A DNA stretch of 64,000 bases, from the NCBI GenBank assembly GCA_000802095.1, contig JUEB01000011.1:124001-188000 (forward strand). Reading direction: 5' to 3'. The notes below the pieces were generated by a model. That model saw only the letters and a list, made by a program, of their open reading frames with translations. It ran no database searches and was not told where the DNA came from. Positions 1 to 64,000 of the stretch are shown here, piece by piece; within the stretch, counting starts at the first letter, position 1; every line of letters begins with the position of its first letter. Both the position numbers and the translations under genes were made by a program. The stretch is from Peptococcaceae bacterium BICA1-7 (GTDB lineage: Bacteria; Bacillota; Desulfotomaculia; Desulfotomaculales; Desulfocucumaceae).

Positions 1-1929
1 GCCAGTGAGGCGCAGGCGGGTTATTTCTACGGCCAACTCCTCGGCGTTGGGCAGGAATTCATGCAGGGGAGGGTCTAAAAGCCTTATGGTTACCGGCAGC
101 CCTTCCATGGCCAGGAGTATTCCATAAAAATCTCCCCTCTGCACGGGAAGAAGCTTATCAAGGGCTTCCTGGCGCTCCTCCACTGTGGAGGCCAGTATCA
201 TCTCCTGCACTATAGGCAGGCGGTCCTGAGCCATGAACATATGCTCGGTCCTGGTAAGGCCTATGCCTTCAGCGCCGAATTCCCTGGCCTTGGCCGAGTC
301 CTCGGGGTTGTCGGCGTTGGCCCTGACCCCCAGGGTGCGCACATCATCGGCCCATTGCAGAAGGGTCCTGAATTCGTCGGAAAGCTCCGGGTCGATCATG
401 GGCACTTCACCTCTGATAACCTGGCCGGTGGCGCCGTCTATGGAAATCTGGTCACCTTCTTTAAATACAAGATTCCCCACCGCAAAATTTTGGGCCTCAT
501 AATTAATGCGCAGGGACTCACAGCCGCACACGCAGGGCTTGCCCATACCCCTGGCCACCACCGCGGCGTGGCTGGTCATGCCGCCGCGGGAGGTCAGTAT
601 CCCCTGAGCAGCCACAATTCCATGGATATCATCCGGAGTGGTCTCAGTCCGTACCAAAATTACCTTTTCTCCATCCCTGGCCACCTTTTCGGCCTCGTCG
701 GAATCAAAGATAACCTTGCCGGAAGCTGCCCCCGGTGAAGCCGGCAGGCCCACGGCTATTACGTCGAGCCTGGCGCTGGAATCTATTCTCCTGTGCAGCA
801 GCTGGTCCAACTGGGAGGCCTCCACCCTGACCAGGGCCTCTTCTTTGGTAATAAGCCCCTGGTTGACCATGTCTACCGCTATCTTGATGGCAGCGGCGGC
901 AGTACGCTTACCGTTCCTGGTCTGAAGCATGTAAAGCTTGTTCCGCTCGATGGTAAACTCTATATCCTGCATGTTCCTGTAGTGTTTTTCCAGAAGCTCA
1001 CAGGTTTCCACAAACTGCCTGTATACCTCGGGCATATCCTTTTCCAGGGTGGCAATGGGCTGGGGTGTTCTTATCCCGGCCACCACATCCTCGCCCTGGG
1101 CGTTGATCAGATACTCGCCGTATAGCTGGTCAGATCCCGTTGACGGGCTTCTGGTGAAGGCCACGCCGGTTCCGCAGTCATTGCCCATATTACCGAAGAC
1201 CATGGTCTGCACGTTTACAGCAGTGCCCAGTTCATCTGAAATTTTGTTTATTCTCCTGTAAATAATAGCCCGGTCATTATTCCACGAGTTAAAGACGGCA
1301 TATATGGCCATGAACATCTGCTCAACGGGATCCTGGGGAAATTTGGTATGTGTTTCACGCTCGATCAGCTTTTTATACTCTTCTATGACCTCGGCCCAGT
1401 CGGAGGCCTCTAGCTGGTTATCAAAGGAAACTCCCTTTTTATCCTTCTGCGCATCCAGTATACGCTCAAATTTATGGTGATCTATGCCCATCACCACATC
1501 CCCGAACATATTTAGAAGACGCCTGTAACAGTCGTAGGCAAATCTGGGATTACCGGTTATCCTGGCCAGTCCCTCCACTGTATTGTCGTTAAGCCCCAGG
1601 TTGAGCACCGTATCCATCATGCCCGGCATGGAGATGGGCGCTCCGGATCTTATGCTTACCAGAAGCGGCTTCTCAAGGTCACCGAATTTTTTGCCGGTCT
1701 TTTCCTCGATGACGGCCAGGGCATCCTGGACCTGATCCTTCAAACCCGGGGGAAACTTCCTGTCTTCTATGTAAAACTCCTTACAGGTTTCGGTGGTGAT
1801 GCAAAAGCCCGGCGGGACGGGAATGCCCAGGTTGGTCATCTCGGCCAGGTTGGCGCCCTTCCCTCCTAAGAGGTCCTTCATGTCGGCCTTCCCCTCTTCG
1901 AACAGGTAGACATACTTCTTATTTGCCAT
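1..1929 (-). CDS. ppdK: Pyruvate phosphate dikinase, 3' end cut by the window
   Basis: Interconverts pyruvate, ATP and Pi with PEP, AMP and PPi. About 643 N-terminal residues are in the window (family about 880), so the C-terminal PEP/pyruvate barrel is largely missing. The start ATG gives [13 protein letters not shown] followed by the ATP-grasp motif [13 protein letters not shown]. The phosphocarrier loop [16 protein letters not shown] lies near residues 447-462 and contains the catalytic His and the regulatory Thr. The last visible residues, [12 protein letters not shown], are typical of the family. The start codon overlaps the end of the upstream regulator gene by 11 nt, so the two are translationally linked. 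Family assignment is firm; the rest of the gene lies to the left of the window. Confidence 0.97.
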
Positions 1930-2725
1930 ATCTTTCACCCCTGTAATAGATTTCCAGGACCCTGCTTGCGGTTTCCTCAACAGCCTTACTGGTAACGTCA
2001 ATCACTGAGCAGCCGGCCTTTTTCATTATCTCCTCAGCGTAGTCCAACTCTCTTAAAATCCTCTCCATGCTGGCATAATCGGCATGGGAGGTGAGACCCA
2101 GAGTCTTTAAACGCTCTCTTCTTATTTCGTTAAGCTGCTGAGGGCGTATGGTCAGCCCTATAAGCTTGTGCGGCGGGAGTTTAAATATTTCCTCCGGGGG
2201 CGCCACCTCTGGCACCAGGGGAACATTGGCCACCTTAATTCTTTTATGGGCCAGGTACATGCAAAGGGGCGTTTTGGAGGTTCTGCTGACCCCCACTATT
2301 ACAAGGTCAGCCCTGATTATGCCCCTGGGGTCCTTGCCGTCATCATATTTAACCGCGAACTCAATTGCCTCCACCTTCCGGAAATACTCTTCATCCATCT
2401 TCCTGACGAGGCCCGGCTCCAGTTTGGGAGTAGTGCCGGTAACCTGGGTAAGAGCATCCAGCATAGGTGTCATTATATCCACCGTAATTATGTTGTACTT
2501 GGCCGCCTCTTTCTCCAGGGCCTCTTTCAGCTCCGGCAGAACAAGGGTATAGGCTATAACACTGTTGAAAACACTGGCCTCTTCCACAATCTCAGGTATT
2601 TCATCTATGTCATTGACATAGGGAACCCTTCTTACATCCACCGAGGCCCCGTTGAATTGGCTGGACGCGGCCTTGGCCACCAGCTCAGCGGTTTCGCCTA
2701 TGGAATCAGATATTATGTACACCAC
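1919..2725 (-). CDS. ppsR: PPDK regulatory protein (bifunctional kinase/pyrophosphorylase, DUF299)
   Basis: ADP-dependent kinase and Pi-dependent phosphorylase that inactivates or reactivates pyruvate phosphate dikinase by modifying a Thr beside its catalytic His. It opens with [19 protein letters not shown] and has the P-loop-like [15 protein letters not shown] near residues 144-158, both hallmarks of the DUF299/YqfL family. Length (268 aa) is normal. It overlaps ppdK, its expected substrate gene, and follows a CcpN-like gene as in Bacillus (ccpN-yqfL). The start is uncertain: the GTG at 2725 has only a weak ribosome site, while a better GGGAGGG about 40 nt upstream has no standard in-frame start behind it. 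Confidence 0.93.
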
Positions 2726-2824
2726 CAGATTGGATTTATCCCCGATGTTTATGAGAAACCCTCCCTTTTCATGTCAGACGTCCTGTCATAGCAGTCAGTA
2801 ATCCGGCCTGCCGTCTGCATCCTA

Positions 2825-3484
2825 CTACTGACGAGCTGACTGACCGTCTTCTCCTAATTCCACAAAAACCCTGGCTATGCTGGTTTTGCTGAGACGACCC
2901 ACCACTTCCAGGCCTGTCCTGCCGTCGGCCTCTTCCTTCTGCCTGACCACCGGAAGGGCGTCAATCTCATGATTAAGTATCTTTTTAGCTGCCGACCAGA
3001 CCGACTCGTCCTGATCTGTATATATTATATTGGGCATCCTGGTCATAATTACCCCCACCGGCAGCTTGTGGATATCATGACCGCCCAGGGTTATTTTAAG
3101 AAGGTCCTTCCGGGATATGACCCCTTCCAGAAGCCCGCCCTCCCTGACCACGAAAAGGGTGCCCACATCCGATATAAACATTGTTACCACGGCATCGTAC
3201 ACAGAGCAATTTTCTCCCACCACCACCGGCACCGACTTTATATCCCCCACCTTGACCCTGTGGAGCTTTTCAGCTACCAGCTTATCTGGGGTTTTGCCGT
3301 TGTAGAAGTAACCCACCCTGGGGCGCGCCCCCAGGACCCCCGACATGGTCAGTATAGCCATATCAGGCCTCAGGGTGGCCCTGGTCAGAGAAAGCTTTTC
3401 AGCAATCTGCTCTCCTGTAATGGGACCTTGCTTTTTGACAATTTCTAATATAGTCTCCTGCCGCTTGGTAAATTCCAAGTTCAA
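2825..3484 (-). CDS. ccpN: CcpN-like repressor (HTH plus two CBS domains)
   Basis: Transcriptional regulator of the CcpN/YqzB family, which represses gluconeogenic genes in Bacillus. Residues 1-60 form a winged helix (TKRQETILEIVKKQ, ITGEQIAEKLSLTRATLRPD). Residues about 75-215 hold a CBS pair (VVVGENCSVYDAVVTMFISD, LFVVREGGLLEGVISRKDLL, DALPVVRQ), a likely nucleotide-sensing module. It lies about 100 nt upstream of the PPDK regulator gene and then ppdK, so the three form a logical unit controlling pyruvate/PEP interconversion. The start is TTG; a second TTG two codons later is better spaced from AAGGGG and may be the real one. Confidence 0.9.
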   Translation of the reverse strand: MNLEFTKRQETILEIVKKQGPITGEQIAEKLSLTRATLRPDMAILTMSGVLGARPRVGYFYNGKTPDKLVAEKLHRVKVGDIKSVPVVVGENCSVYDAVVTMFISDVGTLFVVREGGLLEGVISRKDLLKITLGGHDIHKLPVGVIMTRMPNIIYTDQDESVWSAAKKILNHEIDALPVVRQKEEADGRTGLEVVGRLSKTSIARVFVELGEDGQSARQ

Positions 3485-3587
3485 TCGCCCCTTAATAGAG
3501 CATTTATGTCATACTAATTATATGCAGAAGCATTAATAATATATATTATATTTACTTTCGGTCTATTATTCAAGATAATTATTCTGG

Positions 3588-5666
3588 CTACCCCGCCACC
3601 ACTATCCTGCTCAGGTCTGCCAGGGGCTGGGCCAGCACCGCCACACTTTTAAGAAGGGCCAGGCGGTTGTCGCGGACCTTTTCATCCTCCACCATGACCA
3701 TGACAGCGTCAAAAAAGCTGTCCACCGGCCCCCTCAAAAGGGCCACCTGCCGCAGCACTCCTTCATAATCCCTCACAGCCAGGAATTCCGCCACTTTTTC
3801 CCGCACCCCGGCCAGGGCGTCGTACAGATCCTTTTCAGCCTGGTGCTGGAAAAGCTGTGGGGAAACATCTGTCCGGTCATATTTTTTGGAAAGATTATTG
3901 GCCCTGCCATATGAGGTAATCACTTCATCAAAGGCGGCCTCCTGCCTGAAATGGGCCAGCGCCTCCACCCTTTTTAAAACCCCCAGTATGTCATTAACAC
4001 CACTGGTAAGCACAGAGTCGATAATATCGTAAGAAAAGCCCCGGTCGGTCAAAAGCCCTCTGACCCTCTGCCTGAAAAACTCCTCCAGGTCGCCCGCCAC
4101 AGAGTCCAGACCAACCTTTAAAGACATGTTTTTATAGCCCTGGTAGGCCCTGGCCACAATTTCTCTCAGGGAGAGAACCAGCCCCCCGTCCAGTATTATG
4201 TTGCAAACACCCATTGCCTGGCGGCGAAGGGCATAGGGGTCCTGAGAGCCGGTGGGCTGGATGCCCACAGCGAAACAGCCTGCCAGGGTATCCAACTTCT
4301 CAGCCAGGCTGAGCACCCTTCCCGGCATGGAGGCAGGCAGCAGATCCCCGGCAAATCTGGGCAGGTAGTGCTCGAATATACCCTGGGCCACTTCCCTGTC
4401 CTCTCCGGATTTAAGAGCGTACTCCCTTCCCATTACTCCCTGAAGCTCGGGAAATTCATAAACCATATTGGTGACCAGATCGGCTTTGGCCAGCATGGCC
4501 GCCCTCTTGACCACCCCTTGATCCTTATCGTCTATATTAAGCATTTCCCCTATATAGGAGGCCAGGGAGGCAATCCTCTCCACCTTGTCATAAACAGATC
4601 CCAGGCTTTCCTGCCAGACAATCTTTTTGAGGGCAGGAACCTTGTCGGCCAGAGGTGTTTTAAGGTCTTCGTCCCAGAAAAATGCGGCATCGGCCAGCCT
4701 GGCCCGCAGCACCTTTTCATTGCCTGCCCGCACTGTGTCTATATGTTTTTCAGTACCGTTGCGGACCCCTATAAACCTGGGCATAAGTGAGCCGTCCGGC
4801 GCAAGCACAGGAAAATATCTCTGGTGCTCCTTCATGGCGGTGATCAGCACCTCTTTGGGCACCCTGAGATAAGAGGGGTCAAAGCTTCCGGCAAAGGCTG
4901 TAGGATATTCCACCAGATTGGTGACCTCGTCCAGCAGCTCCTCATCCATTTCCACCCGGCCCTTTTCCGCCCCGGCCACCGCCAGTACCTGGCCCATTAT
5001 GGCTTCCCTTCTATTATCGGGGTCAACCATCACAAAAGCTTCTTCCAGCCGGTCAAAATACTCCCGGGGGCTACCTATGGCCAGCGGTCCGCTGCTTAAA
5101 AACCTGTGGCCGTATGTAGTTCTGCCTGAGTCCAGTCCGGCCAGGCTAAAACTCACCGTGTCACCTCCGTAGAGCGCCAGGAGCCACCTGATGGGCCTGG
5201 CAAACCTGAACTCCAGGTCGCCCCAGCGCATAGGCTTGGGAAAGTGTAGCCCGGTTACCAGCGCCGGACAGATTTCCCCCAGCACCTCACCGGTGGGCCT
5301 GCCCTGTTCACTTTTACTGGCAAAAACATACTCCACCGGCCCCACTGTTTTGACCACCAGGCTTTTTATGTCAACCCCCTGGCTCTTGGCGAATCCCAGG
5401 GCAGCAGGTGTTGGCGCCCCGGCCTGATTATAGGCCACCTTAAGAGCAGGCCCCTTTACCTCTTTTACCAGGGACTGCTGACTGTCCCCCAGGCTCTCCA
5501 CATATACCGCCATCCTTCTGGGGGTGCCCACTGATCTTATGCTTTTAAAATCAATCCTTTTTTCCTTTAAAATGCCCTCAGTTAATTCTTTCAGCTGTTC
5601 CAGGGCCGGCCCCACAAAGCGGGCGGGCATTTCCTCAGTGCCTATTTCCAGTATAAAATCTTTCAT
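3588..5666 (-). CDS. glyS: Glycyl-tRNA synthetase beta subunit
   Basis: Beta chain of the bacterial alpha2-beta2 glycyl-tRNA synthetase, which binds tRNA-Gly and is needed for aminoacylation. The 692-residue length is normal. Family features include the opening DFILEIGTEEMPARFV, the GHRFLSSGP segment, MKEHQRYFPV near residue 280, and a C-terminal DALR-like anticodon-binding region. Its ATG overlaps the stop codon of glyQ by one base (TAATG), so the subunits are made together. The T-box element upstream of glyQ controls both. Confidence 0.98.
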   Translation of the reverse strand: MKDFILEIGTEEMPARFVGPALEQLKELTEGILKEKRIDFKSIRSVGTPRRMAVYVESLGDSQQSLVKEVKGPALKVAYNQAGAPTPAALGFAKSQGVDIKSLVVKTVGPVEYVFASKSEQGRPTGEVLGEICPALVTGLHFPKPMRWGDLEFRFARPIRWLLALYGGDTVSFSLAGLDSGRTTYGHRFLSSGPLAIGSPREYFDRLEEAFVMVDPDNRREAIMGQVLAVAGAEKGRVEMDEELLDEVTNLVEYPTAFAGSFDPSYLRVPKEVLITAMKEHQRYFPVLAPDGSLMPRFIGVRNGTEKHIDTVRAGNEKVLRARLADAAFFWDEDLKTPLADKVPALKKIVWQESLGSVYDKVERIASLASYIGEMLNIDDKDQGVVKRAAMLAKADLVTNMVYEFPELQGVMGREYALKSGEDREVAQGIFEHYLPRFAGDLLPASMPGRVLSLAEKLDTLAGCFAVGIQPTGSQDPYALRRQAMGVCNIILDGGLVLSLREIVARAYQGYKNMSLKVGLDSVAGDLEEFFRQRVRGLLTDRGFSYDIIDSVLTSGVNDILGVLKRVEALAHFRQEAAFDEVITSYGRANNLSKKYDRTDVSPQLFQHQAEKDLYDALAGVREKVAEFLAVRDYEGVLRQVALLRGPVDSFFDAVMVMVEDEKVRDNRLALLKSVAVLAQPLADLSRIVVAG

Positions 5667-6550
5667 TATACTAAAGCCCCCTTTAATTTTAGCAGGGGAT
5701 AGCCCAGCTTCTCACGCTGCTTTACATATTCCTCTGCGCAGGACCGGGCCAGGTTGCGGACCCGGTGTATAAATCCGGTTCGCTCGGTGACGCTGATGGC
5801 TCCCCTGGCGTCCAGAAGATTAAATGTATGTGAGCACTTCAGCACGTAGTCATAGGCCGGAAGAACCAGCCCCTTCGCATTGACCCTGAGGGCCTCCTGC
5901 TCAAACATATCGAACATTTTAAAAAGCATGCCTGCATCGGCCTCTTCAAAGTTATAGTGGGAGTGCTCCACCTCACCCTGATGGTGAACGTCTCCGTAGC
6001 TTACCCGGTCTACCCACCGGATATCGTAGACGCTGTCAACCTCCTGAATGAACATGGCCAGCCTCTCCAGACCGTAGGTTATTTCAGCCGAGACAGGGTG
6101 GCAGTCTATCCCGCCGCACTGCTGAAAATAAGTAAACTGGGTAACCTCCATGCCGTCCAGCCAGACCTCCCACCCAAGGCCCCAGGCCCCCAGGGTGGGA
6201 GACTCCCAGTTATCCTCCACAAAGCGTATGTCGTGTTTGTCCGGGTCTATCCCGATAGCCCTAAGGCTGTCCAGATAAACCTCCAGCACATCGTCCGGGG
6301 AGGGCTTCAAGATAACCTGGTACTGGTAATAGTGCTGCAGCCGGTTGGGGTTCTCACCGTACCTCCCGTCGGTGGGCCTGCGGGAGGGCTCCACGTAGGC
6401 CACCCGCCAGGGCTCGGGGCCCAGCGCCCGTAAAAAGGTGGCCGGGTTCATGGTTCCCGCTCCTTTTTCCACATCATAGGGCTGCTGAATGATGCATTTC
6501 TGCTCTGACCAGAAACTGTTCAGGGCAATAATCAATTCCTGAAAATTCAA
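5666..6550 (-). CDS. glyQ: Glycyl-tRNA synthetase alpha subunit
   Basis: Catalytic class II alpha chain of the tetrameric glycyl-tRNA synthetase. Recognised from the start [38 protein letters not shown], the class II motif 2 region [20 protein letters not shown] and EMPARF partner context in glyS. The 294-residue length is usual. It is the first gene after the T-box leader and overlaps glyS by one base. Confidence 0.98.
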
Positions 6551-6591
6551 ATCCAGTCCTCCTCAATAAAGGTTTTTATACTTATGTCTAA

Positions 6592-6812
6592 ACACCGGCA
6601 AAAACAAAAACCCCCCGTCCCGGTCATAGCCAGGGACGGGAGGTATATCCCGCGGTTCCACCCTGATTGGCCTCCCCTCCGGGGATAGCCCACTCAAAAG
6701 GAACGGTTCAGGAACTCCCTTCACACAGCCCGCTTTACCGGCTCGCACCACCTCCGGCTCTCTGTGAAAACCAACCGCGCTACTCTTTTCCATCATCACC
6801 AAAATATTCTAT
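6592..6812 (-). promoter_or_regulatory. T-box leader of glyQS
   Basis: On the minus strand the conserved T-box sequence AGGGTGGAACCGCGGG lies at about 6645-6660. It is followed by a GC-rich terminator hairpin (CCCGTCCC pairing with GGGACGGG) and a T-rich tract ending about 40 nt before glyQ. Upstream are Stem I elements, including GAAAAGAGTA near 6785 and AGAGAGCCGG near 6755. The element senses uncharged tRNA and switches between antiterminator and terminator. From the gene it controls the specifier should be a Gly codon, but I could not assign the exact triplet. The 79-codon frame across it is not a gene. Confidence 0.95.
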
Positions 6813-6959
6813 TGGAAGCAGATCTTTTTACACTCCCACTATTAAAAACTTCTAATAAAAAAACACTGTTCACACAAAAATTTCTTTTTCTAATTTATCA
6901 TTACCAAATGCGCTAGTCAAGGCATTTGATAAACGGCAGACAGATCTTCCGGCAACAGT

Positions 6960-7142
6960 CTAGCGTACTCCCCTGCCCGTTCCGGGAGCCCCCCTGCGGG
7001 ACCTTCTCCTTTTCATGCCCCGGTCCCAGAAACCCTCTTTCTTTATACTGTTGAACCATGATTTTACATGGCCTGCCGAGTCCTTTACCTCTTCCCTGGC
7101 ATTGTGCAAGACTTCCTCTGCAGTATCTGCTACCGCGCCCAT
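6960..7142 (-). CDS. Small basic protein of unknown function
   Basis: Sixty residues, with an acidic/amphipathic N-terminal half (TAEEVLHNAREEVKDSAG) and an Arg-rich tail (MKRRRSRRG). A GGAG ribosome site lies four to five bases before the ATG. It follows the UBA/DUF4342 gene by about 40 nt on the same strand, so it is probably co-transcribed. I do not recognise the family. The helical, AtpF-like composition could suit an envelope or nucleoid-associated protein, but nothing settles the role. Confidence 0.5.
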   Translation of the reverse strand: MGAVADTAEEVLHNAREEVKDSAGHVKSWFNSIKKEGFWDRGMKRRRSRRGAPGTGRGVR

Positions 7143-7183
7143 TTCTCCGGGGAGGGGTCCGCCAGCGGCTTCGCGGCCCCTCC

Positions 7184-7606
7184 CTAAGTAGGGTCCGGCC
7201 TTGATTCCTCTTCTCCGGCCCCGCCCTCTCTCCTGTCTAATTCCAGGGTGTATTTGTTGGCCATGGCCGCCACGCTGCCCAGGGCGCCCAGCACAGCCAG
7301 CTGGCTGCTGGCCAGTGCCCCCAGTATCCCCAGTGCGCCCACCGAGGCGGGCAGCTCCATAACGGTCCGGTCACCCTGCTTTACCTTTATTTTTGTTTCC
7401 CGGCCCTTTTCAAATATCCCTTTTACCTGCCCAAAAAGCTCCTGGCCCCTGTCCTGCATTTTCTCAGAAAAATTATTTCCCCTCTCCTCGATGTTAATCA
7501 GAGCCTGAACCACGTCACCGCCGGCTGCCTCCAGGGCCTCTCTGGCCTCCCTGTAGCCCACCCCGGCCCGGGACCGGATAAGATCTATTTTTTCCAACTC
7601 ATCCAT
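7184..7606 (-). CDS. UBA-like/DUF4342 protein
   Basis: The N-terminal 45 residues form a UBA/TS-N-like three-helix domain (IDLIRSRAGVGYREAREALE, then GGDVVQALINIEE), as in nascent-chain or EF-Ts proteins. A DUF4342 domain follows (KVKQGDRTVMELPASVGALG, then a hydrophobic Ala/Leu-rich stretch near residues 90-118). The tail is charged. GGAGGTAACC precedes the ATG. It lies between recO and glyQS. Function unknown; membrane association through the hydrophobic segment is possible. Confidence 0.8.
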   Translation of the reverse strand: MDELEKIDLIRSRAGVGYREAREALEAAGGDVVQALINIEERGNNFSEKMQDRGQELFGQVKGIFEKGRETKIKVKQGDRTVMELPASVGALGILGALASSQLAVLGALGSVAAMANKYTLELDRREGGAGEEESRPDPT

Positions 7607-7685
7607 GAAGGGTTACCTCCTTTAGCTGTCCGGGTATTTTCATTTGACTATATTTAACCCTGGACAGGAAAAAATTATTCATTAA

Positions 7686-8438
7686 TCAGGAGCTAAATCC
7701 CTTCTCCACCAGTTCTAAAAACCTGGCCGACTTAATACACTTTTCAAGCTGGTATTCAACAAATTTTTTCATTACAGCGGCTATCTCACTGCCGGTCCGG
7801 GGATCAGGCCTGATCTGGTGAATCCTACCCATATCCCAGCGCAGAAGGGCCTTTAGAGTTTCCAGGGAACCTCTCTTTATTTCAATTCCCCTGCCGGATT
7901 CGGGGCTGCACTCCGCGCAGACTACACCCCCCTGCCCGGGAACAAACCAAAGCCTTTCCCCCCCGGGCGCCCCGCATACTGTACAGCATTCAAGCCCCGG
8001 CCGGTACCCCACCAGGGACATAAGCTTTATGTCGAAGGCCCTGGCCGCAATAGGGTCGCAGCCCCGGCCCAGCATGTTGAAGGTGGCTAAAAGCAGCTCA
8101 AACACACCTGTATTGGGATCTTCCTCCACTGTAAAGGCGTCCGCCATTTCAGCTACGTAGCTGGCCCTGGCCAGCCCGTCAAGGGTCTGTCTCAGGGCGG
8201 GGAATATTTCCACTCCCTCTCCCTGGCTTACCGAGTCAATATCCCTTCCCCTGCGCAGCAACAGCCTGGAATAGCTAAAAGGCTGAACAGCCCCCCTCTT
8301 CCTGCTGGCGGGCTTTTCAACCCCGTGGGCCATCGCCCTTATTTTCCCCACCTGCCTGGTGAAAAGGGTGAGAACCCTGTCAGCCTCTCTGGTCCTGGCT
8401 GATTTTAATATAACGGCATCCACCAGGTAATCCTTCAT
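7686..8438 (-). CDS. recO: DNA repair protein RecO
   Basis: Recombination mediator that loads RecA onto SSB-coated single strands with RecR. The start at 8438 gives MKDYLVDAVILKSARTREAD, the normal RecO OB-fold opening, behind GGAGG eight bases upstream. A longer open frame to 8549 exists, but it runs through the terminator of the upstream lipoprotein gene and is not homologous. The C-terminal zinc knuckle is present (CCTVCGAPGG and CAEC, residues about 144-180). Length is 250 aa. Its place between era and glyQ matches Bacillus. Confidence 0.96.
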   Translation of the reverse strand: MKDYLVDAVILKSARTREADRVLTLFTRQVGKIRAMAHGVEKPASRKRGAVQPFSYSRLLLRRGRDIDSVSQGEGVEIFPALRQTLDGLARASYVAEMADAFTVEEDPNTGVFELLLATFNMLGRGCDPIAARAFDIKLMSLVGYRPGLECCTVCGAPGGERLWFVPGQGGVVCAECSPESGRGIEIKRGSLETLKALLRWDMGRIHQIRPDPRTGSEIAAVMKKFVEYQLEKCIKSARFLELVEKGFSS

Positions 8439-8504
8439 AGCCAACCTCCGAACAAATATGTACAGTAGATTCTTCGGGCCGGGGAAAACCTCCTCTTTGA
8501 GAAG

Positions 8505-8532
8505 ATAAAAAAAGGGGGGCTGCCGCCCCTCG
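8505..8532 (-). terminator. Rho-independent terminator after the YhcN-type gene
   Basis: On the minus strand AGGGGCGGCAGCCCCCC forms a short GC-rich stem followed directly by TTTTTTTATC. It ends transcription of the lipoprotein gene upstream and confirms that recO starts downstream at 8438. Confidence 0.8.
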
Positions 8533-8598
8533 GGACTACGGTCCCTCACCCTGCATTAGGGAGAGTCCCCCTTCTTAACCCCCTACCCCGATTCACTG

Positions 8599-9105
8599 TT
8601 ACTTGGCGGTAGGAGACAGGCGATTCCTTATTTCATCTATTTCTTTGGTAAAGGTATCCACCGGCTTGCCCTGGGCAATGCCCCTGCTTATCTTCAACAG
8701 CCTGGAGTTGAGCTCCGGGTCGGTGCTGACAAGCACATTTTTAATCATGTTGTTGGATTTCTTTACTACACTGCCCACTTCAGACTTTACCGTGTTGGGA
8801 TCGGCTCCCGGCTTAAGATCAACACCCACCATGGCTGTGTTGAAGGTAAGCACCACAGTGGCCTTGTTTACTCCATTGACCTTGGAGGCCTCCTGGGCCA
8901 GGCCGTCTGCCATCTTGGTCATTTCGTTGGGATTGGTGGGTAATGTTGAGGGGTTATTTGCCGTGGGGCCCGGAGTGGTGGGAGCCGGTATAGAACCATT
9001 GCCCGGCGCGCCGGGAGCTGGCTTCCTCTGGGCCTGGCACCCTGTAAATACCAGAGAGGCAAATAAACCTACTATTAAAAGCCATATTAAGCTGGACCTT
9101 TTCAT
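8599..9105 (-). CDS. YhcN/YlaJ-family sporulation lipoprotein
   Basis: Secreted lipoprotein. The start at 9105 gives MKRSSLIWLLIVGLFASLVF and then the lipobox FTGC, behind a GGGGGTG ribosome site. A frame reaching 9141 is not needed. After a Pro/Asn-rich linker (residues about 25-65) comes the YhcN/YlaJ domain (NKATVVLTFNTAMVGVDL, then VKSEVGSVVKKSNN). Members are spore- or germination-associated lipoproteins in Bacillus. The gene stands alone with its own terminator. The exact role here is unproven. Confidence 0.88.
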   Translation of the reverse strand: MKRSSLIWLLIVGLFASLVFTGCQAQRKPAPGAPGNGSIPAPTTPGPTANNPSTLPTNPNEMTKMADGLAQEASKVNGVNKATVVLTFNTAMVGVDLKPGADPNTVKSEVGSVVKKSNNMIKNVLVSTDPELNSRLLKISRGIAQGKPVDTFTKEIDEIRNRLSPTAK

Positions 9106-9242
9106 GCATACACCCCCTTCCGTCTGCAGGCTGCAACACAAAAATAGTATTTTCCGGCAAAGGTGGTTGTATGTACAATAAGCTTTTCTTTTTTACCCTG
9201 AAGGGATAGAATATTACATACTGCTTATACTGCCATTACATC

Positions 9243-9275
9243 CGGTCGGAATACAGAATCCAGAATTCAGAATTC
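9243..9275 (+). repeat. Heptanucleotide array, single arm
   Basis: CGGTCGGAATA followed by CAGAATC, CAGAATT, CAGAATT: seven-base units of CAGAAYY type. The boundary CGGTCGGAAT is the same as at the larger palindromic elements near 10.1 and 18.24 kb. Only one arm is present here, just upstream of ubiX. Confidence 0.85.
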
Positions 9276-9338
9276 AAATCCCGGCCTGCTAAAGCAGACA
9301 TGGGAGTATGCAAGTATCAAAACGTAGTGGAGAATGAT

Positions 9339-9896
9339 ATGATGCGAGTTGTTCTGGGCATAACCGGGGCCTCGGGGGCGGCCTACGGGCTGTCGGTCCT
9401 GGAGGCATTGAACAGGCTGGATATTGAAACCCACCTTATTATAAGCAGGTGGGCCAGAGAAACCATTGCCGCAGAAACCGATCACAACCCCGAGTCGGTA
9501 GTCTGCCTGGCCTCCAGATACTACTCCATTGAGGATATGACCGCCGGCCCGGCCAGCGGCTCCTTCAGGCACAGCGGCATGATTATAGCTCCCTGCAGCA
9601 TGAAAACCCTGGCCGCCATCGCCTCGGGCTACACCGACAACCTCATTACCAGGGCTGCCGATGTCACTATAAAGGAAAGGCGCCCCCTGGTCCTGCTGGT
9701 CAGGGAAACGCCCTTAAGTCCCATACATCTTGAAAATATGCTGAAGCTTTCCCGGCTGGGTGTGGTCATCATGCCACCGGTGCCGGCCCTTTACAACCGG
9801 CCCAAAACTGTGCACGACATACTAAAACACACTACGGGCAGGATACTGGACTGCCTGGGCATTGAAAACCACCTCACCCCCCGCTGGGGAGAATAA
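9339..9896 (+). CDS. ubiX: Flavin prenyltransferase UbiX/Pad1 type
   Basis: Makes prenylated FMN, the cofactor of UbiD-type decarboxylases. The start at 9339 (ATGATG, with GGAG a few bases upstream) gives MMRVVLGITGASGAAYGLSV, with the GITGASG flavin-binding motif. Later signatures are APCSMKTLAAIASGYTDNLI and LVRETPLSPIHLENMLKLS, and the PPVPALYNRP motif near the C-terminus. The length of 185 aa is normal. No ubiD gene is adjacent. It is on the plus strand among minus-strand neighbours and converges on corA across a terminator. Confidence 0.96.
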   Translation: MMRVVLGITGASGAAYGLSVLEALNRLDIETHLIISRWARETIAAETDHNPESVVCLASRYYSIEDMTAGPASGSFRHSGMIIAPCSMKTLAAIASGYTDNLITRAADVTIKERRPLVLLVRETPLSPIHLENMLKLSRLGVVIMPPVPALYNRPKTVHDILKHTTGRILDCLGIENHLTPRWGE

Positions 9897-9927
9897 CCGG
9901 CCTTTGGCCGGTGCCGCCTTACAGGCG

Positions 9928-10112
9928 GCGGAATCCAGAAGTCAGAAGTCAGAATCCAGAATAAATTTTTTATAGCCATAAATAAAAGCACGATGAACAA
10001 AAATAAGCTAAGGGCTTGCCCTTAGCTTATTTTGTAGCTATAAACAATCTACATCAAAGGAATGCATTACTATTCTGACTTCTGGATTCTGAATTCTGGA
10101 TTCCGACCGCAA
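9928..10112. repeat. Palindromic heptad-repeat element
   Basis: The left arm (9928-9963) is a series of seven-base units CAGAAGT, CAGAAGT, CAGAATC, CAGAAT. The right arm (10072-10110) is its inverted counterpart: TTCTGAC, TTCTGGA, TTCTGAA, TTCTGGA, TTCCGAC, CGC. The arms could pair into a stem of more than 30 bp. Between them is about 110 nt holding a perfect transcription terminator. The outer border reads CGG...GGAATCCAG and CTGGATTCCGACCG. Confidence 0.85.
9999..10034. terminator. Bidirectional terminator between ubiX and corA
   Basis: Perfect inverted repeat AAAATAAGCTAAGGGC / GCCCTTAGCTTATTTT with a two-base loop, giving U-rich ends on both strands. It separates the converging ubiX and corA genes and lies at the centre of the heptad palindrome. 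Confidence 0.9.
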
Positions 10113-10132
10113 AGTAATACCCTTTAGCCAGT

Positions 10133-11107
10133 TTAAATCCACTTTCTCAGTCTGAAAATAAAAAACATCCACAGCGACACTCCAAAAAGCCCTACCGTAA
10201 TGGCCAGGGTGGAGGTGCTGGACTGCTGGGCCGGAAGGGGCACGTTCATGCCGAAAAAGCCTGTTAAAAAAGTAAGGGGCATGAAGATGGTGGATATCAC
10301 TGTAAGAATCCTCATAGTTTCGTTGGTCCTGGCGCTGATGATGGAGTCATAAGTGGCCAGGGCGCCGTCCACCAGGTCCCGGAAGCTGTCAATGGAGTCT
10401 ATAATGCGCTCTATATGGTCTACCAGGTCAAGGTAGTAGGGGATGTTGTCCTCACTTATCCGAAAGGCGTAATGGCCGTTCCCAGACATGAATATCCTTT
10501 TCTGGGGGGTTATGGCCCGCCTCATGGCCAGGGTGGTTCTTTTCAGGCTCAGGAACTCCTCGGTTATCTCCCTGGTGGGCTCGCTGTACAGGTCATCCTC
10601 CAGCTCTTCCACCCGCACGTTAATACGGTCGATGACCGGGAAATACATGTCGGTAATGCCGTCCAGTATATTGTAAAGAAAAAAGTCCGGACCCTTTCTC
10701 ATTACTTCCAGCTTGTTATTGGACAGGCACTCCCTGGCTACTCTACCCAGTGTTGGCAGAGTACGCTTGTGCAGGGTTACCACATAGTTGCTGCCCAGAT
10801 ATACGTTCAGCTGCTCCAGGGCAATTTCCTCGTCACTTTCTTCTTCATATCTCAGGGCATGCAGGGTGAAGAAATAATAGTCCTCGTAATTGTCCACCTT
10901 GGCCCGGGGGCTGTAGTGAAGGCAGTCTTCCAGCGAAAGAGGGTGAAAATCAAATACCCGGGCCACCTGGTTGGCCTCTGACTCGGAAAAATTAAAAAGA
11001 TCTACCCACAAAAGGCTGTCGGGATTCTCCAGCAGGTCTTTTTTCTTCAGATCAACATCATGGATAATACGGCCCACTGAAGCATCATAAAAATAAGTTT
11101 TGATCAT
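10133..11107 (-). CDS. corA: CorA-family Mg2+/divalent cation channel
   Basis: Pentameric inner-membrane Mg2+ channel. The 324-residue protein has the long cytoplasmic alpha/beta funnel (residues 1-255). Two C-terminal membrane helices follow (about 263-283 and 297-317), with the signature GMN in FLTGFFGMNVP between them and a basic end FRLRKWI. GGAGGTGAGCT precedes the ATG. The gene lies downstream of an M-box Mg2+ riboswitch and a 33-codon small ORF, so Mg2+ starvation should raise its expression. Confidence 0.97.
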   Translation of the reverse strand: MIKTYFYDASVGRIIHDVDLKKKDLLENPDSLLWVDLFNFSESEANQVARVFDFHPLSLEDCLHYSPRAKVDNYEDYYFFTLHALRYEEESDEEIALEQLNVYLGSNYVVTLHKRTLPTLGRVARECLSNNKLEVMRKGPDFFLYNILDGITDMYFPVIDRINVRVEELEDDLYSEPTREITEEFLSLKRTTLAMRRAITPQKRIFMSGNGHYAFRISEDNIPYYLDLVDHIERIIDSIDSFRDLVDGALATYDSIISARTNETMRILTVISTIFMPLTFLTGFFGMNVPLPAQQSSTSTLAITVGLFGVSLWMFFIFRLRKWI

Positions 11108-11141
11108 CGTAGCTCACCTCCAGGGCTATACTTAACTTAAT

Positions 11142-11243
11142 TTAAGTAAGCATACCCTGCGCCTGTGAGCGTAATGCCCCTTTGGTAAGGCGCAGGATGG
11201 CTTTATTCAGCTTTTTGCCACTTCGTCGATGGCAGTCGTCCAT
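11142..11243 (-). CDS. 33-residue small ORF between the M-box and corA
   Basis: A strong ribosome site GGGAGGTGAT precedes an ATG at 11243. The frame encodes a basic 33-residue peptide (begins MDDCHRRSGKKLNKAILRLT and ends QAQGMLT) and stops about 34 nt before the corA start. It lies after the riboswitch terminator, so it should be transcribed only with corA. It could be a regulatory leader peptide, as known for Mg2+ transporters in enterobacteria, or a small membrane-active protein. No homologue is recognised. Confidence 0.5.
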   Translation of the reverse strand: MDDCHRRSGKKLNKAILRLTKGALRSQAQGMLT

Positions 11244-11286
11244 CCCGATCACCTCCCTGGTAATTCAAAGTCCTATCCATAAAAAA

Positions 11287-11515
11287 AACAAAAAGCCTGT
11301 CGCAACAAATCAGAAGGACGCCAGGCCTTTAATAAAAAGTCCGCCTTCTTCACTCGTACAAGCTTTGGCACTGAACAGCTAGGGAGTAATAAAAAACTCC
11401 CAGCCGCATTAAGTAAAACCTTAATCCGGTAGTACCTGTTAACCCGTTACCGTCTCTCGACGTTTCCGGGCAGCGGCATATGTCTGCGCAGAAGCCTCAC
11501 CTAACGAAGATGCAC
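11287..11515 (-). promoter_or_regulatory. M-box (ykoK) Mg2+ riboswitch with terminator
   Basis: Reading the minus strand, the conserved M-box core is nearly complete: CGTTAGGTGAGGCTTCT, then CAGACATATGCCGCTGCCC, AACGTCGAGAGACGG, GGGTTAACAGGTACTACCGG, ATTAAGGTTTTACTTAATG and GCGGCTGGGAG (about 11395-11506). Downstream an imperfect GCCTG/CAGGC hairpin with TTTTTGTTTTTTTT (about 11280-11330) forms the terminator. Mg2+ binding should terminate transcription before corA. Confidence 0.95.
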
Positions 11516-11580
11516 TTATGCTCTTTTCCATGACTAGAATAGCACATCGATAACTCTGATGCAAGCCGTATATTTCAAGG

Positions 11581-12929
<1,349 letters not shown>

Positions 12930-12939
12930 TTACATACAC

Positions 12940-13314
12940 TTATTTTATTATGTGGGGCAAAAACACCAGCGCCCCTATCACTACAGAAAAAAAAGCGGCC
13001 AGTAAAACTGCCCCGGCGGCAACATCCTTGGCTATTCCGGCCAGGGGGTGGTATTCCCTGGTAACCAGATCCACTGCCCTTTCAATGGCAGTATTTATAA
13101 TTTCGGCCACCATAACCAGAGCCACGGCCAGAACAATAACGGCGGTCTCGGCATTGCTCAGCCCAAGCCAAACGGCCGCCGCAAGCACAGCCACAGCAGC
13201 CGCCAGATGTATCCTCATATTTCTCTGGGTGGCCGTCACCCAGACTATTCCCCTGAGGGCATAAACAAATGAGTACAGAAAGGAGTTTCTTTTGTGAAAG
13301 CTATTTCCTTTCAT
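12940..13314 (-). CDS. dgkA: Diacylglycerol/undecaprenol kinase
   Basis: Small integral membrane lipid kinase of the DgkA/UdpK type. The start at 13314 gives MKGNSFHKRNSFLYSFVYAL; the longer frame to 13587 lies inside ybeY on another frame and is rejected. Signatures are RNMRIHLAAAVAVL, the catalytic region EIINTAIERAVDL near residue 70, and three hydrophobic segments. The length is 124 aa. It starts seven bases after the ybeY stop, within the conserved operon. Confidence 0.94.
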   Translation of the reverse strand: MKGNSFHKRNSFLYSFVYALRGIVWVTATQRNMRIHLAAAVAVLAAAVWLGLSNAETAVIVLAVALVMVAEIINTAIERAVDLVTREYHPLAGIAKDVAAGAVLLAAFFSVVIGALVFLPHIIK

Positions 13315-13321
13315 GAAGGTT

Positions 13322-13783
13322 CTATCCTTTCCCCAGACCCAGCGCCTCCAGCGCAGCCTCTTCTTTCTCCCGCATGGCTGCCCGGCCGTCCTCGTCAGCA
13401 TGGTCATAGCCCAGAAGGTGCAGCACTCCATGGGCGGTAAGATAGGCCAGCTCGCGCCCAAGTCCATGCCCGTACTCCTCCCCCTGCCGCGCCGCCGTAG
13501 GCAGGGATATAACCACGTCCCCCAAAATGTCCTCTTCCCCGGCATCAGGCATGGGGTCACCCTCGTTTTGGGCAAAGGACAATACATCGGTGGAGCTGTC
13601 CATGCCGCGATACCTGCTGTTTAACTCCCTGATATAAGAGTCGCCGGTAATCAGAACACTGACCTCGGCCTTTTCACGGCAGCCCTCCGAGGTCATCACC
13701 GCCAGGGCCACCCTCTCCACCAGGCCTTCAAGGTCCCCGTCAAATGGAACCTCCTCCTGCATATTGCTTATTATGACTTCCAC
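13322..13783 (-). CDS. ybeY: Endoribonuclease YbeY
   Basis: Metal-dependent RNase for 16S rRNA maturation and ribosome quality control. The zinc motif HGVLHLLGYDHADE is present near residues 115-128, and the conserved LNSRYRGMDSSTDVLSFAQN lies upstream. The 153-residue length is normal. The start overlaps the end of the upstream HD-domain gene by 44 nt, suggesting coupled translation. Confidence 0.97.
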   Translation of the reverse strand: MEVIISNMQEEVPFDGDLEGLVERVALAVMTSEGCREKAEVSVLITGDSYIRELNSRYRGMDSSTDVLSFAQNEGDPMPDAGEEDILGDVVISLPTAARQGEEYGHGLGRELAYLTAHGVLHLLGYDHADEDGRAAMREKEEAALEALGLGKG

Positions 13784-15917
13784 GCTTGGTTTTTCTCCTT
13801 TCCATTTCCTTGGTAAGATCGGGATACTCTACCCGGGAATGGAATATTCCGCTCAATACCTTCATGAAAGAGTCAGTTATTTTATCCAGGTCTTTGAAGG
13901 TAAGGTCACACTCGTCAAGCTGGCCATCCATCAATTTATCCCTTAGAATTTTTCTGACCAGATTTTCTACCCGGCCGTGGGTCCTGTTTTGCATGGACCG
14001 CACCGCCGCCTCCACAGAATCGGCCAGCATAACAATGGCAGCCTCCTTGGTCTGGGGCTTGGGGCCCTCATACCGGAACTCGTCCTCGTTTATATTATCT
14101 CCCCCGGCCTCCCTGGCCTTATGGAAAAAATATGTCACCAGGCTAGACCCGTGATGCTGCTCAATAATATCCACAATGGCCTCGGGAAGCTTGTATTCCC
14201 GGGCCAACTCCAAGCCGTCCCTGATATGGGAGGTCAGTATAAGTGTGCTCAGGGTGGGGGCTATTTTATCATGGGGATTATCGCTGGACAGCTGATTTTC
14301 GATAAAAAAGTAGGGTCTTTTAATTTTCCCTATATCGTGGTAGTAGGCAGCCACCCTGACTAAGAGGCTCTCTCCCCCTACCTCCTCGGCGGCGGACTCG
14401 GCCAGATTGCCCACCAGTATGCTGTGGTGATAGGTGCCCGGAGCCTCAGTTTGCAGTTTTTTCAAAAGGGGGTTGCTGGGGTGGGACAGCTCCAGAAGCC
14501 TAACCGATGACGTTATGCCAAAGGCGTTCTCAAGGTAAGGCAAAGACCCGTTGGTAAGTATAGAAGACAGTATTCCATTGGTAACACCCAGTATAAGGGC
14601 CGATAAAAGCACCAGGCCCGGGGAAATGCTGCCCAGTATCCCCATAATGACTATGGCCACCAAGGTGGCGGCGCTGGTGTAGAACCCCGCCCTGGCCAGG
14701 TCTCCCCGCTGGCTTAACTTGCTTACGCTGTATACCCCGGTGAAGCCCCCCACCAGACCCACTATGCCGAAGTTCACCCCTCCGGCCATCAGTGCCAGCA
14801 AAAAGCTTATTATGCTTACCACCAGCACGGCAAGCCGGGAGTCTATCAGTATGGCAATGAGCATACCAGCCGCACCGGTGGGTACCATATAGCCCATCAG
14901 CGCACCGAGCTGTGGCGACTTGGTCAGCTCTATGGCCAGTATGCCTTTGGCCACAGCCATGATCACCACCACTATTATGCCCAGCAGATAAAGCACTCCG
15001 GCATCCCGGTATATTTCCCGGCACTGCTGATACAGGTAAAAAAGGACAACCACCATTAATAGCGCCACCAGCAGGGCGTTGCCCATGGTGGTCCTCCACT
15101 GTATACCTCCCCTGGACAGCCCCAGGGCCTCTAGCTTCTGAATCTGGTCGGAGGTAACCACATCTCCCACACCGATAATCTTTTCCTTATACTGTATGGT
15201 TACCAGCACCGGGTGAACCGAGTCCCTGGCCGCAGACTTTAAGAGCCTTGTTTTTTCCTCGTTATAAAGCATATTGGACCGCATGAAATATGTCACCAGC
15301 CCCTGTCCCAGGTCGGTATACGCCTTGGGCAGCTTCTGGTCCACAATTTTCTGGTTTATCTGGCCAACCACATCTTTAACACTCTCAGTGGTAACACCCG
15401 CCTCAGATCCCATGGCGGCGGAAACACCGGAGTTAATTGTCCCGGAAAGCTGTTCCAGCGCACCGGGGTTGGGGGCGGCCAGTTGCCGGGCAGTTCCCCC
15501 CGAAAGTACAAAGGGCACTGACTGAACAATCTTACCGGCCTTCTCCTCTTCATTAAGCCCGCTATTACGCTGTATATTATCCACCTGGCTGATTACGGCG
15601 GCTATGTCTTTTATTACAGCGGGCTCCACATCCACGTTGCGGTCATACTGAGGGGCTATGCTCTCTTCGGCCAGCATCTTATTCTCGCTGGTCTTTTCCC
15701 TATCCTCATAGACCACGGTCCTCGGGGCAAAAACATCTTCCCAGGAAACCTCTCCCTGGCGAAGATCCACCTTGTCCGGCACCAGATCCGCAGAGATCAG
15801 CAATGTAAGCAACAAAAAAAACAGCACCGCAGCACTGCCCCTGCGAAACTTCCTTTTTTTCAAAAGAAAACCGAATCCGCCAAATATTTTACTTTTTATG
15901 GAACTAAATGATTGCAT
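13740..15917 (-). CDS. pgpH: 7TM-HD membrane phosphodiesterase (YqfF/PgpH family)
   Basis: Family proteins degrade c-di-AMP. Residues 20-43 are a first membrane helix, then a long extracellular 7TMR-HDED domain (about 50-285), seven membrane helices (about 290-470) and a cytosolic HD domain. HD metal ligands are seen in APGTYHHSILVGNLAESAAE, AAYYHDIGKIKRPYFF, TSHIRDGLELA and IVDIIEQHHGSSLVTYFF. The length of 725 aa is normal. It sits between phoH and ybeY as in Bacillus. Its substrate is the ligand of the two c-di-AMP riboswitches found later in the window. Confidence 0.95.
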   Translation of the reverse strand: MQSFSSIKSKIFGGFGFLLKKRKFRRGSAAVLFFLLLTLLISADLVPDKVDLRQGEVSWEDVFAPRTVVYEDREKTSENKMLAEESIAPQYDRNVDVEPAVIKDIAAVISQVDNIQRNSGLNEEEKAGKIVQSVPFVLSGGTARQLAAPNPGALEQLSGTINSGVSAAMGSEAGVTTESVKDVVGQINQKIVDQKLPKAYTDLGQGLVTYFMRSNMLYNEEKTRLLKSAARDSVHPVLVTIQYKEKIIGVGDVVTSDQIQKLEALGLSRGGIQWRTTMGNALLVALLMVVVLFYLYQQCREIYRDAGVLYLLGIIVVVIMAVAKGILAIELTKSPQLGALMGYMVPTGAAGMLIAILIDSRLAVLVVSIISFLLALMAGGVNFGIVGLVGGFTGVYSVSKLSQRGDLARAGFYTSAATLVAIVIMGILGSISPGLVLLSALILGVTNGILSSILTNGSLPYLENAFGITSSVRLLELSHPSNPLLKKLQTEAPGTYHHSILVGNLAESAAEEVGGESLLVRVAAYYHDIGKIKRPYFFIENQLSSDNPHDKIAPTLSTLILTSHIRDGLELAREYKLPEAIVDIIEQHHGSSLVTYFFHKAREAGGDNINEDEFRYEGPKPQTKEAAIVMLADSVEAAVRSMQNRTHGRVENLVRKILRDKLMDGQLDECDLTFKDLDKITDSFMKVLSGIFHSRVEYPDLTKEMERRKTKRGSHNKQYAGGGSI

Positions 15918-15932
15918 ATTTATACTCCCGGC

Positions 15933-16901
15933 TTATATTTCACGGCCCTTTTCATCATACGCCCTGACGATGTCCTGGACCAGAGGGTGGCGGACAATGT
16001 CCTCCCCCGTCAGATAGTGAAACACAATCCCGCTTATGTCAGCCAATACCTTCTGGGCATTGACAAGGCCTGAAACCTGCCCCCTGGGCAGGTCGATCTG
16101 GGTAATATCTCCCGTTATGACTGCCTTTGACCCGAAGCCCAGCCTGGTCAGAAACATTTTCATCTGCTCCACGGTGGTGTTTTGAGCCTCATCCAGTATT
16201 ATAAAAGCATCGTCAAGGGTTCTGCCCCTCATGTAGGCCAGGGGGGCAATCTCAATAATCCCCCTTTCGAGGTACTTCTGGGTGTGGTCCAGCCCCAGCA
16301 CATCGTAAAGGGCATCATACAGCGGCCTCAGATAAGGGTCCACCTTCTCCTGCAGGTCCCCGGGCAAAAAGCCCAGCTTCTCCCCGGCCTCCACCGCCGG
16401 CCTGGTCAGTACAATCCTGTTTACTTCCTTATTGCGCAGGGCCCGTATGGCCATAACCACCGCCAGGTAGCTCTTGCCGGTGCCTGCCGGCCCTATTGAA
16501 AAAACAATATCATTCTTTTTGATGGCTTCCAGGTACAGCTTCTGGCCAAGGGTCTTGGGCTTTATCTGCCTGCCCCGGGCGGAAACAACTGAAATATCTG
16601 TGGTGGCCAGGCCCGACAGGGCATCCTTAACCCCGGCCCGCACCGCTTTAAGAGCATAATTTATCTCCAGTAGGGTAAGCCTGTTGCCTGCCCGGTAAAA
16701 ATTCTGCAGCTGATCAAAGACCTCTTCTGCAAGCTTTACCTGTTCAGGGCCTCCCAGAATGACAAGCTCCTCTCCGCGGGCTACCACCCTTACACCCAGT
16801 ACCCTCTCTATAAGGGCCAAATGCTCGTCATTGCGTCCGAATATTTCGGCTGCCGTGTTTATGTCTTCCAGAATAACCCTAGCCTCGGTATTTTCCTGCA
16901 A
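15933..16901 (-). CDS. phoH: PhoH-family ATPase
   Basis: Cytosolic P-loop ATPase of the PhoH/YbeZ type, linked with YbeY in RNA metabolism. Walker A GPAGTGKS is at residues 137-144, with Walker B in DAFIILDEAQN near residue 230. The conserved TRPAVEAGEKLGFLPGD and TGDITQIDLPRG are also present. The N-terminal 80 residues form the KH-like part. The length of 322 aa is normal. Confidence 0.96.
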   Translation of the reverse strand: MQENTEARVILEDINTAAEIFGRNDEHLALIERVLGVRVVARGEELVILGGPEQVKLAEEVFDQLQNFYRAGNRLTLLEINYALKAVRAGVKDALSGLATTDISVVSARGRQIKPKTLGQKLYLEAIKKNDIVFSIGPAGTGKSYLAVVMAIRALRNKEVNRIVLTRPAVEAGEKLGFLPGDLQEKVDPYLRPLYDALYDVLGLDHTQKYLERGIIEIAPLAYMRGRTLDDAFIILDEAQNTTVEQMKMFLTRLGFGSKAVITGDITQIDLPRGQVSGLVNAQKVLADISGIVFHYLTGEDIVRHPLVQDIVRAYDEKGREI

Positions 16902-16941
16902 TAAAAGATTACCTCCCGGTTAAAAAAGTCATCAGCGGGGT

Positions 16942-18198
16942 CTACTGCTGCCTTTCTATGGGCCTTTCTATCCCTATGTCCTCCAGGGTCTCCACATAAG
17001 CCCGCATCCTTACAATGTTCTCGGGGTTCTTTAACGATACTTCCCCGGTTTTTTCCTCTATTATCTGGGCATCGTCCCCAATACCGGATCGGGCCGACTC
17101 CAGGGCGTTTTGGCGGGCCAGCTCCAGTGCTTCCGCCCGGCTTCTGCTAACCCTGAAACTTTCAGTTTCATTGTAGACTTCTGTTATAATTTCGACGGGT
17201 ATTGAAAGATTCCTCCAGCCCGGTGCCTTTTTAACATTCCTTTGCACCTCGTAATCAGCAAAGGGAATGCTCCTGTCACCTTTTAAAATTATTTCCCTGC
17301 CGCTAATTTTAATGCAAACTCTGGAAATACTGTTTCCGGTCTTCCTGATTCCATCCTCCACCAGGAATACCTCACCGTAGCCTTCATACCAGACTCTGGC
17401 CCTAACTACACCAGCCGCATGGACATAGGCCGGAGGCAGCACAGGAGGAGGATTAAGACCCGGATCACCGGCGCTGTCCCCGGGCACGGAGCCCGAAGGC
17501 TCCGGTGGAGGAATTATTCCGGATATAAGGGTCTGCCCCGGCACAACAGTGTCTCCTTCCTTTACCAGCGGGTTGCCCACCAAAACCAGCACCTCCTTTA
17601 CCAGGCCAGCCTTTTGGGCCACAATACTGGCCGGGTGCTGTTCTTCCTTACGCTTGATAGTTTTTTCGGCAATCTCAATGGTCGCCCTGGTACCGCTTAT
17701 CTCCACACTGATATAGTAAACCTCGGGCAGCTTATCCCGCATATAGCCCTCTACCCTGGCCTCATCCACCTTAAACCTTATGACACCGGGCTTAAGGCCT
17801 CCTTCAGCCGCTATCTGAAGCACCTTTTCGGCGGGCAGCGCCTTATTGCCCTTTATATCAATAAACCAGATAAAAGAGCTGAGGGAATACAATCCTATTA
17901 AAAAAAGCATTGCTCCCAGCAAAAGGGACTTTCTTTTCTTGAGCCTGCTTATTATAAAAGGAAGCCCCTCGCGGGCCTTAAAGCGGAAAAGGCTCCCGGT
18001 GGTTCTTCCTATATGACGTAAGGGTTTGACGGCACTAAGCCTGGTTTTCACCAGGATCTCATTCTCACCCACCCTTCTAATGTCCCACAGGAAAATTCCC
18101 CTGCTGGCGGCCTTGTTTAAAAACTTTTCCAGGTTTTCTCCCTTCACCAGTATGTTTACATAACCAAAAAGGAAAGAAATGAATCTGAAAAGAAACAA
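16942..18198 (-). CDS. yqfD: Sporulation protein YqfD
   Basis: Member of the YqfD family, required for sporulation in Bacillus (sigma-E regulon there). One strong membrane helix (LLLGAMLFLIGLYSLSSFIW, about residues 92-111) is followed by a large extracytoplasmic region with a FtsQ/POTRA-like start (IDIKGNKALPAEKVLQIAAE). The C-terminus is charged. The 418 aa length fits. The gene follows yqfC after a heptad palindrome of about 155 bp. Confidence 0.93.
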   Translation of the reverse strand: MFLFRFISFLFGYVNILVKGENLEKFLNKAASRGIFLWDIRRVGENEILVKTRLSAVKPLRHIGRTTGSLFRFKAREGLPFIISRLKKRKSLLLGAMLFLIGLYSLSSFIWFIDIKGNKALPAEKVLQIAAEGGLKPGVIRFKVDEARVEGYMRDKLPEVYYISVEISGTRATIEIAEKTIKRKEEQHPASIVAQKAGLVKEVLVLVGNPLVKEGDTVVPGQTLISGIIPPPEPSGSVPGDSAGDPGLNPPPVLPPAYVHAAGVVRARVWYEGYGEVFLVEDGIRKTGNSISRVCIKISGREIILKGDRSIPFADYEVQRNVKKAPGWRNLSIPVEIITEVYNETESFRVSRSRAEALELARQNALESARSGIGDDAQIIEEKTGEVSLKNPENIVRMRAYVETLEDIGIERPIERQQ

Positions 18199-18239
18199 AA
18201 GGCAGCACTCCTTTCAATTAGCTTATTCTGAAATTCTAT

Positions 18240-18395
18240 GCGGTCGGAATACAGAAGTCAGAATTCAGGAGTCAGAATAGCCCGCGCATTCCTAATATGC
18301 CGATTAACAAGCTACAGAAACGAATTTTAAGTCCCCAGAGCCAGGCATGAAAAAATTCTGGATTCTGACTTCTGGCTCCTGAATTCGGACCGGGA
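18240..18395. repeat. Palindromic heptad-repeat element between yqfC and yqfD
   Basis: Left arm (18240-18279): CGGTCGGAATA then CAGAAGT, CAGAATT, CAGGAGT, CAGAATA. Right arm (18355-18393): ATTCTGGATTCTGACTTCTG and further units ending CTGAATTCGGACCG. The arms are inverted copies of each other around about 75 nt of unrelated DNA. The borders match the copies at 9.24 and 9.93-10.11 kb. Confidence 0.85.
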
Positions 18396-18461
18396 GGCAG
18401 TACCTATAAGCACACTGAAGGTTTGTCCCCACGTCAGGCAAAAAAAGCCGTTTCTAGCTGA

Positions 18462-18746
18462 CTAACGGACAAAATGAACACTCTTTATCCTGCCCTCAAG
18501 GCAGATTTCATCAGGCAGTATATTACGCAGCAGCAGGTCCTCTCCGGTAACCGCCACCTCGTAGTCCCCCACATTTACCCGGACCGTTTCCCGGGAGTAC
18601 TCTATAATGCCCCGGTGATTTTCTATGTATAGCTGGATATCGCCAAATATAACCAGCTTGGGCAAGTCCAGAATTATATCACTGGGGATTTCCAGCATAT
18701 CGGACATTTGTCTCTTAACCCTTTTTTTAAAATCCTTCCAGGACAT
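18462..18746 (-). CDS. yqfC: Sporulation protein YqfC
   Basis: Small protein of the YqfC/YabP-like family, conserved in spore formers just before yqfD. The start at 18746 gives MSWKDFKKRVKRQMSDMLEI behind GGGGAGGGG; the frame upstream to 18779 is not needed. The core KLVIFGDIQLYIENHRGIIE matches the family. The length is 94 aa. Confidence 0.92.
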   Translation of the reverse strand: MSWKDFKKRVKRQMSDMLEIPSDIILDLPKLVIFGDIQLYIENHRGIIEYSRETVRVNVGDYEVAVTGEDLLLRNILPDEICLEGRIKSVHFVR

Positions 18747-18903
18747 GAAAACCCCTCCCCGTGAAAATATATGAAGCAAACAGCCAAGACATTACTAATA
18801 ACTGGATGGGCTCAGCCCCAAAGGATTTCTTATAGCTGTTAATATTGACATAAAAAAATTTTATACCGTCAATTTGTGCAATTTTTGGTGATAATATAGG
18901 AAT

Positions 18904-19045
18904 GGGGACACACCTGCTGAAGAATGAGCATTCCTTTGGAGACAGGTATGTCCCCGATCGGGATGTTTTTTTCTCTCTCCCAATTCCTATTTCTAAATTC
19001 CCAATTCCGGAATTTAGGGTCGGGGGAATGTACCCGATTGGGAGA
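18904..19045. repeat. Nested inverted repeats upstream of selD
   Basis: GGGGACACACCTG (18904-18916) pairs with CAGGTATGTCCCC (18953-18965). Immediately after lie CCCGATCGGG, CTCTCCCAATTCC, the self-complementary AAATTCCCAATTCCGGAATT region and ACCCGATTGGGAGA, which pairs back with the CTCTCCCAAT. Parts have a seven-base rhythm (CCCAATT, CCTATTT, CTAAATT, CCCAATT). This could be a decayed REP-like element or a structured leader of selD. Confidence 0.6.
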
Positions 19046-19069
19046 ATGGAGACTAAAGGAGGTGTGAAA

Positions 19070-20104
19070 ATGGCGGACGTAAAGCTGACACATATGACCA
19101 CCGCATCGGGGTGAGCGTCAAAGCTGGCGCCGGACGCCCTGTCGCAGGTTCTGCGGCAGCTCCCTCCCATTGTCGACCCCAACCTGCTGGTAGGTCCCAA
19201 TACCTCGGACGATGCGGCTGTATACAGACTGAGAGATGACCTGGCCATAATACAGACGGTTGATTTTTTTACCCCGGTGGTTGATGATCCCTACCTTTTC
19301 GGACAGATAGCCGCCGCCAACTCCTTAAGCGACATATACGCAATGGGGGGAAAACCCCTTTTGGCACTGAATATAGTCTGCTTTCCCACCTGCCTTCCTA
19401 CCGAGGTGCTGGGGGAAATACTGCGGGGCGGGGCCGACAAGGCCACAGAGGCAGGGGCCATAATAGCCGGGGGCCATTCCATTCAGGACAATGAGCCCAA
19501 ATACGGACTGGCAGTCACAGGACTGGTGGACCCCCGCAAGGTAAAGTCCAACGCCGGGGCCCTGCCGGGAGACATACTGGTGCTCACCAAGCCCCTGGGA
19601 ACAGGAATAATAAATACCGCCGCCAAGGGAGAGCTGGCTCCGGAAGAATACATAAAGGCAGCGGTGGAAAATATGGCCGCCCTCAACAAGGGGGCCGCCC
19701 AGTTGATGGCAGGGTATGACGTGCATGCCTGCACCGACATTACCGGCTTTGGATTTCTCGGACATGCCGCCGAGATGGCCAGGGCCTCCCATGTCTCCCT
19801 GGAGATATGGGCCGGCAGTGTTCCCCTGCTGCCCGGGGCCATGGAAATGGCCGCCATGGGAATGATACCGGCAGGGGCATACTCCAACAGGGACTTCATG
19901 ACCGGTCAGGTCCGCCTGCCTGAAAAGATAAGCCCGGAAATGACCGCCATTCTGCATGACCCCCAGACATCCGGGGGACTCCTCATATCGATTTCGGAAA
20001 AAGCCCATCAGGCCCTGCTGGAAGAAATGAAAGGCCGGGGGATACCGGCCGCAGCGGTGGGAAGGGTAATGGAAAAGGAAGAAATATTAATAGACTTAAC
20101 TTAA
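19070..20104 (+). CDS. selD: Selenide, water dikinase with selenocysteine (UGA at codon 15)
   Basis: Makes selenophosphate from selenide and ATP for selenocysteine and selenouridine synthesis. An ATG at 19070, behind AAAGGAGGTG, opens MADVKLTHMTTASG, then an in-frame TGA at 19112-19114, then ASKLAPDALSQVL. The TGA occupies the place of the catalytic Cys/Sec in the family motif (SGC/UxxK). Downstream are GPNTSDDAAVYRL, TVDFFTPVVDDPY, AAANSLSDIYAMGG, GGHSIQDNEPKYGLAVTG and the C-terminal DPQTSGGLL. The length of 344 aa is normal only if the TGA is read through. A frame beginning at 19277 would lack the ATP-binding N-terminus. yedF follows 12 nt later. Confidence 0.95.
19112..19159 (+). promoter_or_regulatory. 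Sec codon and bacterial SECIS-like hairpin
   Basis: After the TGA, CTGTCGCAG and CTGCGGCAG (19139-19159) form a nine-pair stem with a three-base loop beginning with G. The loop lies about 33 nt after the TGA, within the distance used by bacterial SECIS elements that bind SelB. Confidence 0.75.
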
Positions 20105-20116
20105 GAAGGTGAAAAA

Positions 20117-20728
20117 ATGTCCCCCACAAAGAATATTGACTGCCGGGGCCTGGCTTGCCCCCAGCCTGTCCTGCAGGTTAAAAAGGCCCTGGACTCCATT
20201 ACAGAGGGCGCCATAGAAGCCATTGTAGACAATGACACAGCCAGAGAAAATGTTAGCGCCTTTGCCAGAAATGCCGGCTACAGCGCAGAGGTTAAAAAAG
20301 AAGACCAAAATTATAGAATAACCATAGTTAAAGGAACACCTGTCAAAGGGGAGGAAGCCGGTAGCGGCAAGCCTGCCCGGGAAGAGGTAGCACCCCTGGT
20401 TTACTTCATCACCAGCAATATACTGGGCCAGGGATCGCCGGATCTGGGCCAGGTGCTTATGAAAAGCCTGCTGGTAACCATAAATGAAATGAATCCCCCG
20501 CCCCTTGCCCTTCTCCTGCTTAATACCGGGGTAATGTCGGCCTGTGAGGGATCTCCGGTGCTGGAGCAGCTGCAGTCCCTCTACACCAGGGGGACCATCA
20601 TTATAGCCTGCGGCACCTGCCTGGACTACTATAAAATAAAGGAAAAGCTCAAGGTGGGCCGGGTGGGAAATATGCTGGAGATAAACGGGTACCTGGTGGG
20701 AGAGGTCAAAGTTATAACCGTTGCCTGA
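20117..20728 (+). CDS. yedF: Selenium-metabolism protein YedF (TusA-DsrE fusion)
   Basis: The N-terminal TusA/SirA domain has NIDCRGLACPQPVLQVKKAL with the reactive Cys in CPxP. The C-terminal DsrE-like domain (about residues 95-203) has LNTGVMSACEGSPVLEQL and IACGTCLDYY, with a Cys pair that may carry Se or S. YedF proteins occur next to selD in Se-using anaerobes and are thought to deliver selenium. It begins 12 nt after selD, so the two form one operon. Confidence 0.94.
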   Translation: MSPTKNIDCRGLACPQPVLQVKKALDSITEGAIEAIVDNDTARENVSAFARNAGYSAEVKKEDQNYRITIVKGTPVKGEEAGSGKPAREEVAPLVYFITSNILGQGSPDLGQVLMKSLLVTINEMNPPPLALLLLNTGVMSACEGSPVLEQLQSLYTRGTIIIACGTCLDYYKIKEKLKVGRVGNMLEINGYLVGEVKVITVA

Positions 20729-20851
20729 TGTGCGCCCATCTCAGCCCGGCGCCACCTGATGCTACCCTCAGATACATTGCTTTGCTGGGGAGGAATATTT
20801 AAATATTTACCTGAAGATAATATACTCAGCCATAAGGGGGTCTGAGTTGTT

Positions 20852-21355
20852 ATGGACTTGACAAGTTTTCTACCGCAGCAACCAAAAGAAAAACTTACCT
20901 GGGGCGAAGCTTCCGGATTATGGGATATATCTCGCTTTAAAATAATCGGTCTGACAATATCTGAAATTTATTTAGCCCAGGCTAAAGATGCTGAATTAAA
21001 AAATTCTCTTAACATAGGCATCGAAATGTTAATTAAGCCTCATATCAAAAAAATACAGGAATTTTTGCATAAAGAGGGACTGGAAGAGCCCGCCATACCT
21101 CAGAGGAAAAATATTAATATGATCGAAAAACAAATCACCCCCAACTCTATCATAGAAGATGATGAAATTGCCAATGAAATAAGGGAAGTGTTCCGGTATG
21201 GACTAGTTCTTGATACAAGAGGACTGGTGGGCTGCATACGGGATGATATCAGAAAATTGGTTTTTGATATATTCTCAGATGATTTTAAAGGCTATGAAGC
21301 AATGATCATGCTGCACAGGAAAAAAAACTGGCTGGTAATGACTCCCACTGTCTAG
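20852..21355 (+). CDS. DUF3231 protein, single-repeat form
   Basis: A 167-residue protein resembling one unit of DUF3231, a four-helix ferritin-like spore-former family usually with two units (about 330 aa). The opening PKEKLTWGEASGLWDISRFK, the LNIGIEMLIKPHIKKIQEFL helix and the end KKNWLVMTPTV support this. The gene stands alone on the plus strand after the selenium cassette. Function unknown. Confidence 0.72.
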   Translation: MDLTSFLPQQPKEKLTWGEASGLWDISRFKIIGLTISEIYLAQAKDAELKNSLNIGIEMLIKPHIKKIQEFLHKEGLEEPAIPQRKNINMIEKQITPNSIIEDDEIANEIREVFRYGLVLDTRGLVGCIRDDIRKLVFDIFSDDFKGYEAMIMLHRKKNWLVMTPTV

Positions 21356-21440
21356 TATGCCTGGAGAAATAAGCACCACGACATGGTTTCCACTGAACCG
21401 TAGAACGTAAAGACAGCGCCCATGCCCAGGATGGCATAAA

Positions 21441-21470
21441 AAAAGGAAGAGCGGCAACGCTCTTCCTTTT
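21441..21470. terminator. Bidirectional terminator
   Basis: AAAAGGAAGAGCG / CGCTCTTCCTTTT with a GCAA loop, A-rich on one side and T-rich on the other. It serves the plus-strand DUF3231 gene and the minus-strand nfu gene. Confidence 0.9.
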
Positions 21471-21501
21471 ACTTAAAAGTTTATTGTGGGAATGTGGGAA
21501 T

Positions 21502-21723
21502 TTATACCTGGACTACTTCCTTTATCTGAGGAATCTCCTGCTTTATAGTCTTCTCAATGGCCATCTTCAGAGTGTATGTCGACATTGGACAGCTTCCACA
21601 GGCACCCACCAGCTTAACCTTAACTGTTCCGTCGGGGGTGACGTCCACCAGCTCGACATTGCCGCCGTCCCTGACCAGCGCCGGGCGGACTTTATCTAAA
21701 ACCGCTTCGACCTTTTCCTTCAT
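21502..21723 (-). CDS. Nfu/NifU C-terminal-like Fe-S scaffold protein
   Basis: A 73-residue stand-alone NifU C-terminal domain: [20 protein letters not shown] followed by the cluster-binding [10 protein letters not shown]. Such proteins carry and pass on Fe-S clusters. GGAGGTACT precedes the ATG, and a terminator lies about 30 nt after the stop. A single-gene unit. Confidence 0.95.
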
Positions 21724-21887
21724 TAATAGTACCTCCTTCCTGCCTGAAAATATTATTACCTTATACGGACAGCTTTTATCAAATAATTTACGTTAACTGC
21801 CGCACAAGGTCTAATAAAATATACAACTAATTTTACATTGTTTAGATATCTATGGCAAGGCTGATTACCTTTTCCAATAAGAAAAAC

Positions 21888-22997
21888 TCATTCAAATTTT
21901 ACTCTTATTACAGAAACACCGTCTTCACCGGTAGGGGCAGTAGTGTCCTTCGAAACATTCTTATCCTCCAGCTGCCTGTCGCTATCCTCCTCCGGGGCCT
22001 GCAGGGAGGTGATACCAGTCTCGGCGTCATTTTTCCCATACACCCCGGTAACAGTAGGCTCTGCTTTGGCACTCATTTTAATCTCAGGCTCAGTATTATT
22101 ATTGATGGTCACCTTTCCAACTTTGGCTATCTCAGCCATCACATTGTCGAACTGACTGTCAGGAATGGTAACAGTCAGCTCACTGACTCCCAACTCCCGG
22201 GGCACCTCCACCGACCCCCCGTTTATCCTGGCAACGTCGGATATCTGCCTCATGGCTGCCCCAATATCATCTGCCTTAATATTCAGGAAGGCCCTTTCAG
22301 CTGGATCGGCGGGGGCTGCCATAAGCAGATGCCCTCCGGGAACAGCTCCCCGGGCGGTCACACCCATGCCGCCGGAGTCAACGATTCTTGGTGGAGCTGC
22401 GGCGATTTCAGTGTTTTGGGACTGCCGGGGCGCCAAGGGGGCGCCTAAAGATTGTTTGGCCGAATTATTATTTTTCTGGGCAACCTCTTTATTCTTTACT
22501 GCCGGGGCCGCCTCATCATTGACAGACAGTGTCTTTTCACTGTTTTCGGACGAATCCCGGGCCTCGGGTGTGCTTTTATCCATCATAACAACTGTGCCGG
22601 AGGAAGTACGGTCGGCAACCTGACTCTGCATTCCGGCCTCCTTATTAATGCCCAGCCGGGGAGCCAGATCGGGCCAGGCGCCGGCGATTCCGAATACCAC
22701 AAAAAAGCTTGCGGCCAAAGCCAGCACAGCAGGCCACCTGCCCGGGAAAAGTCTTTTAACGGCTCCGGGTGATGGCTTAAGGCTTTCCAGCTGTGATCTC
22801 AGTCCCTTCCCAAATTGTACCGGTGGTTCCACCATGGGAAGATTTCTCACCAGGCCCACAACCATCGCCAAATCTTCAAATTCCGTTCGGCAGGCGGCGC
22901 ACTCCTCCAGGTGAAGGCTTACCGTGTTTTGCACGGAGGGATCCAGCAGGCCGTCAAAATATGCCGAAAACAGTTCATTTATTTCATGGCACCGCAT
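21888..22997 (-). CDS. Anti-sigma factor with Zn finger and DUF4349-like region
   Basis: Membrane anti-sigma partner of the upstream ECF sigma factor. Residues 1-45 hold a ZAS-type zinc motif (HLEECAACRTEF plus an N-terminal CHEI). A single membrane helix lies near residues 90-110 (AVLALAASFFVVFGIAGAW). A low-complexity linker follows, then a C-terminal extracytoplasmic domain (about 235-320; GGSVEVPRELGVSELTVTIP) resembling DUF4349. The ATG at 22997 is chosen because AGGAGG lies seven bases before it; it overlaps the sigma stop. This supports co-translation and regulated release of the sigma factor. Confidence 0.85.
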   Translation of the reverse strand: MRCHEINELFSAYFDGLLDPSVQNTVSLHLEECAACRTEFEDLAMVVGLVRNLPMVEPPVQFGKGLRSQLESLKPSPGAVKRLFPGRWPAVLALAASFFVVFGIAGAWPDLAPRLGINKEAGMQSQVADRTSSGTVVMMDKSTPEARDSSENSEKTLSVNDEAAPAVKNKEVAQKNNNSAKQSLGAPLAPRQSQNTEIAAAPPRIVDSGGMGVTARGAVPGGHLLMAAPADPAERAFLNIKADDIGAAMRQISDVARINGGSVEVPRELGVSELTVTIPDSQFDNVMAEIAKVGKVTINNNTEPEIKMSAKAEPTVTGVYGKNDAETGITSLQAPEEDSDRQLEDKNVSKDTTAPTGEDGVSVIRVKFE

Positions 22998-22999
22998 TT

Positions 23000-23605
23000 T
23001 CACCCCTCCTTACCTGGTAGACGAAGTTCATCCTCTATTAGTTCCCTGTGTTCCAATATCTTCTTTTTAAGGGTCTGCCTGGCCCGGTTCAGTCTTGACT
23101 TGACAGTACCCAGAGTGCAGTCAAGGCTGGTTGCAATTTCATCGTAAGACATACCCTGAATATCTCTCATCACCAGTATAAGCCTGTGCTCTGCGGAAAG
23201 TGCGTTAAGATGCCGCTGCACCACATCCTTAAGCTCCACCCTTTCCAGGGATTCCTCCGGAGTAAGGTCTGCAGCCGCCAGGGAATTGTTGCCCCCCGGC
23301 TGCACCAGCAGCTCATCCAGAGACACCTTCTTATACCTGCTCTGCTTTCTTATCTCATCACGGCAGACATTTGCCGCTATCCTATACAGCCAGGTGGCAA
23401 AGCTTGAATCACCCCGGAAAGAGGACAGTGCCTGGTATGCCCGGATAAAGGCGTCCTGCGACAGGTCCCCGGCATCGGCGTGATTTCCCATAAATCTGTA
23501 GGCCACCGTGTAAACCTTGCTCTGGTACTTCCTGACCAGCTCATCAAAAGCATCCAGGTCACCAGAACGGCTCCTCTTAACCAGTTGATCGTCATCCGGG
23601 TTCAC
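23000..23605 (-). CDS. ECF sigma factor (SigW-like)
   Basis: RNA polymerase sigma factor, 201 aa. Region 2 is DAFDELVRKYQSKVYTVAYR with DAGDLSQDAFIRAYQAL and FATWLYRIAANVCRDEIRK. Region 4 is LSAEHRLILVMRDIQGMSYD with TLGTVKSRLNRARQTLKKKI. It overlaps the anti-sigma gene, so both are one unit. The stress it answers is not shown; envelope stress is usual for the group. Confidence 0.95.
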   Translation of the reverse strand: MNPDDDQLVKRSRSGDLDAFDELVRKYQSKVYTVAYRFMGNHADAGDLSQDAFIRAYQALSSFRGDSSFATWLYRIAANVCRDEIRKQSRYKKVSLDELLVQPGGNNSLAAADLTPEESLERVELKDVVQRHLNALSAEHRLILVMRDIQGMSYDEIATSLDCTLGTVKSRLNRARQTLKKKILEHRELIEDELRLPGKEG

Positions 23606-23743
23606 TGCCTCACCCCCTTCCGAATGATTATACGTTCATCACTAATTCGACAGAAACATGCGCCACTCCTGCCCCAATAGCAATAACAACCTATATATAA
23701 CAAAGCCACCCTATCTTACCTCCCCGCCCCTTCTCAAACCTTA

Positions 23744-23772
23744 TTGACAAAGAAATTGCCTCTTGCTATACT
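23744..23772 (+). promoter_or_regulatory. Sigma-A promoter of tRNA-Leu
   Basis: TTGACA at 23744-23749 and TATACT at 23767-23772 with a 17-base spacer, about 27 nt before the tRNA 5' end. Confidence 0.85.
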
Positions 23773-23798
23773 GAAGATCGACTCTCCATTGAATACAT

Positions 23799-23885
23799 GC
23801 CGAAGTGGCGGAACTGGCAGACGCAGCGGACTCAAAATCCGCCGGTGGCAACACCGTAAGGGTTCGACTCCCTTCTTCGGCACCA
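23799..23885 (+). tRNA. tRNA-Leu, anticodon CAA
   Basis: An 87-base type II tRNA. Acceptor strands GCCGAAG / CTTCGGC are followed by A and an encoded CCA. The anticodon stem GCGGA/TCCGC encloses CTCAAAA, giving anticodon CAA (Leu UUG). A variable arm GGTGGCAACACC and T-loop GGTTCGACTCC follow. A 57-bp copy of its 3' part occurs at 51637-51693, so it is the likely insertion target of the island between them. Confidence 0.97.
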
Positions 23886-23886
23886 A
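23830..23886 (+). repeat. Left copy of 57-bp direct repeat (att-like, tRNA 3' part)
   Basis: From the anticodon loop (ACTCAAAATCC) to CACCAA, identical base for base to 51637-51693. Similarity ends abruptly on both sides. Such tRNA 3'-end duplications mark sites of tyrosine-recombinase integration. Confidence 0.88.
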
Positions 23887-23919
23887 AAACGACCCCCTGA
23901 ATTGGGAGGTCGTTTTTTT
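23886..23919 (+). terminator. Terminator after tRNA-Leu
   Basis: AAAACGACCCCC..GGGAGGTCGTTTTTTT hairpin with a T tract. Nearly the same hairpin occurs at 57821-57852. The remaining 23920-24210 stretch holds no recognisable gene, only a fragment GGAACCGTCCCCTTGACA near 23996 resembling dispersed GTCCCC repeats. Confidence 0.85.
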
Positions 23920-24210
23920 CGTTTCACCAACCAGTAGTTATGGAGACTGTTCGATTGACAACGGTCAGAAACTTTACTAGATATTCATGTCAGCGGAACC
24001 GTCCCCTTGACATTTCCCCATGACATTCTTCGCTAATTACTGATGGTAAAAGGGTAAAAGCACAAAACTATTTACAGACCCTTTTAGAAGGAATTTTAAA
24101 GCAGGAAAAAGGAGGAGGCCGTGAATTTTTGCTCACGGCCCCTGTTGCATATTTTATTATTAATGTGCAACAAATCTTTTACCCAAAAAAAGTCTCAGTG
24201 CTGTTGTAAA

Positions 24211-24717
24211 CTATTTTATACCTTCAAATATGCTCTTATCGAATGTTTTCTCGTAGTCCATTATTTTTTCTAAATCCTTGCCACATTTTGAACATTTAGT
24301 AGTATACCAAGTAAAATTTGTTTGACAATCCGGACATTTCCATTTTTTATCTTGATCTTCAAGCCATTTATTAACGCCGATGTTTTTAATAGTCCCTATA
24401 TTATTTAGAATGGTTTTTAAATGTGGCAATTTATCTAATATATTCTTCAGTTCATCTGAGTTCACAATATCGCACGGAAAATTACTACAATCAATGCATC
24501 GTTCAACTTTTTTGTTAATCGAACAATTTCGAGCTTTGCAGTTTGCACAATTTTCAAATACTGTATCAGTTTTGCAACCATGGCATCTTAATTCAAAACC
24601 CATTTCATCACTCATAAAGGATGCAAACTTATCTTTAATGCCTGTTTGATAAGCCCTCAAAATTGAGCATGCTCCACAGTATATTCCACAATACGAGTCA
24701 TAATTAAAATTACTCAC
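24211..24717 (-). CDS. Cys-rich DUF3795-like protein
   Basis: About 168 residues and rich in Cys. The N-terminal part (SYCGIYCGACSILRAYQTG, CHGC, CANCKARNC, CIDCSNFPC) matches the DUF3795 zinc-binding family. A C-terminal zinc ribbon follows (WKCPDCQ and TKCSKCGKDLEKI). The start GTG at 24717 is chosen because AAGGAGG lies seven bases upstream; an ATG at 24747 also exists. A-T rich compared with the backbone genes, as expected for an acquired island. Function unknown. Confidence 0.8.
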   Translation of the reverse strand: MSNFNYDSYCGIYCGACSILRAYQTGIKDKFASFMSDEMGFELRCHGCKTDTVFENCANCKARNCSINKKVERCIDCSNFPCDIVNSDELKNILDKLPHLKTILNNIGTIKNIGVNKWLEDQDKKWKCPDCQTNFTWYTTKCSKCGKDLEKIMDYEKTFDKSIFEGIK

Positions 24718-24991
24718 ACAATATGCCTCCTTTTTAATTAAATACATTCACTAGTTTATTCAATAAAAGTGAAACATTTCCTGTCAGAAAGAATATCAGC
24801 TTGTTAATTTTATTAAGCCCAGGAGTTCTTGGTTCTTACGCATTTCAAAGATGTAACGACAGAAGTATTCATATCAATTGGAACGACAAACAATAGCGGA
24901 GAGATTTATTCCTTCCGCTTCTATTCTTTTATTGCTTTCCATGGTAAGATAGTCATACGGTATTACAGTATTACTCCAGGAGGGCGCCTTA

Positions 24992-25324
24992 ATGGATTAT
25001 ACAACTTTGACATCAAAGGGTCAGGTAACAGTTCCCAAAGAGATTAGGGATAAGTTCAACTGGAAGGAAGGCACAAAACTTAAATTTTACCTTGACGGAG
25101 AGGAATTGAAAGTCAGGGAAGTTACTATTGCCGACGAAATGGAAGATTTGCTATTGAAAGATTTAAATGATTTGGGTTATACGGGTAAAGAGCTTAAAGC
25201 CAAACTCCTCGAAAGAAAGGAAGTTTTAAACAAGACCTTTGACAAATTTATAGAGGAACGGCTGCAGGAAGAAACTGTTCCTTTGGAGGAAGCCATCAGG
25301 AGTATAGAAAATGGAGAAGTATGA
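24992..25324 (+). CDS. AbrB/SpoVT-type DNA-binding protein (antitoxin-like)
   Basis: The N-terminal 45 residues form a swapped-hairpin AbrB domain (MDYTTLTSKGQVTVPKEIRD, then KFNWKEGTKLKFYL). The helical C-terminal half is like that of antitoxins. AGGAGGGCGCC precedes the ATG. The stop overlaps an ATG (ATGA) that opens only a 14-codon frame, so a former toxin partner may have been lost. It could otherwise be a stand-alone regulator. Confidence 0.82.
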   Translation: MDYTTLTSKGQVTVPKEIRDKFNWKEGTKLKFYLDGEELKVREVTIADEMEDLLLKDLNDLGYTGKELKAKLLERKEVLNKTFDKFIEERLQEETVPLEEAIRSIENGEV

Positions 25325-25497
25325 TATCTTGGAACGAAAGGAGAGTTATTTGTAGGTTGTCTCGAGATTAGAGGTGGTTCCGACGGAACTCTTGGATTGG
25401 GTGAATGGGGACTACAGCTTTTCTGTTTGTTTTGATTAGAATATACACCTGAGCAATTCAAAAAACCCAGGGCTCGTTGTTAACTCACTGCTTTGTA

Positions 25498-26583
25498 CTA
25501 AAAAAGCAATGTGGCCGCCAGGCCGCTTAGTATTCCTGAAACTATCACCCCGGCTGTTACCAGGACTAAAACCCGGGTCGGGAAAACGCTTTTAACTATT
25601 AGCAAAGAGGGCAGGCTGACTGCAGGCAGGGTAACCAGCAGGGCTGCCGCCGGCCCGGCACCGAGGCCAAAGTACATCATAGTCTGCACTATGGGAATTT
25701 CTGCTGCCGTGGGGATGATGAACAGAGCACCTGCCACCGCAAAACAGGCTGTCACCCACAGACTGTCCGCCCACTGAGGATTTACCAAAGGGAATATCCA
25801 GGCCCTAAAAGCCCCCAAAATAATGACCAACGCCAGATAGATCGGGAGACTTTCCAATGCTAACCTAGAAAAGGCCCGCAACCACCGAACAAAGAGGCCT
25901 CCATTCGCGGGCTCCGGCTTCCGGTCTTTCATTACCGAATTAGTGATGGAAGCCTCCCCTGTAAGCCTGCCTGCAACATAAGCCAGTCCGAAAACTACCA
26001 CCAATCCTGCAACCAGACGCAGCGCAACCCACTTCCAGGAAAGGACAAATCCCATAAAAACAAGTGTGGCCGGGTTAAGCAGAGGATTACCTAACCAATA
26101 GGCCAGTGACGCTCCCGCTGAAACCGACTGCCTGCGCATACTCAGTGCTATTGGGGCGGCACAGCATGTGCACATCATTGAGGGAATGGCAGCAACACCG
26201 GCCAAGGCTGTACTACGGTATCTGCTGGACCCGAATAGCTGCTGCAGCCACACCCTGGGCAAAATTGCTTCAACCAGGGAAGCCATGACCAGCCCCAAAA
26301 TCATGGCCTTCCACACTGACTTGAAATAAACTGCGGTGTAGTCCAGGGCAACCACCCAGGATGGCCCGGGTGGGACTTGCGCTACTCCGGATATTATGGA
26401 TGTGCCAATGAAGTGTTTTGAGGCCGCCACCAACGCCTTTTGATAATAAGGGTTCCACTTGACATAGAACAGTCCGATCACCGCAACAAATAAAAAGACC
26501 AACAGGGGCCAATATTTGCTCATTACATAGTAGATCTTAGCTCTGTCTGTAGTTGCTTTTTTTATTACCTGCGTGCCATTCAT
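25498..26583 (-). CDS. DUF318/UPF0718 permease (YraQ/ArsP-like)
   Basis: A 361-residue membrane protein with about nine hydrophobic segments. The family's conserved core is present: IPSMMCTCCAAPIALSMRRQ (Cys-rich) and YWLGNPLLNPATLVFMGFVL, repeated in a weaker form toward the C-terminus. Some relatives export organoarsenicals or other metal/metalloid species. The substrate here is unknown. Transcribed alone; the 26584-26900 gap upstream is A-T rich and shows no gene. Confidence 0.82.
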   Translation of the reverse strand: MNGTQVIKKATTDRAKIYYVMSKYWPLLVFLFVAVIGLFYVKWNPYYQKALVAASKHFIGTSIISGVAQVPPGPSWVVALDYTAVYFKSVWKAMILGLVMASLVEAILPRVWLQQLFGSSRYRSTALAGVAAIPSMMCTCCAAPIALSMRRQSVSAGASLAYWLGNPLLNPATLVFMGFVLSWKWVALRLVAGLVVVFGLAYVAGRLTGEASITNSVMKDRKPEPANGGLFVRWLRAFSRLALESLPIYLALVIILGAFRAWIFPLVNPQWADSLWVTACFAVAGALFIIPTAAEIPIVQTMMYFGLGAGPAAALLVTLPAVSLPSLLIVKSVFPTRVLVLVTAGVIVSGILSGLAATLLF

Positions 26584-26904
26584 TTAAGCTATACTCCTAT
26601 TAAATAGTTATTATTAATGGGTAATTATATAATAGAAAAACATTATAATTCAAATAGAATAATTTTATAATGAGAGACGTTGAATAAACTTTGTTAATGA
26701 AATGATGGGATGGTTCTTTTCATTAGATGGTATAAATTAACTTTGCATTATTATTGCGGATAACAAATGCTGGATGCAGACATCAACGGGCCAAAGTCCA
26801 AACCCAGCCTGCATAATAACCAGAAATTTCTTTTTAATAATTCCATTATATTTTTTTACATACCCACCGAAATCTAGTGATCTGTCCGAATAACTGTATA
26901 AAAA

Positions 26905-27038
26905 CAACAGGCCGAATTTCCATTATGGAATACGGGGGATCAAATTTGGGGCTAATCCTTTATAACACAGGAGGTGAAATTTAAGGTTATGAAGGAGGGG
27001 TACCCTCAATCCCAGCCCGGCAACTAACCCCGGAGGCC
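26905..27038 (+). promoter_or_regulatory. c-di-AMP (ydaO/yuaA) riboswitch
   Basis: The order of conserved elements is seen: GGCCGAATTTCC, ACGGGGGATCAA, GGGGCTAATCC, a variable stem, GGGTACCC, then CCCGGCAACTAACCCCGGAGGC just before the ribosome site of a LysM cell-wall hydrolase gene. This class usually controls cell-wall enzymes and is an OFF switch for c-di-AMP. Some positions deviate from consensus (GCTAATCC instead of GTGAATCC). Confidence 0.8.
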
Positions 27039-27051
27039 AAAGGAGGGACAA

Positions 27052-27831
27052 ATGCGTCAATTTCTCAAGTCACGCTTGATTGTGATCATGTTTCTATGTC
27101 TTTTTGCCTTTCCTTCCACCTTCGCCCTCGCCTCAACATATACAGTGGCCAAGGGCGACTCCCTCTATCAGATCAGCCAGAGATACAAGACCCCTGTGGA
27201 AGAAATCCGCGCGGCCAACAATCTAAAAGATGATGTGATCAGCCCCGGGCAACAGTTGAACATTCCCGACCGGCCGTATACCGTGCAAGAAGGGGATAAC
27301 CTCTATTCTATAGGCCTCCGGTTCGGTGTTTCCTTCCAGGAAATTATGTTGGCCAACGGATTGAAAAACGAGGACATCTATCCCGGTCAGGCACTGCGAA
27401 TTCCGGCCGGCCAGGAGAATGTCAGCAGGGGCGACCTCTCACCCTACGGTAGGATTCCCTACTCCGAGGGGGATTTGGACCTTCTGGCCAGGCTGATTAC
27501 CGCCGAAGCCGACTCAGAATCTTACGTCGCTAAAGTGGCTGTGGGTGCAGTGGTCCTGAACAGGGTCAAAAGCCCTCTTTTTCCCAACACCATAGCAAAG
27601 GTAATTAATCAGGCAAATGGCGGTGTATACCAATTTGTGCCGGTAAAAAACGGTTCCATCAACCGTCCTGCTAAGCCTGACTCCATTCAGGCGGCAAAAG
27701 AGGCACTGAACGGTTCGGACCCCTCCGGCGGCGCCCTTTACTTTTTTGAGACCCGGGTGTCCAGCCCTTTTCTCCAGTCCCTGCCTGTCAGCGTGAAACT
27801 TGACAGCTTTACCTTTGCTCACGCTAAATAA
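27052..27831 (+). CDS. LysM-SleB cell-wall hydrolase
   Basis: Secreted peptidoglycan enzyme, 259 aa. The signal peptide spans about residues 1-27 (LIVIMFLCLFAFPSTFALAS). Two LysM domains follow: YTVAKGDSLYQISQRYKTPV (about 29-72) and YTVQEGDNLYSIGLRFGVSF (about 75-117). The C-terminal SleB/hydrolase_2 domain starts at LDLLARLITAEADSESYVAK with the catalytic Glu, and contains VVLNRVKSPLFPNTI. SleB enzymes are lytic transglycosylases acting on spore cortex or wall. It lies directly behind a c-di-AMP riboswitch. Confidence 0.95.
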   Translation: MRQFLKSRLIVIMFLCLFAFPSTFALASTYTVAKGDSLYQISQRYKTPVEEIRAANNLKDDVISPGQQLNIPDRPYTVQEGDNLYSIGLRFGVSFQEIMLANGLKNEDIYPGQALRIPAGQENVSRGDLSPYGRIPYSEGDLDLLARLITAEADSESYVAKVAVGAVVLNRVKSPLFPNTIAKVINQANGGVYQFVPVKNGSINRPAKPDSIQAAKEALNGSDPSGGALYFFETRVSSPFLQSLPVSVKLDSFTFAHAK

Positions 27832-27854
27832 CGCTCATCCCGGTTTTTTTGAAG

Positions 27855-27942
27855 ATATGGAGGAACCACTGTTGTGGTGAATTCCAATCAAATCGGTTGG
27901 TAGGGTTTTCTTTTACCGAATCCGCCACTACCTCTGAAGGCA
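27855..27942 (+). promoter_or_regulatory. Degenerate c-di-AMP riboswitch without a gene
   Basis: TGGAGGAACCAC, GTGGTGAATTCC, GGTAGGGTTTTCTTTTACCG and AATCCGCCACTACCTCTGAAGGC follow the ydaO order, but the 5' CCGAAT half is missing and the 3' core is altered. After AGGAG an ATG opens only 12 codons before a stop. It looks like the leader of a deleted envelope gene. Confidence 0.6.
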
Positions 27943-28122
27943 AAAGAAGGAGATACTTATGTCGATACGCGGCCCTTTTGGAATTCACCCAATATAATAC
28001 ACAATTTACAGACTATAGATTTCAAATAATTATCATTATAGCTCTAGGACGATAATGTTCACATAACTTGGTGATTTGGGGGGAAAATATTTATAGACTA
28101 CTGAAAATTGGAGGTTATTGAA

Positions 28123-28467
28123 GTGGGGGTTTTATCAAAATCACCAAAAGACATGGATTCCTGCATTGATGCCTGTGTAAAGTGTGCCCGTGCCTGCGAG
28201 GAATGTTTCACGGCTTGCCTTGAAGAGCAGGATTTAAAAGCAAGGGATAAGTGTGTAAAAGTACTGAATGACTGCGCTGAGATATGTCTGCAGTCTGTTC
28301 AATACATGGCCAGGAACAGCAACTTTTCCAAAGCTATATGTGGCCTATGCGCTCAGATATGCGACATATGCGCCAAGGAATGCGAAGCTTTTAAAGACGA
28401 TCACTGCCAGGAATGCGCTAAAATTTGCCGCCAATGCGCTGAAGAATGCAGGAAAATGGCCCAATAA
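28123..28467 (+). CDS. Cys-rich four-helix protein (DUF326, copper-storage-like)
   Basis: About 114 residues with some 20 cysteines in CxxxC/CxxC spacing (CIDACVKCARACEECFTACL, CGLCAQICDICAKECEAF, CQECAKICRQCAEECRKM). This fits the DUF326 four-helix bundle family that includes Csp copper-storage proteins. The GTG at 28123 has GGAGG eight bases upstream; a TTG at 28108 overlaps that site. A terminator follows at once. No signal peptide, so cytosolic. Cu(I) binding is inferred from the family. Confidence 0.88.
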   Translation: MGVLSKSPKDMDSCIDACVKCARACEECFTACLEEQDLKARDKCVKVLNDCAEICLQSVQYMARNSNFSKAICGLCAQICDICAKECEAFKDDHCQECAKICRQCAEECRKMAQ

Positions 28468-28495
28468 ATTAATATTAACCTTCCTATCCCCAAGT

Positions 28496-28528
28496 AAGAG
28501 ATCCTGAGTTTTTCTCTGGATCTCTTTT
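28496..28528 (+). terminator. Terminator after the DUF326 gene
   Basis: AAGAGATCC and GGATCTCTTTT pair around a 13-base loop; a T-rich tail follows. Confidence 0.85.
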
Positions 28529-28582
28529 ATAATTTAGTACAGACAGACTTGCTTTTTCCCCCCTGAAATAATGCAATTAAGT

Positions 28583-28939
28583 TTAATTGTGACTATAATG
28601 TTTTAGGGCAGCCTCTATTATGGTGTTCACACAGGAATCGTTCAATGAATAAAAAATCATTTTACCCTGCCTTCTGTGCTTTGCCAGACCCACGTTTTTC
28701 AAGAAACGCAGGTGGTGAGACGCTGCCGCCACCGTCGACCCGATAATAGCCGCCACATCACATACACACAGCTCCTCACGGGAGAGGGCATATATTATTT
28801 TAATCCTGGTATCATCCGCCAGGGCTTTAAAAACAGAGGCCAGTCCCTCCGTAACAAGCACTTCGCTTTTGAGCTTTTCCACCTTTTCTTCGTTAAAACA
28901 AAAGACCTCGCATATATCCTGCTGCTTAACCCCGGGCAT
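28583..28939 (-). CDS. ArsR-family metal-type repressor
   Basis: A 118-residue winged-helix repressor: FKALADDTRIKIIYALSREE, the metal-box-like ELCVCDVAAII (Cys-Val-Cys, alpha-3 type as in CadC/ArsR), the recognition helix AAASHHLRFLKNVGLAKHRR and a beta wing QGKMIFYSLND. An N-terminal extension with Cys (ICEVFCF) is CadC-like. It converges on the DUF326 gene. No cation ATPase is adjacent, so the target is unknown; copA is 10 kb away. Confidence 0.9.
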   Translation of the reverse strand: MPGVKQQDICEVFCFNEEKVEKLKSEVLVTEGLASVFKALADDTRIKIIYALSREELCVCDVAAIIGSTVAAASHHLRFLKNVGLAKHRRQGKMIFYSLNDSCVNTIIEAALKHYSHN

Positions 28940-29199
28940 TACGCATCCCCTCCCTCTCTATACATTATATTACCTGTTTGAACATGATAATAATACCTTT
29001 ATCCTATATCACCCATTTATTCAGAATATAACTTTTCAAGAAAAAAATATACGAGATACCCACCTAAATTCAAGTAATATTCCCGAATAACTGGATAGAT
29101 ACCTCAAATTCCCTTAGGGGGATCATGTAGAAAGAGGTATCACCCACAGCAGGAGGAGGTGAAAAAACTTTTAGAGTACCGATCGAAATAATAAAACAT

Positions 29200-29430
29200 T
29201 AGCCAACTGGGCCGAATCTCCAAAAAACGGGGTACGGAGGAACCGATTTTATGGGGTGAATCCCTATTTAAGTGGTCAGGCGAAAGACATAAGACGTCAG
29301 TACAGGGTAACTTTATTGGTTAAAAACTATTCTAATGCCCTAAATCCAACGTCCGAAGTCCGACATCCGACTACTGAATCGGGTAGGGTTATCTTTTTCC
29401 CGAACCCGTCAGCTAACTCCGGAGGCTGAA
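29200..29430 (+). promoter_or_regulatory. c-di-AMP (ydaO/yuaA) riboswitch with heptad insertion
   Basis: Strong matches: GGGCCGAATCTCC, ACGGAGGAACCGATTT, TGGGGTGAATCC, GGGTAGGGTTATCTTTTTCC, then CGAACCCGTCAGCTAACTCC and GGAGGC, followed by AAAGGGG and the ATG of a CAP-domain protein. Between the GTGAATCC and GGGTAGGG blocks, a loop is expanded by an array of seven-base units (29344-29371). Confidence 0.93.
29344..29371 (+). repeat. Heptanucleotide array inside the riboswitch
   Basis: Units CCAACGT, CCGAAGT, CCGACAT, CCGACTA in register at seven bases. It is a different heptamer family from those at 9.2-10.1, 12.5 and 18.2 kb, but has the same period. Confidence 0.75.
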
Positions 29431-29447
29431 AAGAAAGGGGTAAATCA

Positions 29448-30182
29448 ATGAGAGTAAGGTTTAAAAGAACACTAATAATAATGCTAAGCCTTTTCCTTTT
29501 TTCCACAATGTTTTCTCTGGGTACGCCGAATCCTGCAGCGGCGTCTACAGGAACCAATTCTCTGACATTGGATAACAAGCTTATCTCTGAAATGGTAAGT
29601 CAGGCGCTGGCAAAGATAGGAATTAATGCCCGGAACGTTAAAAGCGACTCTTATAAAATAACCGTTTGTCCAAAAAACGGGAATAAAATGGTAATACCAA
29701 CCGATAAATCTAAAACAGTTACTCAACCAGTTCCCCAACCAAAGCCCATTCCGACTCCGCAACCAAGTCCCGCCCCACAACCTTCACAGCCAGTCCAGGG
29801 TCTGAGCGCAGATGAACAACAAATGCTTGACCTGGTAAACACAGCACGATCCAGTGCGGGACTGAGTCCTCTTCAGGCCGATCTTAACCTGGTGAAACTG
29901 GCTAGGCTTAAAGCGCAAGACATGATTGATAAAAACTACTTTTCCCATAACTCTCCGACCTATGGATCACCTTTCGATATGATGAAGTCTGCCAGGATTA
30001 CTTACCGTACCGCTGGAGAAAACCTGGCCGGGGCGCCAGCCGTTGACATAGCGCACACAAACCTCATGAACTCACCTGGCCACAGGGCTAACATCTTAAA
30101 TGCCAATTTTAGCAAAGTAGGCATTGGGATTGTAAACGGAGGCCCTTACGGAAAAATGTTTGTTCAAATGTTTAATGGTTAA
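29448..30182 (+). CDS. Secreted CAP/SCP (YkwD-like) domain protein
   Basis: 244 residues with a signal peptide (about 1-32). A DUF-like region (33-75) and a Pro/Gln linker (about 85-117) precede a CAP domain. The CAP core has MLDLVNTARSSAGLSPLQAD, the active-site-like NYFSHNSPTYGSPFDMM, AGENLAGAP and NSPGHRANILNANFSKVGIG. Relatives are secreted or spore-associated with unknown activity. Controlled by the c-di-AMP riboswitch upstream and followed by a terminator. Confidence 0.94.
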   Translation: MRVRFKRTLIIMLSLFLFSTMFSLGTPNPAAASTGTNSLTLDNKLISEMVSQALAKIGINARNVKSDSYKITVCPKNGNKMVIPTDKSKTVTQPVPQPKPIPTPQPSPAPQPSQPVQGLSADEQQMLDLVNTARSSAGLSPLQADLNLVKLARLKAQDMIDKNYFSHNSPTYGSPFDMMKSARITYRTAGENLAGAPAVDIAHTNLMNSPGHRANILNANFSKVGIGIVNGGPYGKMFVQMFNG

Positions 30183-30195
30183 TTAGAAAATACCC

Positions 30196-30232
30196 AAAGA
30201 GCCCCGGAGGAAATATTACTCCGGGGTTCTTT
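30196..30232 (+). terminator. Terminator after the CAP gene
   Basis: AAAGAGCCCCGGAG / CTCCGGGGTTCTTT stem-loop. Confidence 0.88.
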
Positions 30233-30584
30233 GACGGGGTAGTGCCATCGTAGTTAAATCTTCTTAACTCAAGAAGTGGAAACCCGTGCAAAATGGGGGC
30301 TTTTACTTTGTTCTTCAAAGTATTAGATTTTTACTTTCTGAAATGGTTGGTACAGGAACTTTTGATCAAATGTATGTCGGCTGCATGTTTTTTCTTCCTT
30401 ATTTGCTTGTTTATGGATACAATGACGGGTTAAGGGAGATTTCCAATCGCCCATGGCCTTCCAGAATTATTTCCCGGAAAACCTGCTCCTTGCGTATTTT
30501 ACAACATTACCAAGATGAAGTGCCTTAAAATCTCCCGGCAAGATTTTACCGGGAGATTTGTTTTTTATGTTAAGAAAACATAGA

Positions 30585-30602
30585 AAATGATAATCATTAT
30601 CA
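30585..30602. promoter_or_regulatory. Fur-box-like operator 1
   Basis: AAAATGATAATCATTATCA, close to the classic Fur palindrome GATAATGATAATCATTATC. Confidence 0.82.
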
Positions 30603-30702
30603 CGACTTGTCCCGAATTAGAATTGCTCCCTAATAGAGAGCTATTTAAAGAAAACGACGGTATTTAAACTTTGTAATAAAAACAAGGTTATTATATCATT
30701 GT

Positions 30703-30720
30703 AAATGATAATCATTTTCA
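30703..30720. promoter_or_regulatory. Fur-box-like operator 2
   Basis: AAATGATAATCATTTTCA, about 50 nt before the iron-binding lipoprotein gene and next to TTGTAAATGAT promoter-like DNA. With operator 1 it predicts iron repression. Confidence 0.85.
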
Positions 30721-30771
30721 AACAGAGTCGACCTGTTTGGCTTATTAAAATGCAGAAAGGAGTACCCAGGC

Positions 30772-31818
30772 ATGATTTTTAGGAAAATACCTTTGCTTCT
30801 GGCAGCAACACTTTTTTCAGCAACGATTCTGATTGCCGGCTGCGGACAATCAAAGCAGGTCCCCACTGAGTCTTCAACAAAAAAAGATTCAGGTGAGCTT
30901 GTTATTTACTCAGGGAGGAAGGAGCCTTTAATCAAACCGGTAATTGAAGAGTTTGAAAAGGCTACGGGAGTTAAAGTGACACTCCGTTCAGGCGGAGCAT
31001 CCGAATTGGCTAATGCGATAATTGAGGAAGGAAATACCCCAAAGGGGGACGTGTTTATAGCAAATGATGCAGGAACACTGGAAAACTTAAGGGGAAAGGG
31101 TCTGCTGGCTCCGAACAAGTCTGAAATAGTTGCTGGAATACCCCTGCAATACAGGTCGGAGGACGGGTCCTGGGTTGGGGTATCCGGAAGGGCACGGGTT
31201 ATAATGTACAATACCAACCTGGTAAAAGAAAGTGAGCTGCCGAAGTCGGTTTTTGAACTGACAGATCCCAAGTGGAAAAAACAGGTAGCCCTTTCAATAA
31301 GCTCAAATGAATCTTTAATAGGACATATAACAGCCATTCGCCATGCTAAAGGAGAAAAGGAAGCAGAGAATTGGATGAAGGGGCTGATGGCAAACCAGGC
31401 TCAGTTTTTAAAGGGACACACAGAGGTTAGAAAAGCAGTAGGAAGCGGTGAATTTAAACTGGGAGTAGTTAACCACTATTATTATCACCTGGAGAAAAAG
31501 GACGGTTCACCGGTAGCGGTAATATACCCGGATCAGGATCCCGGACAGATGGGTGTTCCCATGAATATAGCCGGAGCGGGAATTATAAAAGGTGCCAAAA
31601 ACCAGGAGTCCGCCGCTAAATTTATAGACTTCCTGCTGCAGCCCAAAGCACAGGAGCTGTTTGCAAAGCTGAACTATGAAATGCCTGTGGTAGACGGTGT
31701 CCCCGTTAATGAAGCTAAGGCTTTAAAGGACTTTAAAAAGACTGATGTAAACTTGCAGCAGCTTGGGCAGGAGCTTGGCAAGACAATAGATTTAGTAGAA
31801 AAGGTAGGTCTGCCTTAA
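30772..31818 (+). CDS. fbpA: Fe3+ ABC transporter substrate-binding lipoprotein (FbpA type)
   Basis: 348 residues. Lipobox in TILIAGC, cleaved about residue 24. The periplasmic-binding fold of the iron(III) class is seen from GELVIYSGRKEPLIKPVIEE, GVSGRARVIMYNT and VNHYYYHLE (Tyr cluster suited to Fe3+ ligation) to GAGIIKGAKNQESAAKFIDF. It is the first gene of an operon with permease and ATPase, preceded by two Fur boxes. Other trivalent or anionic ligands are possible, but the Fur sites favour iron. Confidence 0.92.
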   Translation: MIFRKIPLLLAATLFSATILIAGCGQSKQVPTESSTKKDSGELVIYSGRKEPLIKPVIEEFEKATGVKVTLRSGGASELANAIIEEGNTPKGDVFIANDAGTLENLRGKGLLAPNKSEIVAGIPLQYRSEDGSWVGVSGRARVIMYNTNLVKESELPKSVFELTDPKWKKQVALSISSNESLIGHITAIRHAKGEKEAENWMKGLMANQAQFLKGHTEVRKAVGSGEFKLGVVNHYYYHLEKKDGSPVAVIYPDQDPGQMGVPMNIAGAGIIKGAKNQESAAKFIDFLLQPKAQELFAKLNYEMPVVDGVPVNEAKALKDFKKTDVNLQQLGQELGKTIDLVEKVGLP

Positions 31819-31820
31819 TA

Positions 31821-33458
31821 ATGAATAAGGCTGGATATGAACCGGCAGGATTAGGCCGGGTGCGGACTTCTAACCGCACCTGGCCGCTGTCCTGGAACAA
31901 TATAAATATTCCAATGGGAATTGCTATACTTTCATCGGGGGCGGGTATCCTTGCCTTTCTTCCGGCAGCAATGGTTATTTTTTCTGCATCAAACGGAACA
32001 TATGAAATGTATGTGCGGTTAATAAAGACCAAGGTTCCTGTCTTATTTGTCAACACGTTGGGGCTTATGGTCGCGGTAACAGTGGTTGCGGCAATAATAG
32101 CTGTTTTTCTGGCCTTTATTGTGTCCCGGACAGACTTCCCCGGAAAGAGATTATTACATTTTATCCTCGTTATACCCCTGGCAATACCTCCATATATAGG
32201 GTCTTTCGCATACATATCCCTGATAGGTCCTGCCGGCGCCGGGCCAAAAATCTTTAAGAGTCTGGGGTGGCCGGTTGATTACATACCCTCCGTCTATTCA
32301 TTTGGCGGAGCTACACTCATTTTGTCGCTCTGCACTTTTCCGTATATATATTTATTGGTTAAGCCTGCTTTATCCGCTATGACCGGTCGTTGGGAAGAAG
32401 TGGGCAGGTCCTGTGGGTATACAAGCTGGCAGGTATTCTGGAAGGTAACATTACCTCTGGTGAGACCGGCGCTTGGGGCAGGCTGTCTTTTGGTGGGACT
32501 CTATGTTCTGTCGGATTTTGGTGCTGTAACTATGCTTCGCATGCAGACCTTTACCGGTGCAATTTATCTCCAGCTTATTGGCCGATATGATAAAACCGCA
32601 GCTTCAGTACTGGCCCTGGCATTAATTGCTGTAACTTTTCTGCTGATTTACTTTGAACAAAAAATGAGGGGAAAGTCAAAGTACTACCAGTTTGGATCAT
32701 CCTATACCGAGGCCGTTGAGGTTGTATTAGGAAAGTGGCGTTACCCTGTTATGGCAGTTGTGATTACAATACTTCTTTTATCGGTTGGTATCCCCATGGG
32801 CATGTTATTATACTGGACGGCTGTAGGTATAGGTGAAGGAGCTTTAGACCCTTATTTTTGGGGGTATGCATATAACAGCATTATTAGTGCAGTGGTTGCG
32901 GCAACAGCTACTATTATACCGGCGGTTGCCATAGCATATGTTAATACCCGCCACAGGGGGATATTTAGCTCAATTGTTAATGGTATGGCCAATTCCAGCT
33001 ATGCCTTGCCCGGAGTAGTGGTGGCCCTGGGCTTTATTTTGCTTACAAATAAGATTGCGCCAGTGTTCTATGGCACCATTTGGGTACTTCTTGTGGCATA
33101 TGCAGTTCGCTTTTTACCCCAGTCAATACAGGCCGGTAACTCTGCGATTGAGCAGGTGCCTCCACAACTGGAGGAGGCAGGCCGGTTAGCCGGGTATTCT
33201 GTAGCAGGGGTTTTTTACAGAGTAATCATTCCTTTAATCAGGCCGGGATTACTGGCCGGATGGGCACTGGCTTTCCTTGGTGTAATAAAGGAGTTGCCTG
33301 TTACCCTGCTTTTACGGCCAGTTGGTTTTGATACACTGCCGGTGAGGGTATGGATAGAGGCCAGTGAGGGGTTTTTTTACCTGGGAGCGCCGGGAGCATT
33401 ATTAATGGTAGTGCTTTCACTATTTTCAATAACACTGATAACTAATAACAGAGGGTGA
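31821..33458 (+). CDS. fbpB: Fe3+ ABC transporter permease (FbpB type, fused halves)
   Basis: A 545-residue permease with two BPD-type halves and about 12 membrane helices. EAA loops are EEVGRSCGYTSWQVFWKVTL near residue 190 and LEEAGRLAGYSVAGVFYRVI near 455. Fused twin domains are typical of FbpB. It starts two bases after fbpA and its stop overlaps the fbpC start region. Confidence 0.94.
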   Translation: MNKAGYEPAGLGRVRTSNRTWPLSWNNINIPMGIAILSSGAGILAFLPAAMVIFSASNGTYEMYVRLIKTKVPVLFVNTLGLMVAVTVVAAIIAVFLAFIVSRTDFPGKRLLHFILVIPLAIPPYIGSFAYISLIGPAGAGPKIFKSLGWPVDYIPSVYSFGGATLILSLCTFPYIYLLVKPALSAMTGRWEEVGRSCGYTSWQVFWKVTLPLVRPALGAGCLLVGLYVLSDFGAVTMLRMQTFTGAIYLQLIGRYDKTAASVLALALIAVTFLLIYFEQKMRGKSKYYQFGSSYTEAVEVVLGKWRYPVMAVVITILLLSVGIPMGMLLYWTAVGIGEGALDPYFWGYAYNSIISAVVAATATIIPAVAIAYVNTRHRGIFSSIVNGMANSSYALPGVVVALGFILLTNKIAPVFYGTIWVLLVAYAVRFLPQSIQAGNSAIEQVPPQLEEAGRLAGYSVAGVFYRVIIPLIRPGLLAGWALAFLGVIKELPVTLLLRPVGFDTLPVRVWIEASEGFFYLGAPGALLMVVLSLFSITLITNNRG

Positions 33459-33463
33459 TGTCA

Positions 33464-34507
33464 ATGTCTATTATTCTAAGGAATATTAGCAGAGTTTTTA
33501 ACAGTCAGCATTATGCAGTTAAAAATATTAACCTGGAGATTTCCAGTGGGGAGATAGTTTGTTTTTTGGGGCCGAGCGGGTGCGGAAAGACCACAACCTT
33601 AAGGATTATTGCCGGGTTTGACCGTCCTTCTTCAGGATCAGTATATCTTTTGGGCAGGGAGGTTGCCGGCAATGCCTGGGTACCCCCCGAAAAAAGAAAA
33701 ATCGGAATGGTATTTCAGGACTATGCGCTATTTCCTCACCTGAATGTAATAGAAAACATAGCTTTTGGGCTAAACAAGCAAACACCGGAAACAAGGCAAA
33801 GAGTTAAATTTCTTCTAGAGCTTACAGGACTTGAAGAATTGGTAAAAAGGTATCCACACCAGATTTCCGGAGGTCAGCAGCAGAGGGTATCTTTGGCCAG
33901 AGCGCTGGCGCACGAGCCCGATATTTTATTGCTGGACGAGCCTTTCAGCAATCTCGACACAGTGCTGCGACAGTCAATGAGGGAGGAAATAAAGAGGATA
34001 ATTAATTTAACAGGGCTTACCTCTATATTTGTTACCCATGATATTCAGGATGCCCTGGCAGTGGCTGACAGGATTATTGTGATGAAAGAGGGCGAGATAC
34101 AGCAGGTTGGTAAACCATGGGATATTTATTACAGGCCTGAAAACAAATTCGTGGCAGCATTTCTTAATAGGTTCGCACTGATAAATGGAAGGATCTCCGG
34201 AAAGGATCATATATATACAGATTTTGGTATTATTAAGGTTAAACATTTTACATCTGAAAACATATCAAATTCAGTGCATTTAGGTATCCCCCCCGAGGCA
34301 GTTCGCATTGATAAAGGTGGAAATTACTCAGGAAGGGTTAGAAATATGTGTTACATTGGGGATAAATGGGAAATATCCATTGAAACAGAAGGAGCAAGTT
34401 TAAATATATTAAAGGTTCATTGTGATACGAATGTTAATCTTCCGTCAATTGGGGAAAGGTTGGTATATGACCTTGACAGCAGCAAGATTCTAGCATTTTT
34501 TAGCTAA
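33464..34507 (+). CDS. fbpC: Fe3+ ABC transporter ATPase (FbpC type)
   Basis: ATPase with Walker A GPSGCGKTTT, Q-loop MVFQDYALFPHLNV, signature ISGGQQQRVSLARAL, Walker B ILLLDEPFSNLD and switch His in FVTHDIQDAL. A C-terminal TOBE-like extension (about residues 240-347) follows. The ATG at 33464 is favoured by AGAGGGTGA upstream; GTG and ATG codons at 33455 and 33458 overlap the fbpB stop. Third gene of the Fur-controlled operon. Confidence 0.94.
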   Translation: MSIILRNISRVFNSQHYAVKNINLEISSGEIVCFLGPSGCGKTTTLRIIAGFDRPSSGSVYLLGREVAGNAWVPPEKRKIGMVFQDYALFPHLNVIENIAFGLNKQTPETRQRVKFLLELTGLEELVKRYPHQISGGQQQRVSLARALAHEPDILLLDEPFSNLDTVLRQSMREEIKRIINLTGLTSIFVTHDIQDALAVADRIIVMKEGEIQQVGKPWDIYYRPENKFVAAFLNRFALINGRISGKDHIYTDFGIIKVKHFTSENISNSVHLGIPPEAVRIDKGGNYSGRVRNMCYIGDKWEISIETEGASLNILKVHCDTNVNLPSIGERLVYDLDSSKILAFFS

Positions 34508-34548
34508 AAATCGGTGAATGGGCTAGTATTTTAATTAACGATCTTAAC

Positions 34549-35428
34549 GTGATAAAAGCAACTGCAAGCCCTCAAGGCCGACCAAGGCCAGTACCCCAAA
34601 ATATAATAAGGAAAGAAATAACATTATATAGACTTCTTATTGTCTTATTAGGCAGTGCTATAGGCGGGCAGTCCGGGGCAATAATTTTCTTTGTAATAGC
34701 AATGGCTATGAATTTCTTCATATTTTTATAGTGATAAAATTACCGTTAAGATGACACGGTCGTATCCTGTTTCCGAGTCCGAAGCCCCTGAATTGTACGC
34801 CATGGTCAGAAGGTTGAGCCAAAGGGCAGAAATACCGATGCCCAAGCTTTACGTAACGCCTTCGGACCAGCCAAACGCATTTGCTACAGGGAGAAGCCCG
34901 TCACACTCGGCGGTAGCTGTTACCGAGGGTATAATGCGTTTGCTTAACAGGTCGGAAATAGAAGGGGTGCTTGCTCACGAGCTGGCACATATTAAAAACA
35001 GGGATGTGCTTGTGGGAACAATAGCGGCAGCCCTAGCTGGAGCTGTCACAATGATGGCCAATGCCTTTCAGTGGGCAGCCATATTCGGCCTGGGCAGAGG
35101 AGATGAAGAAGATGACGGTGGGGGCCTGGCGGGTGGACTTATAATGGCATTCCTTGCCCCAATAGCTGCCATGATAATACAGATGGCAATTTCCCGTTCA
35201 AGGGAATATATGGCCGATGCCACCGGCGCGAAAATTGCGGGTACACCTGACGGCCTTGCAAGCGCCCTTCTAAAGCTGGAGTCGGCTGCGCTAAGAATAC
35301 CCATGGCGGTTAATCCCGCTTCTTCTCACCTTTTTATAGTGAACCCACTGTCCGGTGCTACACTTATGAAACTGTTCAGCACTCACCCGCCTATTCAGGA
35401 CAGGGTGGCGAAGTTGAAAAAGTTATAA
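34549..35428 (+). pseudogene. htpX: htpX-like M48 membrane protease, frameshifted
   Basis: Two pieces of one gene. The first (to 34731) encodes the N-terminal membrane part ending SAIGGQSGAIIFFVIAMAMN then FFIFL and a stop. In another frame the next codons read YFYSDKITVKMTRSYPVSES and join the second piece, with zinc motif VLAHELAHIKNRD and SREYMADATGAKIAGTPDGL. One extra base near 34718-34722 (in CTTCATATTTTTATAG) explains the break. The N-terminus also seems a few residues short. The intact frame from 34751 lacks the first membrane helices, so activity is doubtful. A sequencing error cannot be excluded. Confidence 0.85.
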
Positions 35429-35498
35429 ATTCAAGTTTCATCAACAGATCTCCTCTGTATATTTTGGCTAAAAATATTATAGAAAAAACAATTAGTTT

Positions 35499-35645
35499 TT
35501 AAAGGGGAGTAGCCGACGTTTTAACGTAGGTAAAGTCAACAGTCCCGGCTAAATGCCTGGCTTTACCGTTGGCCTATGCCAATTTGCGAGACCTTCAGCA
35601 TGGTTATCTTTGGGATGGCTATGCTAAAGGTCTCGCTTTTTTTAT
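35499..35645 (+). promoter_or_regulatory. yybP-ykoY Mn2+ riboswitch
   Basis: Begins with the hallmark AAAGGGGAGTAGCCGACG, then CCCGGCTAAATGCCTGGC and a strong terminator GCGAGACCTT..AAGGTCTCGC plus T tract (35586-35643). The class is an ON switch for Mn2+ and often precedes TerC/YkoY or MntP exporters, as here. Confidence 0.93.
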
Positions 35646-35729
35646 AAAGACAAAAATTATTCAATGTTGATGTTAATTTTTAAAATCGGGAACATTAATT
35701 AGGAATGTATCCCTATAGGAGTGAAAGTT

Positions 35730-36419
35730 ATGACAGTACCGGAAATTATTGTAGCCGTAATTAGTATCATTATTATTGATATCGTACTGGGCGGTGATAA
35801 TGCCATAATAATCGCCCTGGCCAGCAGGACGCTACCACCCGAAAAGCGTAAAAAGGCTATCATTTACGGCACAATAGGCGCTGTTGCAGTGCGTATAGCA
35901 TTAACAGGTTTTGCTCTGTATTTGTTGAAAATTCCTCTGCTGCAATTTGCGGGAGGTATATTGCTTGTCTGGATTGCCTTTAAGCTTTTGCTGGAAGAAA
36001 AAAATGTGGAATGTAAAGAAGGCAAAAACTTATTGGACGCAATAAAAATAATTATTGTGGCAGATGTGGTTATCGGTATAGATAATGTTATAGCTATAGC
36101 AGGTGCTGCACACGGGAGCTTCATGCTTGTTGTACTTGGACTAATAGTGAGCGTTCCAATTATTGTGTGGGGTAGCACATTTATCCTTAAGTGGCTGGAG
36201 CGTTTTCCTGTTATTGTTTATATAGGGGCAGGGGTTTTGGCCTGGACCGCAGGGAAGATGATTGCAGCTGATGTAATTGTATACCGGGAAATCGGTCAAT
36301 ATATTCCCTACTTTGATTTGGTTGTGCCGGCTATTATTTTTTTGGTAGTGACTGGTACGGGCTATTATGTCAACAAATACGTAAGGTGCAAAGTTGAAAA
36401 TAAGGGGGATATTCAATAA
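35730..36419 (+). CDS. TerC-family membrane protein (YjbE/YkoY-like Mn2+ exporter)
   Basis: About 229 residues with seven hydrophobic segments. TerC motifs include IIIIDIVLGGDNAIIIALAS and IIVADVVIGIDNVIAIAGAA, each with a metal-binding-type GxDN. The ATG at 35730 has AGGAG eight bases upstream; a GTG at 35721 also exists. Control by a Mn2+ riboswitch supports a role in Mn2+ export or metallation of exported proteins, as known for this family in Bacillus. Confidence 0.92.
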   Translation: MTVPEIIVAVISIIIIDIVLGGDNAIIIALASRTLPPEKRKKAIIYGTIGAVAVRIALTGFALYLLKIPLLQFAGGILLVWIAFKLLLEEKNVECKEGKNLLDAIKIIIVADVVIGIDNVIAIAGAAHGSFMLVVLGLIVSVPIIVWGSTFILKWLERFPVIVYIGAGVLAWTAGKMIAADVIVYREIGQYIPYFDLVVPAIIFLVVTGTGYYVNKYVRCKVENKGDIQ

Positions 36420-36479
36420 AATGCATTGGACCGTGGCAGTAATATCTTTATTTAGATGTTCTTCTTGAGTTAGCCTTTT

Positions 36480-36702
36480 CATCTGGGATACTATGATTTT
36501 GCTAAAGAAGTATTTCCGGTGGTGGGAGTGCTACTGATTCCTCTGGGAGGAGCTGCCGGAGGGATACTGCTGATAAACTGGATGCACCCAAAAACGATGT
36601 TTAAGGCTTTAACCGTATTGCCGTTTTTTAGTATTTTCCCATATTTATCCTTTGTGCCGTCTACTTCCATTCTTAACTGTTCAGTATATTGGGAGCCTTG
36701 AC
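36480..36702 (+). pseudogene. Fragment of a CBO0543-like membrane protein
   Basis: The frame HLGYYDFAKEVFPVVGVLLI then PLGGAAGGILLINWMHPKT aligns with the middle of the intact gene at 41152-41649 (LGYYTYASYLFVVAGVPPLA, GGAAGGILMMNWMQRNP). The 5' part is missing and the 3' end leaves the frame. It is a decayed copy. Confidence 0.75.
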
Positions 36703-36757
36703 CCAGATAACTATCCTAACCTCTATTTAATTATCGTACAGGAGAGTTTTTATCCCT

Positions 36758-37195
36758 GTGGCAAACGCAGCCCCAAAAGAAGCTACTTATAAGGAGTATT
36801 TTCGCTCCCACAATATAGTAATACGGGACTATTTTATAAAAATAAATCATATCTCCGCTTCTCCTGCAAAGCAAAACGACCTATACAACCAGATGCTGAA
36901 AGCCTGCCTGCAAATGGGCGGTCAAATGATGCAGAATTGCCCGATGCTGAACGGCAGCAACATGACCCCGGAACAAATGATCAAGATCTGCCAGCAGATG
37001 AACGGGCAAATGATGAACATGAGCCAGCAGGATATAACAGCTATGCAACAGGTTTGCCAACAGTATTACCAGCAGGGACAGAAGAGTTCCTGGAACACCC
37101 AAAGTTCCAAAGCTAATACTAAAAACAACGAAAACAGTTGGGAGCATGGAAATATGTCCGGAAACTGGTCAAACATGGAACGCAATGACTGGTAA
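36758..37195 (+). CDS. Met/Gln-rich protein of unknown function
   Basis: 145 residues, GTG start, with AGGAG rather far (about 13 bases) upstream. The central half is very rich in Met, Gln and Cys (LQMGGQMMQNCPMLNG, MIKICQQMNGQMMNMSQ, AMQQVCQQYYQQGQK). The tail is Asn/Ser/Trp-rich. No clear signal peptide is seen, so the N-terminus may be mis-set. The composition resembles Cu(I)/Ag(I)-binding proteins, and copA lies 1.5 kb downstream. Family not recognised. Confidence 0.6.
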   Translation: MANAAPKEATYKEYFRSHNIVIRDYFIKINHISASPAKQNDLYNQMLKACLQMGGQMMQNCPMLNGSNMTPEQMIKICQQMNGQMMNMSQQDITAMQQVCQQYYQQGQKSSWNTQSSKANTKNNENSWEHGNMSGNWSNMERNDW

Positions 37196-37212
37196 ATAAA
37201 ATCATCGATTTA

Positions 37213-37255
37213 AAAGCGGCAGGCGGCTGAATAGTATCAGCCGCCTGCCGCTTTT
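37213..37255. terminator. Terminator
   Basis: AAAAGCGGCAGGCGGCTGA / TCAGCCGCCTGCCGCTTTT, a long perfect stem with A/T flanks usable in both directions. Confidence 0.92.
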
Positions 37256-37332
37256 AACCTTAAGTAAAATCGATAACCTGCATGGAGAGGAACCAGTTTT
37301 ATTTTAACAATGTACTAATGAAAAAGTTCAAT

Positions 37333-37476
37333 CTACTTTTTATCAAGGGAATTCTTTTTAAGGGCATTCTTAACACCGGCATAAACAGCCCAATAAACTA
37401 CAAGACCTATCACACCCAATGGAACCAGCATCATAACAAGACTCCACAACATATTATAACCATACCCAAACATCAT
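37333..37476 (-). CDS. 47-residue small membrane protein
   Basis: GGAGG lies eight bases before an ATG at 37476. The frame reads MMFGYGYNMLWSLVMMLVPL, continues as one hydrophobic helix (LGVIGLVVYWAVYAG) and ends with the basic VKNALKKNSLDKK. This resembles the small membrane half of SHOCT-type proteins. It follows the DUF2680 gene's direction in the same cluster and is too short to be found by simple ORF scans. Confidence 0.72.
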   Translation of the reverse strand: MMFGYGYNMLWSLVMMLVPLGVIGLVVYWAVYAGVKNALKKNSLDKK

Positions 37477-37564
37477 CAATGCTTCCCTCCTTCATCCATT
37501 GATCTATTTGAAAATAATTGGGGCAGAAGCTGAACCTCCGCCCCGGGTATCATTAATTAGAGTA

Positions 37565-37927
37565 TTAATTGTTTCCCCAGTTCATCATTCCGCCGAATCC
37601 GTTATTGAAGTTTCCCATCATACCGTTTCCGGGCCCCATCATCCCATATCCGCCCATCATTGAACCCATCATCCCGAAACCGTTTTGGCTGTGGAAGTCA
37701 CGCATGTAGTTGAAGTGTTCCTGCCAGGCTTTGGCCTGCTCCGGAGTAATCTGCCCGTCTTTCTGGGCCTGGTCAAGCCATTGCTGGTGCCAGTCAAACA
37801 TTTGGTTGAAGAACTGCTGGTTCTGGGCGCCCTGGCCGTTACCTGCTACTGCCCCGAATGCCGCCGGAGCTGCCAGGGCCACCACAAGAATACCCGCTGC
37901 TACCAGAAGCCATAGTCTTTTTTTCAT
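37565..37927 (-). CDS. Secreted DUF2680-like, Met/Gly-rich protein
   Basis: 120 residues. The signal peptide covers about 1-26 (LWLLVAAGILVVALAAPAAF). The DUF2680-type helical part is QQFFNQMFDWHQQWLDQAQK with GQITPEQAKAWQEHFNYMRD. The Gly/Met/Asn-rich tail (GMMGSMMGGYGMMGPG) could bind copper or another soft metal. A paralogue sits at 47166-47459. Eleven-base-spaced operator repeats lie just upstream (37978-38035). Confidence 0.82.
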   Translation of the reverse strand: MKKRLWLLVAAGILVVALAAPAAFGAVAGNGQGAQNQQFFNQMFDWHQQWLDQAQKDGQITPEQAKAWQEHFNYMRDFHSQNGFGMMGSMMGGYGMMGPGNGMMGNFNNGFGGMMNWGNN

Positions 37928-37977
37928 TTTGTGTCCTCCTTTTTATTTAGGATTTTTTCTATGTATTAATCATAGCA

Positions 37978-38035
37978 ACAAGATTTCACAACCCCGTTAC
38001 GAAAGTTTAACAAATTTATCACAATACCTTTTAAA
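37978..38035 (-). promoter_or_regulatory. Four 11-bp direct repeats (PhoP/OmpR-type operator)
   Basis: On the minus strand: TGTGATAAATT, TGTTAAACTTT, CGTAACGGGGT, TGTGAAATCTT in exact 11-base steps. Read from the other strand the core is TTNACA-like. The same pattern lies before the genes at 47459 and 47932. Confidence 0.65.
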
Positions 38036-38133
38036 GAACATAAATGTCTGTATTTGTCCCTTATGGCATAGAAGTCGCCCGATTAAGAAAAAATATCTGG
38101 AGAAAAATTGTGGAGAAAGCAGGTGTTGAGATA

Positions 38134-38583
38134 ATGAAAAAATGGTGGTGGGCTGTGGCGCTGGGTACACTGGTGCTGGGGTTTATTGCGGGTTCCTTTA
38201 TAGGACCGGGTTTCTGGACGGGCCGGGGTGGATATGCCAAGCCGTTGGCGTCGGATTACGGGACTTCACACAGCAATAGCCAAATGATGAATTACATGCA
38301 CAATCAAGAAAACTGGAATGATATGGCGAGTATTATGAGTTCTTCGGAAAACCGCCAGGCCATGATTAATATGATGCAGCAGCCTGAGATGAGAAAAGCC
38401 ATGGTTGACATGATGCAGGACGGCACAATGAGGCAGGCCATGGCCGATATAATGTCGGTCCCTAAAGCAAGGAAAGCCTTTGTGGATATGATGGCCATGC
38501 CCCAGATGAGCGTGGTTATTCAGGATATGGCAAAGGATACAAGGGTGCGCACTGAAATGGAAAGGCAAATTCAGAAAAGATAA
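38134..38583 (+). CDS. Membrane-anchored protein of 13-residue Met-rich repeats
   Basis: 149 residues. One N-terminal helix ([20 protein letters not shown]) anchors or exports it. From about residue 65 it is built of 13-residue units: [78 protein letters not shown]. The start ATG at 38134 has AGGTG upstream; the frame extends further 5' without support. It ends 20 nt before copA in one operon, which suggests an extracytoplasmic Cu(I)/Ag(I) role. The repeat style also recalls the spore protein GerD. Confidence 0.8.
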
Positions 38584-38603
38584 GAGAATTGGAGGATAAG
38601 ACC

Positions 38604-41108
38604 TTGTCCGATATAAAAAAAACCTCTTTTAAAATTACCGGAATGAGCTGTGCGGCCTGCGCCAACAGGGTGGAAAAAGCCTTATCCTCACTGCCGGGGG
38701 TGCGGTCGGCCAGGGTCAACTTTGCCCTTGAGAACGCTGCTGTTGAGTATAGGCCGGACCAGGTTTCGATAAATGAAATTCAAAAGCGGGTGGAAGAAAC
38801 AGGCTACGGCATTTTTTTCAGCAAGGCCGAGCTGAAGCTTGACGGAATGAGCTGCGCCGCCTGCGCGGCAAGAATAGAAAAGGCTCTCAATTCGCTGCCC
38901 GGCGTGATTAAGGCCGGTGTTAACTTTGCTACTGAAAAGGCCGTGGTGAATTACGATGAAAGCAGAATTTCCCTTTCCGAAATAAAAAAAGCTGTTTCCG
39001 ATGCCGGGTACGGGGCAACCGGGGCAGAGGGCTCCACGGTTGAAATGGAACAGCAGGAAAGGGAAAGAGAGATCTCCCGCCAGAAAAGGACGGTAATTAT
39101 ATCCGGAATACTGTCCGCTCCGCTGCTGGTATATATGCTGAGCATGGTGTTCGGGCTGCATGACGTGGTTCCCGGCCTTTTCTACAACCCCTACTTTCAG
39201 TTTGCCCTGGCCACACCCGTGCAGTTCTGGGCAGGCTGGAGCTTCTACCGGGAAGCCTATATCGCCCTAAAGGGCCGAAGCGCCAACATGTCCGTGCTGG
39301 TTGCCCTGGGAACCAGCGCCGCCTATTTTTACAGCGTGGGAGCCACCTTTTTCCCGGCGCGCCTGGGACGCGCCGAGGTTTATTACGAGGTGGGGGCGAT
39401 AATAATTACCCTGGTGCTTCTGGGTAAAACCCTTGAAACAATAGCAAAGGGGAGGACCACCGAGGCCATTAAAAAGCTGCTGGGCCTGCAGGCCAAAACC
39501 GCCAGGGTGGTGCGCGAAGGACAGGAGCTGGAAATACCGGTGGAGGAAGTCGTGGCCGGCGACCTGGTGGTGGTGCGCCCCGGAGAGAAAATACCTGTTG
39601 ACGGCGTTGTGCGTGAAGGATATTCGGCTGTTGACGAGTCCATGCTGACCGGGGAGAGCATACCGGTGGATAAAAAGGCGGGAGACGAGGTTATCGGGGC
39701 GACCATCAACAAGCTGGGCACTTTTAAGTTTGAAGCCACCAAGGTGGGCAGGGACACCGCCCTGGCGCAGATAATCCGCATAGTGGAGGAAGCCCAGGGG
39801 TCCAAGGCCCCCATTCAGCGCATGGCCGACGTCATATCGGGTTATTTTGTGCCTGCCGTGCTGTTGATAGCGGTTTCCGCTTTCTTATTCTGGTATTATA
39901 TAAGGCTGCCGGGAGATTTTACCCGGGCGCTGATTAATTTTACCGCCGTTCTGGTCATTGCCTGCCCGTGCGCGCTGGGCCTGGCCACTCCCACATCAAT
40001 TATGGTGGGCACCGGCAAGGGCGCTGAAAAAGGGATTCTGATAAAAAGCGGTGAGTACCTGGAGAAGGCTCACAGCCTGACGGCGCTGGTTTTGGATAAG
40101 ACCGGCACCATAACCAAGGGTGAACCCGATCTGACCGACCTTATCGGAGTTGGAGAATACGAGGGAAAAAACAGCTTGCTGCTGCAGCTGGCCGGCAGGG
40201 CTGAAAAGAACTCCGAACACCCCTTGGCCCAGGCTGTATATAAAAAAGCTCTGGCCGAAACCGGAAAGCTGAATGATCCTGAAGAATTTGAAGCTATCCC
40301 GGGACACGGCGTTAATGCGGTGGTGGAGGGGAAAAAACTTCTGCTGGGGACGCGGAAGCTGATGAAGGACAACCAGGTTGAGTTTGAAAGTGTTCTTGGT
40401 ATTATTGAAGAAATGGAGGACAGGGGTAAAACCGCGGTGTTAATGGCCATTGACGGGAAAATGGCCGGAGTCGCTGGGGTGGCCGACACTGTGAAAGAAA
40501 CTTCGGCTGAGGCCATTAAGGCTCTTAAAAGACTGGGCATTGAAGTCTGGATGATTACCGGAGACAATAGGCGAACCGCCGGCGCCATTGCCCGCCAGGT
40601 GGGAATTGATAACGTTATGGCGGAAGTTTTGCCCGAGGACAAGGCTCAGCAGGTGCAGAAGCTCAGACAGCAGGGAAAGGTGGTAGGCATGGTGGGAGAC
40701 GGGATAAATGACGCTCCCGCCCTGGTTACCGCGGACGTTGGCTTCGCGGTGGGCACCGGTACCGACGTGGCCATAGAGGCGGCGGACATAACACTGATGC
40801 GGGGTGATCTGAGGGGCATCGTGGCCAGTATTGATTTGAGCCGGGCCACAATTCGCAACATTAAGCAAAACCTCTTTTGGGCGCTGGTTTACAATACACT
40901 TGGCATCCCCATAGCGGCGGCAGGGCTGCTGAATCCGGTTATTGCCGGCGCGGCCATGGCTTTCAGCTCTGTTTCCGTCGTAACCAATGCCCTCAGGCTT
41001 AAGAGATTCAACCCATACCGGTATTTTGACGAAAAAGTAAAAGACAAAGAAAGAGTATCCCAACGTATGCTGCCGCTGCCGGCCTGGAAGATAAAAGAAA
41101 AGCCCTGA
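38604..41108 (+). CDS. copA: Cu+-exporting P-type ATPase CopA
   Basis: P1B-1 ATPase of about 834 residues. Two N-terminal HMA domains carry [15 protein letters not shown] and [15 protein letters not shown]. Eight membrane helices follow, with the ion-site motif [11 protein letters not shown], phosphorylation motif [12 protein letters not shown] loop ([11 protein letters not shown]), HP motif (SEHPLAQAV) and hinge GDGINDAPA. The TTG at 38604 has GGAGG eight bases upstream; a TTG at 38589 overlaps that site. Co-transcribed with the Met-rich repeat gene. Exports Cu+ (or Ag+) from the cytosol. Confidence 0.97.
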
Positions 41109-41151
41109 CCATGTGCGGCACTGTCAGCTACCTTAGCTGTTCTTGGGACAC

Positions 41152-41649
41152 CTATGATATTCGTTTAAACCATGCTCTGTTAACAAAATTTGTTCTCCTG
41201 CCCTCATAGATTCTTTCCTCACCTACCAGAGCAAATGACAGCCAGACTAAAATTGCTACACCTGATATATTTACCGCGAAGTGCAAGATATGATCAAATC
41301 CGTTTAGCATTGCAAAAGCACCTAATCTCATGAATAATTCAGAGGTAACACTCAAAAAGCCGCTGAAAAGCAAAACTATAAGTATTTTATGCAGCGGATT
41401 TCGCTGCATCCAGTTCATCATTAATATACCCCCGGCTGCACCACCCATAAGAGCCAGTGGAGGTACCCCAGCCACCACAAACAAATAACTGGCATACGTA
41501 TAGTAGCCCAGTTTTATGAAGGCATAATTCAAGAAAAACATCCAGAAAAAGGATAAAACTCCAACGGGCCAGAGCTGTTTTATCCTTTCCACCGGAATTA
41601 ATATGAATACAAGGGCCCAAAGCCCGATTGCCCAAACAAGATTTTCCAC
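41152..41649 (-). CDS. CBO0543-like polytopic membrane protein
   Basis: 165 residues with about five hydrophobic segments. It shares the pattern W..GL..L.....W..G..S.. and the motif GGAAGGILMMNWMQRNP with similar small membrane proteins of spore formers (CBO0543 family). A relative is intact at 55275-55736 and a fragment is at 36480-36702. Function unknown. Confidence 0.75.
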   Translation of the reverse strand: MENLVWAIGLWALVFILIPVERIKQLWPVGVLSFFWMFFLNYAFIKLGYYTYASYLFVVAGVPPLALMGGAAGGILMMNWMQRNPLHKILIVLLFSGFLSVTSELFMRLGAFAMLNGFDHILHFAVNISGVAILVWLSFALVGEERIYEGRRTNFVNRAWFKRIS

Positions 41650-41813
41650 AAAGCTTGCCCCTCTTTATCATTAAATTATTTTAGCTATTTTTTACCGGAC
41701 ACACATTATTTATTATAAAAATCTATTCTGTCCAATGAACAGGAAAAGGAGGGTAAAAACCTCCATATGTTCATTTATATCAGACTTATGCGGTTAAGCC
41801 GTGCTGCGGTTTT

Positions 41814-42848
41814 TTATGTCGCTGATGCCACAATGTTGTCAATTTCAACCCTGTTTCTTCCATTCTTCTTGGCACTATACATAGCCATATCTGCCCGCTT
41901 TAATACTTGCTCTCCGCATAAAGCGGGCGGCATACATGACGCAACACCGGCTGATATAGTTACCTTCCCGAATTCAAATTTAAATTCTGCTACCTTCCTC
42001 CTTATTCTTTCGGCCACATGGTACCCGTCATCCAATGTAGTCTCCGGAAGTATAACGACAAATTCCTCGCCGCCGTATCTTGCTGCCACGTCGGCATCAC
42101 GGACGGTTTCTGCAATAATCTCCGCCACACCCTTCAATACAATGTTTCCTTTTTCGTGACCATATGAGTCGTTAATCCTTTTAAAATAATCAATATCAAT
42201 TAGTAAAACTGTCAATGAAGATCGATATCTGTTTGCGCGGTTTATTTCCCTCTTGATAATCTGTGTGAAAAACCTATAGTTGTACAATCCTGTCAATTCA
42301 TCGTAGATAGAGATATTATAGAGTTGTTTTCTCAGGTCCTTATTCTCCTGTATTAACAACCCTTCATTGCTCACAATGAGAAGCATTATAATAGCAACTA
42401 TGATATGATTTACAGGGTGTATTTCATAGTGGGAAATACATATATGTAATATGACCGCGATAGAAATAAAGACGTAAGCAAAGGCGGTTTTTCTGCCGTA
42501 CCTTATTAAATACTGGAATAATGGAATTATCAATACCGCGCTGTAATTCTCCAGAACATTATATTCTATAACTGAGAAAAGCAATAAAAAAAAGACATCA
42601 CAAATGATAAAAGTAAAAGTCCAAAAATTTGGGGTTTCCTTGCTGTGCTTTCCTTGCAAAGGTATCCACAAGGCTGCATATAAAAGCCAAAGCGACCACA
42701 ATATTGTCCAATTCAACTGACTTTTGCAGTAGTTAAAATAAATTGGGCCCAATATCATTACCGTTATTACTCTATACAGGCCTATTTTAATATTTGTTCT
42801 ATCCCATCCTTTTTCCTGGGGAAAATATTTATCCAATGCTATCCTCAC
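41814..42848 (-). CDS. Membrane GGDEF diguanylate cyclase
   Basis: About 344 residues. Several N-terminal membrane helices (about 160 residues) sense an unknown signal. The GGDEF domain has DELTGLYNYRFFTQIIKREI, the substrate site LIDIDYFKRINDSYGHEKG and active site ARYGGEEFVVILPET (GGEEF). No clear RxxD inhibitory site is seen five residues before it. The start is unsettled: GTG at 42848 or TTG at 42836 fit better than the 5' end of the frame at 42929. Makes c-di-GMP. Confidence 0.9.
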   Translation of the reverse strand: MRIALDKYFPQEKGWDRTNIKIGLYRVITVMILGPIYFNYCKSQLNWTILWSLWLLYAALWIPLQGKHSKETPNFWTFTFIICDVFFLLLFSVIEYNVLENYSAVLIIPLFQYLIRYGRKTAFAYVFISIAVILHICISHYEIHPVNHIIVAIIMLLIVSNEGLLIQENKDLRKQLYNISIYDELTGLYNYRFFTQIIKREINRANRYRSSLTVLLIDIDYFKRINDSYGHEKGNIVLKGVAEIIAETVRDADVAARYGGEEFVVILPETTLDDGYHVAERIRRKVAEFKFEFGKVTISAGVASCMPPALCGEQVLKRADMAMYSAKKNGRNRVEIDNIVASAT

Positions 42849-42941
42849 CCTTATGTTTTTTTTATATGTTATAAGAAAATTGATGCGAACCAGCCCATAT
42901 GATGGTTCGCATCCGCATACATAACTCATCTGGATAATGAT

Positions 42942-44546
42942 TTAAACTATTACATTAAGTTTAAATCGGTTAGCTATGTTTTCCAACTCCTCTGCCAGAT
43001 TGGTAAGTATTTGAGTTGTAGATGATACTTCTTCAATTATCGCAGTCTGTTCCTCCGAAGCCGCAGCAACATTTTCGATGGCTGAGGAAATATCTTCAAC
43101 AGCAATAACCACAGATTTAATCTCCACCGCTAATCCCTGGACTGCCCCAATAATATTCTCAAAGGTTTGTCCTACATTCTCAACAACAACCGCTCCCGAG
43201 TCAACCCTTTCCATTCCTTCACTCATTACATATACTGCTTTCTTAACGTCATTCTGAATTACAGTTGTGAGAGCGTATATTTCTTTTGCCGCTTCACCCG
43301 ACTGCTCAGCCAGCTTTCTTACTTCCTCCGCAACAACTGCAAATCCCTTTCCGTGCTCACCGGCTCTGGCCGACTCAATAGCGGCGTTTAACGCTAGTAA
43401 GTTGGTTTGCTCTGTAAACTGTGTAATCAGTTCTACAATCTGTGATATTTTAGAGGCGGAGATATTCAAGTTGTTAATGGCTTCCCCTGTAACAACGGTT
43501 GCTTCCTGGATACTTTTCATATGTGCCGAAACCGTAAAAATTCCTTCGCGCCCCTCCTGGGAATAGGTGGCGGCTTTGTCTGAGGCATCGGAGATATGTT
43601 GAATATTTGAAGTTATTCTATCAACATTGCCGGCAATATTACTGATAGTGGCAGCTGTTTGTGATGTCCCGGAGGCGACTGTTTCGGCATTGACGGTAAG
43701 TTCGCTTGAGGATGCCGCAACCACCCGGGATTTTTCCTGAAGAAGACCAACAATATCTTTTAGATTTGAAAGCATCAAATTAAACGACTGAGCCAGTCTG
43801 CCTGTCTCATCTAATGTTGCAACTTTTATTTTATCCCCGGTCAAATCACCATCCGCTACCTTTGCCGCCTCTGAATCAACCAACTGCAAAGGTCTGCTTA
43901 TAGCGCGGGCAGTATAATAGGCAAATGCCATACCTATAAATATAGTAACAACTACTAAAGCAATGGATAGATTAATGGCTTCTTTTACCATCATTAAATT
44001 ATCCTGATTCTTTAATTCCAGCTTTTCTTTAAAGTCTGCCGACAATAATTCTCCTGAAACAGCCATCTTCTCCACAATTGTCCCGTTCATATGCGTGTAT
44101 TCTTTTAGTTGGATGTCCAAAACTGCCTTTTGTTCAAGAGGCGCCAGCTCTCTTTCTTTTACCTGGCGGGTAATCTCATCTCCGAACAATTTAAACCCAG
44201 AAACATCAGATTGAAATAAATCCAATAACTGTTTTTCTTTTTCAGTTTTTATCAGGGCAGAAACTTTTCCGATAATTTCATCGCCGTCAATTATAGCCTT
44301 TTGATATTTCTCAAAATGCTCATTGTTTCCGGTTAATATATATCCCCTCAGATTTGAAGCTCCCTCATTATAATGGGACACGGATGACTCTACCCACGCA
44401 TAGGCAAGGGCGTCCTGTTCCAAAAGATCGCTGTAGCTTTCAGATGTCATTTTCATCTCATATATAAGGTAAATACATGCTCCCAGCATCATAATTATAA
44501 TAACGCCAAAGGCAAACATCAGCTTTTTCATCAGACTGCCGCCCAA
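42942..44546 (-). CDS. Methyl-accepting chemotaxis protein
   Basis: 534 residues. A first helix (about 8-28), an extracytoplasmic four-helix-type sensor (about 30-190), a second helix (about 192-212), HAMP ([20 protein letters not shown]) and the cytosolic signalling domain with the tip [20 protein letters not shown] then [16 protein letters not shown]. It follows the direction of the GGDEF gene downstream. The start may be TTG at 44546 or ATG at 44531. No chemotaxis operon is nearby. Confidence 0.93.
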
Positions 44547-44921
44547 ATTGCTACCCCCTTATTTTGACCGATTTCGACATATTTTTCTTGCTATCATTAT
44601 ACAGTAAAAATAGACAATTAAAACCCCGCATTAAATAATTGATTGATTGACTTACTTACTATATCTTTCACCCGAATCCATTTTTATGAAATATTGACCG
44701 TAACGAAATTATATGTCATAACATATATTATTTTCTTGTATATAAAACCTATCTTCAATGTATAAAATCCCATCTTCGGGTTCAACCCCCCGGCAGTGAG
44801 AAATATGTAACTTTTAATCAACAATTATATTAGGCATTTAATTATTAATAGTGAGCCAGGGAATTAAGATAAGCGGACCGGTCTGGAAGGACTGGCCCGC
44901 TTCTGTGCAACCGGAAGGCAT
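44547..44921. other. Gene-free stretch
   Basis: A-T rich, with no supported frame. Near 44873-44905 the inverted repeat AAGCGG..GGTC / GACTGGCCCGCTT probably terminates the Met-rich lipoprotein gene read leftwards. No recognised riboswitch was found here. Confidence 0.6.
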
Positions 44922-45377
44922 TTATTTGTTCATAATCTGTTGCAGCATGGGCTTGATTCTCTGGTCCTGCATCATTGCCTGAAGGGTTTCCTTCATGGCG
45001 GGGTCGGCCATAATGTTTACCATTGTCTCCCTCATAGCCGGGTCGGACATTATTTTCACCATGTCGCCCATTGTTTCCTTGGAGCTCATAATACTCACCA
45101 TAGATTTTTGCATTTCCGGGGTGTGCATCATATTCATCATGGCCGGCTGCATCTGCTGAGAGCTCATTATTTTAGTCATGGAGCCCCTGGTGTCCTGGGA
45201 ACTCATAACATTGGCCATTTCCCCGGGGTTACCGTTAATCATCTGTGTTATGTCACCGGTGTTCATCATCTGGTGATTTTGGGGCTGGTTCTGTGCCTGG
45301 TTCTTCGAGGAGGAACATCCCGCCGCTACCAGAACTACAGCCAGAACAACTGCCAATACCAATACTACTCTTTTCAC
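44922..45377 (-). CDS. Lipoprotein of 13-residue Met-rich repeats
   Basis: 151 residues. Lipobox LVAAGC near residue 21, then a Gln/Asn linker. From about residue 54 come 13-residue units: MANVMSSQDTRGS, MTKIMSSQQMQPA, MMNMMHTPEMQKS, MVSIMSSKETMGD, MVKIMSDPAMRET, MVNIMADPAMKET, LQAMMQDQRIKPM. It is the same repeat type as at 38134-38583. Anchored outside the membrane next to the polyferredoxin gene. Soft-metal binding is an inference from Met density. A GerD-like rope structure is an alternative. Confidence 0.82.
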   Translation of the reverse strand: MKRVVLVLAVVLAVVLVAAGCSSSKNQAQNQPQNHQMMNTGDITQMINGNPGEMANVMSSQDTRGSMTKIMSSQQMQPAMMNMMHTPEMQKSMVSIMSSKETMGDMVKIMSDPAMRETMVNIMADPAMKETLQAMMQDQRIKPMLQQIMNK

Positions 45378-45417
45378 AAAAAGATACCTCCTGCACGGAT
45401 CATTTTTAATTTTGGGG

Positions 45418-46743
45418 CTACATCCTCATGCTCATTGGCAGAGTAAACAGATACAAGTTCAACGCAGCAAGAATTACCAGTAAAGCTGCATAGGGAAGGA
45501 ATGACGAGGTGTTTTTAAAGTTGCTCTTGCTGATTCTGTAGGCAGTATAAATTGACGCGGCCAATCCCATTGCGATCAATACAAACTGCATTACTTGAAT
45601 TATTTCGTTAGAGACCAGGGCGGGAGATCCGCCTTCAAAGCCTGGTATGATGAGAGAAATCCCGGTGTACAGCACTGATTTTCCTTCCGCCAGCAGGTGG
45701 AAAAGGTTGTGCGCCAGGTGGCCTGCCAGGTCCAGGGGAATCAGCGCGTATCCGAATCTGGCAAAGTTTGATATGGCGCTCTCTTTATTAAACAGCCCTG
45801 CCAGCATACCGGTCAGGTACAGCGCCAGCACCGGAACGGTCATGGCGATAATAAAGGTAATGGTAAAGGTAACGGTATAGCTTGTTGTGCCGGTAACACC
45901 TTCAATAAACCGCTGGGCATCCTGCCAGATCTCAAGCATGGTGATGTTTTGCACGAAAACAATACCCATGATTATTATGGCGAGGAAAGATTCTTCTATC
46001 CTTGGTTTTCTGATAAACCAGAGTTCTTTTGAAGGCACCCGGGCTGTTAATGTTACAGAATCGTTTTGGCATACTTTTACGCAGTTTCCGCACAGGTTGC
46101 ATTTGGCGCTGGAGTCCATCTGTCCGGGCAGCTCAAACATGGGACAGCCCGGAACGCCGTCTTTCCCTTTATAGCAGTATTTATCCCTGCAGGCGCTGCA
46201 CTTATCACTGTCAGCCCGCAGCTCGAAGGCGCCTGCCCGTGAGTAGTTGCCTGCCAATCCTCCGAGAAAGCACAGGTACCTGCACCACGTCCTGCGCTCG
46301 AAAAAGGCGCCGGAAAAAACCACCCCGGTAATAATCAGCAGCAGCAGAACTCCTGAGCCAAAAGGAGATTCCACTATGCCGAAAACATGGTCGGCCCAGG
46401 TGATCAGTATAAACATGGCGTCAATAATCCAAATCCCGTATTTCTTTAAAAAGACGGGGACCGGACGCCTAAGGCCTACCCATCTCTGCACAAAGTCGCT
46501 TAAGGTAGCAAAGGGGCAAATGGCGCACCAAAATCTTCCCAGCAACAAGAAAATAAGGGGAATGATAGGCCACCAGAGCACCCAGGTCATGGCAGTGCCA
46601 AAATTGACATGGGCGGAGGCCGGCCCGTACAGGAGCTGGTAAACAACTACTGCGAATATGAAGGCGGTGGGCCACTGTAATAGGCCGGGAAACCACTGGC
46701 TTTTGAATATATTTTTTATTGGTTTCAAATTCAGGAGGTTCAA
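45418..46743 (-). CDS. Membrane polyferredoxin (NapH/NosR/CcoG-like)
   Basis: 441 residues with about nine membrane helices. Fer4_5-type membrane motifs RFWCAICPFATLSDF and WCRYLCFLGGLAGNYSRAG lie near residues 88 and 173. A cytosolic or peripheral ferredoxin region follows, with CSACRDKYCYKGKDGVPGC and CNLCGNCVKVC (about 200-250). It may move electrons across the membrane to reduce an envelope partner. It overlaps by four bases with the His/Met-rich gene upstream, so they are one operon. Substrate unknown; copper reduction or assembly is a guess from context. Confidence 0.82.
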   Translation of the reverse strand: MNLLNLKPIKNIFKSQWFPGLLQWPTAFIFAVVVYQLLYGPASAHVNFGTAMTWVLWWPIIPLIFLLLGRFWCAICPFATLSDFVQRWVGLRRPVPVFLKKYGIWIIDAMFILITWADHVFGIVESPFGSGVLLLLIITGVVFSGAFFERRTWCRYLCFLGGLAGNYSRAGAFELRADSDKCSACRDKYCYKGKDGVPGCPMFELPGQMDSSAKCNLCGNCVKVCQNDSVTLTARVPSKELWFIRKPRIEESFLAIIIMGIVFVQNITMLEIWQDAQRFIEGVTGTTSYTVTFTITFIIAMTVPVLALYLTGMLAGLFNKESAISNFARFGYALIPLDLAGHLAHNLFHLLAEGKSVLYTGISLIIPGFEGGSPALVSNEIIQVMQFVLIAMGLAASIYTAYRISKSNFKNTSSFLPYAALLVILAALNLYLFTLPMSMRM

Positions 46744-47138
46744 CCTGTTACCCCCCTTTGCAGCTTGTTTTTCATGTATAATGCGATGCCGATAATCAGG
46801 GCATTAATCCCTGCAAAGCCCCCCACCAGAAGGTTCTTCACCGGGTTAGGCTCCCCTGTGCCGGAATCTCCATGGCCTCCGCCCTGTTCTCCGTGACCTG
46901 AGCTGTCCTGAGAGTTACTGACCGAGCCTGCCTGATCATGTCCGCCCTGACCGGATCCCTGACTCATATCCATACCGGGCGTATCCATATTGGCCATATC
47001 TTCCTCTTGTGTTTGGCTGTTGCCGGCCGGCGAACCGTCATGACCGGTATGTTCGCTCGCCGCCAAAGAGTATCCGGATATGCTGAAAATAAGTGCAAAT
47101 AGTGCTATTAATGTTATGGTAAATCTCCTGGCGACCAT
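46740..47138 (-). CDS. His/Met-rich secreted membrane protein
   Basis: 132 residues. Signal peptide about 1-27; a low-complexity His/Met/Gly/Ser region about 28-100 (HTGHDG, MANMDTPGMDMSQG, SGHGEQGGGHGDSG); one C-terminal helix about 104-124 (LLVGGFAGINALIIGIALYM). The middle is a plausible metal-binding stretch outside the membrane. Translationally coupled to the polyferredoxin gene. No family recognised. Confidence 0.75.
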   Translation of the reverse strand: MVARRFTITLIALFALIFSISGYSLAASEHTGHDGSPAGNSQTQEEDMANMDTPGMDMSQGSGQGGHDQAGSVSNSQDSSGHGEQGGGHGDSGTGEPNPVKNLLVGGFAGINALIIGIALYMKNKLQRGVTG

Positions 47139-47165
47139 TATATCCCTCCGCTTCTGTCTTGGCGC

Positions 47166-47459
47166 TTATTCAGCGCTATTGGGCTGGTTGTTGTTTGTGA
47201 ATCCACCCATCATGCCCGGGCCGGGGCAGCCAAAGCCGTTGGTTTCGTGGAATTTCTGCATTTGATCAAAATGATTGTTCCAGGCCTGTCCCTGTTCCGG
47301 AGTCAGCTGTTTGTTTTCAACTGCCTGGTTGACCCACTGTTTGTGCGCGCTGAACATTTGGTTAAAAAAGTCCTGATTATCGGTGGCGGCATACGCTACA
47401 GATATGGTTATCATCAGTAAAAGAACTGCCACCATTACCACTGCCAGCTTCCTTTTCAT
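47166..47459 (-). CDS. Secreted DUF2680-like protein, paralogue
   Basis: 97 residues from MKRKLAVVMVAVLLLMITIS (signal peptide to about residue 24). Then QDFFNQMFSAHKQWVNQAVE, LTPEQGQAWNNHFDQMQKFH and a short GCPGPGMMGG tail with one Cys. It aligns along its length with the protein at 37565-37927. The ATG at 47459 has GGAGGG upstream. First gene of the run to the His/Met protein and polyferredoxin; the same operator type precedes it. Confidence 0.82.
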   Translation of the reverse strand: MKRKLAVVMVAVLLLMITISVAYAATDNQDFFNQMFSAHKQWVNQAVENKQLTPEQGQAWNNHFDQMQKFHETNGFGCPGPGMMGGFTNNNQPNSAE

Positions 47460-47507
47460 GATTTTCCCTCCTTTCTTTTGCACTCTATACTCATTCTAAG
47501 GAACAAA

Positions 47508-47555
47508 TCTCACAGAAATGTCCCGAAAATGTCACATTTTTTTAACAAATAATCT
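47508..47555 (-). promoter_or_regulatory. Four 11-bp direct repeats (same operator type)
   Basis: On the minus strand: TGTTAAAAAAA, TGTGACATTTT, CGGGACATTTC, TGTGAGATTTG in 11-base steps. It shares AAAAATGTGACA with the site near 48.0 kb. Confidence 0.65.
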
Positions 47556-47722
47556 AGGACAAAAAGAAAAAGGGCCTTTAACAGCCCCCAAAGAATAGGC
47601 AGTTTTAGGTCATGCCCTGGACAATATACTGCACCCACCCTTACAGTGCGCCACCTGGCGCAACATCCAGCGTTTTCTATACATCCTTTTCTCACCTCTG
47701 AATTATATATTCTGGTCTAAAC

Positions 47723-47932
47723 CTATGATATTTTTTCCGATATTTCTCCTCTGGCATAGCGTTCTTTAATGCTAGAGACAGGGTCGGGACCGTCGGTGAC
47801 TTCTTTCTTCCTATATCTGTTCCACAGTCCAGTGCCCAAAGATATAGCAAGAATAATAACTATCACAGGAATAAGCATGTGTAGCAGCATCCAGATACCC
47901 CAGTAAAAACCCCCGAATAATCCTCCGAACAT
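47723..47932 (-). CDS. Small SHOCT-domain membrane protein
   Basis: 69 residues. One membrane helix (about 10-33, MLLHMLIPVIVIILAISLG) and a C-terminal SHOCT-like motif SSIKERYARGEISEKIS. Such proteins are common beside copper and envelope-stress genes. GGAGGA precedes the start ATG. It has its own copy of the 11-bp-repeat operator and is followed by about 200 nt without a gene. Confidence 0.82.
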   Translation of the reverse strand: MFGGLFGGFYWGIWMLLHMLIPVIVIILAISLGTGLWNRYRKKEVTDGPDPVSSIKERYARGEISEKIS

Positions 47933-47971
47933 GGTATCACTCCTCTGTATTTCTTACGATTTAATACTACC

Positions 47972-48024
47972 AAACAGATTTTACAAACCTTTAACGGTTA
48001 TATTACAAAACTGTCACATTTTTA
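47972..48024 (-). promoter_or_regulatory. 11-bp direct repeats (same operator type)
   Basis: On the minus strand: TGTGACAGTTT, TGTAATATAAC, CGTTAAAGGTT, TGTAAAATCTG, in 11-base steps (the first step is 10-11). It lies between the histidine kinase gene and the SHOCT gene it would control. Confidence 0.65.
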
Positions 48025-48062
48025 GTGCTGAAGTAAAAAAAGAAGGCCCACAACGTGAGCCT

Positions 48063-49523
48063 TTACCTCGGGGCTGTTCCTGTGCTTAGCGTAAAGGAAA
48101 AGGTCGTTCCTTTACCAGGAGTGCTTTCCACGTATATCCGACCGCCCATGTTTTCAGCCAGCCGTTTGACTATGGCCAGTCCCAGCCCCGTTCCGCCGCC
48201 TTCTCTTCTGGTCCTGGACTTGTCAGCTTTATAGAACTTTTCCCAGATAAACTCCCGTTCGTCCTCTGGTATGCCGGGGCCGCTGTCTATCACGCTTATT
48301 TTAACAAAGCCGTTGAGCACAACAGTATTCATCCGGATACTCCCACCTGTTGGGGTATATCTTACTGCATTTTCCAAAAGGTTAAACAGTATCTGCTGCA
48401 GACGATCCGGATTTGCCAGTACAGGGGGGATATTTTCAGGAATATCCAGGTCAAGCGCAATTTCTTTTTGTTCAATAAAGACTCCCATTTTTTCTGCCGC
48501 TTTTATTAAAACAGGGGCTATATCAAATACAGAAAGCTCAATATTTTCCTGCCCGGACTCCATTCTCCTCAAATCCAGCAGGTCAAAAACCAGTCTTTTT
48601 AACCGGCCTGCCTCCTCAACAATTCCATCTATACAGTCCCGGCGGTCTTCTTCACTTTCCGCCACATTGTCCTTCAGAGCTTCCGCATATCCCTGGATAA
48701 TGGTCAGCGGTGTCCTTAATTCGTGTGAGATTCCCGCCACAAAATCCTTCCTGGTTTGATCCAGCCTCTCCAGGGTAGCTATTTTTTCCTGCAAATCACC
48801 CGATAAAGTGTTAAGCGAATCAGCAAGGACTCCTATTTCATCTTCGGATTTTACGGCCACCTTCCTGCTGAAATCCCCCCTGGCCAGGGCCCGGGCCACT
48901 TTATTCATTTGTACCAGGGGACGGGACAAAGAACGTGAGAAGGCCAGACTCAGGAATGTAGCCAGAATAATGCCCCCTATGCCTACGTTAAGTATGATCC
49001 TCTGGTACTCAGAAATCTGTCCTTCAATAGCGGCTATGGAACTGCTTACAATTACAGCGCCAGTGGTACGACCCCCGTTTATGACCGGCACCAGGGCAGA
49101 CAAGACCTCTGCTCCGATGATTTCATTTCTGCCGCTCTTTAATACTCTTTCTCCGGCTAATACCTTTTTTAAATCATCCATGGTAATCAAGTCACCATGA
49201 TGTTCCAGAATGCTGATTTTGGTTAAACTCATGTTCATGCCCATCCCGTGACATTCCAGTATATAACCGTCCCGATCCACCAGCATAATGTTTGTGTCGG
49301 TCAGCTCGGAAATAAGACTTATTTTATCCCGGGCATTTTCTTCATTGCTCAAGGCGCCGGCAACCTCGTTCCCCTGACGGAGAATGCTATCCGTTTGCAG
49401 TTTATAGTAAACTTTTTTTATTATATTTGACTGAACCATGCCGGTGGTCCAGGTAATTATCAGCACAAGAATCACAATAGCCAGCCATAGTTTGGCCATA
49501 ATGCTTTTTTTAAAAAACCTCAT
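48063..49523 (-). CDS. Membrane sensor histidine kinase with Cys/His/Met-rich sensor loop
   Basis: 486 residues. Helices about 10-30 and 177-197 flank an extracytoplasmic domain (about 31-176) containing CHGMGMNM at 91-98, a soft-metal-like cluster. HAMP (RSLSRPLVQMNKVARALARG), H-box ISHELRTPLTIIQGYAEA, N-box NLLENAVRYTPTGG, G1/G2 boxes (DSGPGIPEDE, GGGTGLGLAIVKRL) are intact. It overlaps the end of a response regulator gene that is now broken. A WalK/PhoR/CssS-like kinase; copper sensing is inferred only from the motif and neighbours. Confidence 0.92.
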   Translation of the reverse strand: MRFFKKSIMAKLWLAIVILVLIITWTTGMVQSNIIKKVYYKLQTDSILRQGNEVAGALSNEENARDKISLISELTDTNIMLVDRDGYILECHGMGMNMSLTKISILEHHGDLITMDDLKKVLAGERVLKSGRNEIIGAEVLSALVPVINGGRTTGAVIVSSSIAAIEGQISEYQRIILNVGIGGIILATFLSLAFSRSLSRPLVQMNKVARALARGDFSRKVAVKSEDEIGVLADSLNTLSGDLQEKIATLERLDQTRKDFVAGISHELRTPLTIIQGYAEALKDNVAESEEDRRDCIDGIVEEAGRLKRLVFDLLDLRRMESGQENIELSVFDIAPVLIKAAEKMGVFIEQKEIALDLDIPENIPPVLANPDRLQQILFNLLENAVRYTPTGGSIRMNTVVLNGFVKISVIDSGPGIPEDEREFIWEKFYKADKSRTRREGGGTGLGLAIVKRLAENMGGRIYVESTPGKGTTFSFTLSTGTAPR

Positions 49524-50150
49524 TCCACCACCTCAAATTTATAGCCGACTCCCCACACGGTCCTGATTATGTCCGGACATCCTGGCACTTTATTTAACTT
49601 GTCTCTGAGTCTATTGATATGGGTGTCCACCGTCCTGGTATCGCCGTAATAATCAAACCCCCAAACCTCCTGCAGCAGTTCATCTCTTGTGTATGCCCTG
49701 CCGGGATGCCTGCTCATAAAGTATATAAGATCAAATTCTTTTACAGTAAGGGAAACAGGCTGCCCGCAAACAGTAACGCTTCGTGTTTCTGTATTTATTT
49801 CCACTGATACTTTAGTGCCGTCATTTTATTTTCTTTGTTTTCCACATTGTCCTGGCTCTGGGCTGTGCGGCGCAGCACTGCTTTGACCCTGGCCAGGAGT
49901 TCCCGTGGGCTGAAAGGCTTCACAACATAATCGTCCGCGCCCATCTAAGTCCGACGATTCTGTCCACTTCATCACCTTTAGCCGTAAGCATATTATAGGG
50001 ACGGATGATCTGGCCCGCACCTCGCGGCAAACGGTCCAGCCGTTGATTTCCGGCATCATTATATCTAAGATAATCAGATCAAATTTTTCAGCCTTCATTT
50101 TCTCAAGAGCCTGTTTATAATGCCCCCCGTTGTCAAGACACGGAAAATAT
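49520..50150 (-). pseudogene. OmpR/PhoP-type response regulator, broken
   Basis: The C-terminal winged helix is intact (SLTVKEFDLIYFMSRHPGRA to VWGVGYKFEVVE). The receiver piece KAEKFDLIILDIMMPEINGW then VCREVRARSSVPII is in another frame. One-base losses appear near 49995 (ATAATATGCTT for ATAATTATGCTT) and near 49947 (CTTAGATGGGC for CTTGAGATGGGC). The first 40 or so residues, with the acidic pocket, are missing, replaced by DNA next to an IS3 remnant. It would pair with the overlapping histidine kinase gene. At most a DNA-binding fragment could be made. Confidence 0.88.
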
Positions 50151-50164
50151 TTTGTAAGTTATCC

Positions 50165-50860
50165 TCCTTTCCGTGTTTTGTATGTTCAAGCAGCTTGATG
50201 ATGCTTGCCATCATAGACTTGGGACGGGCATTGACCTCCAATGGAAGAATGGGGACGATAGGTATTGTACTCATGAATATATTGGTTCAAAGCAATTCTC
50301 AGCTCCCGGGGGCTATTGAATTCATTGATGTATACGCAATCACATTTCAGAGTCCGGAAAAACCGTTCAGTTCTAACATTATCCAGGGCTTGACCCTTGC
50401 CATCCATAGAGATTTTAACAGTATAGGACTCTAACAGATTAAGATAGTCAGGATTGGTAAAATGACAACCTTGATCACTGTTGATGATCTCCGGACGGCG
50501 GTGGTTCAAGGCCCGTTTCAGGCAGTTTAATACAAAGGATTTATCCAAGGTGCTGGACAGTTCAAAATCCACGATGCACCGCTGTACCAGTCGATAATTA
50601 CAAACAGATACATGAAGCCTTTTTCCATTCGAATATATGTAATATCTACGCCCCAGACCTGGTCTGGATGGTCAATGGTCAGGTTCCTCAGTAGATAAGG
50701 CCGAACATACTGGGCGTGAAACCGCTTACTTAGATTGGGTTTAGGATAAATGGTGTAAATCCCCATCTCTCGCATCATTCGGCGTACTTTTTTCCTGTTA
50801 ATCAGTAGATAATCATCCCGTCTCAGAATCCGTGTGATGGTTCGATAACCCCAGGTGGGG
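50165..50860 (-). mobile_element. IS3-family transposase OrfB remnant
   Basis: Frames TWGYRTITRILRRDDYLLIN, then RKKVRRMMREMGIYTIYPKP and HPDQVWGVDITYIRMEKGFM (first DDE Asp) are followed after a frameshift near 50570 by IINSDQGCHFTNPDYLNLLE (second Asp) and QALDNVRTERFFRTLKCDCV (Glu), ending HSSIGGQCPSQVYDG. The 5' orfA part is absent and no clear terminal repeats were identified. Inactive. Confidence 0.9.
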
Positions 50861-50964
50861 ACTTACTTTTTTAATTTTGTGTCTCACTCTATGGGAGCAT
50901 TATAGAACCACATAAATTGAATTCATGTAGTTTTTGAGGTATTATTGTACTGAGGTGATTAATT

Positions 50965-51222
50965 ATGGCCGCTAATCTCGATCGCTTAATTAAAGAAATT
51001 AGGGATTTATCAGCAGCTGAAAAATCTGAACTCGCCCGCAGGCTTGACGAGGAGGCCGTTTTTGATGACCAGTCATGGTACTGGACGCCTCAGTGGCAGG
51101 CGGCTGAAAAAGAAGCAGACGAAGATATAGCCGCTGGCAGGGTCCACCGTTACAATAACGCTGATGACGCAATAAAATTTCTAAACGAACAGCGTGAACG
51201 TCCGTCCGGGGAAGACCAATAA
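50965..51222 (+). CDS. Antitoxin of a RelE-type module
   Basis: 85 residues, acidic, with an N-terminal LDRLIKEIRDLSAAEKSELA helix and a C-terminal extended part (WYWTPQWQAAEKEADEDIAA). It lies four bases before a RelE-like toxin, the usual order. GAGGTG precedes the ATG. Identified mainly by context. Confidence 0.78.
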   Translation: MAANLDRLIKEIRDLSAAEKSELARRLDEEAVFDDQSWYWTPQWQAAEKEADEDIAAGRVHRYNNADDAIKFLNEQRERPSGEDQ

Positions 51223-51225
51223 ATC

Positions 51226-51492
51226 ATGTACAAGGTGGCATTCACTAATAGATTTGTTCGGTCATACAAAACCCTCGACAAAAAATCTAGTTCACTCGTT
51301 GAAAAAGCAATTTCGTTACTGGTAAATAATCCTCATCATCCATCCTTGCGCATGAAAAGAATACAGGGCACAAAAAACATCTGGGAAGCCAGTGCTGGCA
51401 TATCGATACGCATCACCTTCATGCTATCAGAAGATGTTTTACAACTAAGAAACGTAGGCACCCATGACCAGGTTTTCAGACCGCCTTATTAA
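51226..51492 (+). CDS. RelE/ParE-like toxin
   Basis: 88 residues with the small RelE fold pattern: YKVAFTNRFVRSYKTLDKKS, LRMKRIQGTKNIWEASAGIS, IRITFMLSEDVLQLRNVGTH. The basic, YafQ/RelE-like end suggests a ribosome-dependent mRNase. Together with the antitoxin it may stabilise the island whose right repeat lies 145 bp away. Confidence 0.82.
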   Translation: MYKVAFTNRFVRSYKTLDKKSSSLVEKAISLLVNNPHHPSLRMKRIQGTKNIWEASAGISIRITFMLSEDVLQLRNVGTHDQVFRPPY

Positions 51493-51558
51493 TTAAATCT
51501 TTCTACCGCTTTTTCTACCAACAGGCATTTATAACCTAATTTAACCGAGTAAAAAGAA

Positions 51559-51605
51559 ATATCGCTGAGTCGTCCAAACCGCGTAAAATATGGACTCAGC
51601 GATAT
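51559..51605. repeat. Inverted repeat beside the right att-like copy
   Basis: ATATCGCTGAGTC (51559-51571) and GACTCAGCGATAT (51593-51605) are perfect inverted 13-mers separated by 21 nt, ending 31 nt before the 57-bp repeat. No T tract follows, so it is a weak terminator candidate and could be a recombinase arm site. Confidence 0.7.
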
Positions 51606-51636
51606 TGCATTTAAAGCCCCTATACCCCTGGGTAAA

Positions 51637-51693
51637 ACTCAAAATCCGCCGGTGGCAACACCGTAAGGGTTCGACTCCCTTCTTCGGCACCAA
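51637..51693 (+). repeat. Right copy of 57-bp direct repeat (displaced tRNA-Leu 3' end)
   Basis: Identical to 23830-23886, from the anticodon loop through CCA. The 5' half of the tRNA is absent, so it is not a functional tRNA. It is followed by a terminator, which would be the original one of the tRNA gene. Confidence 0.9.
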
Positions 51694-51695
51694 GA

Positions 51696-51727
51696 AAAGG
51701 CCTCCCCCTTGTGGGAGGCCTTTCTTT
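51696..51727 (+). terminator. Terminator after the displaced tRNA end
   Basis: AAAAGGCCTCCC / GGGAGGCCTTTC with a T-rich tail. Confidence 0.88.
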
Positions 51728-51954
51728 TTCCTTTATGCGGTTTTAGATGCGTTTCGCATATTGCTGAAAAAAGAATCTTTGATAACTTAATAACTTAGTT
51801 AAACCGGTACCAATAGACCTCTTTTTATCTTTGTCTAAAATTAAATGGATATTTATGTAACAATAAAAATATAATTTGATTCGATTTATATTTATTGTTT
51901 TACGATATATTGTGTGTTAAAATCAAATTAACATAGATAAGTGAGGTGCTTTTT

Positions 51955-52428
51955 ATGAAACGAGAAACACTCTTTTTAAAGGTAATTATTTTTCTTATTG
52001 GAATTCCGATTCTTGGTTTGTGTATATTTGGGTTGCCTTCGATAGCTAATGAAGCAGCAGAATATTATCCAGCTTATTTGCTATATCCCGTTTTAATCGG
52101 TATGTATGCAGCGGCGGTCCCATTTTTCTTTGCTCTGTATCAGACTTTAAAACTTTTAAGCTATATTGACAATAACAAGGCTTTCTCGGAATTATCTGTA
52201 AAGGCTTTAAAGAATATAAAATACTGTGCAATCACAATCAGTATTTTATATGCAGGACTCATACCACTCTTATTTCCCATGGCGGAGGCAGACGACGCCC
52301 CAGGTATCGTAGCACTCGGATTGGTTATTGCTTTTGCTTCAACGGTGATTGCAGTCTTTGCTGCTATTCTTCAAAAGCTATTAAAAAATGCTATCGATAT
52401 AAAATCAGAAAATGATTTAACGGTTTGA
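51955..52428 (+). CDS. DUF2975 membrane protein
   Basis: 157 residues with four hydrophobic segments. Matches the DUF2975 pattern (LYQTLKLLSYIDNNKAFSEL, VKALKNIKYCAITISILYAG). The ATG at 51955 has GTGAGGTG about eight bases upstream. It is followed two codons later by an XRE regulator (YozG-like), the usual pairing. Function unknown. Confidence 0.88.
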   Translation: MKRETLFLKVIIFLIGIPILGLCIFGLPSIANEAAEYYPAYLLYPVLIGMYAAAVPFFFALYQTLKLLSYIDNNKAFSELSVKALKNIKYCAITISILYAGLIPLLFPMAEADDAPGIVALGLVIAFASTVIAVFAAILQKLLKNAIDIKSENDLTV

Positions 52429-52438
52429 GGTGAATAAC

Positions 52439-52657
52439 ATGGCGATTATAATCAATATTGATGTGATGTTGGCTAAAAGGAAAATGAGCGTAACAGAACT
52501 TTCGGAGAGGGTTGGAATAACAATGGCTAACCTTTCTATATTGAAAAATGGAAAGGCAAAAGCGATTCGATTATCAACTCTAGAGGCGATTTGTAAGGCT
52601 TTAGAATGTCAGCCTGGAGATATTTTAGAATACAAAAGTGAAGTCAGTCAAGGATAA
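52439..52657 (+). CDS. XRE-type HTH regulator (YozG-like)
   Basis: 72 residues forming one HTH: MLAKRKMSVTELSERVGITM, ANLSILKNGKAKAIRLSTLE and AICKALECQPGDILEYK. The ATG at 52439 has GAGGTG upstream; a GTG at 52430 is less likely. Adjacent to DUF2975 in one operon. Confidence 0.9.
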   Translation: MAIIINIDVMLAKRKMSVTELSERVGITMANLSILKNGKAKAIRLSTLEAICKALECQPGDILEYKSEVSQG

Positions 52658-52724
52658 TAAAGTTTGGTTAATAAACATTGTGGAGGAAAGGATTTAATTG
52701 ATAATTATTAGGGAAGGTATAACC

Positions 52725-53972
52725 ATGGACATTAACAATCTGATTATTGAAAATATTGCTAACCCCCATGAGCTGGAGAGAATGTTTAGAAAAGAACCCG
52801 AAGCTTTTAAAAAGTCATTCTCATACGCCTGGGAACAAAACCCTGACTCGCAGGTTCTTGCCGTTTGGTATGAAAGATTGCATTTCAAGGAGACGGCAAA
52901 TACAGAAAAAGCTTCCTTGCTTCAGAAAGATTTCTTATCCATGGGCATTTTAGCAATTCTGGCCGGGATAAGCACAAGGATAATTTTACATTTTGCCGAA
53001 CAGCAAGCAATAGCCCCTATTAACCTTGTTTTTGGTATACTTCCCTTTATTGCCGCCTATTTTGTATACAATAATACCCCCAAAAAAAATGTTCTTTACA
53101 CCCTTGCATCGTTATTCATAATCTCCTTATTTTATCTTAATATGCTGCCACTAGAGCATAAAGACAGTATTATCCTGGCTTATCTACACCTTCCCATTTT
53201 CTTATGGGTATTATTAGGGCTTGCATTTACAGGAAATGAATATGGCATAGGCAGCACAAAATTAGCCTATCTCAAATTTAATGGGGAATTTTGCATACTC
53301 TACGCCAGCATGGCAATCAGCGGAATGCTGCTAACAGCATTAACCATGCAGTTATTTAGTTTTGTCGGCATGGATATATCTGAATTCTATTTTAAAAATG
53401 TCGTTTTATTTGGTGCTGCCGCTCTGGCTATTGTGGCTACATACCTGGTATCAAGGAACCTTAAACTTGCTAAAAATATTGCACCATATATAGCCAAAAT
53501 TTTTAGTCCTCTTGTACTGGCCACATTGTTGGTCTATCTTATAACGGTTATTGGGGTCGGAAAAAATCCATTCCTGGACCGCAATTTCCTCATATCCTTC
53601 AACGGAATACTCCTTAGTGTACTGGCCGTTACCATATTCTCCATTACCGAAAGCGGCACAGACGAGAAAAAGAACATTTCTGATTATATAAATTTTGCCC
53701 TGATTGTTCTTGCTCTTATCATTGACAGTGTGGCTTTATCAGCCATAGTGTTCAGGCTTTCTTCTTATGGGATTACGCCCAACAGACTTGCTGTTTTAGG
53801 CGTAAACATACTTATCTGGGCCAATCTAATTTGGATTATGCTCTCCTATATGCGTTTTCTACAAAACAAAACCGGACCTTCAACCATCCAAGATGCCGTT
53901 ACTAAGTATTTGCCGGTCTACGGACTTTGGGCAGCTTTCGTTACATTTACTTTTCCTTTAATTTTTTATTAG
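52725..53972 (+). CDS. Polytopic membrane protein (DUF4153-like)
   Basis: 415 residues. The N-terminal 70 are soluble and helical (NPHELERMFRKEPEAFKKSF, YAWEQNPDSQVLAVWYERLH). About 11 membrane helices follow. This layout fits DUF4153-type proteins of Firmicutes. The ATG at 52725 has GGGAAGG seven bases upstream. It may belong to the DUF2975-XRE unit. No enzymatic motif is seen. Confidence 0.68.
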   Translation: MDINNLIIENIANPHELERMFRKEPEAFKKSFSYAWEQNPDSQVLAVWYERLHFKETANTEKASLLQKDFLSMGILAILAGISTRIILHFAEQQAIAPINLVFGILPFIAAYFVYNNTPKKNVLYTLASLFIISLFYLNMLPLEHKDSIILAYLHLPIFLWVLLGLAFTGNEYGIGSTKLAYLKFNGEFCILYASMAISGMLLTALTMQLFSFVGMDISEFYFKNVVLFGAAALAIVATYLVSRNLKLAKNIAPYIAKIFSPLVLATLLVYLITVIGVGKNPFLDRNFLISFNGILLSVLAVTIFSITESGTDEKKNISDYINFALIVLALIIDSVALSAIVFRLSSYGITPNRLAVLGVNILIWANLIWIMLSYMRFLQNKTGPSTIQDAVTKYLPVYGLWAAFVTFTFPLIFY

Positions 53973-54321
53973 AAAGGCTCTGTTAATGTAATATCAAACC
54001 TAATTTAATGAGCTAATTGGAATGAAAAGATAGCGGAGGGATTAATTCTATCAAAACTATCTCTGGTTAGGTACCTGTCCAGGGCAAAATACTGATCAAC
54101 CAGATAACTTCTGCCAGTATTTTGATCGTCTTCATAAAAATTATTCGTATCCCAATATCACTGAGTTTTATCTCTTTGCAACCGGCTACTTCATCTGCTC
54201 TAAATTCCAATTCGTCAGTTGATTTATTAAAGACTTATTAATCAAAGGAATTATTTGGAATAAAGAGAATATTATATTTAGGTTGTTACTCTAAACGGAC
54301 AAATCTAATGGAGGGAAACTA
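53973..54321. other. Gene-free stretch with possible decayed frame
   Basis: No intact gene. On the minus strand a stop-free run of about 45 codons (ending NPSAIFSFQLAH) may be a gene relic. It contains AGCGGAGGGATTAATTC near 54034, a motif also found near 24895 and 55153. Confidence 0.4.
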
Positions 54322-55119
54322 ATGAATATAGAGTCACTGAAACTCGTTTATTTTTCGCCTACAGGGACAACGAAAACGATTATTGAAGGAATTGCACGTG
54401 GAATTAATCAAAGTCCTATGGAAACGATAGATATTACGAAACCAGAGGTTAGAAAACAACAATTGCAAACATCGGAAAATGAACTACTTGTTATCGGTGT
54501 GCCAGTTTATGTCGGCAGGGTTCCGGCTATTGCAATTGACTGGCTACATACGATCAAAGCTCGTAGCACGCCTGCCGTATGCATTGTCGTTTATGGCAAT
54601 CGTCAGTATGGCGATGCTCTACTCGAACTTAAAGACACTATGGTAAAGCATGGATGTGTTCCGATAGCCTATGCTGCATTTGTTGGGGAACACTCCTTTT
54701 CCAGCTCTGAAACGCCTATTGCCTCAGCTCGTCCTGATGTAAGTGATGTAAATCACGCAGAGTTATTTGGGAAAAGAATAAATGAAAAATTATTGTCTAT
54801 TTCATCAGTTGATCATATTTCCGATATAACTGTACCTGGCAACTATCCCTATCAGCAATTTAAGGCATGGGTTCTTGATTTTATAGCAATCAATGATAAA
54901 TGTTCGCAATGTGGAGTCTGTGCACAGGAATGTCCCGTTGGGGCTATCGATTTAGAAAATAGTGGTTCAATTGATACGAATAAATGCATCTTGTGTTGTG
55001 CCTGCATTAAGAAGTGCCCGGAGAATGCACGAACGATGAAAGCTGGTATAGTTAAAAATGTTTCAATACATCTGAGTCAAACATGTCAAAATCGAAAGGA
55101 GCCAGTATTCTTTTTATAA
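54322..55119 (+). CDS. EFR1-type flavodoxin-ferredoxin fusion
   Basis: 265 residues. The N-terminal flavodoxin-like domain (LVYFSPTGTTKTIIEGIARG, FMN phosphate loop SPTGTTK) is followed by a C-terminal 2[4Fe-4S] ferredoxin with CSQCGVCAQECPVGAI and CILCCACIKKCPENA. EFR1 proteins are soluble redox carriers of anaerobes. GGAGGG precedes the ATG. Single-gene unit with a terminator near 55150. Confidence 0.93.
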   Translation: MNIESLKLVYFSPTGTTKTIIEGIARGINQSPMETIDITKPEVRKQQLQTSENELLVIGVPVYVGRVPAIAIDWLHTIKARSTPAVCIVVYGNRQYGDALLELKDTMVKHGCVPIAYAAFVGEHSFSSSETPIASARPDVSDVNHAELFGKRINEKLLSISSVDHISDITVPGNYPYQQFKAWVLDFIAINDKCSQCGVCAQECPVGAIDLENSGSIDTNKCILCCACIKKCPENARTMKAGIVKNVSIHLSQTCQNRKEPVFFL

Positions 55120-55149
55120 GTACCTTCCCCCCAATAGGTCCTACGAGAA

Positions 55150-55200
55150 CAAGGACAATGGACAGCGGAGGGATAAATTCCTTCCGCTTCTATTTTTTAT
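55150..55200 (+). terminator. Terminator after the EFR1 gene
   Basis: AGCGGAGGGAT and TTCCTTCCGCT pair, followed by a T-rich tail. Almost the same hairpin (AGCGGAGAGATTTATTCC then TTCCGCT) occurs at 24894-24925 upstream of the AbrB gene. Confidence 0.78.
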
Positions 55201-55274
55201 ATTAAGATTGACGGCTTAGGATAGTGAAATTTGAGCATCCTATATCATGCAGATAAAGAATTGCAGGTGATATT

Positions 55275-55736
55275 ATGGAGTGGCTCGCATTTGGAGGAAT
55301 AGCATGGCTTACAGGCTTATTACTTGTACCTCTTAAAAATTGGAAAAAACTATGGCCTTTAGGGATAGCCGGAATGATCATCGTTTTTACTATTGATAGC
55401 ACATTAGTGTCTTTAGGCGCCTTCAAATTTAGTTCCAGCACTCCTGAAATATCCGGTATTCCTGTTCCTTACTGGCTCAGCTATATCCCAGGGGGGATTA
55501 TATTTGGCTACTATTGCCCTAATGAACGTTGGTTAAAGCTTGTATATATTGCTATCTCAGCTTTTGCGCTGCTGGTGATGGAGTTAATTATGCTTTGGTT
55601 AGGCTACTTCAACTATATCAACTGGAACCCGGCAAAGTCTTTCATGCTTAACGCCGGTGGTTTCACAATAATGCTATGGCTGGCTGAATGGCTGGGGCTT
55701 GCTGGGAAAAAAGATATCGCAATTAGTGAATTTTAG
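55275..55736 (+). CDS. CBO0543-like polytopic membrane protein
   Basis: 153 residues with about five membrane helices, starting MEWLAFGGIAWLTGLLLVPL and KNWKKLWPLGIAGMIIVFTI. It aligns in layout with 41152-41649 (W..GL..L.PL..WK.LWP.G), but its middle loop lacks the GGAAGG motif. Function unknown. Confidence 0.75.
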   Translation: MEWLAFGGIAWLTGLLLVPLKNWKKLWPLGIAGMIIVFTIDSTLVSLGAFKFSSSTPEISGIPVPYWLSYIPGGIIFGYYCPNERWLKLVYIAISAFALLVMELIMLWLGYFNYINWNPAKSFMLNAGGFTIMLWLAEWLGLAGKKDIAISEF

Positions 55737-55750
55737 GTGACTTCACTACA

Positions 55751-56596
55751 TTATCCACTTAAGATATGGATAGTCTGGAAAACCTCGATATGATCATCTG
55801 CCTGGTATCTTTTGGAGATTTTTGTGCAGTTGTGACTTAATATGAAGCGACTTTCACCAACATAATTTACGGAAAAAAATGGTGTTTTGATGTCCCATTG
55901 AAGGCTTTTGTCCGACAGCAGCGCCTTGACCTTGGCCACAACAATTTTCACTACCTCAACAATTCCGTCAGTCAGTTTCTCCTCCGCAATCTCCTCCGGA
56001 GGGGTTCTGTATAGACGGGAAACAAGCCTGAGCGCGGTTTCTTTGTTCATGGTAATAATACAAACAGCATTAATATAGCCCCAAAAAGGTATCTGGCAGG
56101 AAAAGACATCTCTTTGTTTAAGCAGGTCATTAGTGCCCTGAGAGATCTCCTTCACCTGAAGCCCCGAAATCTTCCCCACAGTATACTTTAAAGCGTCTGA
56201 TAGACATTCATTAATCTGTTGATATTCATAGCCCAAACCAAGGCAGTCCAGAATTTTCTTAGTCAACTCCTGTTCAGTAAAAGGCTTGACCATATAGTTT
56301 TTTGCCCCGGCCTGAATTGCTTTAATTATTTTATCTTTTTCATTCTCTGTGGTGCACATAATAACCGGGATATGCTTATAGTTTTCATTACTCTTAATAG
56401 TTTTCAGGAGCTCAAAACCGCTCATCCTTGGCATATTCCAGTCCAGTATAACAAGGTCTATATGGCTGTTTTGCCCTAAAACAGCCAGGGCTTCCACACC
56501 ATCGGACGCCTCTAGAATTTCCCCGCCTAAAGCTTCTACAACTTTTCCGGTAATTTTCCTCACCATTGCAACATCGTCAACCGATAAAATTTTCAT
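55751..56596 (-). CDS. Response regulator with CheX-like phosphatase domain
   Basis: 281 residues. The receiver (1-120) has the acidic pair near ILSVDDVAMVRKI, phospho-acceptor DWNMPRMSGFELL and Lys in YMVKPFTEQEL. The C-terminal half (about 130-281) resembles CheX/FliY-type CheY-P phosphatases (AVCIITMNKETALRLVSRLY, ADGIVEVV-like EVVKIVVAKVKALLSD). It probably adjusts chemotaxis signalling. It converges on the CBO0543-like gene. Confidence 0.82.
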   Translation of the reverse strand: MKILSVDDVAMVRKITGKVVEALGGEILEASDGVEALAVLGQNSHIDLVILDWNMPRMSGFELLKTIKSNENYKHIPVIMCTTENEKDKIIKAIQAGAKNYMVKPFTEQELTKKILDCLGLGYEYQQINECLSDALKYTVGKISGLQVKEISQGTNDLLKQRDVFSCQIPFWGYINAVCIITMNKETALRLVSRLYRTPPEEIAEEKLTDGIVEVVKIVVAKVKALLSDKSLQWDIKTPFFSVNYVGESRFILSHNCTKISKRYQADDHIEVFQTIHILSG

Positions 56597-57450
56597 GCCT
56601 GCACCTCTAACTTAATACGATAGTACACTAAAAAACATATTATCCTTCCATATAAGTGTTAAATGATATTGTTTGCATAGCATAGCGAAAAAACTTCTTT
56701 TTTAATTTTTCATCTACTTGCAGTTCCCGCCCAAACACTGGAAACCGACCAAATAAAAACACCCTGCAATTATTCTAATTATATCATGTTTAATAGTATA
56801 TGGCATTGCCGTGAGTTGGCTGCTTTAGTACAATCTCTCGAAAGGTTTTGAAGCCCCGGTCCGTGCCCAATCTCATCCGCTAACCGGTCCCCAGCCTTTG
56901 GGAGCATCATCCCGTCCTGCAATTATTTTTTCCCGGAATATGAATAAGGCCCGGACTCCTTTAAGCATCTTTTTTATCAGGTCTGTTAATAAAGTGCCGG
57001 GTCCTATTTCTTTAAACTCCAATTCCCCTAATACCATCAAATTTCTTCTCATTCTGTCCACTCACAGAATCAACTATTTGCTCTGCAAAGTCATTCTTAA
57101 TCTCTCCTTGCAGATATAGCTGTGGTGAATCTATAACAGGGATTAGTTTATGGTCTCATAAAAGCCTTTAGGGATATACAAAGCATTGTCTAAATACAGG
57201 CAAGTATGCTATTCACCTAATACTTGTTTTAGTTCGTTGATCCGGACATGTATCTTCTTCTTAAACACATCAGTGCATCCATTTCCAGGCCGGTCATCCC
57301 AGATATGCCAAGCGGTGGCAATGAATGAACTCGCTTATAATGCGCCCCGCACAGGCATTTTTGTTAATTCCAGGACTTCTTTTTTTCGACTCAAGGTTTA
57401 AAATTCTTCCCTTAGGGCATCTTATTATTGATAGGAGGTGAAAAAGTAAA
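56597..57450. other. Long stretch without a supported gene
   Basis: About 850 nt. A 62-codon minus-strand frame (56873-57061, contains KKMLKGVRALFIFREK) has no recognised family. Around 57220-57330 the minus strand shows a protein-like run ending KKKIHVRINELKQVLGE between stops. These look like gene relics. The last 20 nt contain the AGGAGGTG site of the DUF2512 gene. Confidence 0.4.
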
Positions 57451-57804
57451 ATGAGTAAAACATCAGTAGCACTTATTGTCAAATTTGTAATGACGTTTGT
57501 TGCAGCGGCCATAGCCTTCATGATTCTAGAGCGGAATGCATTAGGATGGGTGGCACTAGTAGCCCTTGCAGGAACAATTTTAAACTACCTGCTCGGTGAC
57601 CTTGTTATTCTACCCCGGTTTGGCAACATTGTGGCCTCTTTGGGTGATGGTGTCCTTGCTGCAGTAACAGCTTATGTAGTCGATCTTATTGTCCCGGGGT
57701 TTACAACTACCTGGGCAGCACTGGCAGCTTTTGCAGTCCTTGTCGCCGTTGCGGAATACTTTTTCCATGCATATCTACGGCGATCAGAAAAGGTTGCCCC
57801 TTAA
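57451..57804 (+). CDS. DUF2512 (YndM-like) membrane protein
   Basis: 117 residues with four membrane helices: VALIVKFVMTFVAAAIAFMI, VALAGTILNYLLGDLVILPR, ASLGDGVLAAVTAYVVDLIV and ALAAFAVLVAVAEYFFH. This matches the DUF2512 family of spore formers. AGGAGGTG precedes the ATG and a terminator follows. Confidence 0.88.
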   Translation: MSKTSVALIVKFVMTFVAAAIAFMILERNALGWVALVALAGTILNYLLGDLVILPRFGNIVASLGDGVLAAVTAYVVDLIVPGFTTTWAALAAFAVLVAVAEYFFHAYLRRSEKVAP

Positions 57805-57820
57805 GCTTTTAGCTCCATGA

Positions 57821-57852
57821 AAAAACGACCCCCTGAATGGAGGTCGTTTTTT
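57821..57852 (+). terminator. Terminator after DUF2512
   Basis: AAAACGACCCCCTGAAT..GGAGGTCGTTTTTT, nearly identical to the hairpin after tRNA-Leu at 23886-23919. Confidence 0.9.
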
Positions 57853-58017
57853 AATTTCACCGGCCTGCAGTCAAAACCGTCACCATGATACACACTGCCG
57901 TACAGGTCAGTAATATTATCTCTGTTTTGGCATACCTAAAACTCCCTATGGAATAGAATATAAATGTAAAAAGAGAAAACGATTACCACGTAGACTTTTT
58001 AAGAAAAAGCCTATACA

Positions 58018-58300
58018 ATATATATGTAAAAAACCGGAGGTAAAAATATAGACATGCGTTTCGACCAATAAGTCCTTAACCAAACTGGATAGGGTTGCCG
58101 GAGTCTGTCTGCCGGTGCAGTGGTCGAAATAAGTGTGTCTTTTTTAACCCTCTGATAAAGGGAAATTTTATAATAACAAGGCATTCCATAATACAATCTC
58201 CGCTAAATGGATGGTATGGATGCTTTAGCTTATTGCCATATTGACCCTTCGCATCCGGAAAGCAGGCAGACAGGAGCCTGTTTTTTATTTGAGGATGAGG
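58018..58300 (+). promoter_or_regulatory. Attenuator-like leader of the ABC-F gene
   Basis: CCGGAGGTAAAAA is followed by an ATG (58054) opening the five-codon frame MRFDQ. This overlaps the first strand of a long hairpin (AGACATGCGTTTCGACCA with TGGTCGAAATAAGTGTGTCT) ending in TTTTTT near 58145. A second hairpin CAGGC/GCCTG with TTTTTTAT lies about 25 nt before the coding start. Such leaders control ribosome-protection ABC-F genes when antibiotics stall the leader ribosome. Confidence 0.62.
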
Positions 58301-58310
58301 AGGGTTTTTT

Positions 58311-60158
58311 ATGTTGATACTTAAAGTTGAGGGACTTAAAAAGGATTGGAACGGAAAACAGGTGTTTGAAAATGTTAATCTTGAAATACATCGAGGAGAA
58401 CGTATTGCCCTAATGGGAGGGAACGGGGCAGGAAAAACTACACTCCTGGGGTGCCTGTCAGGTCAGGTTTCCCCCGATGAGGGAAAGATTTTTCGCCGCT
58501 TGCCTGTAAAGGCATGGGGAATAATAGAGCAGCATTTAATAGTCCCGGAGGCACTGACAGTGCAAGAATTTATTAAATCGGGGCACACAGTTTTATACCG
58601 CTTGAAAAATGAATTGAACCAGTTGGAGAATATATTGGAATATGAAAAAGGGGATGGACTGAACATTGCCCTTGAACGTTATAGTACCCTCCTGGAACGT
58701 TACCAATCTCTGGGGGGATATGAGTGGGAATATGAGGTCAATGCTGTCCTTTGCCGGTTCGCCCTTTCAGGGAAGGTCCTGTACCGGGAATTAAGCGGGG
58801 GGCAGAAAACAAAAGCCCAGTTGGCCCGGGTTATGGCAGGGAACCCTTCATTTCTGCTCATGGATGAACCTACCAACCACCTGGATATGGAGACGCTGGA
58901 CTGGCTCACATGCTGGGTACAGGCATTTCATGGCACTGTTTTGTTTGTATCTCATGACCGGGAGTTTATCGACCGGGTGGCTGATAAAACGGTGGAGCTT
59001 TCATTAAAAGGAACTAAAACATACCCGGGAGGATACTCGGACTTCCTTAAAGAACGGGAACGCGAAGGTAAGGAACAAGAAGCCCTTTATAAAAAACAGC
59101 AGCAGGAAAAAAAGAAAATTGAAGAAGCCATTGGCCGCTATAGGGAATGGTTTATGAAGGCCCATGAGGCGGCAGGGGAGCGGAGCCCCTTTTATAAGAA
59201 GAAGGCGGAAAAAAACCGGACACGTTTTAAAGCAAAGGAAAAAGCACTGGAACGCCTGGAAAAGGAACAGGTGGAACGTCCCAAAGATATACCCGGTATA
59301 CATGTCAGCTTTAAAGAAAATGTCTTTGAAGCCCGCCAGTTGGTCCGAATGGAAGATGTGGGGTTTTCTTACGGTGATCAGCAGGTGCTCCAGAACGTGA
59401 ATCTTACCATTTCCCGGGGTGACAGGGTGGCCGTGGCCGGCCAGAACGGAAGCGGCAAAACCACACTCCTAAAACTTCTGTCTGGAAAGCTTCAGCCCCG
59501 GGCAGGGTCCGTCATCCATCATCCAGTATTAAGAATAGGCTACTTCGCCCAGGAACTGGATAACCTCAATAATGAAGAGACTATACTGGACAGTTTGCTT
59601 CGCCTGCCGGGTATGACTCAGCGGGAGGCACGAAATATTCTGGCAGGCTTTTTCTTTCGGCAGGATGAAGTATTCCGCAACATAGGCACCCTTAGCATGG
59701 GGGAACGGTGCCGGTTAGCCTTTGTCATGCTTTATTTTTCTGATGCTAACCTGCTGGTATTGGATGAGCCCACAAACTATCTGGACATTCACACCCGGGA
59801 GCAGGTGGAGGAAGCCCTTATCCGCTATCCCGGCGCGCTGGTAGTGGTTTCTCACGATAGATATTTGTTGAAGAAAGTTTCCAACCGGGTTATCCTCCTG
59901 AATGAAGGCCAGATGACTTATTATCCTGGTAATTATGAAGAGTTCCAGAACTACCTTTATAAAGCAGCCTGCCGGCCTGCTGACCGCGAAATGGAAGACC
60001 GCATGCTTTCCCTTAAACTGGAACTGGCCCGGCTTATGGCCGGGTCAGAACCTGAAGGAGAAGACGAGAAAGAGCTCTTTTATGCCAATATTCGCCAGGT
60101 AAAGGCGGAATTGGACGAACTGCTGACTGATACCGGCCCTCCGGTGAAGAACAGCTAA
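58311..60158 (+). CDS. ABC-F ATPase, ribosome-protection type
   Basis: 615-residue soluble protein with two ABC domains and no membrane part. Walker A: GGNGAGKTTLLG and GQNGSGKTTLLK. Signatures: ELSGGQKTKAQLARVM and TLSMGERCRLAFVML. Walker B: LLMDEPTNHLD and LVLDEPTNYLD. A charged interdomain linker (about residues 245-335) would be the PtIM that reaches the ribosomal E/P site. Antibiotic resistance or translation-factor roles are both possible; the attenuator-like leader favours resistance. It converges on the malic enzyme gene with a four-base overlap. Confidence 0.9.
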   Translation: MLILKVEGLKKDWNGKQVFENVNLEIHRGERIALMGGNGAGKTTLLGCLSGQVSPDEGKIFRRLPVKAWGIIEQHLIVPEALTVQEFIKSGHTVLYRLKNELNQLENILEYEKGDGLNIALERYSTLLERYQSLGGYEWEYEVNAVLCRFALSGKVLYRELSGGQKTKAQLARVMAGNPSFLLMDEPTNHLDMETLDWLTCWVQAFHGTVLFVSHDREFIDRVADKTVELSLKGTKTYPGGYSDFLKEREREGKEQEALYKKQQQEKKKIEEAIGRYREWFMKAHEAAGERSPFYKKKAEKNRTRFKAKEKALERLEKEQVERPKDIPGIHVSFKENVFEARQLVRMEDVGFSYGDQQVLQNVNLTISRGDRVAVAGQNGSGKTTLLKLLSGKLQPRAGSVIHHPVLRIGYFAQELDNLNNEETILDSLLRLPGMTQREARNILAGFFFRQDEVFRNIGTLSMGERCRLAFVMLYFSDANLLVLDEPTNYLDIHTREQVEEALIRYPGALVVVSHDRYLLKKVSNRVILLNEGQMTYYPGNYEEFQNYLYKAACRPADREMEDRMLSLKLELARLMAGSEPEGEDEKELFYANIRQVKAELDELLTDTGPPVKNS

Positions 60159-61564
60159 TTGTCCATATTCAAAAAATCCCTGGCAACTCCGGTTTGTTTT
60201 GCCATTTCTTTAACCGCCTTTGCCAATGCCGGAGATACTTTGTCATTGAAAACAGAGGGAATTATATTGTCCGCAGACAATTGTTCGCTGTCCATTAAAC
60301 CGGCCAGCGCGTATGCGGCAGCAAGGCACATCTCATGGTTTATAGCCCTGGCGCTGCAGTCCAGCGCCCCCCTGAAAACGCCTGGGAAAGCCAGGGCATT
60401 ATTAATCTGATTGGGGTAGTCAGACCTACCTGTGGCAACTACCCCGGCCACATCCAATATACTCTCCGGGTATATTTCCGGATTTGGGTTTGCCAGGGCG
60501 AATACTATAGGGCTGTTAGCCATATTTAACACATCTTCCCTTACTAAAAGACCTGGCCCGGACACTCCGATAAATACGTCGGCCCCGGCGACTACTTCTT
60601 TCAGGCTCCCATGAATACATCTATTATTAGTGTTAAGGGCAAGCCATAGCTTTGAGGACTGGGTGGGCGGATTGTCCCTTGAGATGGCGCCCTTCCTGTC
60701 ACACACTACAATATCGCACACCCCTGCGCTTAATAGTATCTTGGCAATGGATACCCCCGCTGCTCCGGCCCCGCTTATCACCACCCGGATACCCTTTATA
60801 TCCTTGCCAACCACCTTTAGGGCGTTTAGCAACCCGGCCAGTGCCACTATTGCGGTGCCGTGCTGGTCGTCGTGAAAAACGGGAATATCCAGCAGCCGTG
60901 CCAGTGCCTCCTCTATCTCAAAGCACTTGGGCGCGGCGATATCCTCCAGATTTATGCCCCCGAAAGAAGGGGCTAGGGCTACTACAGCATCAATAATTCC
61001 CTGGCTGTCCTGCACGCCCAGGCATAAGGGGAAGGCGTTTATATCGGCAAATTTTTTAAACAGCATGGCCTTGCCCTCCATTACCGGCAGTGCGGCGGCC
61101 GCGCCCAGGTTACCCAGGCCCAGAACCGCCGATCCGTCAGTAATTATAGCTAATGAATTTCCTTTCATGGTCAGACGATACGCCATTCCAGGATCCCCGG
61201 CGATTGCCTCGGAAATTTCTGCAACCCCCGGAGTGTATACCAGGGAGAGGTCCTCCCAGTCGATAACCGGCTTTTGAGGCTGAATATTAATCTTACCTCC
61301 CAGGTGTCTTGTAAACACCCTGTCGGCTATATGGATCAGCCTGATGTCGGGGATATTGCCCAGTGCATTGACTAACCCGTCAATGGATTTCTTATCGTGC
61401 AAACGGATCATGATATCCCTGGTTAATAAATTGGGAGAGGCGGACACTAAATCTATGTTGCCGATGCTCCCTCCCTCCCTGGCTATCACCGCCAGCACAC
61501 TGGCAAGGATTCCCGGACGGTTGGGCAGCAAGAACCTTATTACAATATTTAAAGACATTATCAT
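60155..61564 (-). CDS. Malic enzyme with N-terminal ACT domain
   Basis: Oxidatively decarboxylates malate to pyruvate with NAD(P)H formation. Residues 1-80 form an ACT domain (LLPNRPGILASVLAVIAREG). The malic core has VYTPGVAEISEAIAGDP, GDPGMAYRLTMKGNSLAIIT-type start with the GSAVLGLGNLG loop, metal site VFHDDQHGTAIVAL and nucleotide fold VVISGAGAAGVSIAKIL, plus ALANPNPEIYPE. The length of 469 aa fits the short bacterial type. It lies nine bases after the thiolase gene. The ACT domain suggests allosteric control. Confidence 0.95.
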   Translation of the reverse strand: MIMSLNIVIRFLLPNRPGILASVLAVIAREGGSIGNIDLVSASPNLLTRDIMIRLHDKKSIDGLVNALGNIPDIRLIHIADRVFTRHLGGKINIQPQKPVIDWEDLSLVYTPGVAEISEAIAGDPGMAYRLTMKGNSLAIITDGSAVLGLGNLGAAAALPVMEGKAMLFKKFADINAFPLCLGVQDSQGIIDAVVALAPSFGGINLEDIAAPKCFEIEEALARLLDIPVFHDDQHGTAIVALAGLLNALKVVGKDIKGIRVVISGAGAAGVSIAKILLSAGVCDIVVCDRKGAISRDNPPTQSSKLWLALNTNNRCIHGSLKEVVAGADVFIGVSGPGLLVREDVLNMANSPIVFALANPNPEIYPESILDVAGVVATGRSDYPNQINNALAFPGVFRGALDCSARAINHEMCLAAAYALAGLMDSEQLSADNIIPSVFNDKVSPALAKAVKEMAKQTGVARDFLNMDN

Positions 61565-61573
61565 CAGAAGACC

Positions 61574-62734
61574 TCATTTTTTAAGAATGGTCACCGAGCT
61601 GTTGGGACCTGCCCCCGAGGCATGGCAAAGGCCGACCTGTGCGCCTTCCACCTGTCTGGGGCCCGCCTCGCCTCTCAGTTGCAATACCACCTCATAGATT
61701 TGTGCGCAGGCTGTGGCCCCCAGCGGGTGACCCCTTGACATAAGTCCCCCGTCTGTATTCACCGGTATCTGGCCATTGATGTTAAACTTGCCCTCTCTTA
61801 AAAGCCTTGGCGCCTCTCCTTTTCCGCACAGGCCCATTTTTTCTATGTCCCACAATTCGGACGGGGCCATGGTATCGTATACTTGAGCCACGTCAATGTC
61901 CTCAGGCCCTATCCCGGCCTGCTCATAGGCCATTCTGGCAGACATTTCGGTCATTCCCTCTTTGGCCGGGAATTTGACACTGTCCACCAGGGCTGAAGGA
62001 TAAAAGGCATCTCCGTATACACCCGAGCTAAGAACAGAGCTGGCTACCTTTACAGCTTTACTTGCCGACTTCAATTTATCCCTGCTGCAAAGTATGAATC
62101 CGGTAGCGCCATCGGCCAGGGGGCAGCAGTGTAAAAGCCTCATGGGCTTGGCCACCATCCTGGAGGCCATCACCTCTTCCAGGGTAACCGGCTTCTGAAA
62201 GCGCGCATTGGGGTTTAACGCACCGTTTTTGCGGTTTTTTACACTTACCAGGCTGAAATCTTCTACCGTGGCGCCGCTTTCCTTCATATACTCCACTGTT
62301 TCATTGGCATAATTGGCGGGCTGCACGTTAAAACCCATTTGCAGTTCAAATGGCCTGAAGGCTGTGCTGGGAATGGGACCCCGGGGCATTTTTTCCATGC
62401 CCAGGACAAGCACGATGTCATATATTTCAGCCGCCACTGACTGGTAGGCCAACCGGAAGGCCGATCCTCCACTGGAGCAGGCATTCTCTATGTTAACCAC
62501 CGGAATTCCTGTAAGGCCAACTTCTTTTATAGCCTGGTGCCCGGATCCGGTGCCCTGGTATACACTGGCGCAGAAGGCTGCCTGAATATCCGGCCACTGC
62601 ATCCCGGCATCTTTTAGAATATTAAGGATAGCCTCTCCACCCAGATGAAACCATTGCTTGTCTTCGTATACGTTAAACCTGGTGGTGCCGATGCCGGCCA
62701 CCACTACTTCCCTCATCTGATTAATTGGTTTCAT
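61574..62734 (-). CDS. Thiolase / acetyl-CoA acetyltransferase (SCP2-thiolase type)
   Basis: 386 residues of the lipid-transfer/thiolase branch that works with DUF35 partners. Nucleophile Cys is in VVNIENACSSGGSAFRLAYQ (about residue 86). The C-terminal catalytic motifs are NTDGGLMSRGHPLGATACAQ (His) and VGLCHASGAGPNSS-like CHASGAG. It overlaps the DUF35 gene by 14 bases. A role in beta-ketoacyl-CoA cleavage or condensation is likely; the substrate is unknown. Confidence 0.93.
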   Translation of the reverse strand: MKPINQMREVVVAGIGTTRFNVYEDKQWFHLGGEAILNILKDAGMQWPDIQAAFCASVYQGTGSGHQAIKEVGLTGIPVVNIENACSSGGSAFRLAYQSVAAEIYDIVLVLGMEKMPRGPIPSTAFRPFELQMGFNVQPANYANETVEYMKESGATVEDFSLVSVKNRKNGALNPNARFQKPVTLEEVMASRMVAKPMRLLHCCPLADGATGFILCSRDKLKSASKAVKVASSVLSSGVYGDAFYPSALVDSVKFPAKEGMTEMSARMAYEQAGIGPEDIDVAQVYDTMAPSELWDIEKMGLCGKGEAPRLLREGKFNINGQIPVNTDGGLMSRGHPLGATACAQIYEVVLQLRGEAGPRQVEGAQVGLCHASGAGPNSSVTILKK

Positions 62735-63212
62735 TGTTTAGGCCCCCTGTATGAACATTATTGGATTTATCACCTTTTATTTTCACCGGCTGAAATTTAT
62801 AAGTCAGTATTTCGGCCCCTTCAGCGTTTTCACAAAGCTTTTCGATGACCAAACTTACTTCCATGCCCACTTCCAGTTCTTCCAGGTCACAGCCGGTAAA
62901 CAATGTTTCCACCTTTACTCCTTCCGGCAGCTTCACAAATCCGTAGGAATAGGGTATGGGCCCGCCATAAAAGCCTCCCGCCGGCTTCTGGTACACCACC
63001 GAGAAACTGGTAATCACTCCCTGGCTGCTCAATTTAATAACCTCCAGGCGGTCTCCCTGGCAGTGAGTGCATATTCCGCTGTCCTGCACCGGAAAGAATA
63101 TCTCTCCACAGGAAAGGCAGCTGCTACCTATTAATCTTACATCTCCTTCACCTGACTGCTCCCATAAACCTTTCCTTATGGGAATCCTTGACTTCTCCCC
63201 ACTTTCTGTCAT
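62721..63212 (-). CDS. DUF35 Zn-ribbon/OB-fold acyl-CoA-binding partner
   Basis: 163 residues from MTESGEKSRIPIRKGLWEQS. The rubredoxin-like zinc ribbon CLSCGEIFFPVQDSGICTHC is followed by an OB fold (VKLPEGVKVETLFTGCDLEE). DUF35 proteins bind thiolases and channel CoA substrates. The start at 63212 fits family length. An ATG at 63269, right after the stop of the CoA-transferase gene, would add 19 residues. Confidence 0.92.
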   Translation of the reverse strand: MTESGEKSRIPIRKGLWEQSGEGDVRLIGSSCLSCGEIFFPVQDSGICTHCQGDRLEVIKLSSQGVITSFSVVYQKPAGGFYGGPIPYSYGFVKLPEGVKVETLFTGCDLEELEVGMEVSLVIEKLCENAEGAEILTYKFQPVKIKGDKSNNVHTGGLNNETN

Positions 63213-63269
63213 AATTATAGTCTCACCCCCATTTGTTTTTAACTGTTCAGCTAGATTTACAGCCTCCAT

Positions 63270-64000
63270 CTAGACTATTTTCCCATTCCTGAGAGTCTCT
63301 ATCTTTTCCCGGTTATAACCAAGGACAGAGGATAAAATCTCTTCTGTGTGCTGGCTTAAAAGGGGCGCCGGGTTGGCTTTTGTTTCCACAGGCAGGCTCT
63401 TTATTTTAACAGGGCTGCCTACCAGTTTGACAGTGGCTGCCACCGGGTCATCCACTTCGACCCACATACGGCGAGCTTGGGCTTGCTCGCAGCTGTAAAT
63501 CTCCTGGGAGGATCTTACCGGCCCACAGGGAACACCTGCCGCCAGAAGCTTTTCGGTGACCTCTTCGGAGGCATATTGCTCCATCCACTGCTCAATTACG
63601 GGGTCAAGCTCCCGTCGGTTCTTTGCCCTCTGCATGGCATTGACGAACCTGGGGTCCTCAAAGAATTCGGGATGTCCGATAACATCGCAGAAACGGCCCC
63701 ACATCTTTGCCTCCAGCACTATTATGGCCACATGGCCATCTCTGGTCTTGTACGCCCCCCAGGGGTGGATCAGGGATTCCTTACCCCTGCTCATTACATT
63801 CCCGGTCAGTGAATACAGGGTATGGGCCCTTTCTGTCAGGGCCATCATCACGTCAAACATGGCAATATCTATATAATCACCCAGGCCTGTCTTTTGCCTG
63901 TTATATAGTGTCAGGGTTATGGCGTAAGCCATGATCATTCCCGGAACAATATCTCCCAGGGCGATCATCGGGTGCAGCGGCGGCCCGTCTTCGTTGCCGA
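63270..64000 (-). CDS. Family III CoA-transferase (CaiB/BaiF), 5' end beyond the window
   Basis: The C-terminal 240 residues or so are seen. GNEDGPPLHPMIALGDIVPG and MIMAYAITLTLYNRQKTGLG with DIAMFDVMMAL, then IHPWGAYKTRDGHVAIIVLE and LLAAGVPCGPVRSSQEIY, are CaiB/BaiF signatures. The frame is open to the window edge; the ATG at 63968 is internal. It moves CoA between carboxylic acids. First visible gene of the operon that continues with DUF35, thiolase and malic enzyme. Confidence 0.94.
   Translation of the reverse strand, partial: GNEDGPPLHPMIALGDIVPGMIMAYAITLTLYNRQKTGLGDYIDIAMFDVMMALTERAHTLYSLTGNVMSRGKESLIHPWGAYKTRDGHVAIIVLEAKMWGRFCDVIGHPEFFEDPRFVNAMQRAKNRRELDPVIEQWMEQYASEEVTEKLLAAGVPCGPVRSSQEIYSCEQAQARRMWVEVDDPVAATVKLVGSPVKIKSLPVETKANPAPLLSQHTEEILSSVLGYNREKIETLRNGKIV

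Follow-up and report, generated by a model that had tools for sequence, protein, structure and literature searches.

The window, by which we mean the whole 64,000-nucleotide stretch of DNA from Peptococcaceae bacterium BICA1-7 that was analyzed here, encodes two small proteins, P1 and P2, that share a Met-rich tandem repeat of 13 residues. P1 (38134-38583, plus strand) is a 149-aa protein, translated from an ATG start and with relatives in other families, whose N terminus has the sequence of a membrane anchor helix, without a lipobox. Its array of six in-register units covers residues 64-141 (38323-38556) and is preceded by a looser 13-residue unit. P2 (44922-45377, minus strand) is a 151-aa lipoprotein with a GTG start and the lipobox VAAGC, and its array comprises seven in-register units spanning residues 54-144 (44946-45218). 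By autocorrelation, identity at lag 13 lies 6.5 sd above that of shuffled sequences in P1 and 10.0 sd above it in P2, with corresponding values of 6.1 and 6.0 sd at lag 26 and far weaker signals at the remaining lags. Within the units, Met makes up 0.65 (P1) and 0.69 (P2) of all M+I+L+V+F residues, against 0.08 in the ORFs of the window, an excess with binomial P values of ~1e-13 and ~1e-15 when a background of 10% is assumed.

Both arrays had been noticed in a first-pass annotation of this DNA, and its six successive P1 units in register, as well as the seven units and lipoprotein anchor of the second protein, stand on the lag-13 scores and the lipobox. The interval that it gave for the first protein, 38320-38583, begins roughly a codon ahead of the first unit and corresponds to the repeat half of P1 rather than to the full gene. 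Likewise, its consensus M-x-x-h-M-x-x-P-x-M-R-x-A captures a genuine Met repeat but is followed more loosely in P1, where only three of the six units have Pro at position 8 and, likewise, only three have Met at position 10.

The stop codon of P1 is separated by 5 bp from the copA ORF (38589-41108, plus strand), which encodes a Cu+-type P1B ATPase with two HMA domains (Pfam E1-E2_ATPase and 2x HMA). This protein scores 614.9 bits against the copper ATPase model TIGR01511 (cut-off 397), and the whole genome encodes just one further ATPase of the CopA type. Divergent from P1 is a gene (37565-37927, minus strand) for a DUF2680-like protein with an MMGG-rich tail, which falls under the Pfam cut-off and resembles the product of 47166-47483 (minus strand), a DUF2680 protein (25.3 bits, cut-off 25) with a Gly-rich, Met-containing tail. 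A Met/Gln-rich protein without a family (QMGGQMMQNCPMLNG...) is encoded upstream of the cluster, at 36758-37195.

Directly upstream of P2 lies the gene for a NapH/MauN-like polytopic 4Fe-4S protein (45418-46743, minus strand; Fer4_5, and TIGR02163 at 39.5 bits, under the cut-off), in an operon with that of a small His/Met/Asp-rich membrane protein (46740-47138, minus strand) that was recognized from its sequence and from a relative in locus L026. On the far side of the DUF2680 gene, the same strand encodes a small membrane protein (47723-47932), an ORF that is SHOCT-like by resemblance alone, and a sensor histidine kinase (48063-49523; Pfam HAMP, HisKA and HATPase) with the motif HGMGMNM in its sensor part. 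Like P1 and P2, the MMGG/SHOCT and DUF2680 proteins of the cluster are Met-rich, extracytoplasmic or membrane-bound, and candidates for the same regulon; unlike P1 and P2, they do not have the 13-residue helical repeat.

Repeat unit and predicted fold

Unit profiles were built from four sets, namely 72 P2-type units, 89 P1-type units, 71 units of a Met-poor P1 lineage and 32 units of true GerD. One profile is common to all of them, with hydrophobic residues at positions 1, 4, 5 and 10 and a D/S-P turn at positions 7-8. The frequency of Met at positions 1 and 5 is 83% and 92%, respectively, in P2-type units, 58% and 67% in P1-type units, 12% and 44% in GerD, and 8% and 21% in the Met-poor lineage. 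When nine P1/P2 relatives sharing 29-85% identity are aligned, 10 of the 13 invariant columns are Met. Met thus appears to be conserved in P1/P2 beyond the demands of hydrophobicity, with the proviso that such columns are more readily retained in proteins of Met-rich composition. Within the Met-rich set, copper linkage does not depend on the density of Met, the relative adjoining copA in L105 having 1.5 Met per unit. The 13-residue unit also has a sister form, which is rich in Met and His (MHNDPEFQQYHDE).

AlphaFold2 monomer models of P1 and P2 have mean pLDDT values of 74 and 73, with 86-91 across most of the P1 repeats. In both models, each 13-mer forms one helix of ~11 residues, with two-residue turns between consecutive helices, and the helix pattern P-x-M-x-x-x-M-x-x-h-M places Met at i, i+4 and i+8. 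Together with the unit profile, these predicted helices support the earlier proposal that Met occupies fixed places in a helical repeat. The thioethers had further been envisaged along one face of a helical rod; the helical Met repeat survives in the models, but the continuous rod does not, because each unit is given one short helix, and it is replaced by a spiral of such helices. Foldseek searches with the two monomer models returned no match at E below 1, and the best VIA-align Z scores, 5.4 for P2 and 3.5 for P1, correspond to weak, generic helical-repeat matches.

Genes beside the relatives and proposed function

The link to copA, already made in the first-pass annotation, recurs in other families, where a P1 relative is followed directly by copA (L105) or, 3 bp downstream, by copZ (L036). 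As for P2, its relatives are found with copA remnants (L028), with csoR, copA and lgt in Desulfosporosinus (L047), and with NapH-like, DUF2680 and sensor kinase genes (L030), parts of the P2 gene set of the window recurring in L026, L031 and L098 as well. A search of 72,556 plasmid records yielded a single match, a Metabacillus plasmid on which a P2-type lipoprotein (MVKLMKEPEMQDSMISVMQEPEMQ...) is encoded 0.9 kb from a CopA-type ATPase and close to copZ, a MerR regulator, lgt and merA. In L082, a protein of the M/H-rich sister form is encoded with copA on one side and a NapH-like gene on the other, and another 13-mer-type Met-rich protein is encoded near copA and csoR in L089. No relatives were found in viral contigs and phages.

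Altogether, CopA or CopZ is a neighbor at 5 of 22 Met-rich loci, which is far above chance since the genome of the window has only two CopA-type ATPases; the corresponding Poisson probability of 1e-5 is rough and based on the copA number of that genome only. Copper genes were absent from the two sets used for comparison: the ten control loci with GerD or a GerD-core gene have no copA, copZ or csoR nearby, and the nine loci of the Met-poor P1 lineage have no copper gene nearby. About ten Met-rich loci have no recognizable metal gene nearby, and location in a copper, silver or mercury resistance cluster recurs among the relatives but does not hold for every one.

Three further observations concern these neighborhoods. 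The Met-poor P1-type proteins (L035, L037, L038, L039, L041, L042 and L102-L104) are larger, belong to one lineage and are encoded beside Peptidase_M15, a DUF5698/DUF2179 protein and a sensor kinase, with an ArsP-type permease and ArsR at several loci. The gene lgt, for prolipoprotein diacylglyceryl transferase, recurs near the lipoprotein in copper/mercury clusters (L047, 6954-7733; L030, 8921-9700; L089, 10718-11497; L113, 5179-6006; L114, 11708-12517). The NapH/MauN-like protein accompanies the Met-rich cluster in several lineages, its gene adjoining P2 relatives in L026, L030 and L031, and is linked to copA in L082; one might speculate that it is a cupric reductase.

Because their relatives lie beside copper or mercury resistance genes in many unrelated bacteria, we infer that P1 and P2 are probably not GerD proteins but extracytoplasmic, membrane-tethered thioether sponges that bind and buffer soft metals (Cu+/Ag+, possibly Hg2+). 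The high frequency of Met in their units, the M/H-rich sister form near copA and a candidate operator that P1 shares with the DUF2680 and SHOCT-like genes (below) also favor this reading. Each 13-residue unit would form one short helix displaying Met at i, i+4 and i+8; stacked as a spiral, the six or seven helices of an array would bear a thioether ladder that provides weak, exchangeable sites for these ions outside the membrane. P1 would take up metal exported by the neighboring CopA, and P2 metal arriving from outside, buffering it before it re-enters the cell or damages envelope proteins. A repeat array that is poor in His and free of Cys would give a modest affinity per site, and the Met side chains in the core positions of the GerD unit may merely pack the helices. 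More tentatively, and with somewhat more doubt than belief, we propose that a widespread, unnamed family under the GerD label, its 13-residue GerD unit converted to a thioether ladder, provides a folded, helical-solenoid store for Cu+/Ag+ outside the membrane, fed by CopA, with a His-decorated sister form in other copper operons.

Gram-positive-type bacteria do not have a classical periplasm, and how Cu+ is held after export by CopA is poorly defined. If the sponge reading is true, the tethered Met-ladder protein, its gene immediately preceding copA, would be a direct candidate for the holder of Cu+ outside the membrane, and a spore-germination scaffold unit would have been re-used in metal handling. 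We found no paper in the open-license literature that joins GerD-like repeats with copper. A silver sponge is known in SilE and its homolog PcoE, which belong to metal resistance operons and bear repeated Met/His on helices (PMC5008109). P1 and P2 resemble them as small extracytoplasmic proteins of metal-resistance loci with putative Met ligands at i, i+3/i+4 on helices, here predicted ones. In contrast to SilE, which is soluble, His-rich, periplasmic and disordered without metal, they are membrane-tethered, nearly His-free and predicted to be folded, and no SilE profile is among their Pfam or NCBIfam matches. P1 and P2 most likely represent a SilE-like function on an apparently unrelated, GerD-type scaffold.

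The Bacillales relatives bear on the choice of metal. Four genomes of this order have a Met-rich copy that matches the P2/P1 profile at 84-131 bits, leaving a clear gap to the next matches at 43 bits, and we had predicted in advance that these copies would lie beside copper genes. This was clearly so at one locus only (L114, with merA, an HMA protein, lgt, a SHOCT-like protein and a two-component system), and the failure at the other three lowers our confidence in a purely copper reading. Instead, the P2-type gene is divergent from or adjoins CstR-like, TusA, DsrE, rhodanese and rhodanese-metallo-lactamase genes, with the CsoR-family regulator, TusA, DsrE, rhodanese and rhodanese-metallo-lactamase in L115 (7424-11800) and L116, and rhodanese and rhodanese-metallo-lactamase in L117. 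Judged by gene make-up, these appear to be sulfane-sulfur operons of the CstR kind, in which the P2-type lipoprotein would be an undescribed partner.

Since three relatives sit in such operons, the description "copper protein" may by itself be too narrow. The lipoprotein might instead serve sulfane-sulfur/sulfide or general thiol-reactive defense, shielding the envelope from persulfides, polysulfides and soft metals, with copper as one face of that task. A rhodanese gene that flanks the Metabacillus copy, YedF near the copy in L084 and the presence of sulfate reducers in the order to which the window belongs are all consistent with this. However, thioethers have no obvious reaction with persulfides, and across lineages copA, copZ, csoR, mer and copper-type sensors are the more frequent neighbors, which makes this explanation unlikely as a replacement for soft-metal sponges. 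The common factor may be thiophilic envelope stress, of which copper would be the commonest case and not the sole one.

Kinship with GerD and alternative roles for Met

The kinship of the repeats with GerD-like spore proteins, suspected from the start, is real. P1 and P2 have the 13-residue unit of GerD in the same register, with its hydrophobic positions and D/S-P turn, and canonical GerD of Bacilli shows the 13-residue periodicity too (z13 up to 5.8). The GerD core model PF17898 is matched by P2 at 34.7 bits, above the gathering score of 29.5, as it is by several relatives, and narrowly missed by P1 (27.9 bits). A profile of six GerD or GerD-like sequences is matched in profile-profile comparison with a probability of 97.7% and an E of 1.9e-12, the sequence match to the GerD structure 4O8W has an E of 0.002, and P2 shares a lipoprotein anchor with GerD. 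GerD is trimeric in its solved structure (PMC11841064), with a superhelical rope fold in 4O8W; P1 and P2 were modeled as monomers, which do not bear on this point.

The first-pass annotation had also considered clear membership in GerD, and this was not found. Against the GerD equivalog model NF040801, whose cut-off is 100, P1 scores 25.4 bits, P2 35.2 bits and the Metabacillus protein P0003 48.5 bits, all relatives falling between 25 and 48 bits. In the four Bacillales genomes, the Met-rich copy (20-38 bits) coexists with a true GerD encoded elsewhere (207-247 bits). The repeat proteins are patchy in the order of the window, occurring in 24-25 of 113 genomes and missing from one of two congeners tested. 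Since the repeat proteins miss the NF040801 cut-off, coexist with true GerD in Bacillales and occur in this patchy manner, they form a family separate from GerD that has its 13-residue unit. P1 and P2 differ from GerD, moreover, in lacking its conserved N-terminal half, in having Met instead of I/L/V/Y, and in sitting in metal loci. For such proteins, a set with putative roles in metal or sulfur stress, the "GerD family" labels of Pfam and NCBI would thus mislead.

Could P1 and P2 nevertheless act as germination factors, that is, as GerD or GerD-like tethered helical scaffolds for receptor clustering in the spore membrane, with Met serving for core packing? The shared unit and the matches described above speak for it, as do the occurrence of relatives in spore-forming groups and the name "GerD family protein" given by NCBI to the Metabacillus copy. 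Apart from the equivalog scores and the coexistence with true GerD, the gene context argues against it, the neighbors being metal genes and not spore genes; furthermore, neither the genome of the window nor the seven tested genomes of its order yielded a true GerD. We therefore regard a role in germination as quite improbable.

It seems to us very improbable that the proteins are no more than a scaffold, one in which Met fills space flexibly and which keeps a complex of CopA, sensor and NapH-like proteins assembled but binds no metal. GerD kinship suggests an ability of this sort, and the Met-poor lineage has the same repeat with I/L/V, beside other genes, but Met is invariant in P1/P2 where hydrophobicity alone would permit I/L/V, and the M/H-rich sister form adjoins copA. 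Finally, although periplasmic Met-rich antioxidant proteins exist, as described in work on hypochlorite stress, and although Met content is very high and the location extracytoplasmic here too, it is extremely doubtful that P1 and P2 are sacrificial antioxidants whose surface Met would be converted to the sulfoxide and regenerated by methionine sulfoxide reductases, since the single MsrA gene sits on another contig, no msr gene was recognized among the neighbors inspected, and many hosts are anaerobes.

A candidate operator in the cluster

The cluster contains three intergenic copies of a candidate operator, all on the minus strand, that consist of TTGTGAnA-like direct repeats at steps of ~11 bp. 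They are located in the divergent promoter between P1 and the DUF2680-like gene (37980-38024), upstream of the DUF2680 gene 47166-47483 (47504-47548) and upstream of the SHOCT-like gene (47975-48019). The motif was built from these three sites, so their rank within the window proves nothing, and only independent loci count as a test. Candidate sites score above shuffled sequences in L030, where they precede the SHOCT, DUF2680 and P2 genes, and in L098, L100 and L101, where they are intergenic and mostly precede Met-rich genes; among the control loci, L095 likewise has one site above its shuffles.

Direct repeats of 11 bp would suit an OmpR-type regulator such as that encoded in the cluster. 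In the genome of the window, control of the candidate operators is uncertain because the response regulator gene (49520-50098, minus strand) of this copper-type two-component pair, delimited from ORFs and by tblastn with an intact relative, is broken, its first ~36 residues being gone and the receiver out of frame. The regulator is intact in the relatives at L030 and L098, and a transposase fragment (50186-50778) lies beside the broken gene.

Follow-up and report, generated by a model that had tools for sequence, protein, structure and literature searches.

What controls the ABC-F gene in the window (the whole 64-kb stretch of DNA analysed), and is the leader that precedes it a switch worked by a ribosome stalled by an antibiotic? 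Published ABC-F attenuators consist of a uORF in the first hairpin, a terminator, an antiterminator pairing and a hairpin that sequesters the Shine-Dalgarno sequence (SD) of the gene (PMC9226507, PMC10201436). From a ribosome site, a short frame and two hairpins with T runs, the original prediction proposed that the region fits antibiotic-induced attenuation of ABC-F genes. We found that its observation of the leader is confirmed and that all published attenuator parts are present, with compensating changes; two of them, the antiterminator and an outer stem that hides the SD, were absent from that description. The leader very probably belongs with the VmlR and CplR attenuators, which respond to a stalled ribosome, and is presumably induced by a drug.

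Results

The ABC-F gene and its relatives

The original prediction placed the leader before an ABC-F gene, and the profile models agree: the protein scores 501 bits against the NCBIfam model ribo_prot_ABC_F (NF000355), whose cut-off is 380. Other ABC-Fs of the same genome also exceed this cut-off, so that the match does not prove resistance. The curated subfamily models stayed below their cut-offs (433 bits for Sal and 355 for Vga, where 725 are required, and 306 of 780 for CplR), and since the protein reaches the cut-off of no named resistance class, its resistance role is one that we infer. Of the relatives with a solved structure, chain 7p48_6 ranks best; it is described as an 'ABC-F type ribosomal protection protein' and is Sal(B). 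The missed cut-offs for curated resistance subfamilies would also suit a non-resistance translation factor, with the same switch sensing general translation trouble. We consider this quite improbable, because the patchy occurrence in three of 113 genomes, the cassette-like recurrence and the best specific scores, those for Sal and Vga, suit an accessory resistance gene; the ABC-F gene is likely an antibiotic-resistance gene. At L002, one of the other ABC-F loci of this genome (L002-L004), no attenuator-like leader was seen when the upstream region was read in gene orientation.

A genome scan returned 21 loci, the best of them in Desulfocucumis palustris (81%) and Desulfotruncus arcticus (75%). 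A close copy occurs in three of the 113 genomes of the order, namely that of the window and these two, and is absent from two genomes of the same genus. DNA similarity starts at 57962 with D. palustris and at 57990 with D. arcticus, just before the -35 element, and stops close to where the gene ends. Six proteins encoded next to it in the window were all missing from the 3-kb flanks in both species. These similarity limits and unrelated neighbours indicate cassette-like behaviour of the promoter together with the leader and the gene. A plasmid search returned just a conserved ABC stretch of 115-117 nt in five Enterobacteriaceae records.

Relatives with 44-50% protein identity were found in a single family, presumably Paenibacillaceae as judged by the genome names, where 65 of the 197 genomes sampled have one, and also in Lentibacillus and Alicyclobacillus. 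The leaders of the Paenibacillaceae relatives have the same order of parts. Leaders were obtained for 99 loci (three without a start), of which 47 were at an identity of at least 43%, and 42 remained once five duplicates were dropped. An SD and a short uORF are present in 40 of these 42, and the terminator T2 (Table 1) was detected automatically in 37.

Layout of the leader

The transcript is predicted to start at about 58026, which gives a leader of about 285 nt (58026-58310). The promoter has the counterparts TGGACT/TAAAAT in D. palustris and TAGACA/TAAAAT in D. arcticus, with the 17-nt spacing kept. Being conserved in three species and lying upstream of both hairpins, it speaks against the refuting case named with the original prediction, in which transcripts start past them. 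Upstream of the promoter, a stem with a T-run (about 57818-57855) lies between the leader and the gene at 57451-57804.

Table 1. Features of the leader and its gene, with RNA elements noticed elsewhere in the window (positions are those of the window).
Feature	Position	Strand	Remarks
Promoter, sigma-70 type	57991-58019	+	TAGACT-17-TACAAT; kept in three species
uORF Shine-Dalgarno	58036-58040	+	GGAGG; invariant in three species
uORF MRFDQ	58054-58071	+	ATG CGT TTC GAC CAA TAA; five codons and stop
H1, long hairpin	58050-58140	+	5' arm 58050-58067 with uORF codons; 3' arm 58121-58140 with GTGTGTC
U6 run after H1	58140-58145	+	From tail scores
Antiterminator, 5' strand	58105-58113	+	CTGTCTGCC; top of H1
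Middle stem-loop	58180-58223	+	GGCATTCCAT...GGTATGGATGC; tip of antiterminator in alternative fold; position of VmlR's SL-2
Outer stem	58244-58310	+	ACCCTTCGCATCC 58244-58256 / GGATGAGGAGGGT 58293-58305; encloses T2, sequesters gene SD
T2, terminator hairpin	58263-58286	+	CAGGC 58263-58267 / GCCTG 58276-58280; U6 58281-58286
Antiterminator, 3' strand	58265-58273	+	GGCAGACAG; overlaps T2 5' arm; complementary to CTGTCTGCC
ABC-F ribosome-protection-type ATPase	58311-60158	+	615 aa; from profile models
M-box magnesium riboswitch	11342-11515	-	144 bits
Two c-di-AMP riboswitches	26900-27052, 29200-29442		2.1 kb from each other on one strand; both pass the gathering score

The uORF peptide becomes MRSDR in D. 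palustris and MRFDR in D. arcticus. The original prediction had both the ribosome site and the frame overlap the first strand of the long hairpin; the frame does lie within the 5' arm of the H1 core, but the SD sits just upstream and pairs only in an extended fold. The second hairpin with a T run 25 nt before the coding start is recovered as T2 with its U6, about 25 nt from the ATG at 58311. The T2 run reads U6 in the window and U7 in D. palustris and is interrupted in D. arcticus. The gene SD (58297-58304, GAGGAGGG) is covered by the outer stem, and a third U-run (58305-58310) precedes the ATG. In the middle stem-loop, TTCCATAATA (58185-58194) is invariant in the three close species and its pairing partner there varies.

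Folding energies are lower than in shuffled sequence both for the whole leader (z -4.8; -95.5 kcal/mol) and for the H1 region (z -3.8; -35.1 kcal/mol), with 0 of 200 shuffles in each case. GGAGG, an ATG and a short ORF arose together in 61 of 2000 dinucleotide shuffles, and a stem of at least nine pairs ahead of T6 in 42 of 1000; a simple terminator scan reported neither H1 nor T2. Single parts are thus not very rare by chance, and it is their conservation in relatives that carries the case. A long 5' region that contains a spurious uORF and hairpins due to chance would be in keeping with the appearance of single parts in 3-4% of shuffles, yet such an origin is extremely improbable for parts that are kept in three species with compensating changes and that recur in the same order in Bacilli relatives.

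Conserved and mutually exclusive pairings

The T2 region was misaligned by MAFFT in the three-species alignment (A1), and the helices were therefore compared by hand. All 10 pairs of the uORF arm of H1 are kept, two of them with changes on both sides, and at the foot of H1 three of eight pairs are broken in some relative, two of these in D. palustris. The nine antiterminator pairs are unbroken, with one changed on both sides. The five pairs of T2 are invariant in the three species, hence uninformative for covariation, and the 14 pairs of the outer stem include one both-side and four one-side changes, with two positions broken somewhere. Covariance among relatives, the check suggested with the original prediction, yielded compensating changes in H1 and the antiterminator; the counts, from three sequences, are small and appear mostly of the right sign for conserved structure. 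The parts, their conservation and covariation, the exclusive pairings and the position of the promoter are all read from sequence and comparison.

The antiterminator pairing is mutually exclusive with both H1 and T2. Its duplex energy was matched by 8, 25 and 4 of 1000 shuffles of the H1 interior in the three species. Over 38 leaders, relatives included, the duplex gave p<0.05 in 19, with a median p of 0.06; because these leaders are related and not independent, a combined p over the 38 is not a true probability. Five close Paenibacillus-type leaders (L014, L060, L095, L099, L102) showed no excess of antiterminator pairing over shuffles. The set of 38 is without L063, L064, L085 and L089, and T2 was set by hand for L011, L023, L084, L086 and L091.

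The role of H1 and its U-run

H1 is likely an anti-antiterminator, and it may be a first terminator as well. The U6 that follows it may be a terminator tail, a NusG pause motif or the 3' side of a helix between an A-tract and a U-tract. Tail scores for H1 and T2 were 4.27 vs 3.00 in the window, 4.93 vs 3.24 in D. palustris and 4.70 vs 1.68 in D. arcticus. The scores thus speak for H1 as a site of termination or pausing, and those of D. arcticus do so most clearly. A run of T5 or longer after H1 occurs in all three close species and in three of 35 other leaders (6 of 38 in all).

These data bear on the possibility of tandem terminators, in which H1 itself would be an intrinsic terminator with the uORF as its 5' arm and a stall would lift this terminator directly and T2 by way of the released strand. 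The U6-U7 directly after H1 in three of three species fits this arrangement, as does an H1 tail that outscores that of T2 in each species and is high where that of T2 is poor. However, the loop of H1 (about 50 nt, with two inner stems) is long and branched, unlike that of canonical terminators; D. palustris has lost two pairs at the foot of the stem; the U-run may instead form a helix with the A-tract upstream or act as a NusG TTNTTT pause; and 32 of 38 leaders have no T5 after H1. We regard tandem terminators as the foremost alternative, possible though doubtful, and the 'double terminator' of the original prediction is not established, because H1 may be an anti-antiterminator or a pause hairpin. 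A relay of two terminators worked by one ribosome is unlikely; in it the uORF, shifted from an upstream bulge as in the Bacilli relatives, would form part of the stem of terminator 1, the top of terminator 1 would serve as the antiterminator of terminator 2, and the start codon would have an SD lock together with a third U-run.

Simulated ribosome stalling

Stalling was simulated by keeping 32 nt at the uORF unpaired, folding to equilibrium and scoring the probability of the T2 core. A ribosome with codon 3 in the P-site lowered the T2 core probability to 0.06 in the window (1.00 without a ribosome) and to 0.00 in D. palustris (0.99 without), against 0 of 60 shuffles in either case. When codon 2 occupied the P-site, the window kept T2 at 0.78, or 0.91 in a stricter setting, with part of the U-run included. 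In the stricter setting applied to 37 leaders, 7 of 20 shuffles equalled the T2 effect in the window, and we found that this effect varies with the stalled codon and the transcript length. Over the 37 leaders (a set without L023, L085, L086, L088 and L089), T2 dropped by 0.30 on average, compared with 0.01 in shuffles; the drop exceeded 0.5 in 10 leaders and was 0.5 or less in 27.

D. arcticus showed no switch in the equilibrium fold. There the antiterminator prevails even without a ribosome, and kinetic folding must therefore be assumed. On the full-length window leader, T2 refolds (0.97) in spite of the ribosome, indicating that the mechanism would depend on the order of synthesis, which equilibrium folding ignores. 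The SD stem also persists in that fold with the ribosome on codon 3 (0.93).

Persistence of the SD stem bears on a mainly translational control, with T2 and the outer stem chiefly hiding the gene SD and little termination. Such control would suit the cover of the SD by the outer stem, with its both-side and one-side changes, and in CplR translational attenuation alone is enough for repression (PMC10201436). We nevertheless find it rather improbable: two of the three species, like most relatives, have the T2 U-run, the antiterminator targets the 5' arm of T2 rather than the SD, and in the full-length fold of the window a simulated stall leaves the SD stem in place.

A drug-induced attenuator would work as follows. 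In the absence of drug, the ribosome would translate MRFDQ and depart, H1 would close with the antiterminator strand locked in its top, and RNA polymerase would stop at T2, perhaps earlier at the U-run of H1; in read-through RNA the gene SD would still be hidden by the outer stem. A drug that blocks the first peptide bonds at the peptidyl-transferase, with pleuromutilins, lincosamides and streptogramin A as the likeliest candidates, would stall the ribosome on the uORF, over the 5' arm of H1. With H1 kept open, the freed 5' strand of the antiterminator would pair with the 5' arm of T2, and T2 would not form. Transcription would then continue, the SD could be exposed, the ABC-F protein would be made and the drug would be cleared. 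Stalling, drug class, termination, induction and the resistance function of the protein are the steps that we infer.

Kinship with other leaders

Covariance model R1 was made from 27 hand-chosen Bacilli leaders, with the three close species excluded. RNAalifold on the MAFFT alignment of these leaders (A2) gave no pairs, and the structure of R1 was therefore set by hand. Under a rough calibration, the best match of R1 in the 64-kb window was the leader (58029-58161, 16.1 bits, E 0.018), with the next at 8.9 bits. In 222 kb, under the same rough calibration, the window leader had an E of 0.062 and D. arcticus reached 17.1 bits (E 0.037); the D. palustris leader gave no match at E<=5. Given this calibration, common descent with the Bacilli leaders is likely rather than proved. 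When the window is aligned to R1, nothing in it corresponds to the Bacilli uORF ATGAAGTAA, and its ACATG occupies the place of the Bacilli stem strand ACACG; relative to the Bacilli leaders, the uORF has apparently shifted into the H1 stem. Model R2, which included two group members, found those two and one weak site in 113 genomes.

In Rfam 15, no family matched over the leader at gathering score or at relaxed thresholds. The relaxed matches were low-scoring and outside the leader, the nearest being snoRNA-like (58306-58373) and far under its cut-off. A riboswitch reading of the leader was set aside, as there was no family match and the uORF accounts for the hairpin.

Other uORF leaders were noticed in the same collection. 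In a second ABC-F group, from Tepidanaerobacter-type genomes and some of the window's order, the uORF has seven codons, M[K/R]xVFFN. These codons make up the 5' arm of a hairpin that is long and almost perfectly paired, and a terminator follows (n=14: L016, L018-L022, L025, L033, L034, L051, L070, L073, L075, L078; three are apparently second copies of the same genomes). In L033 the uORF reads MKRVFLN and the 3' arm AGTTTAAAAACAC is altered in step, suggesting that pairing rather than peptide is conserved. An Alicyclobacillus leader (L012:2693-2825) has a nine-codon uORF, MSNSNGLSK, with its ATG inside a stem (GACATG / TGTGTC), parallel to the window.

Discussion

The vmlR leader of B. subtilis has the uORF MIN in SL-1, a terminator in SL-3 and an SD-hiding SL-4 (PMC9226507). 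Like it, the window leader combines a uORF in the first hairpin (SL-1, the anti-antiterminator) with a middle stem-loop, a terminator and an SD-sequestering hairpin, and its antiterminator excludes both the first hairpin and the terminator (SL-3). Unlike vmlR, it has a uORF of five codons (MRFDQ) instead of three, placed in a stem rather than a bulge; a U-run closes H1, the stem that hides the SD encloses T2, and the leader measures about 285 nt against 219 nt (PMC9226507). The vmlR leader has been tested by experiment (PMC9226507), whereas the switch in the window is predicted from sequence and comparison.

The cplR leader of Clostridioides difficile, with the uORF MR[I/M], has a terminator structure that hides the SD (PMC10201436). 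The window leader resembles it in its Met-Arg uORF in the first hairpin, in hiding the SD by the terminator structure and in a predicted transcript end at the start codon; it differs in its longer uORF and in two separate U-runs before that at the start codon (PMC10201436). The order of SD, uORF, hairpin with conserved 3' GTGTGTC, terminator and gene SD is common to it, to the VmlR2-type Bacilli leaders (MK[L/Q], PMC10201436) and to those of the Paenibacillaceae relatives (MK*, MNN*), but in the latter two the uORF lies upstream of an ACACG/CGTGT stem, whereas the ATG of the window leader stands at the place of the 5' strand of that stem. As in msrD, a drug-stalled ribosome on a very short uORF (MsrDL) would prevent a terminator before an ABC-F gene; in contrast, MsrDL is a macrolide-specific nascent peptide, and neither an antiterminator relay nor an SD hairpin is described for msrD in the part of that report available (PMC10314930).

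The consensus uORFs listed in the ABC-F leader reports consulted are MIN, MK[L/Q], MR[I/M] and MAGN, with MRFDQ absent, and Desulfotomaculum is not mentioned in PMC10201436. The literature searches listed no publication on this leader for the bacterial group of the window. Peculiar to the window leader are the predicted position of the uORF start codon inside a stem and an H1 with its own U-run. The leader as a whole is well supported as an ordinary, already known kind of switch: a distantly related example from a further lineage, in which the uORF is displaced and one more U-run is present.

The analysis provides about 40 leaders with a testable antiterminator, at a time when Rfam 15 holds no family matching the leader of the window, and it extends the ABC-F attenuator from Bacilli and Clostridioides to environmental relatives of sulfate reducers. 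The comparison suggests that the order of parts is retained while the peptide and position of the uORF drift, which would mean that such uORFs sense blocks in early elongation with little regard to peptide sequence.
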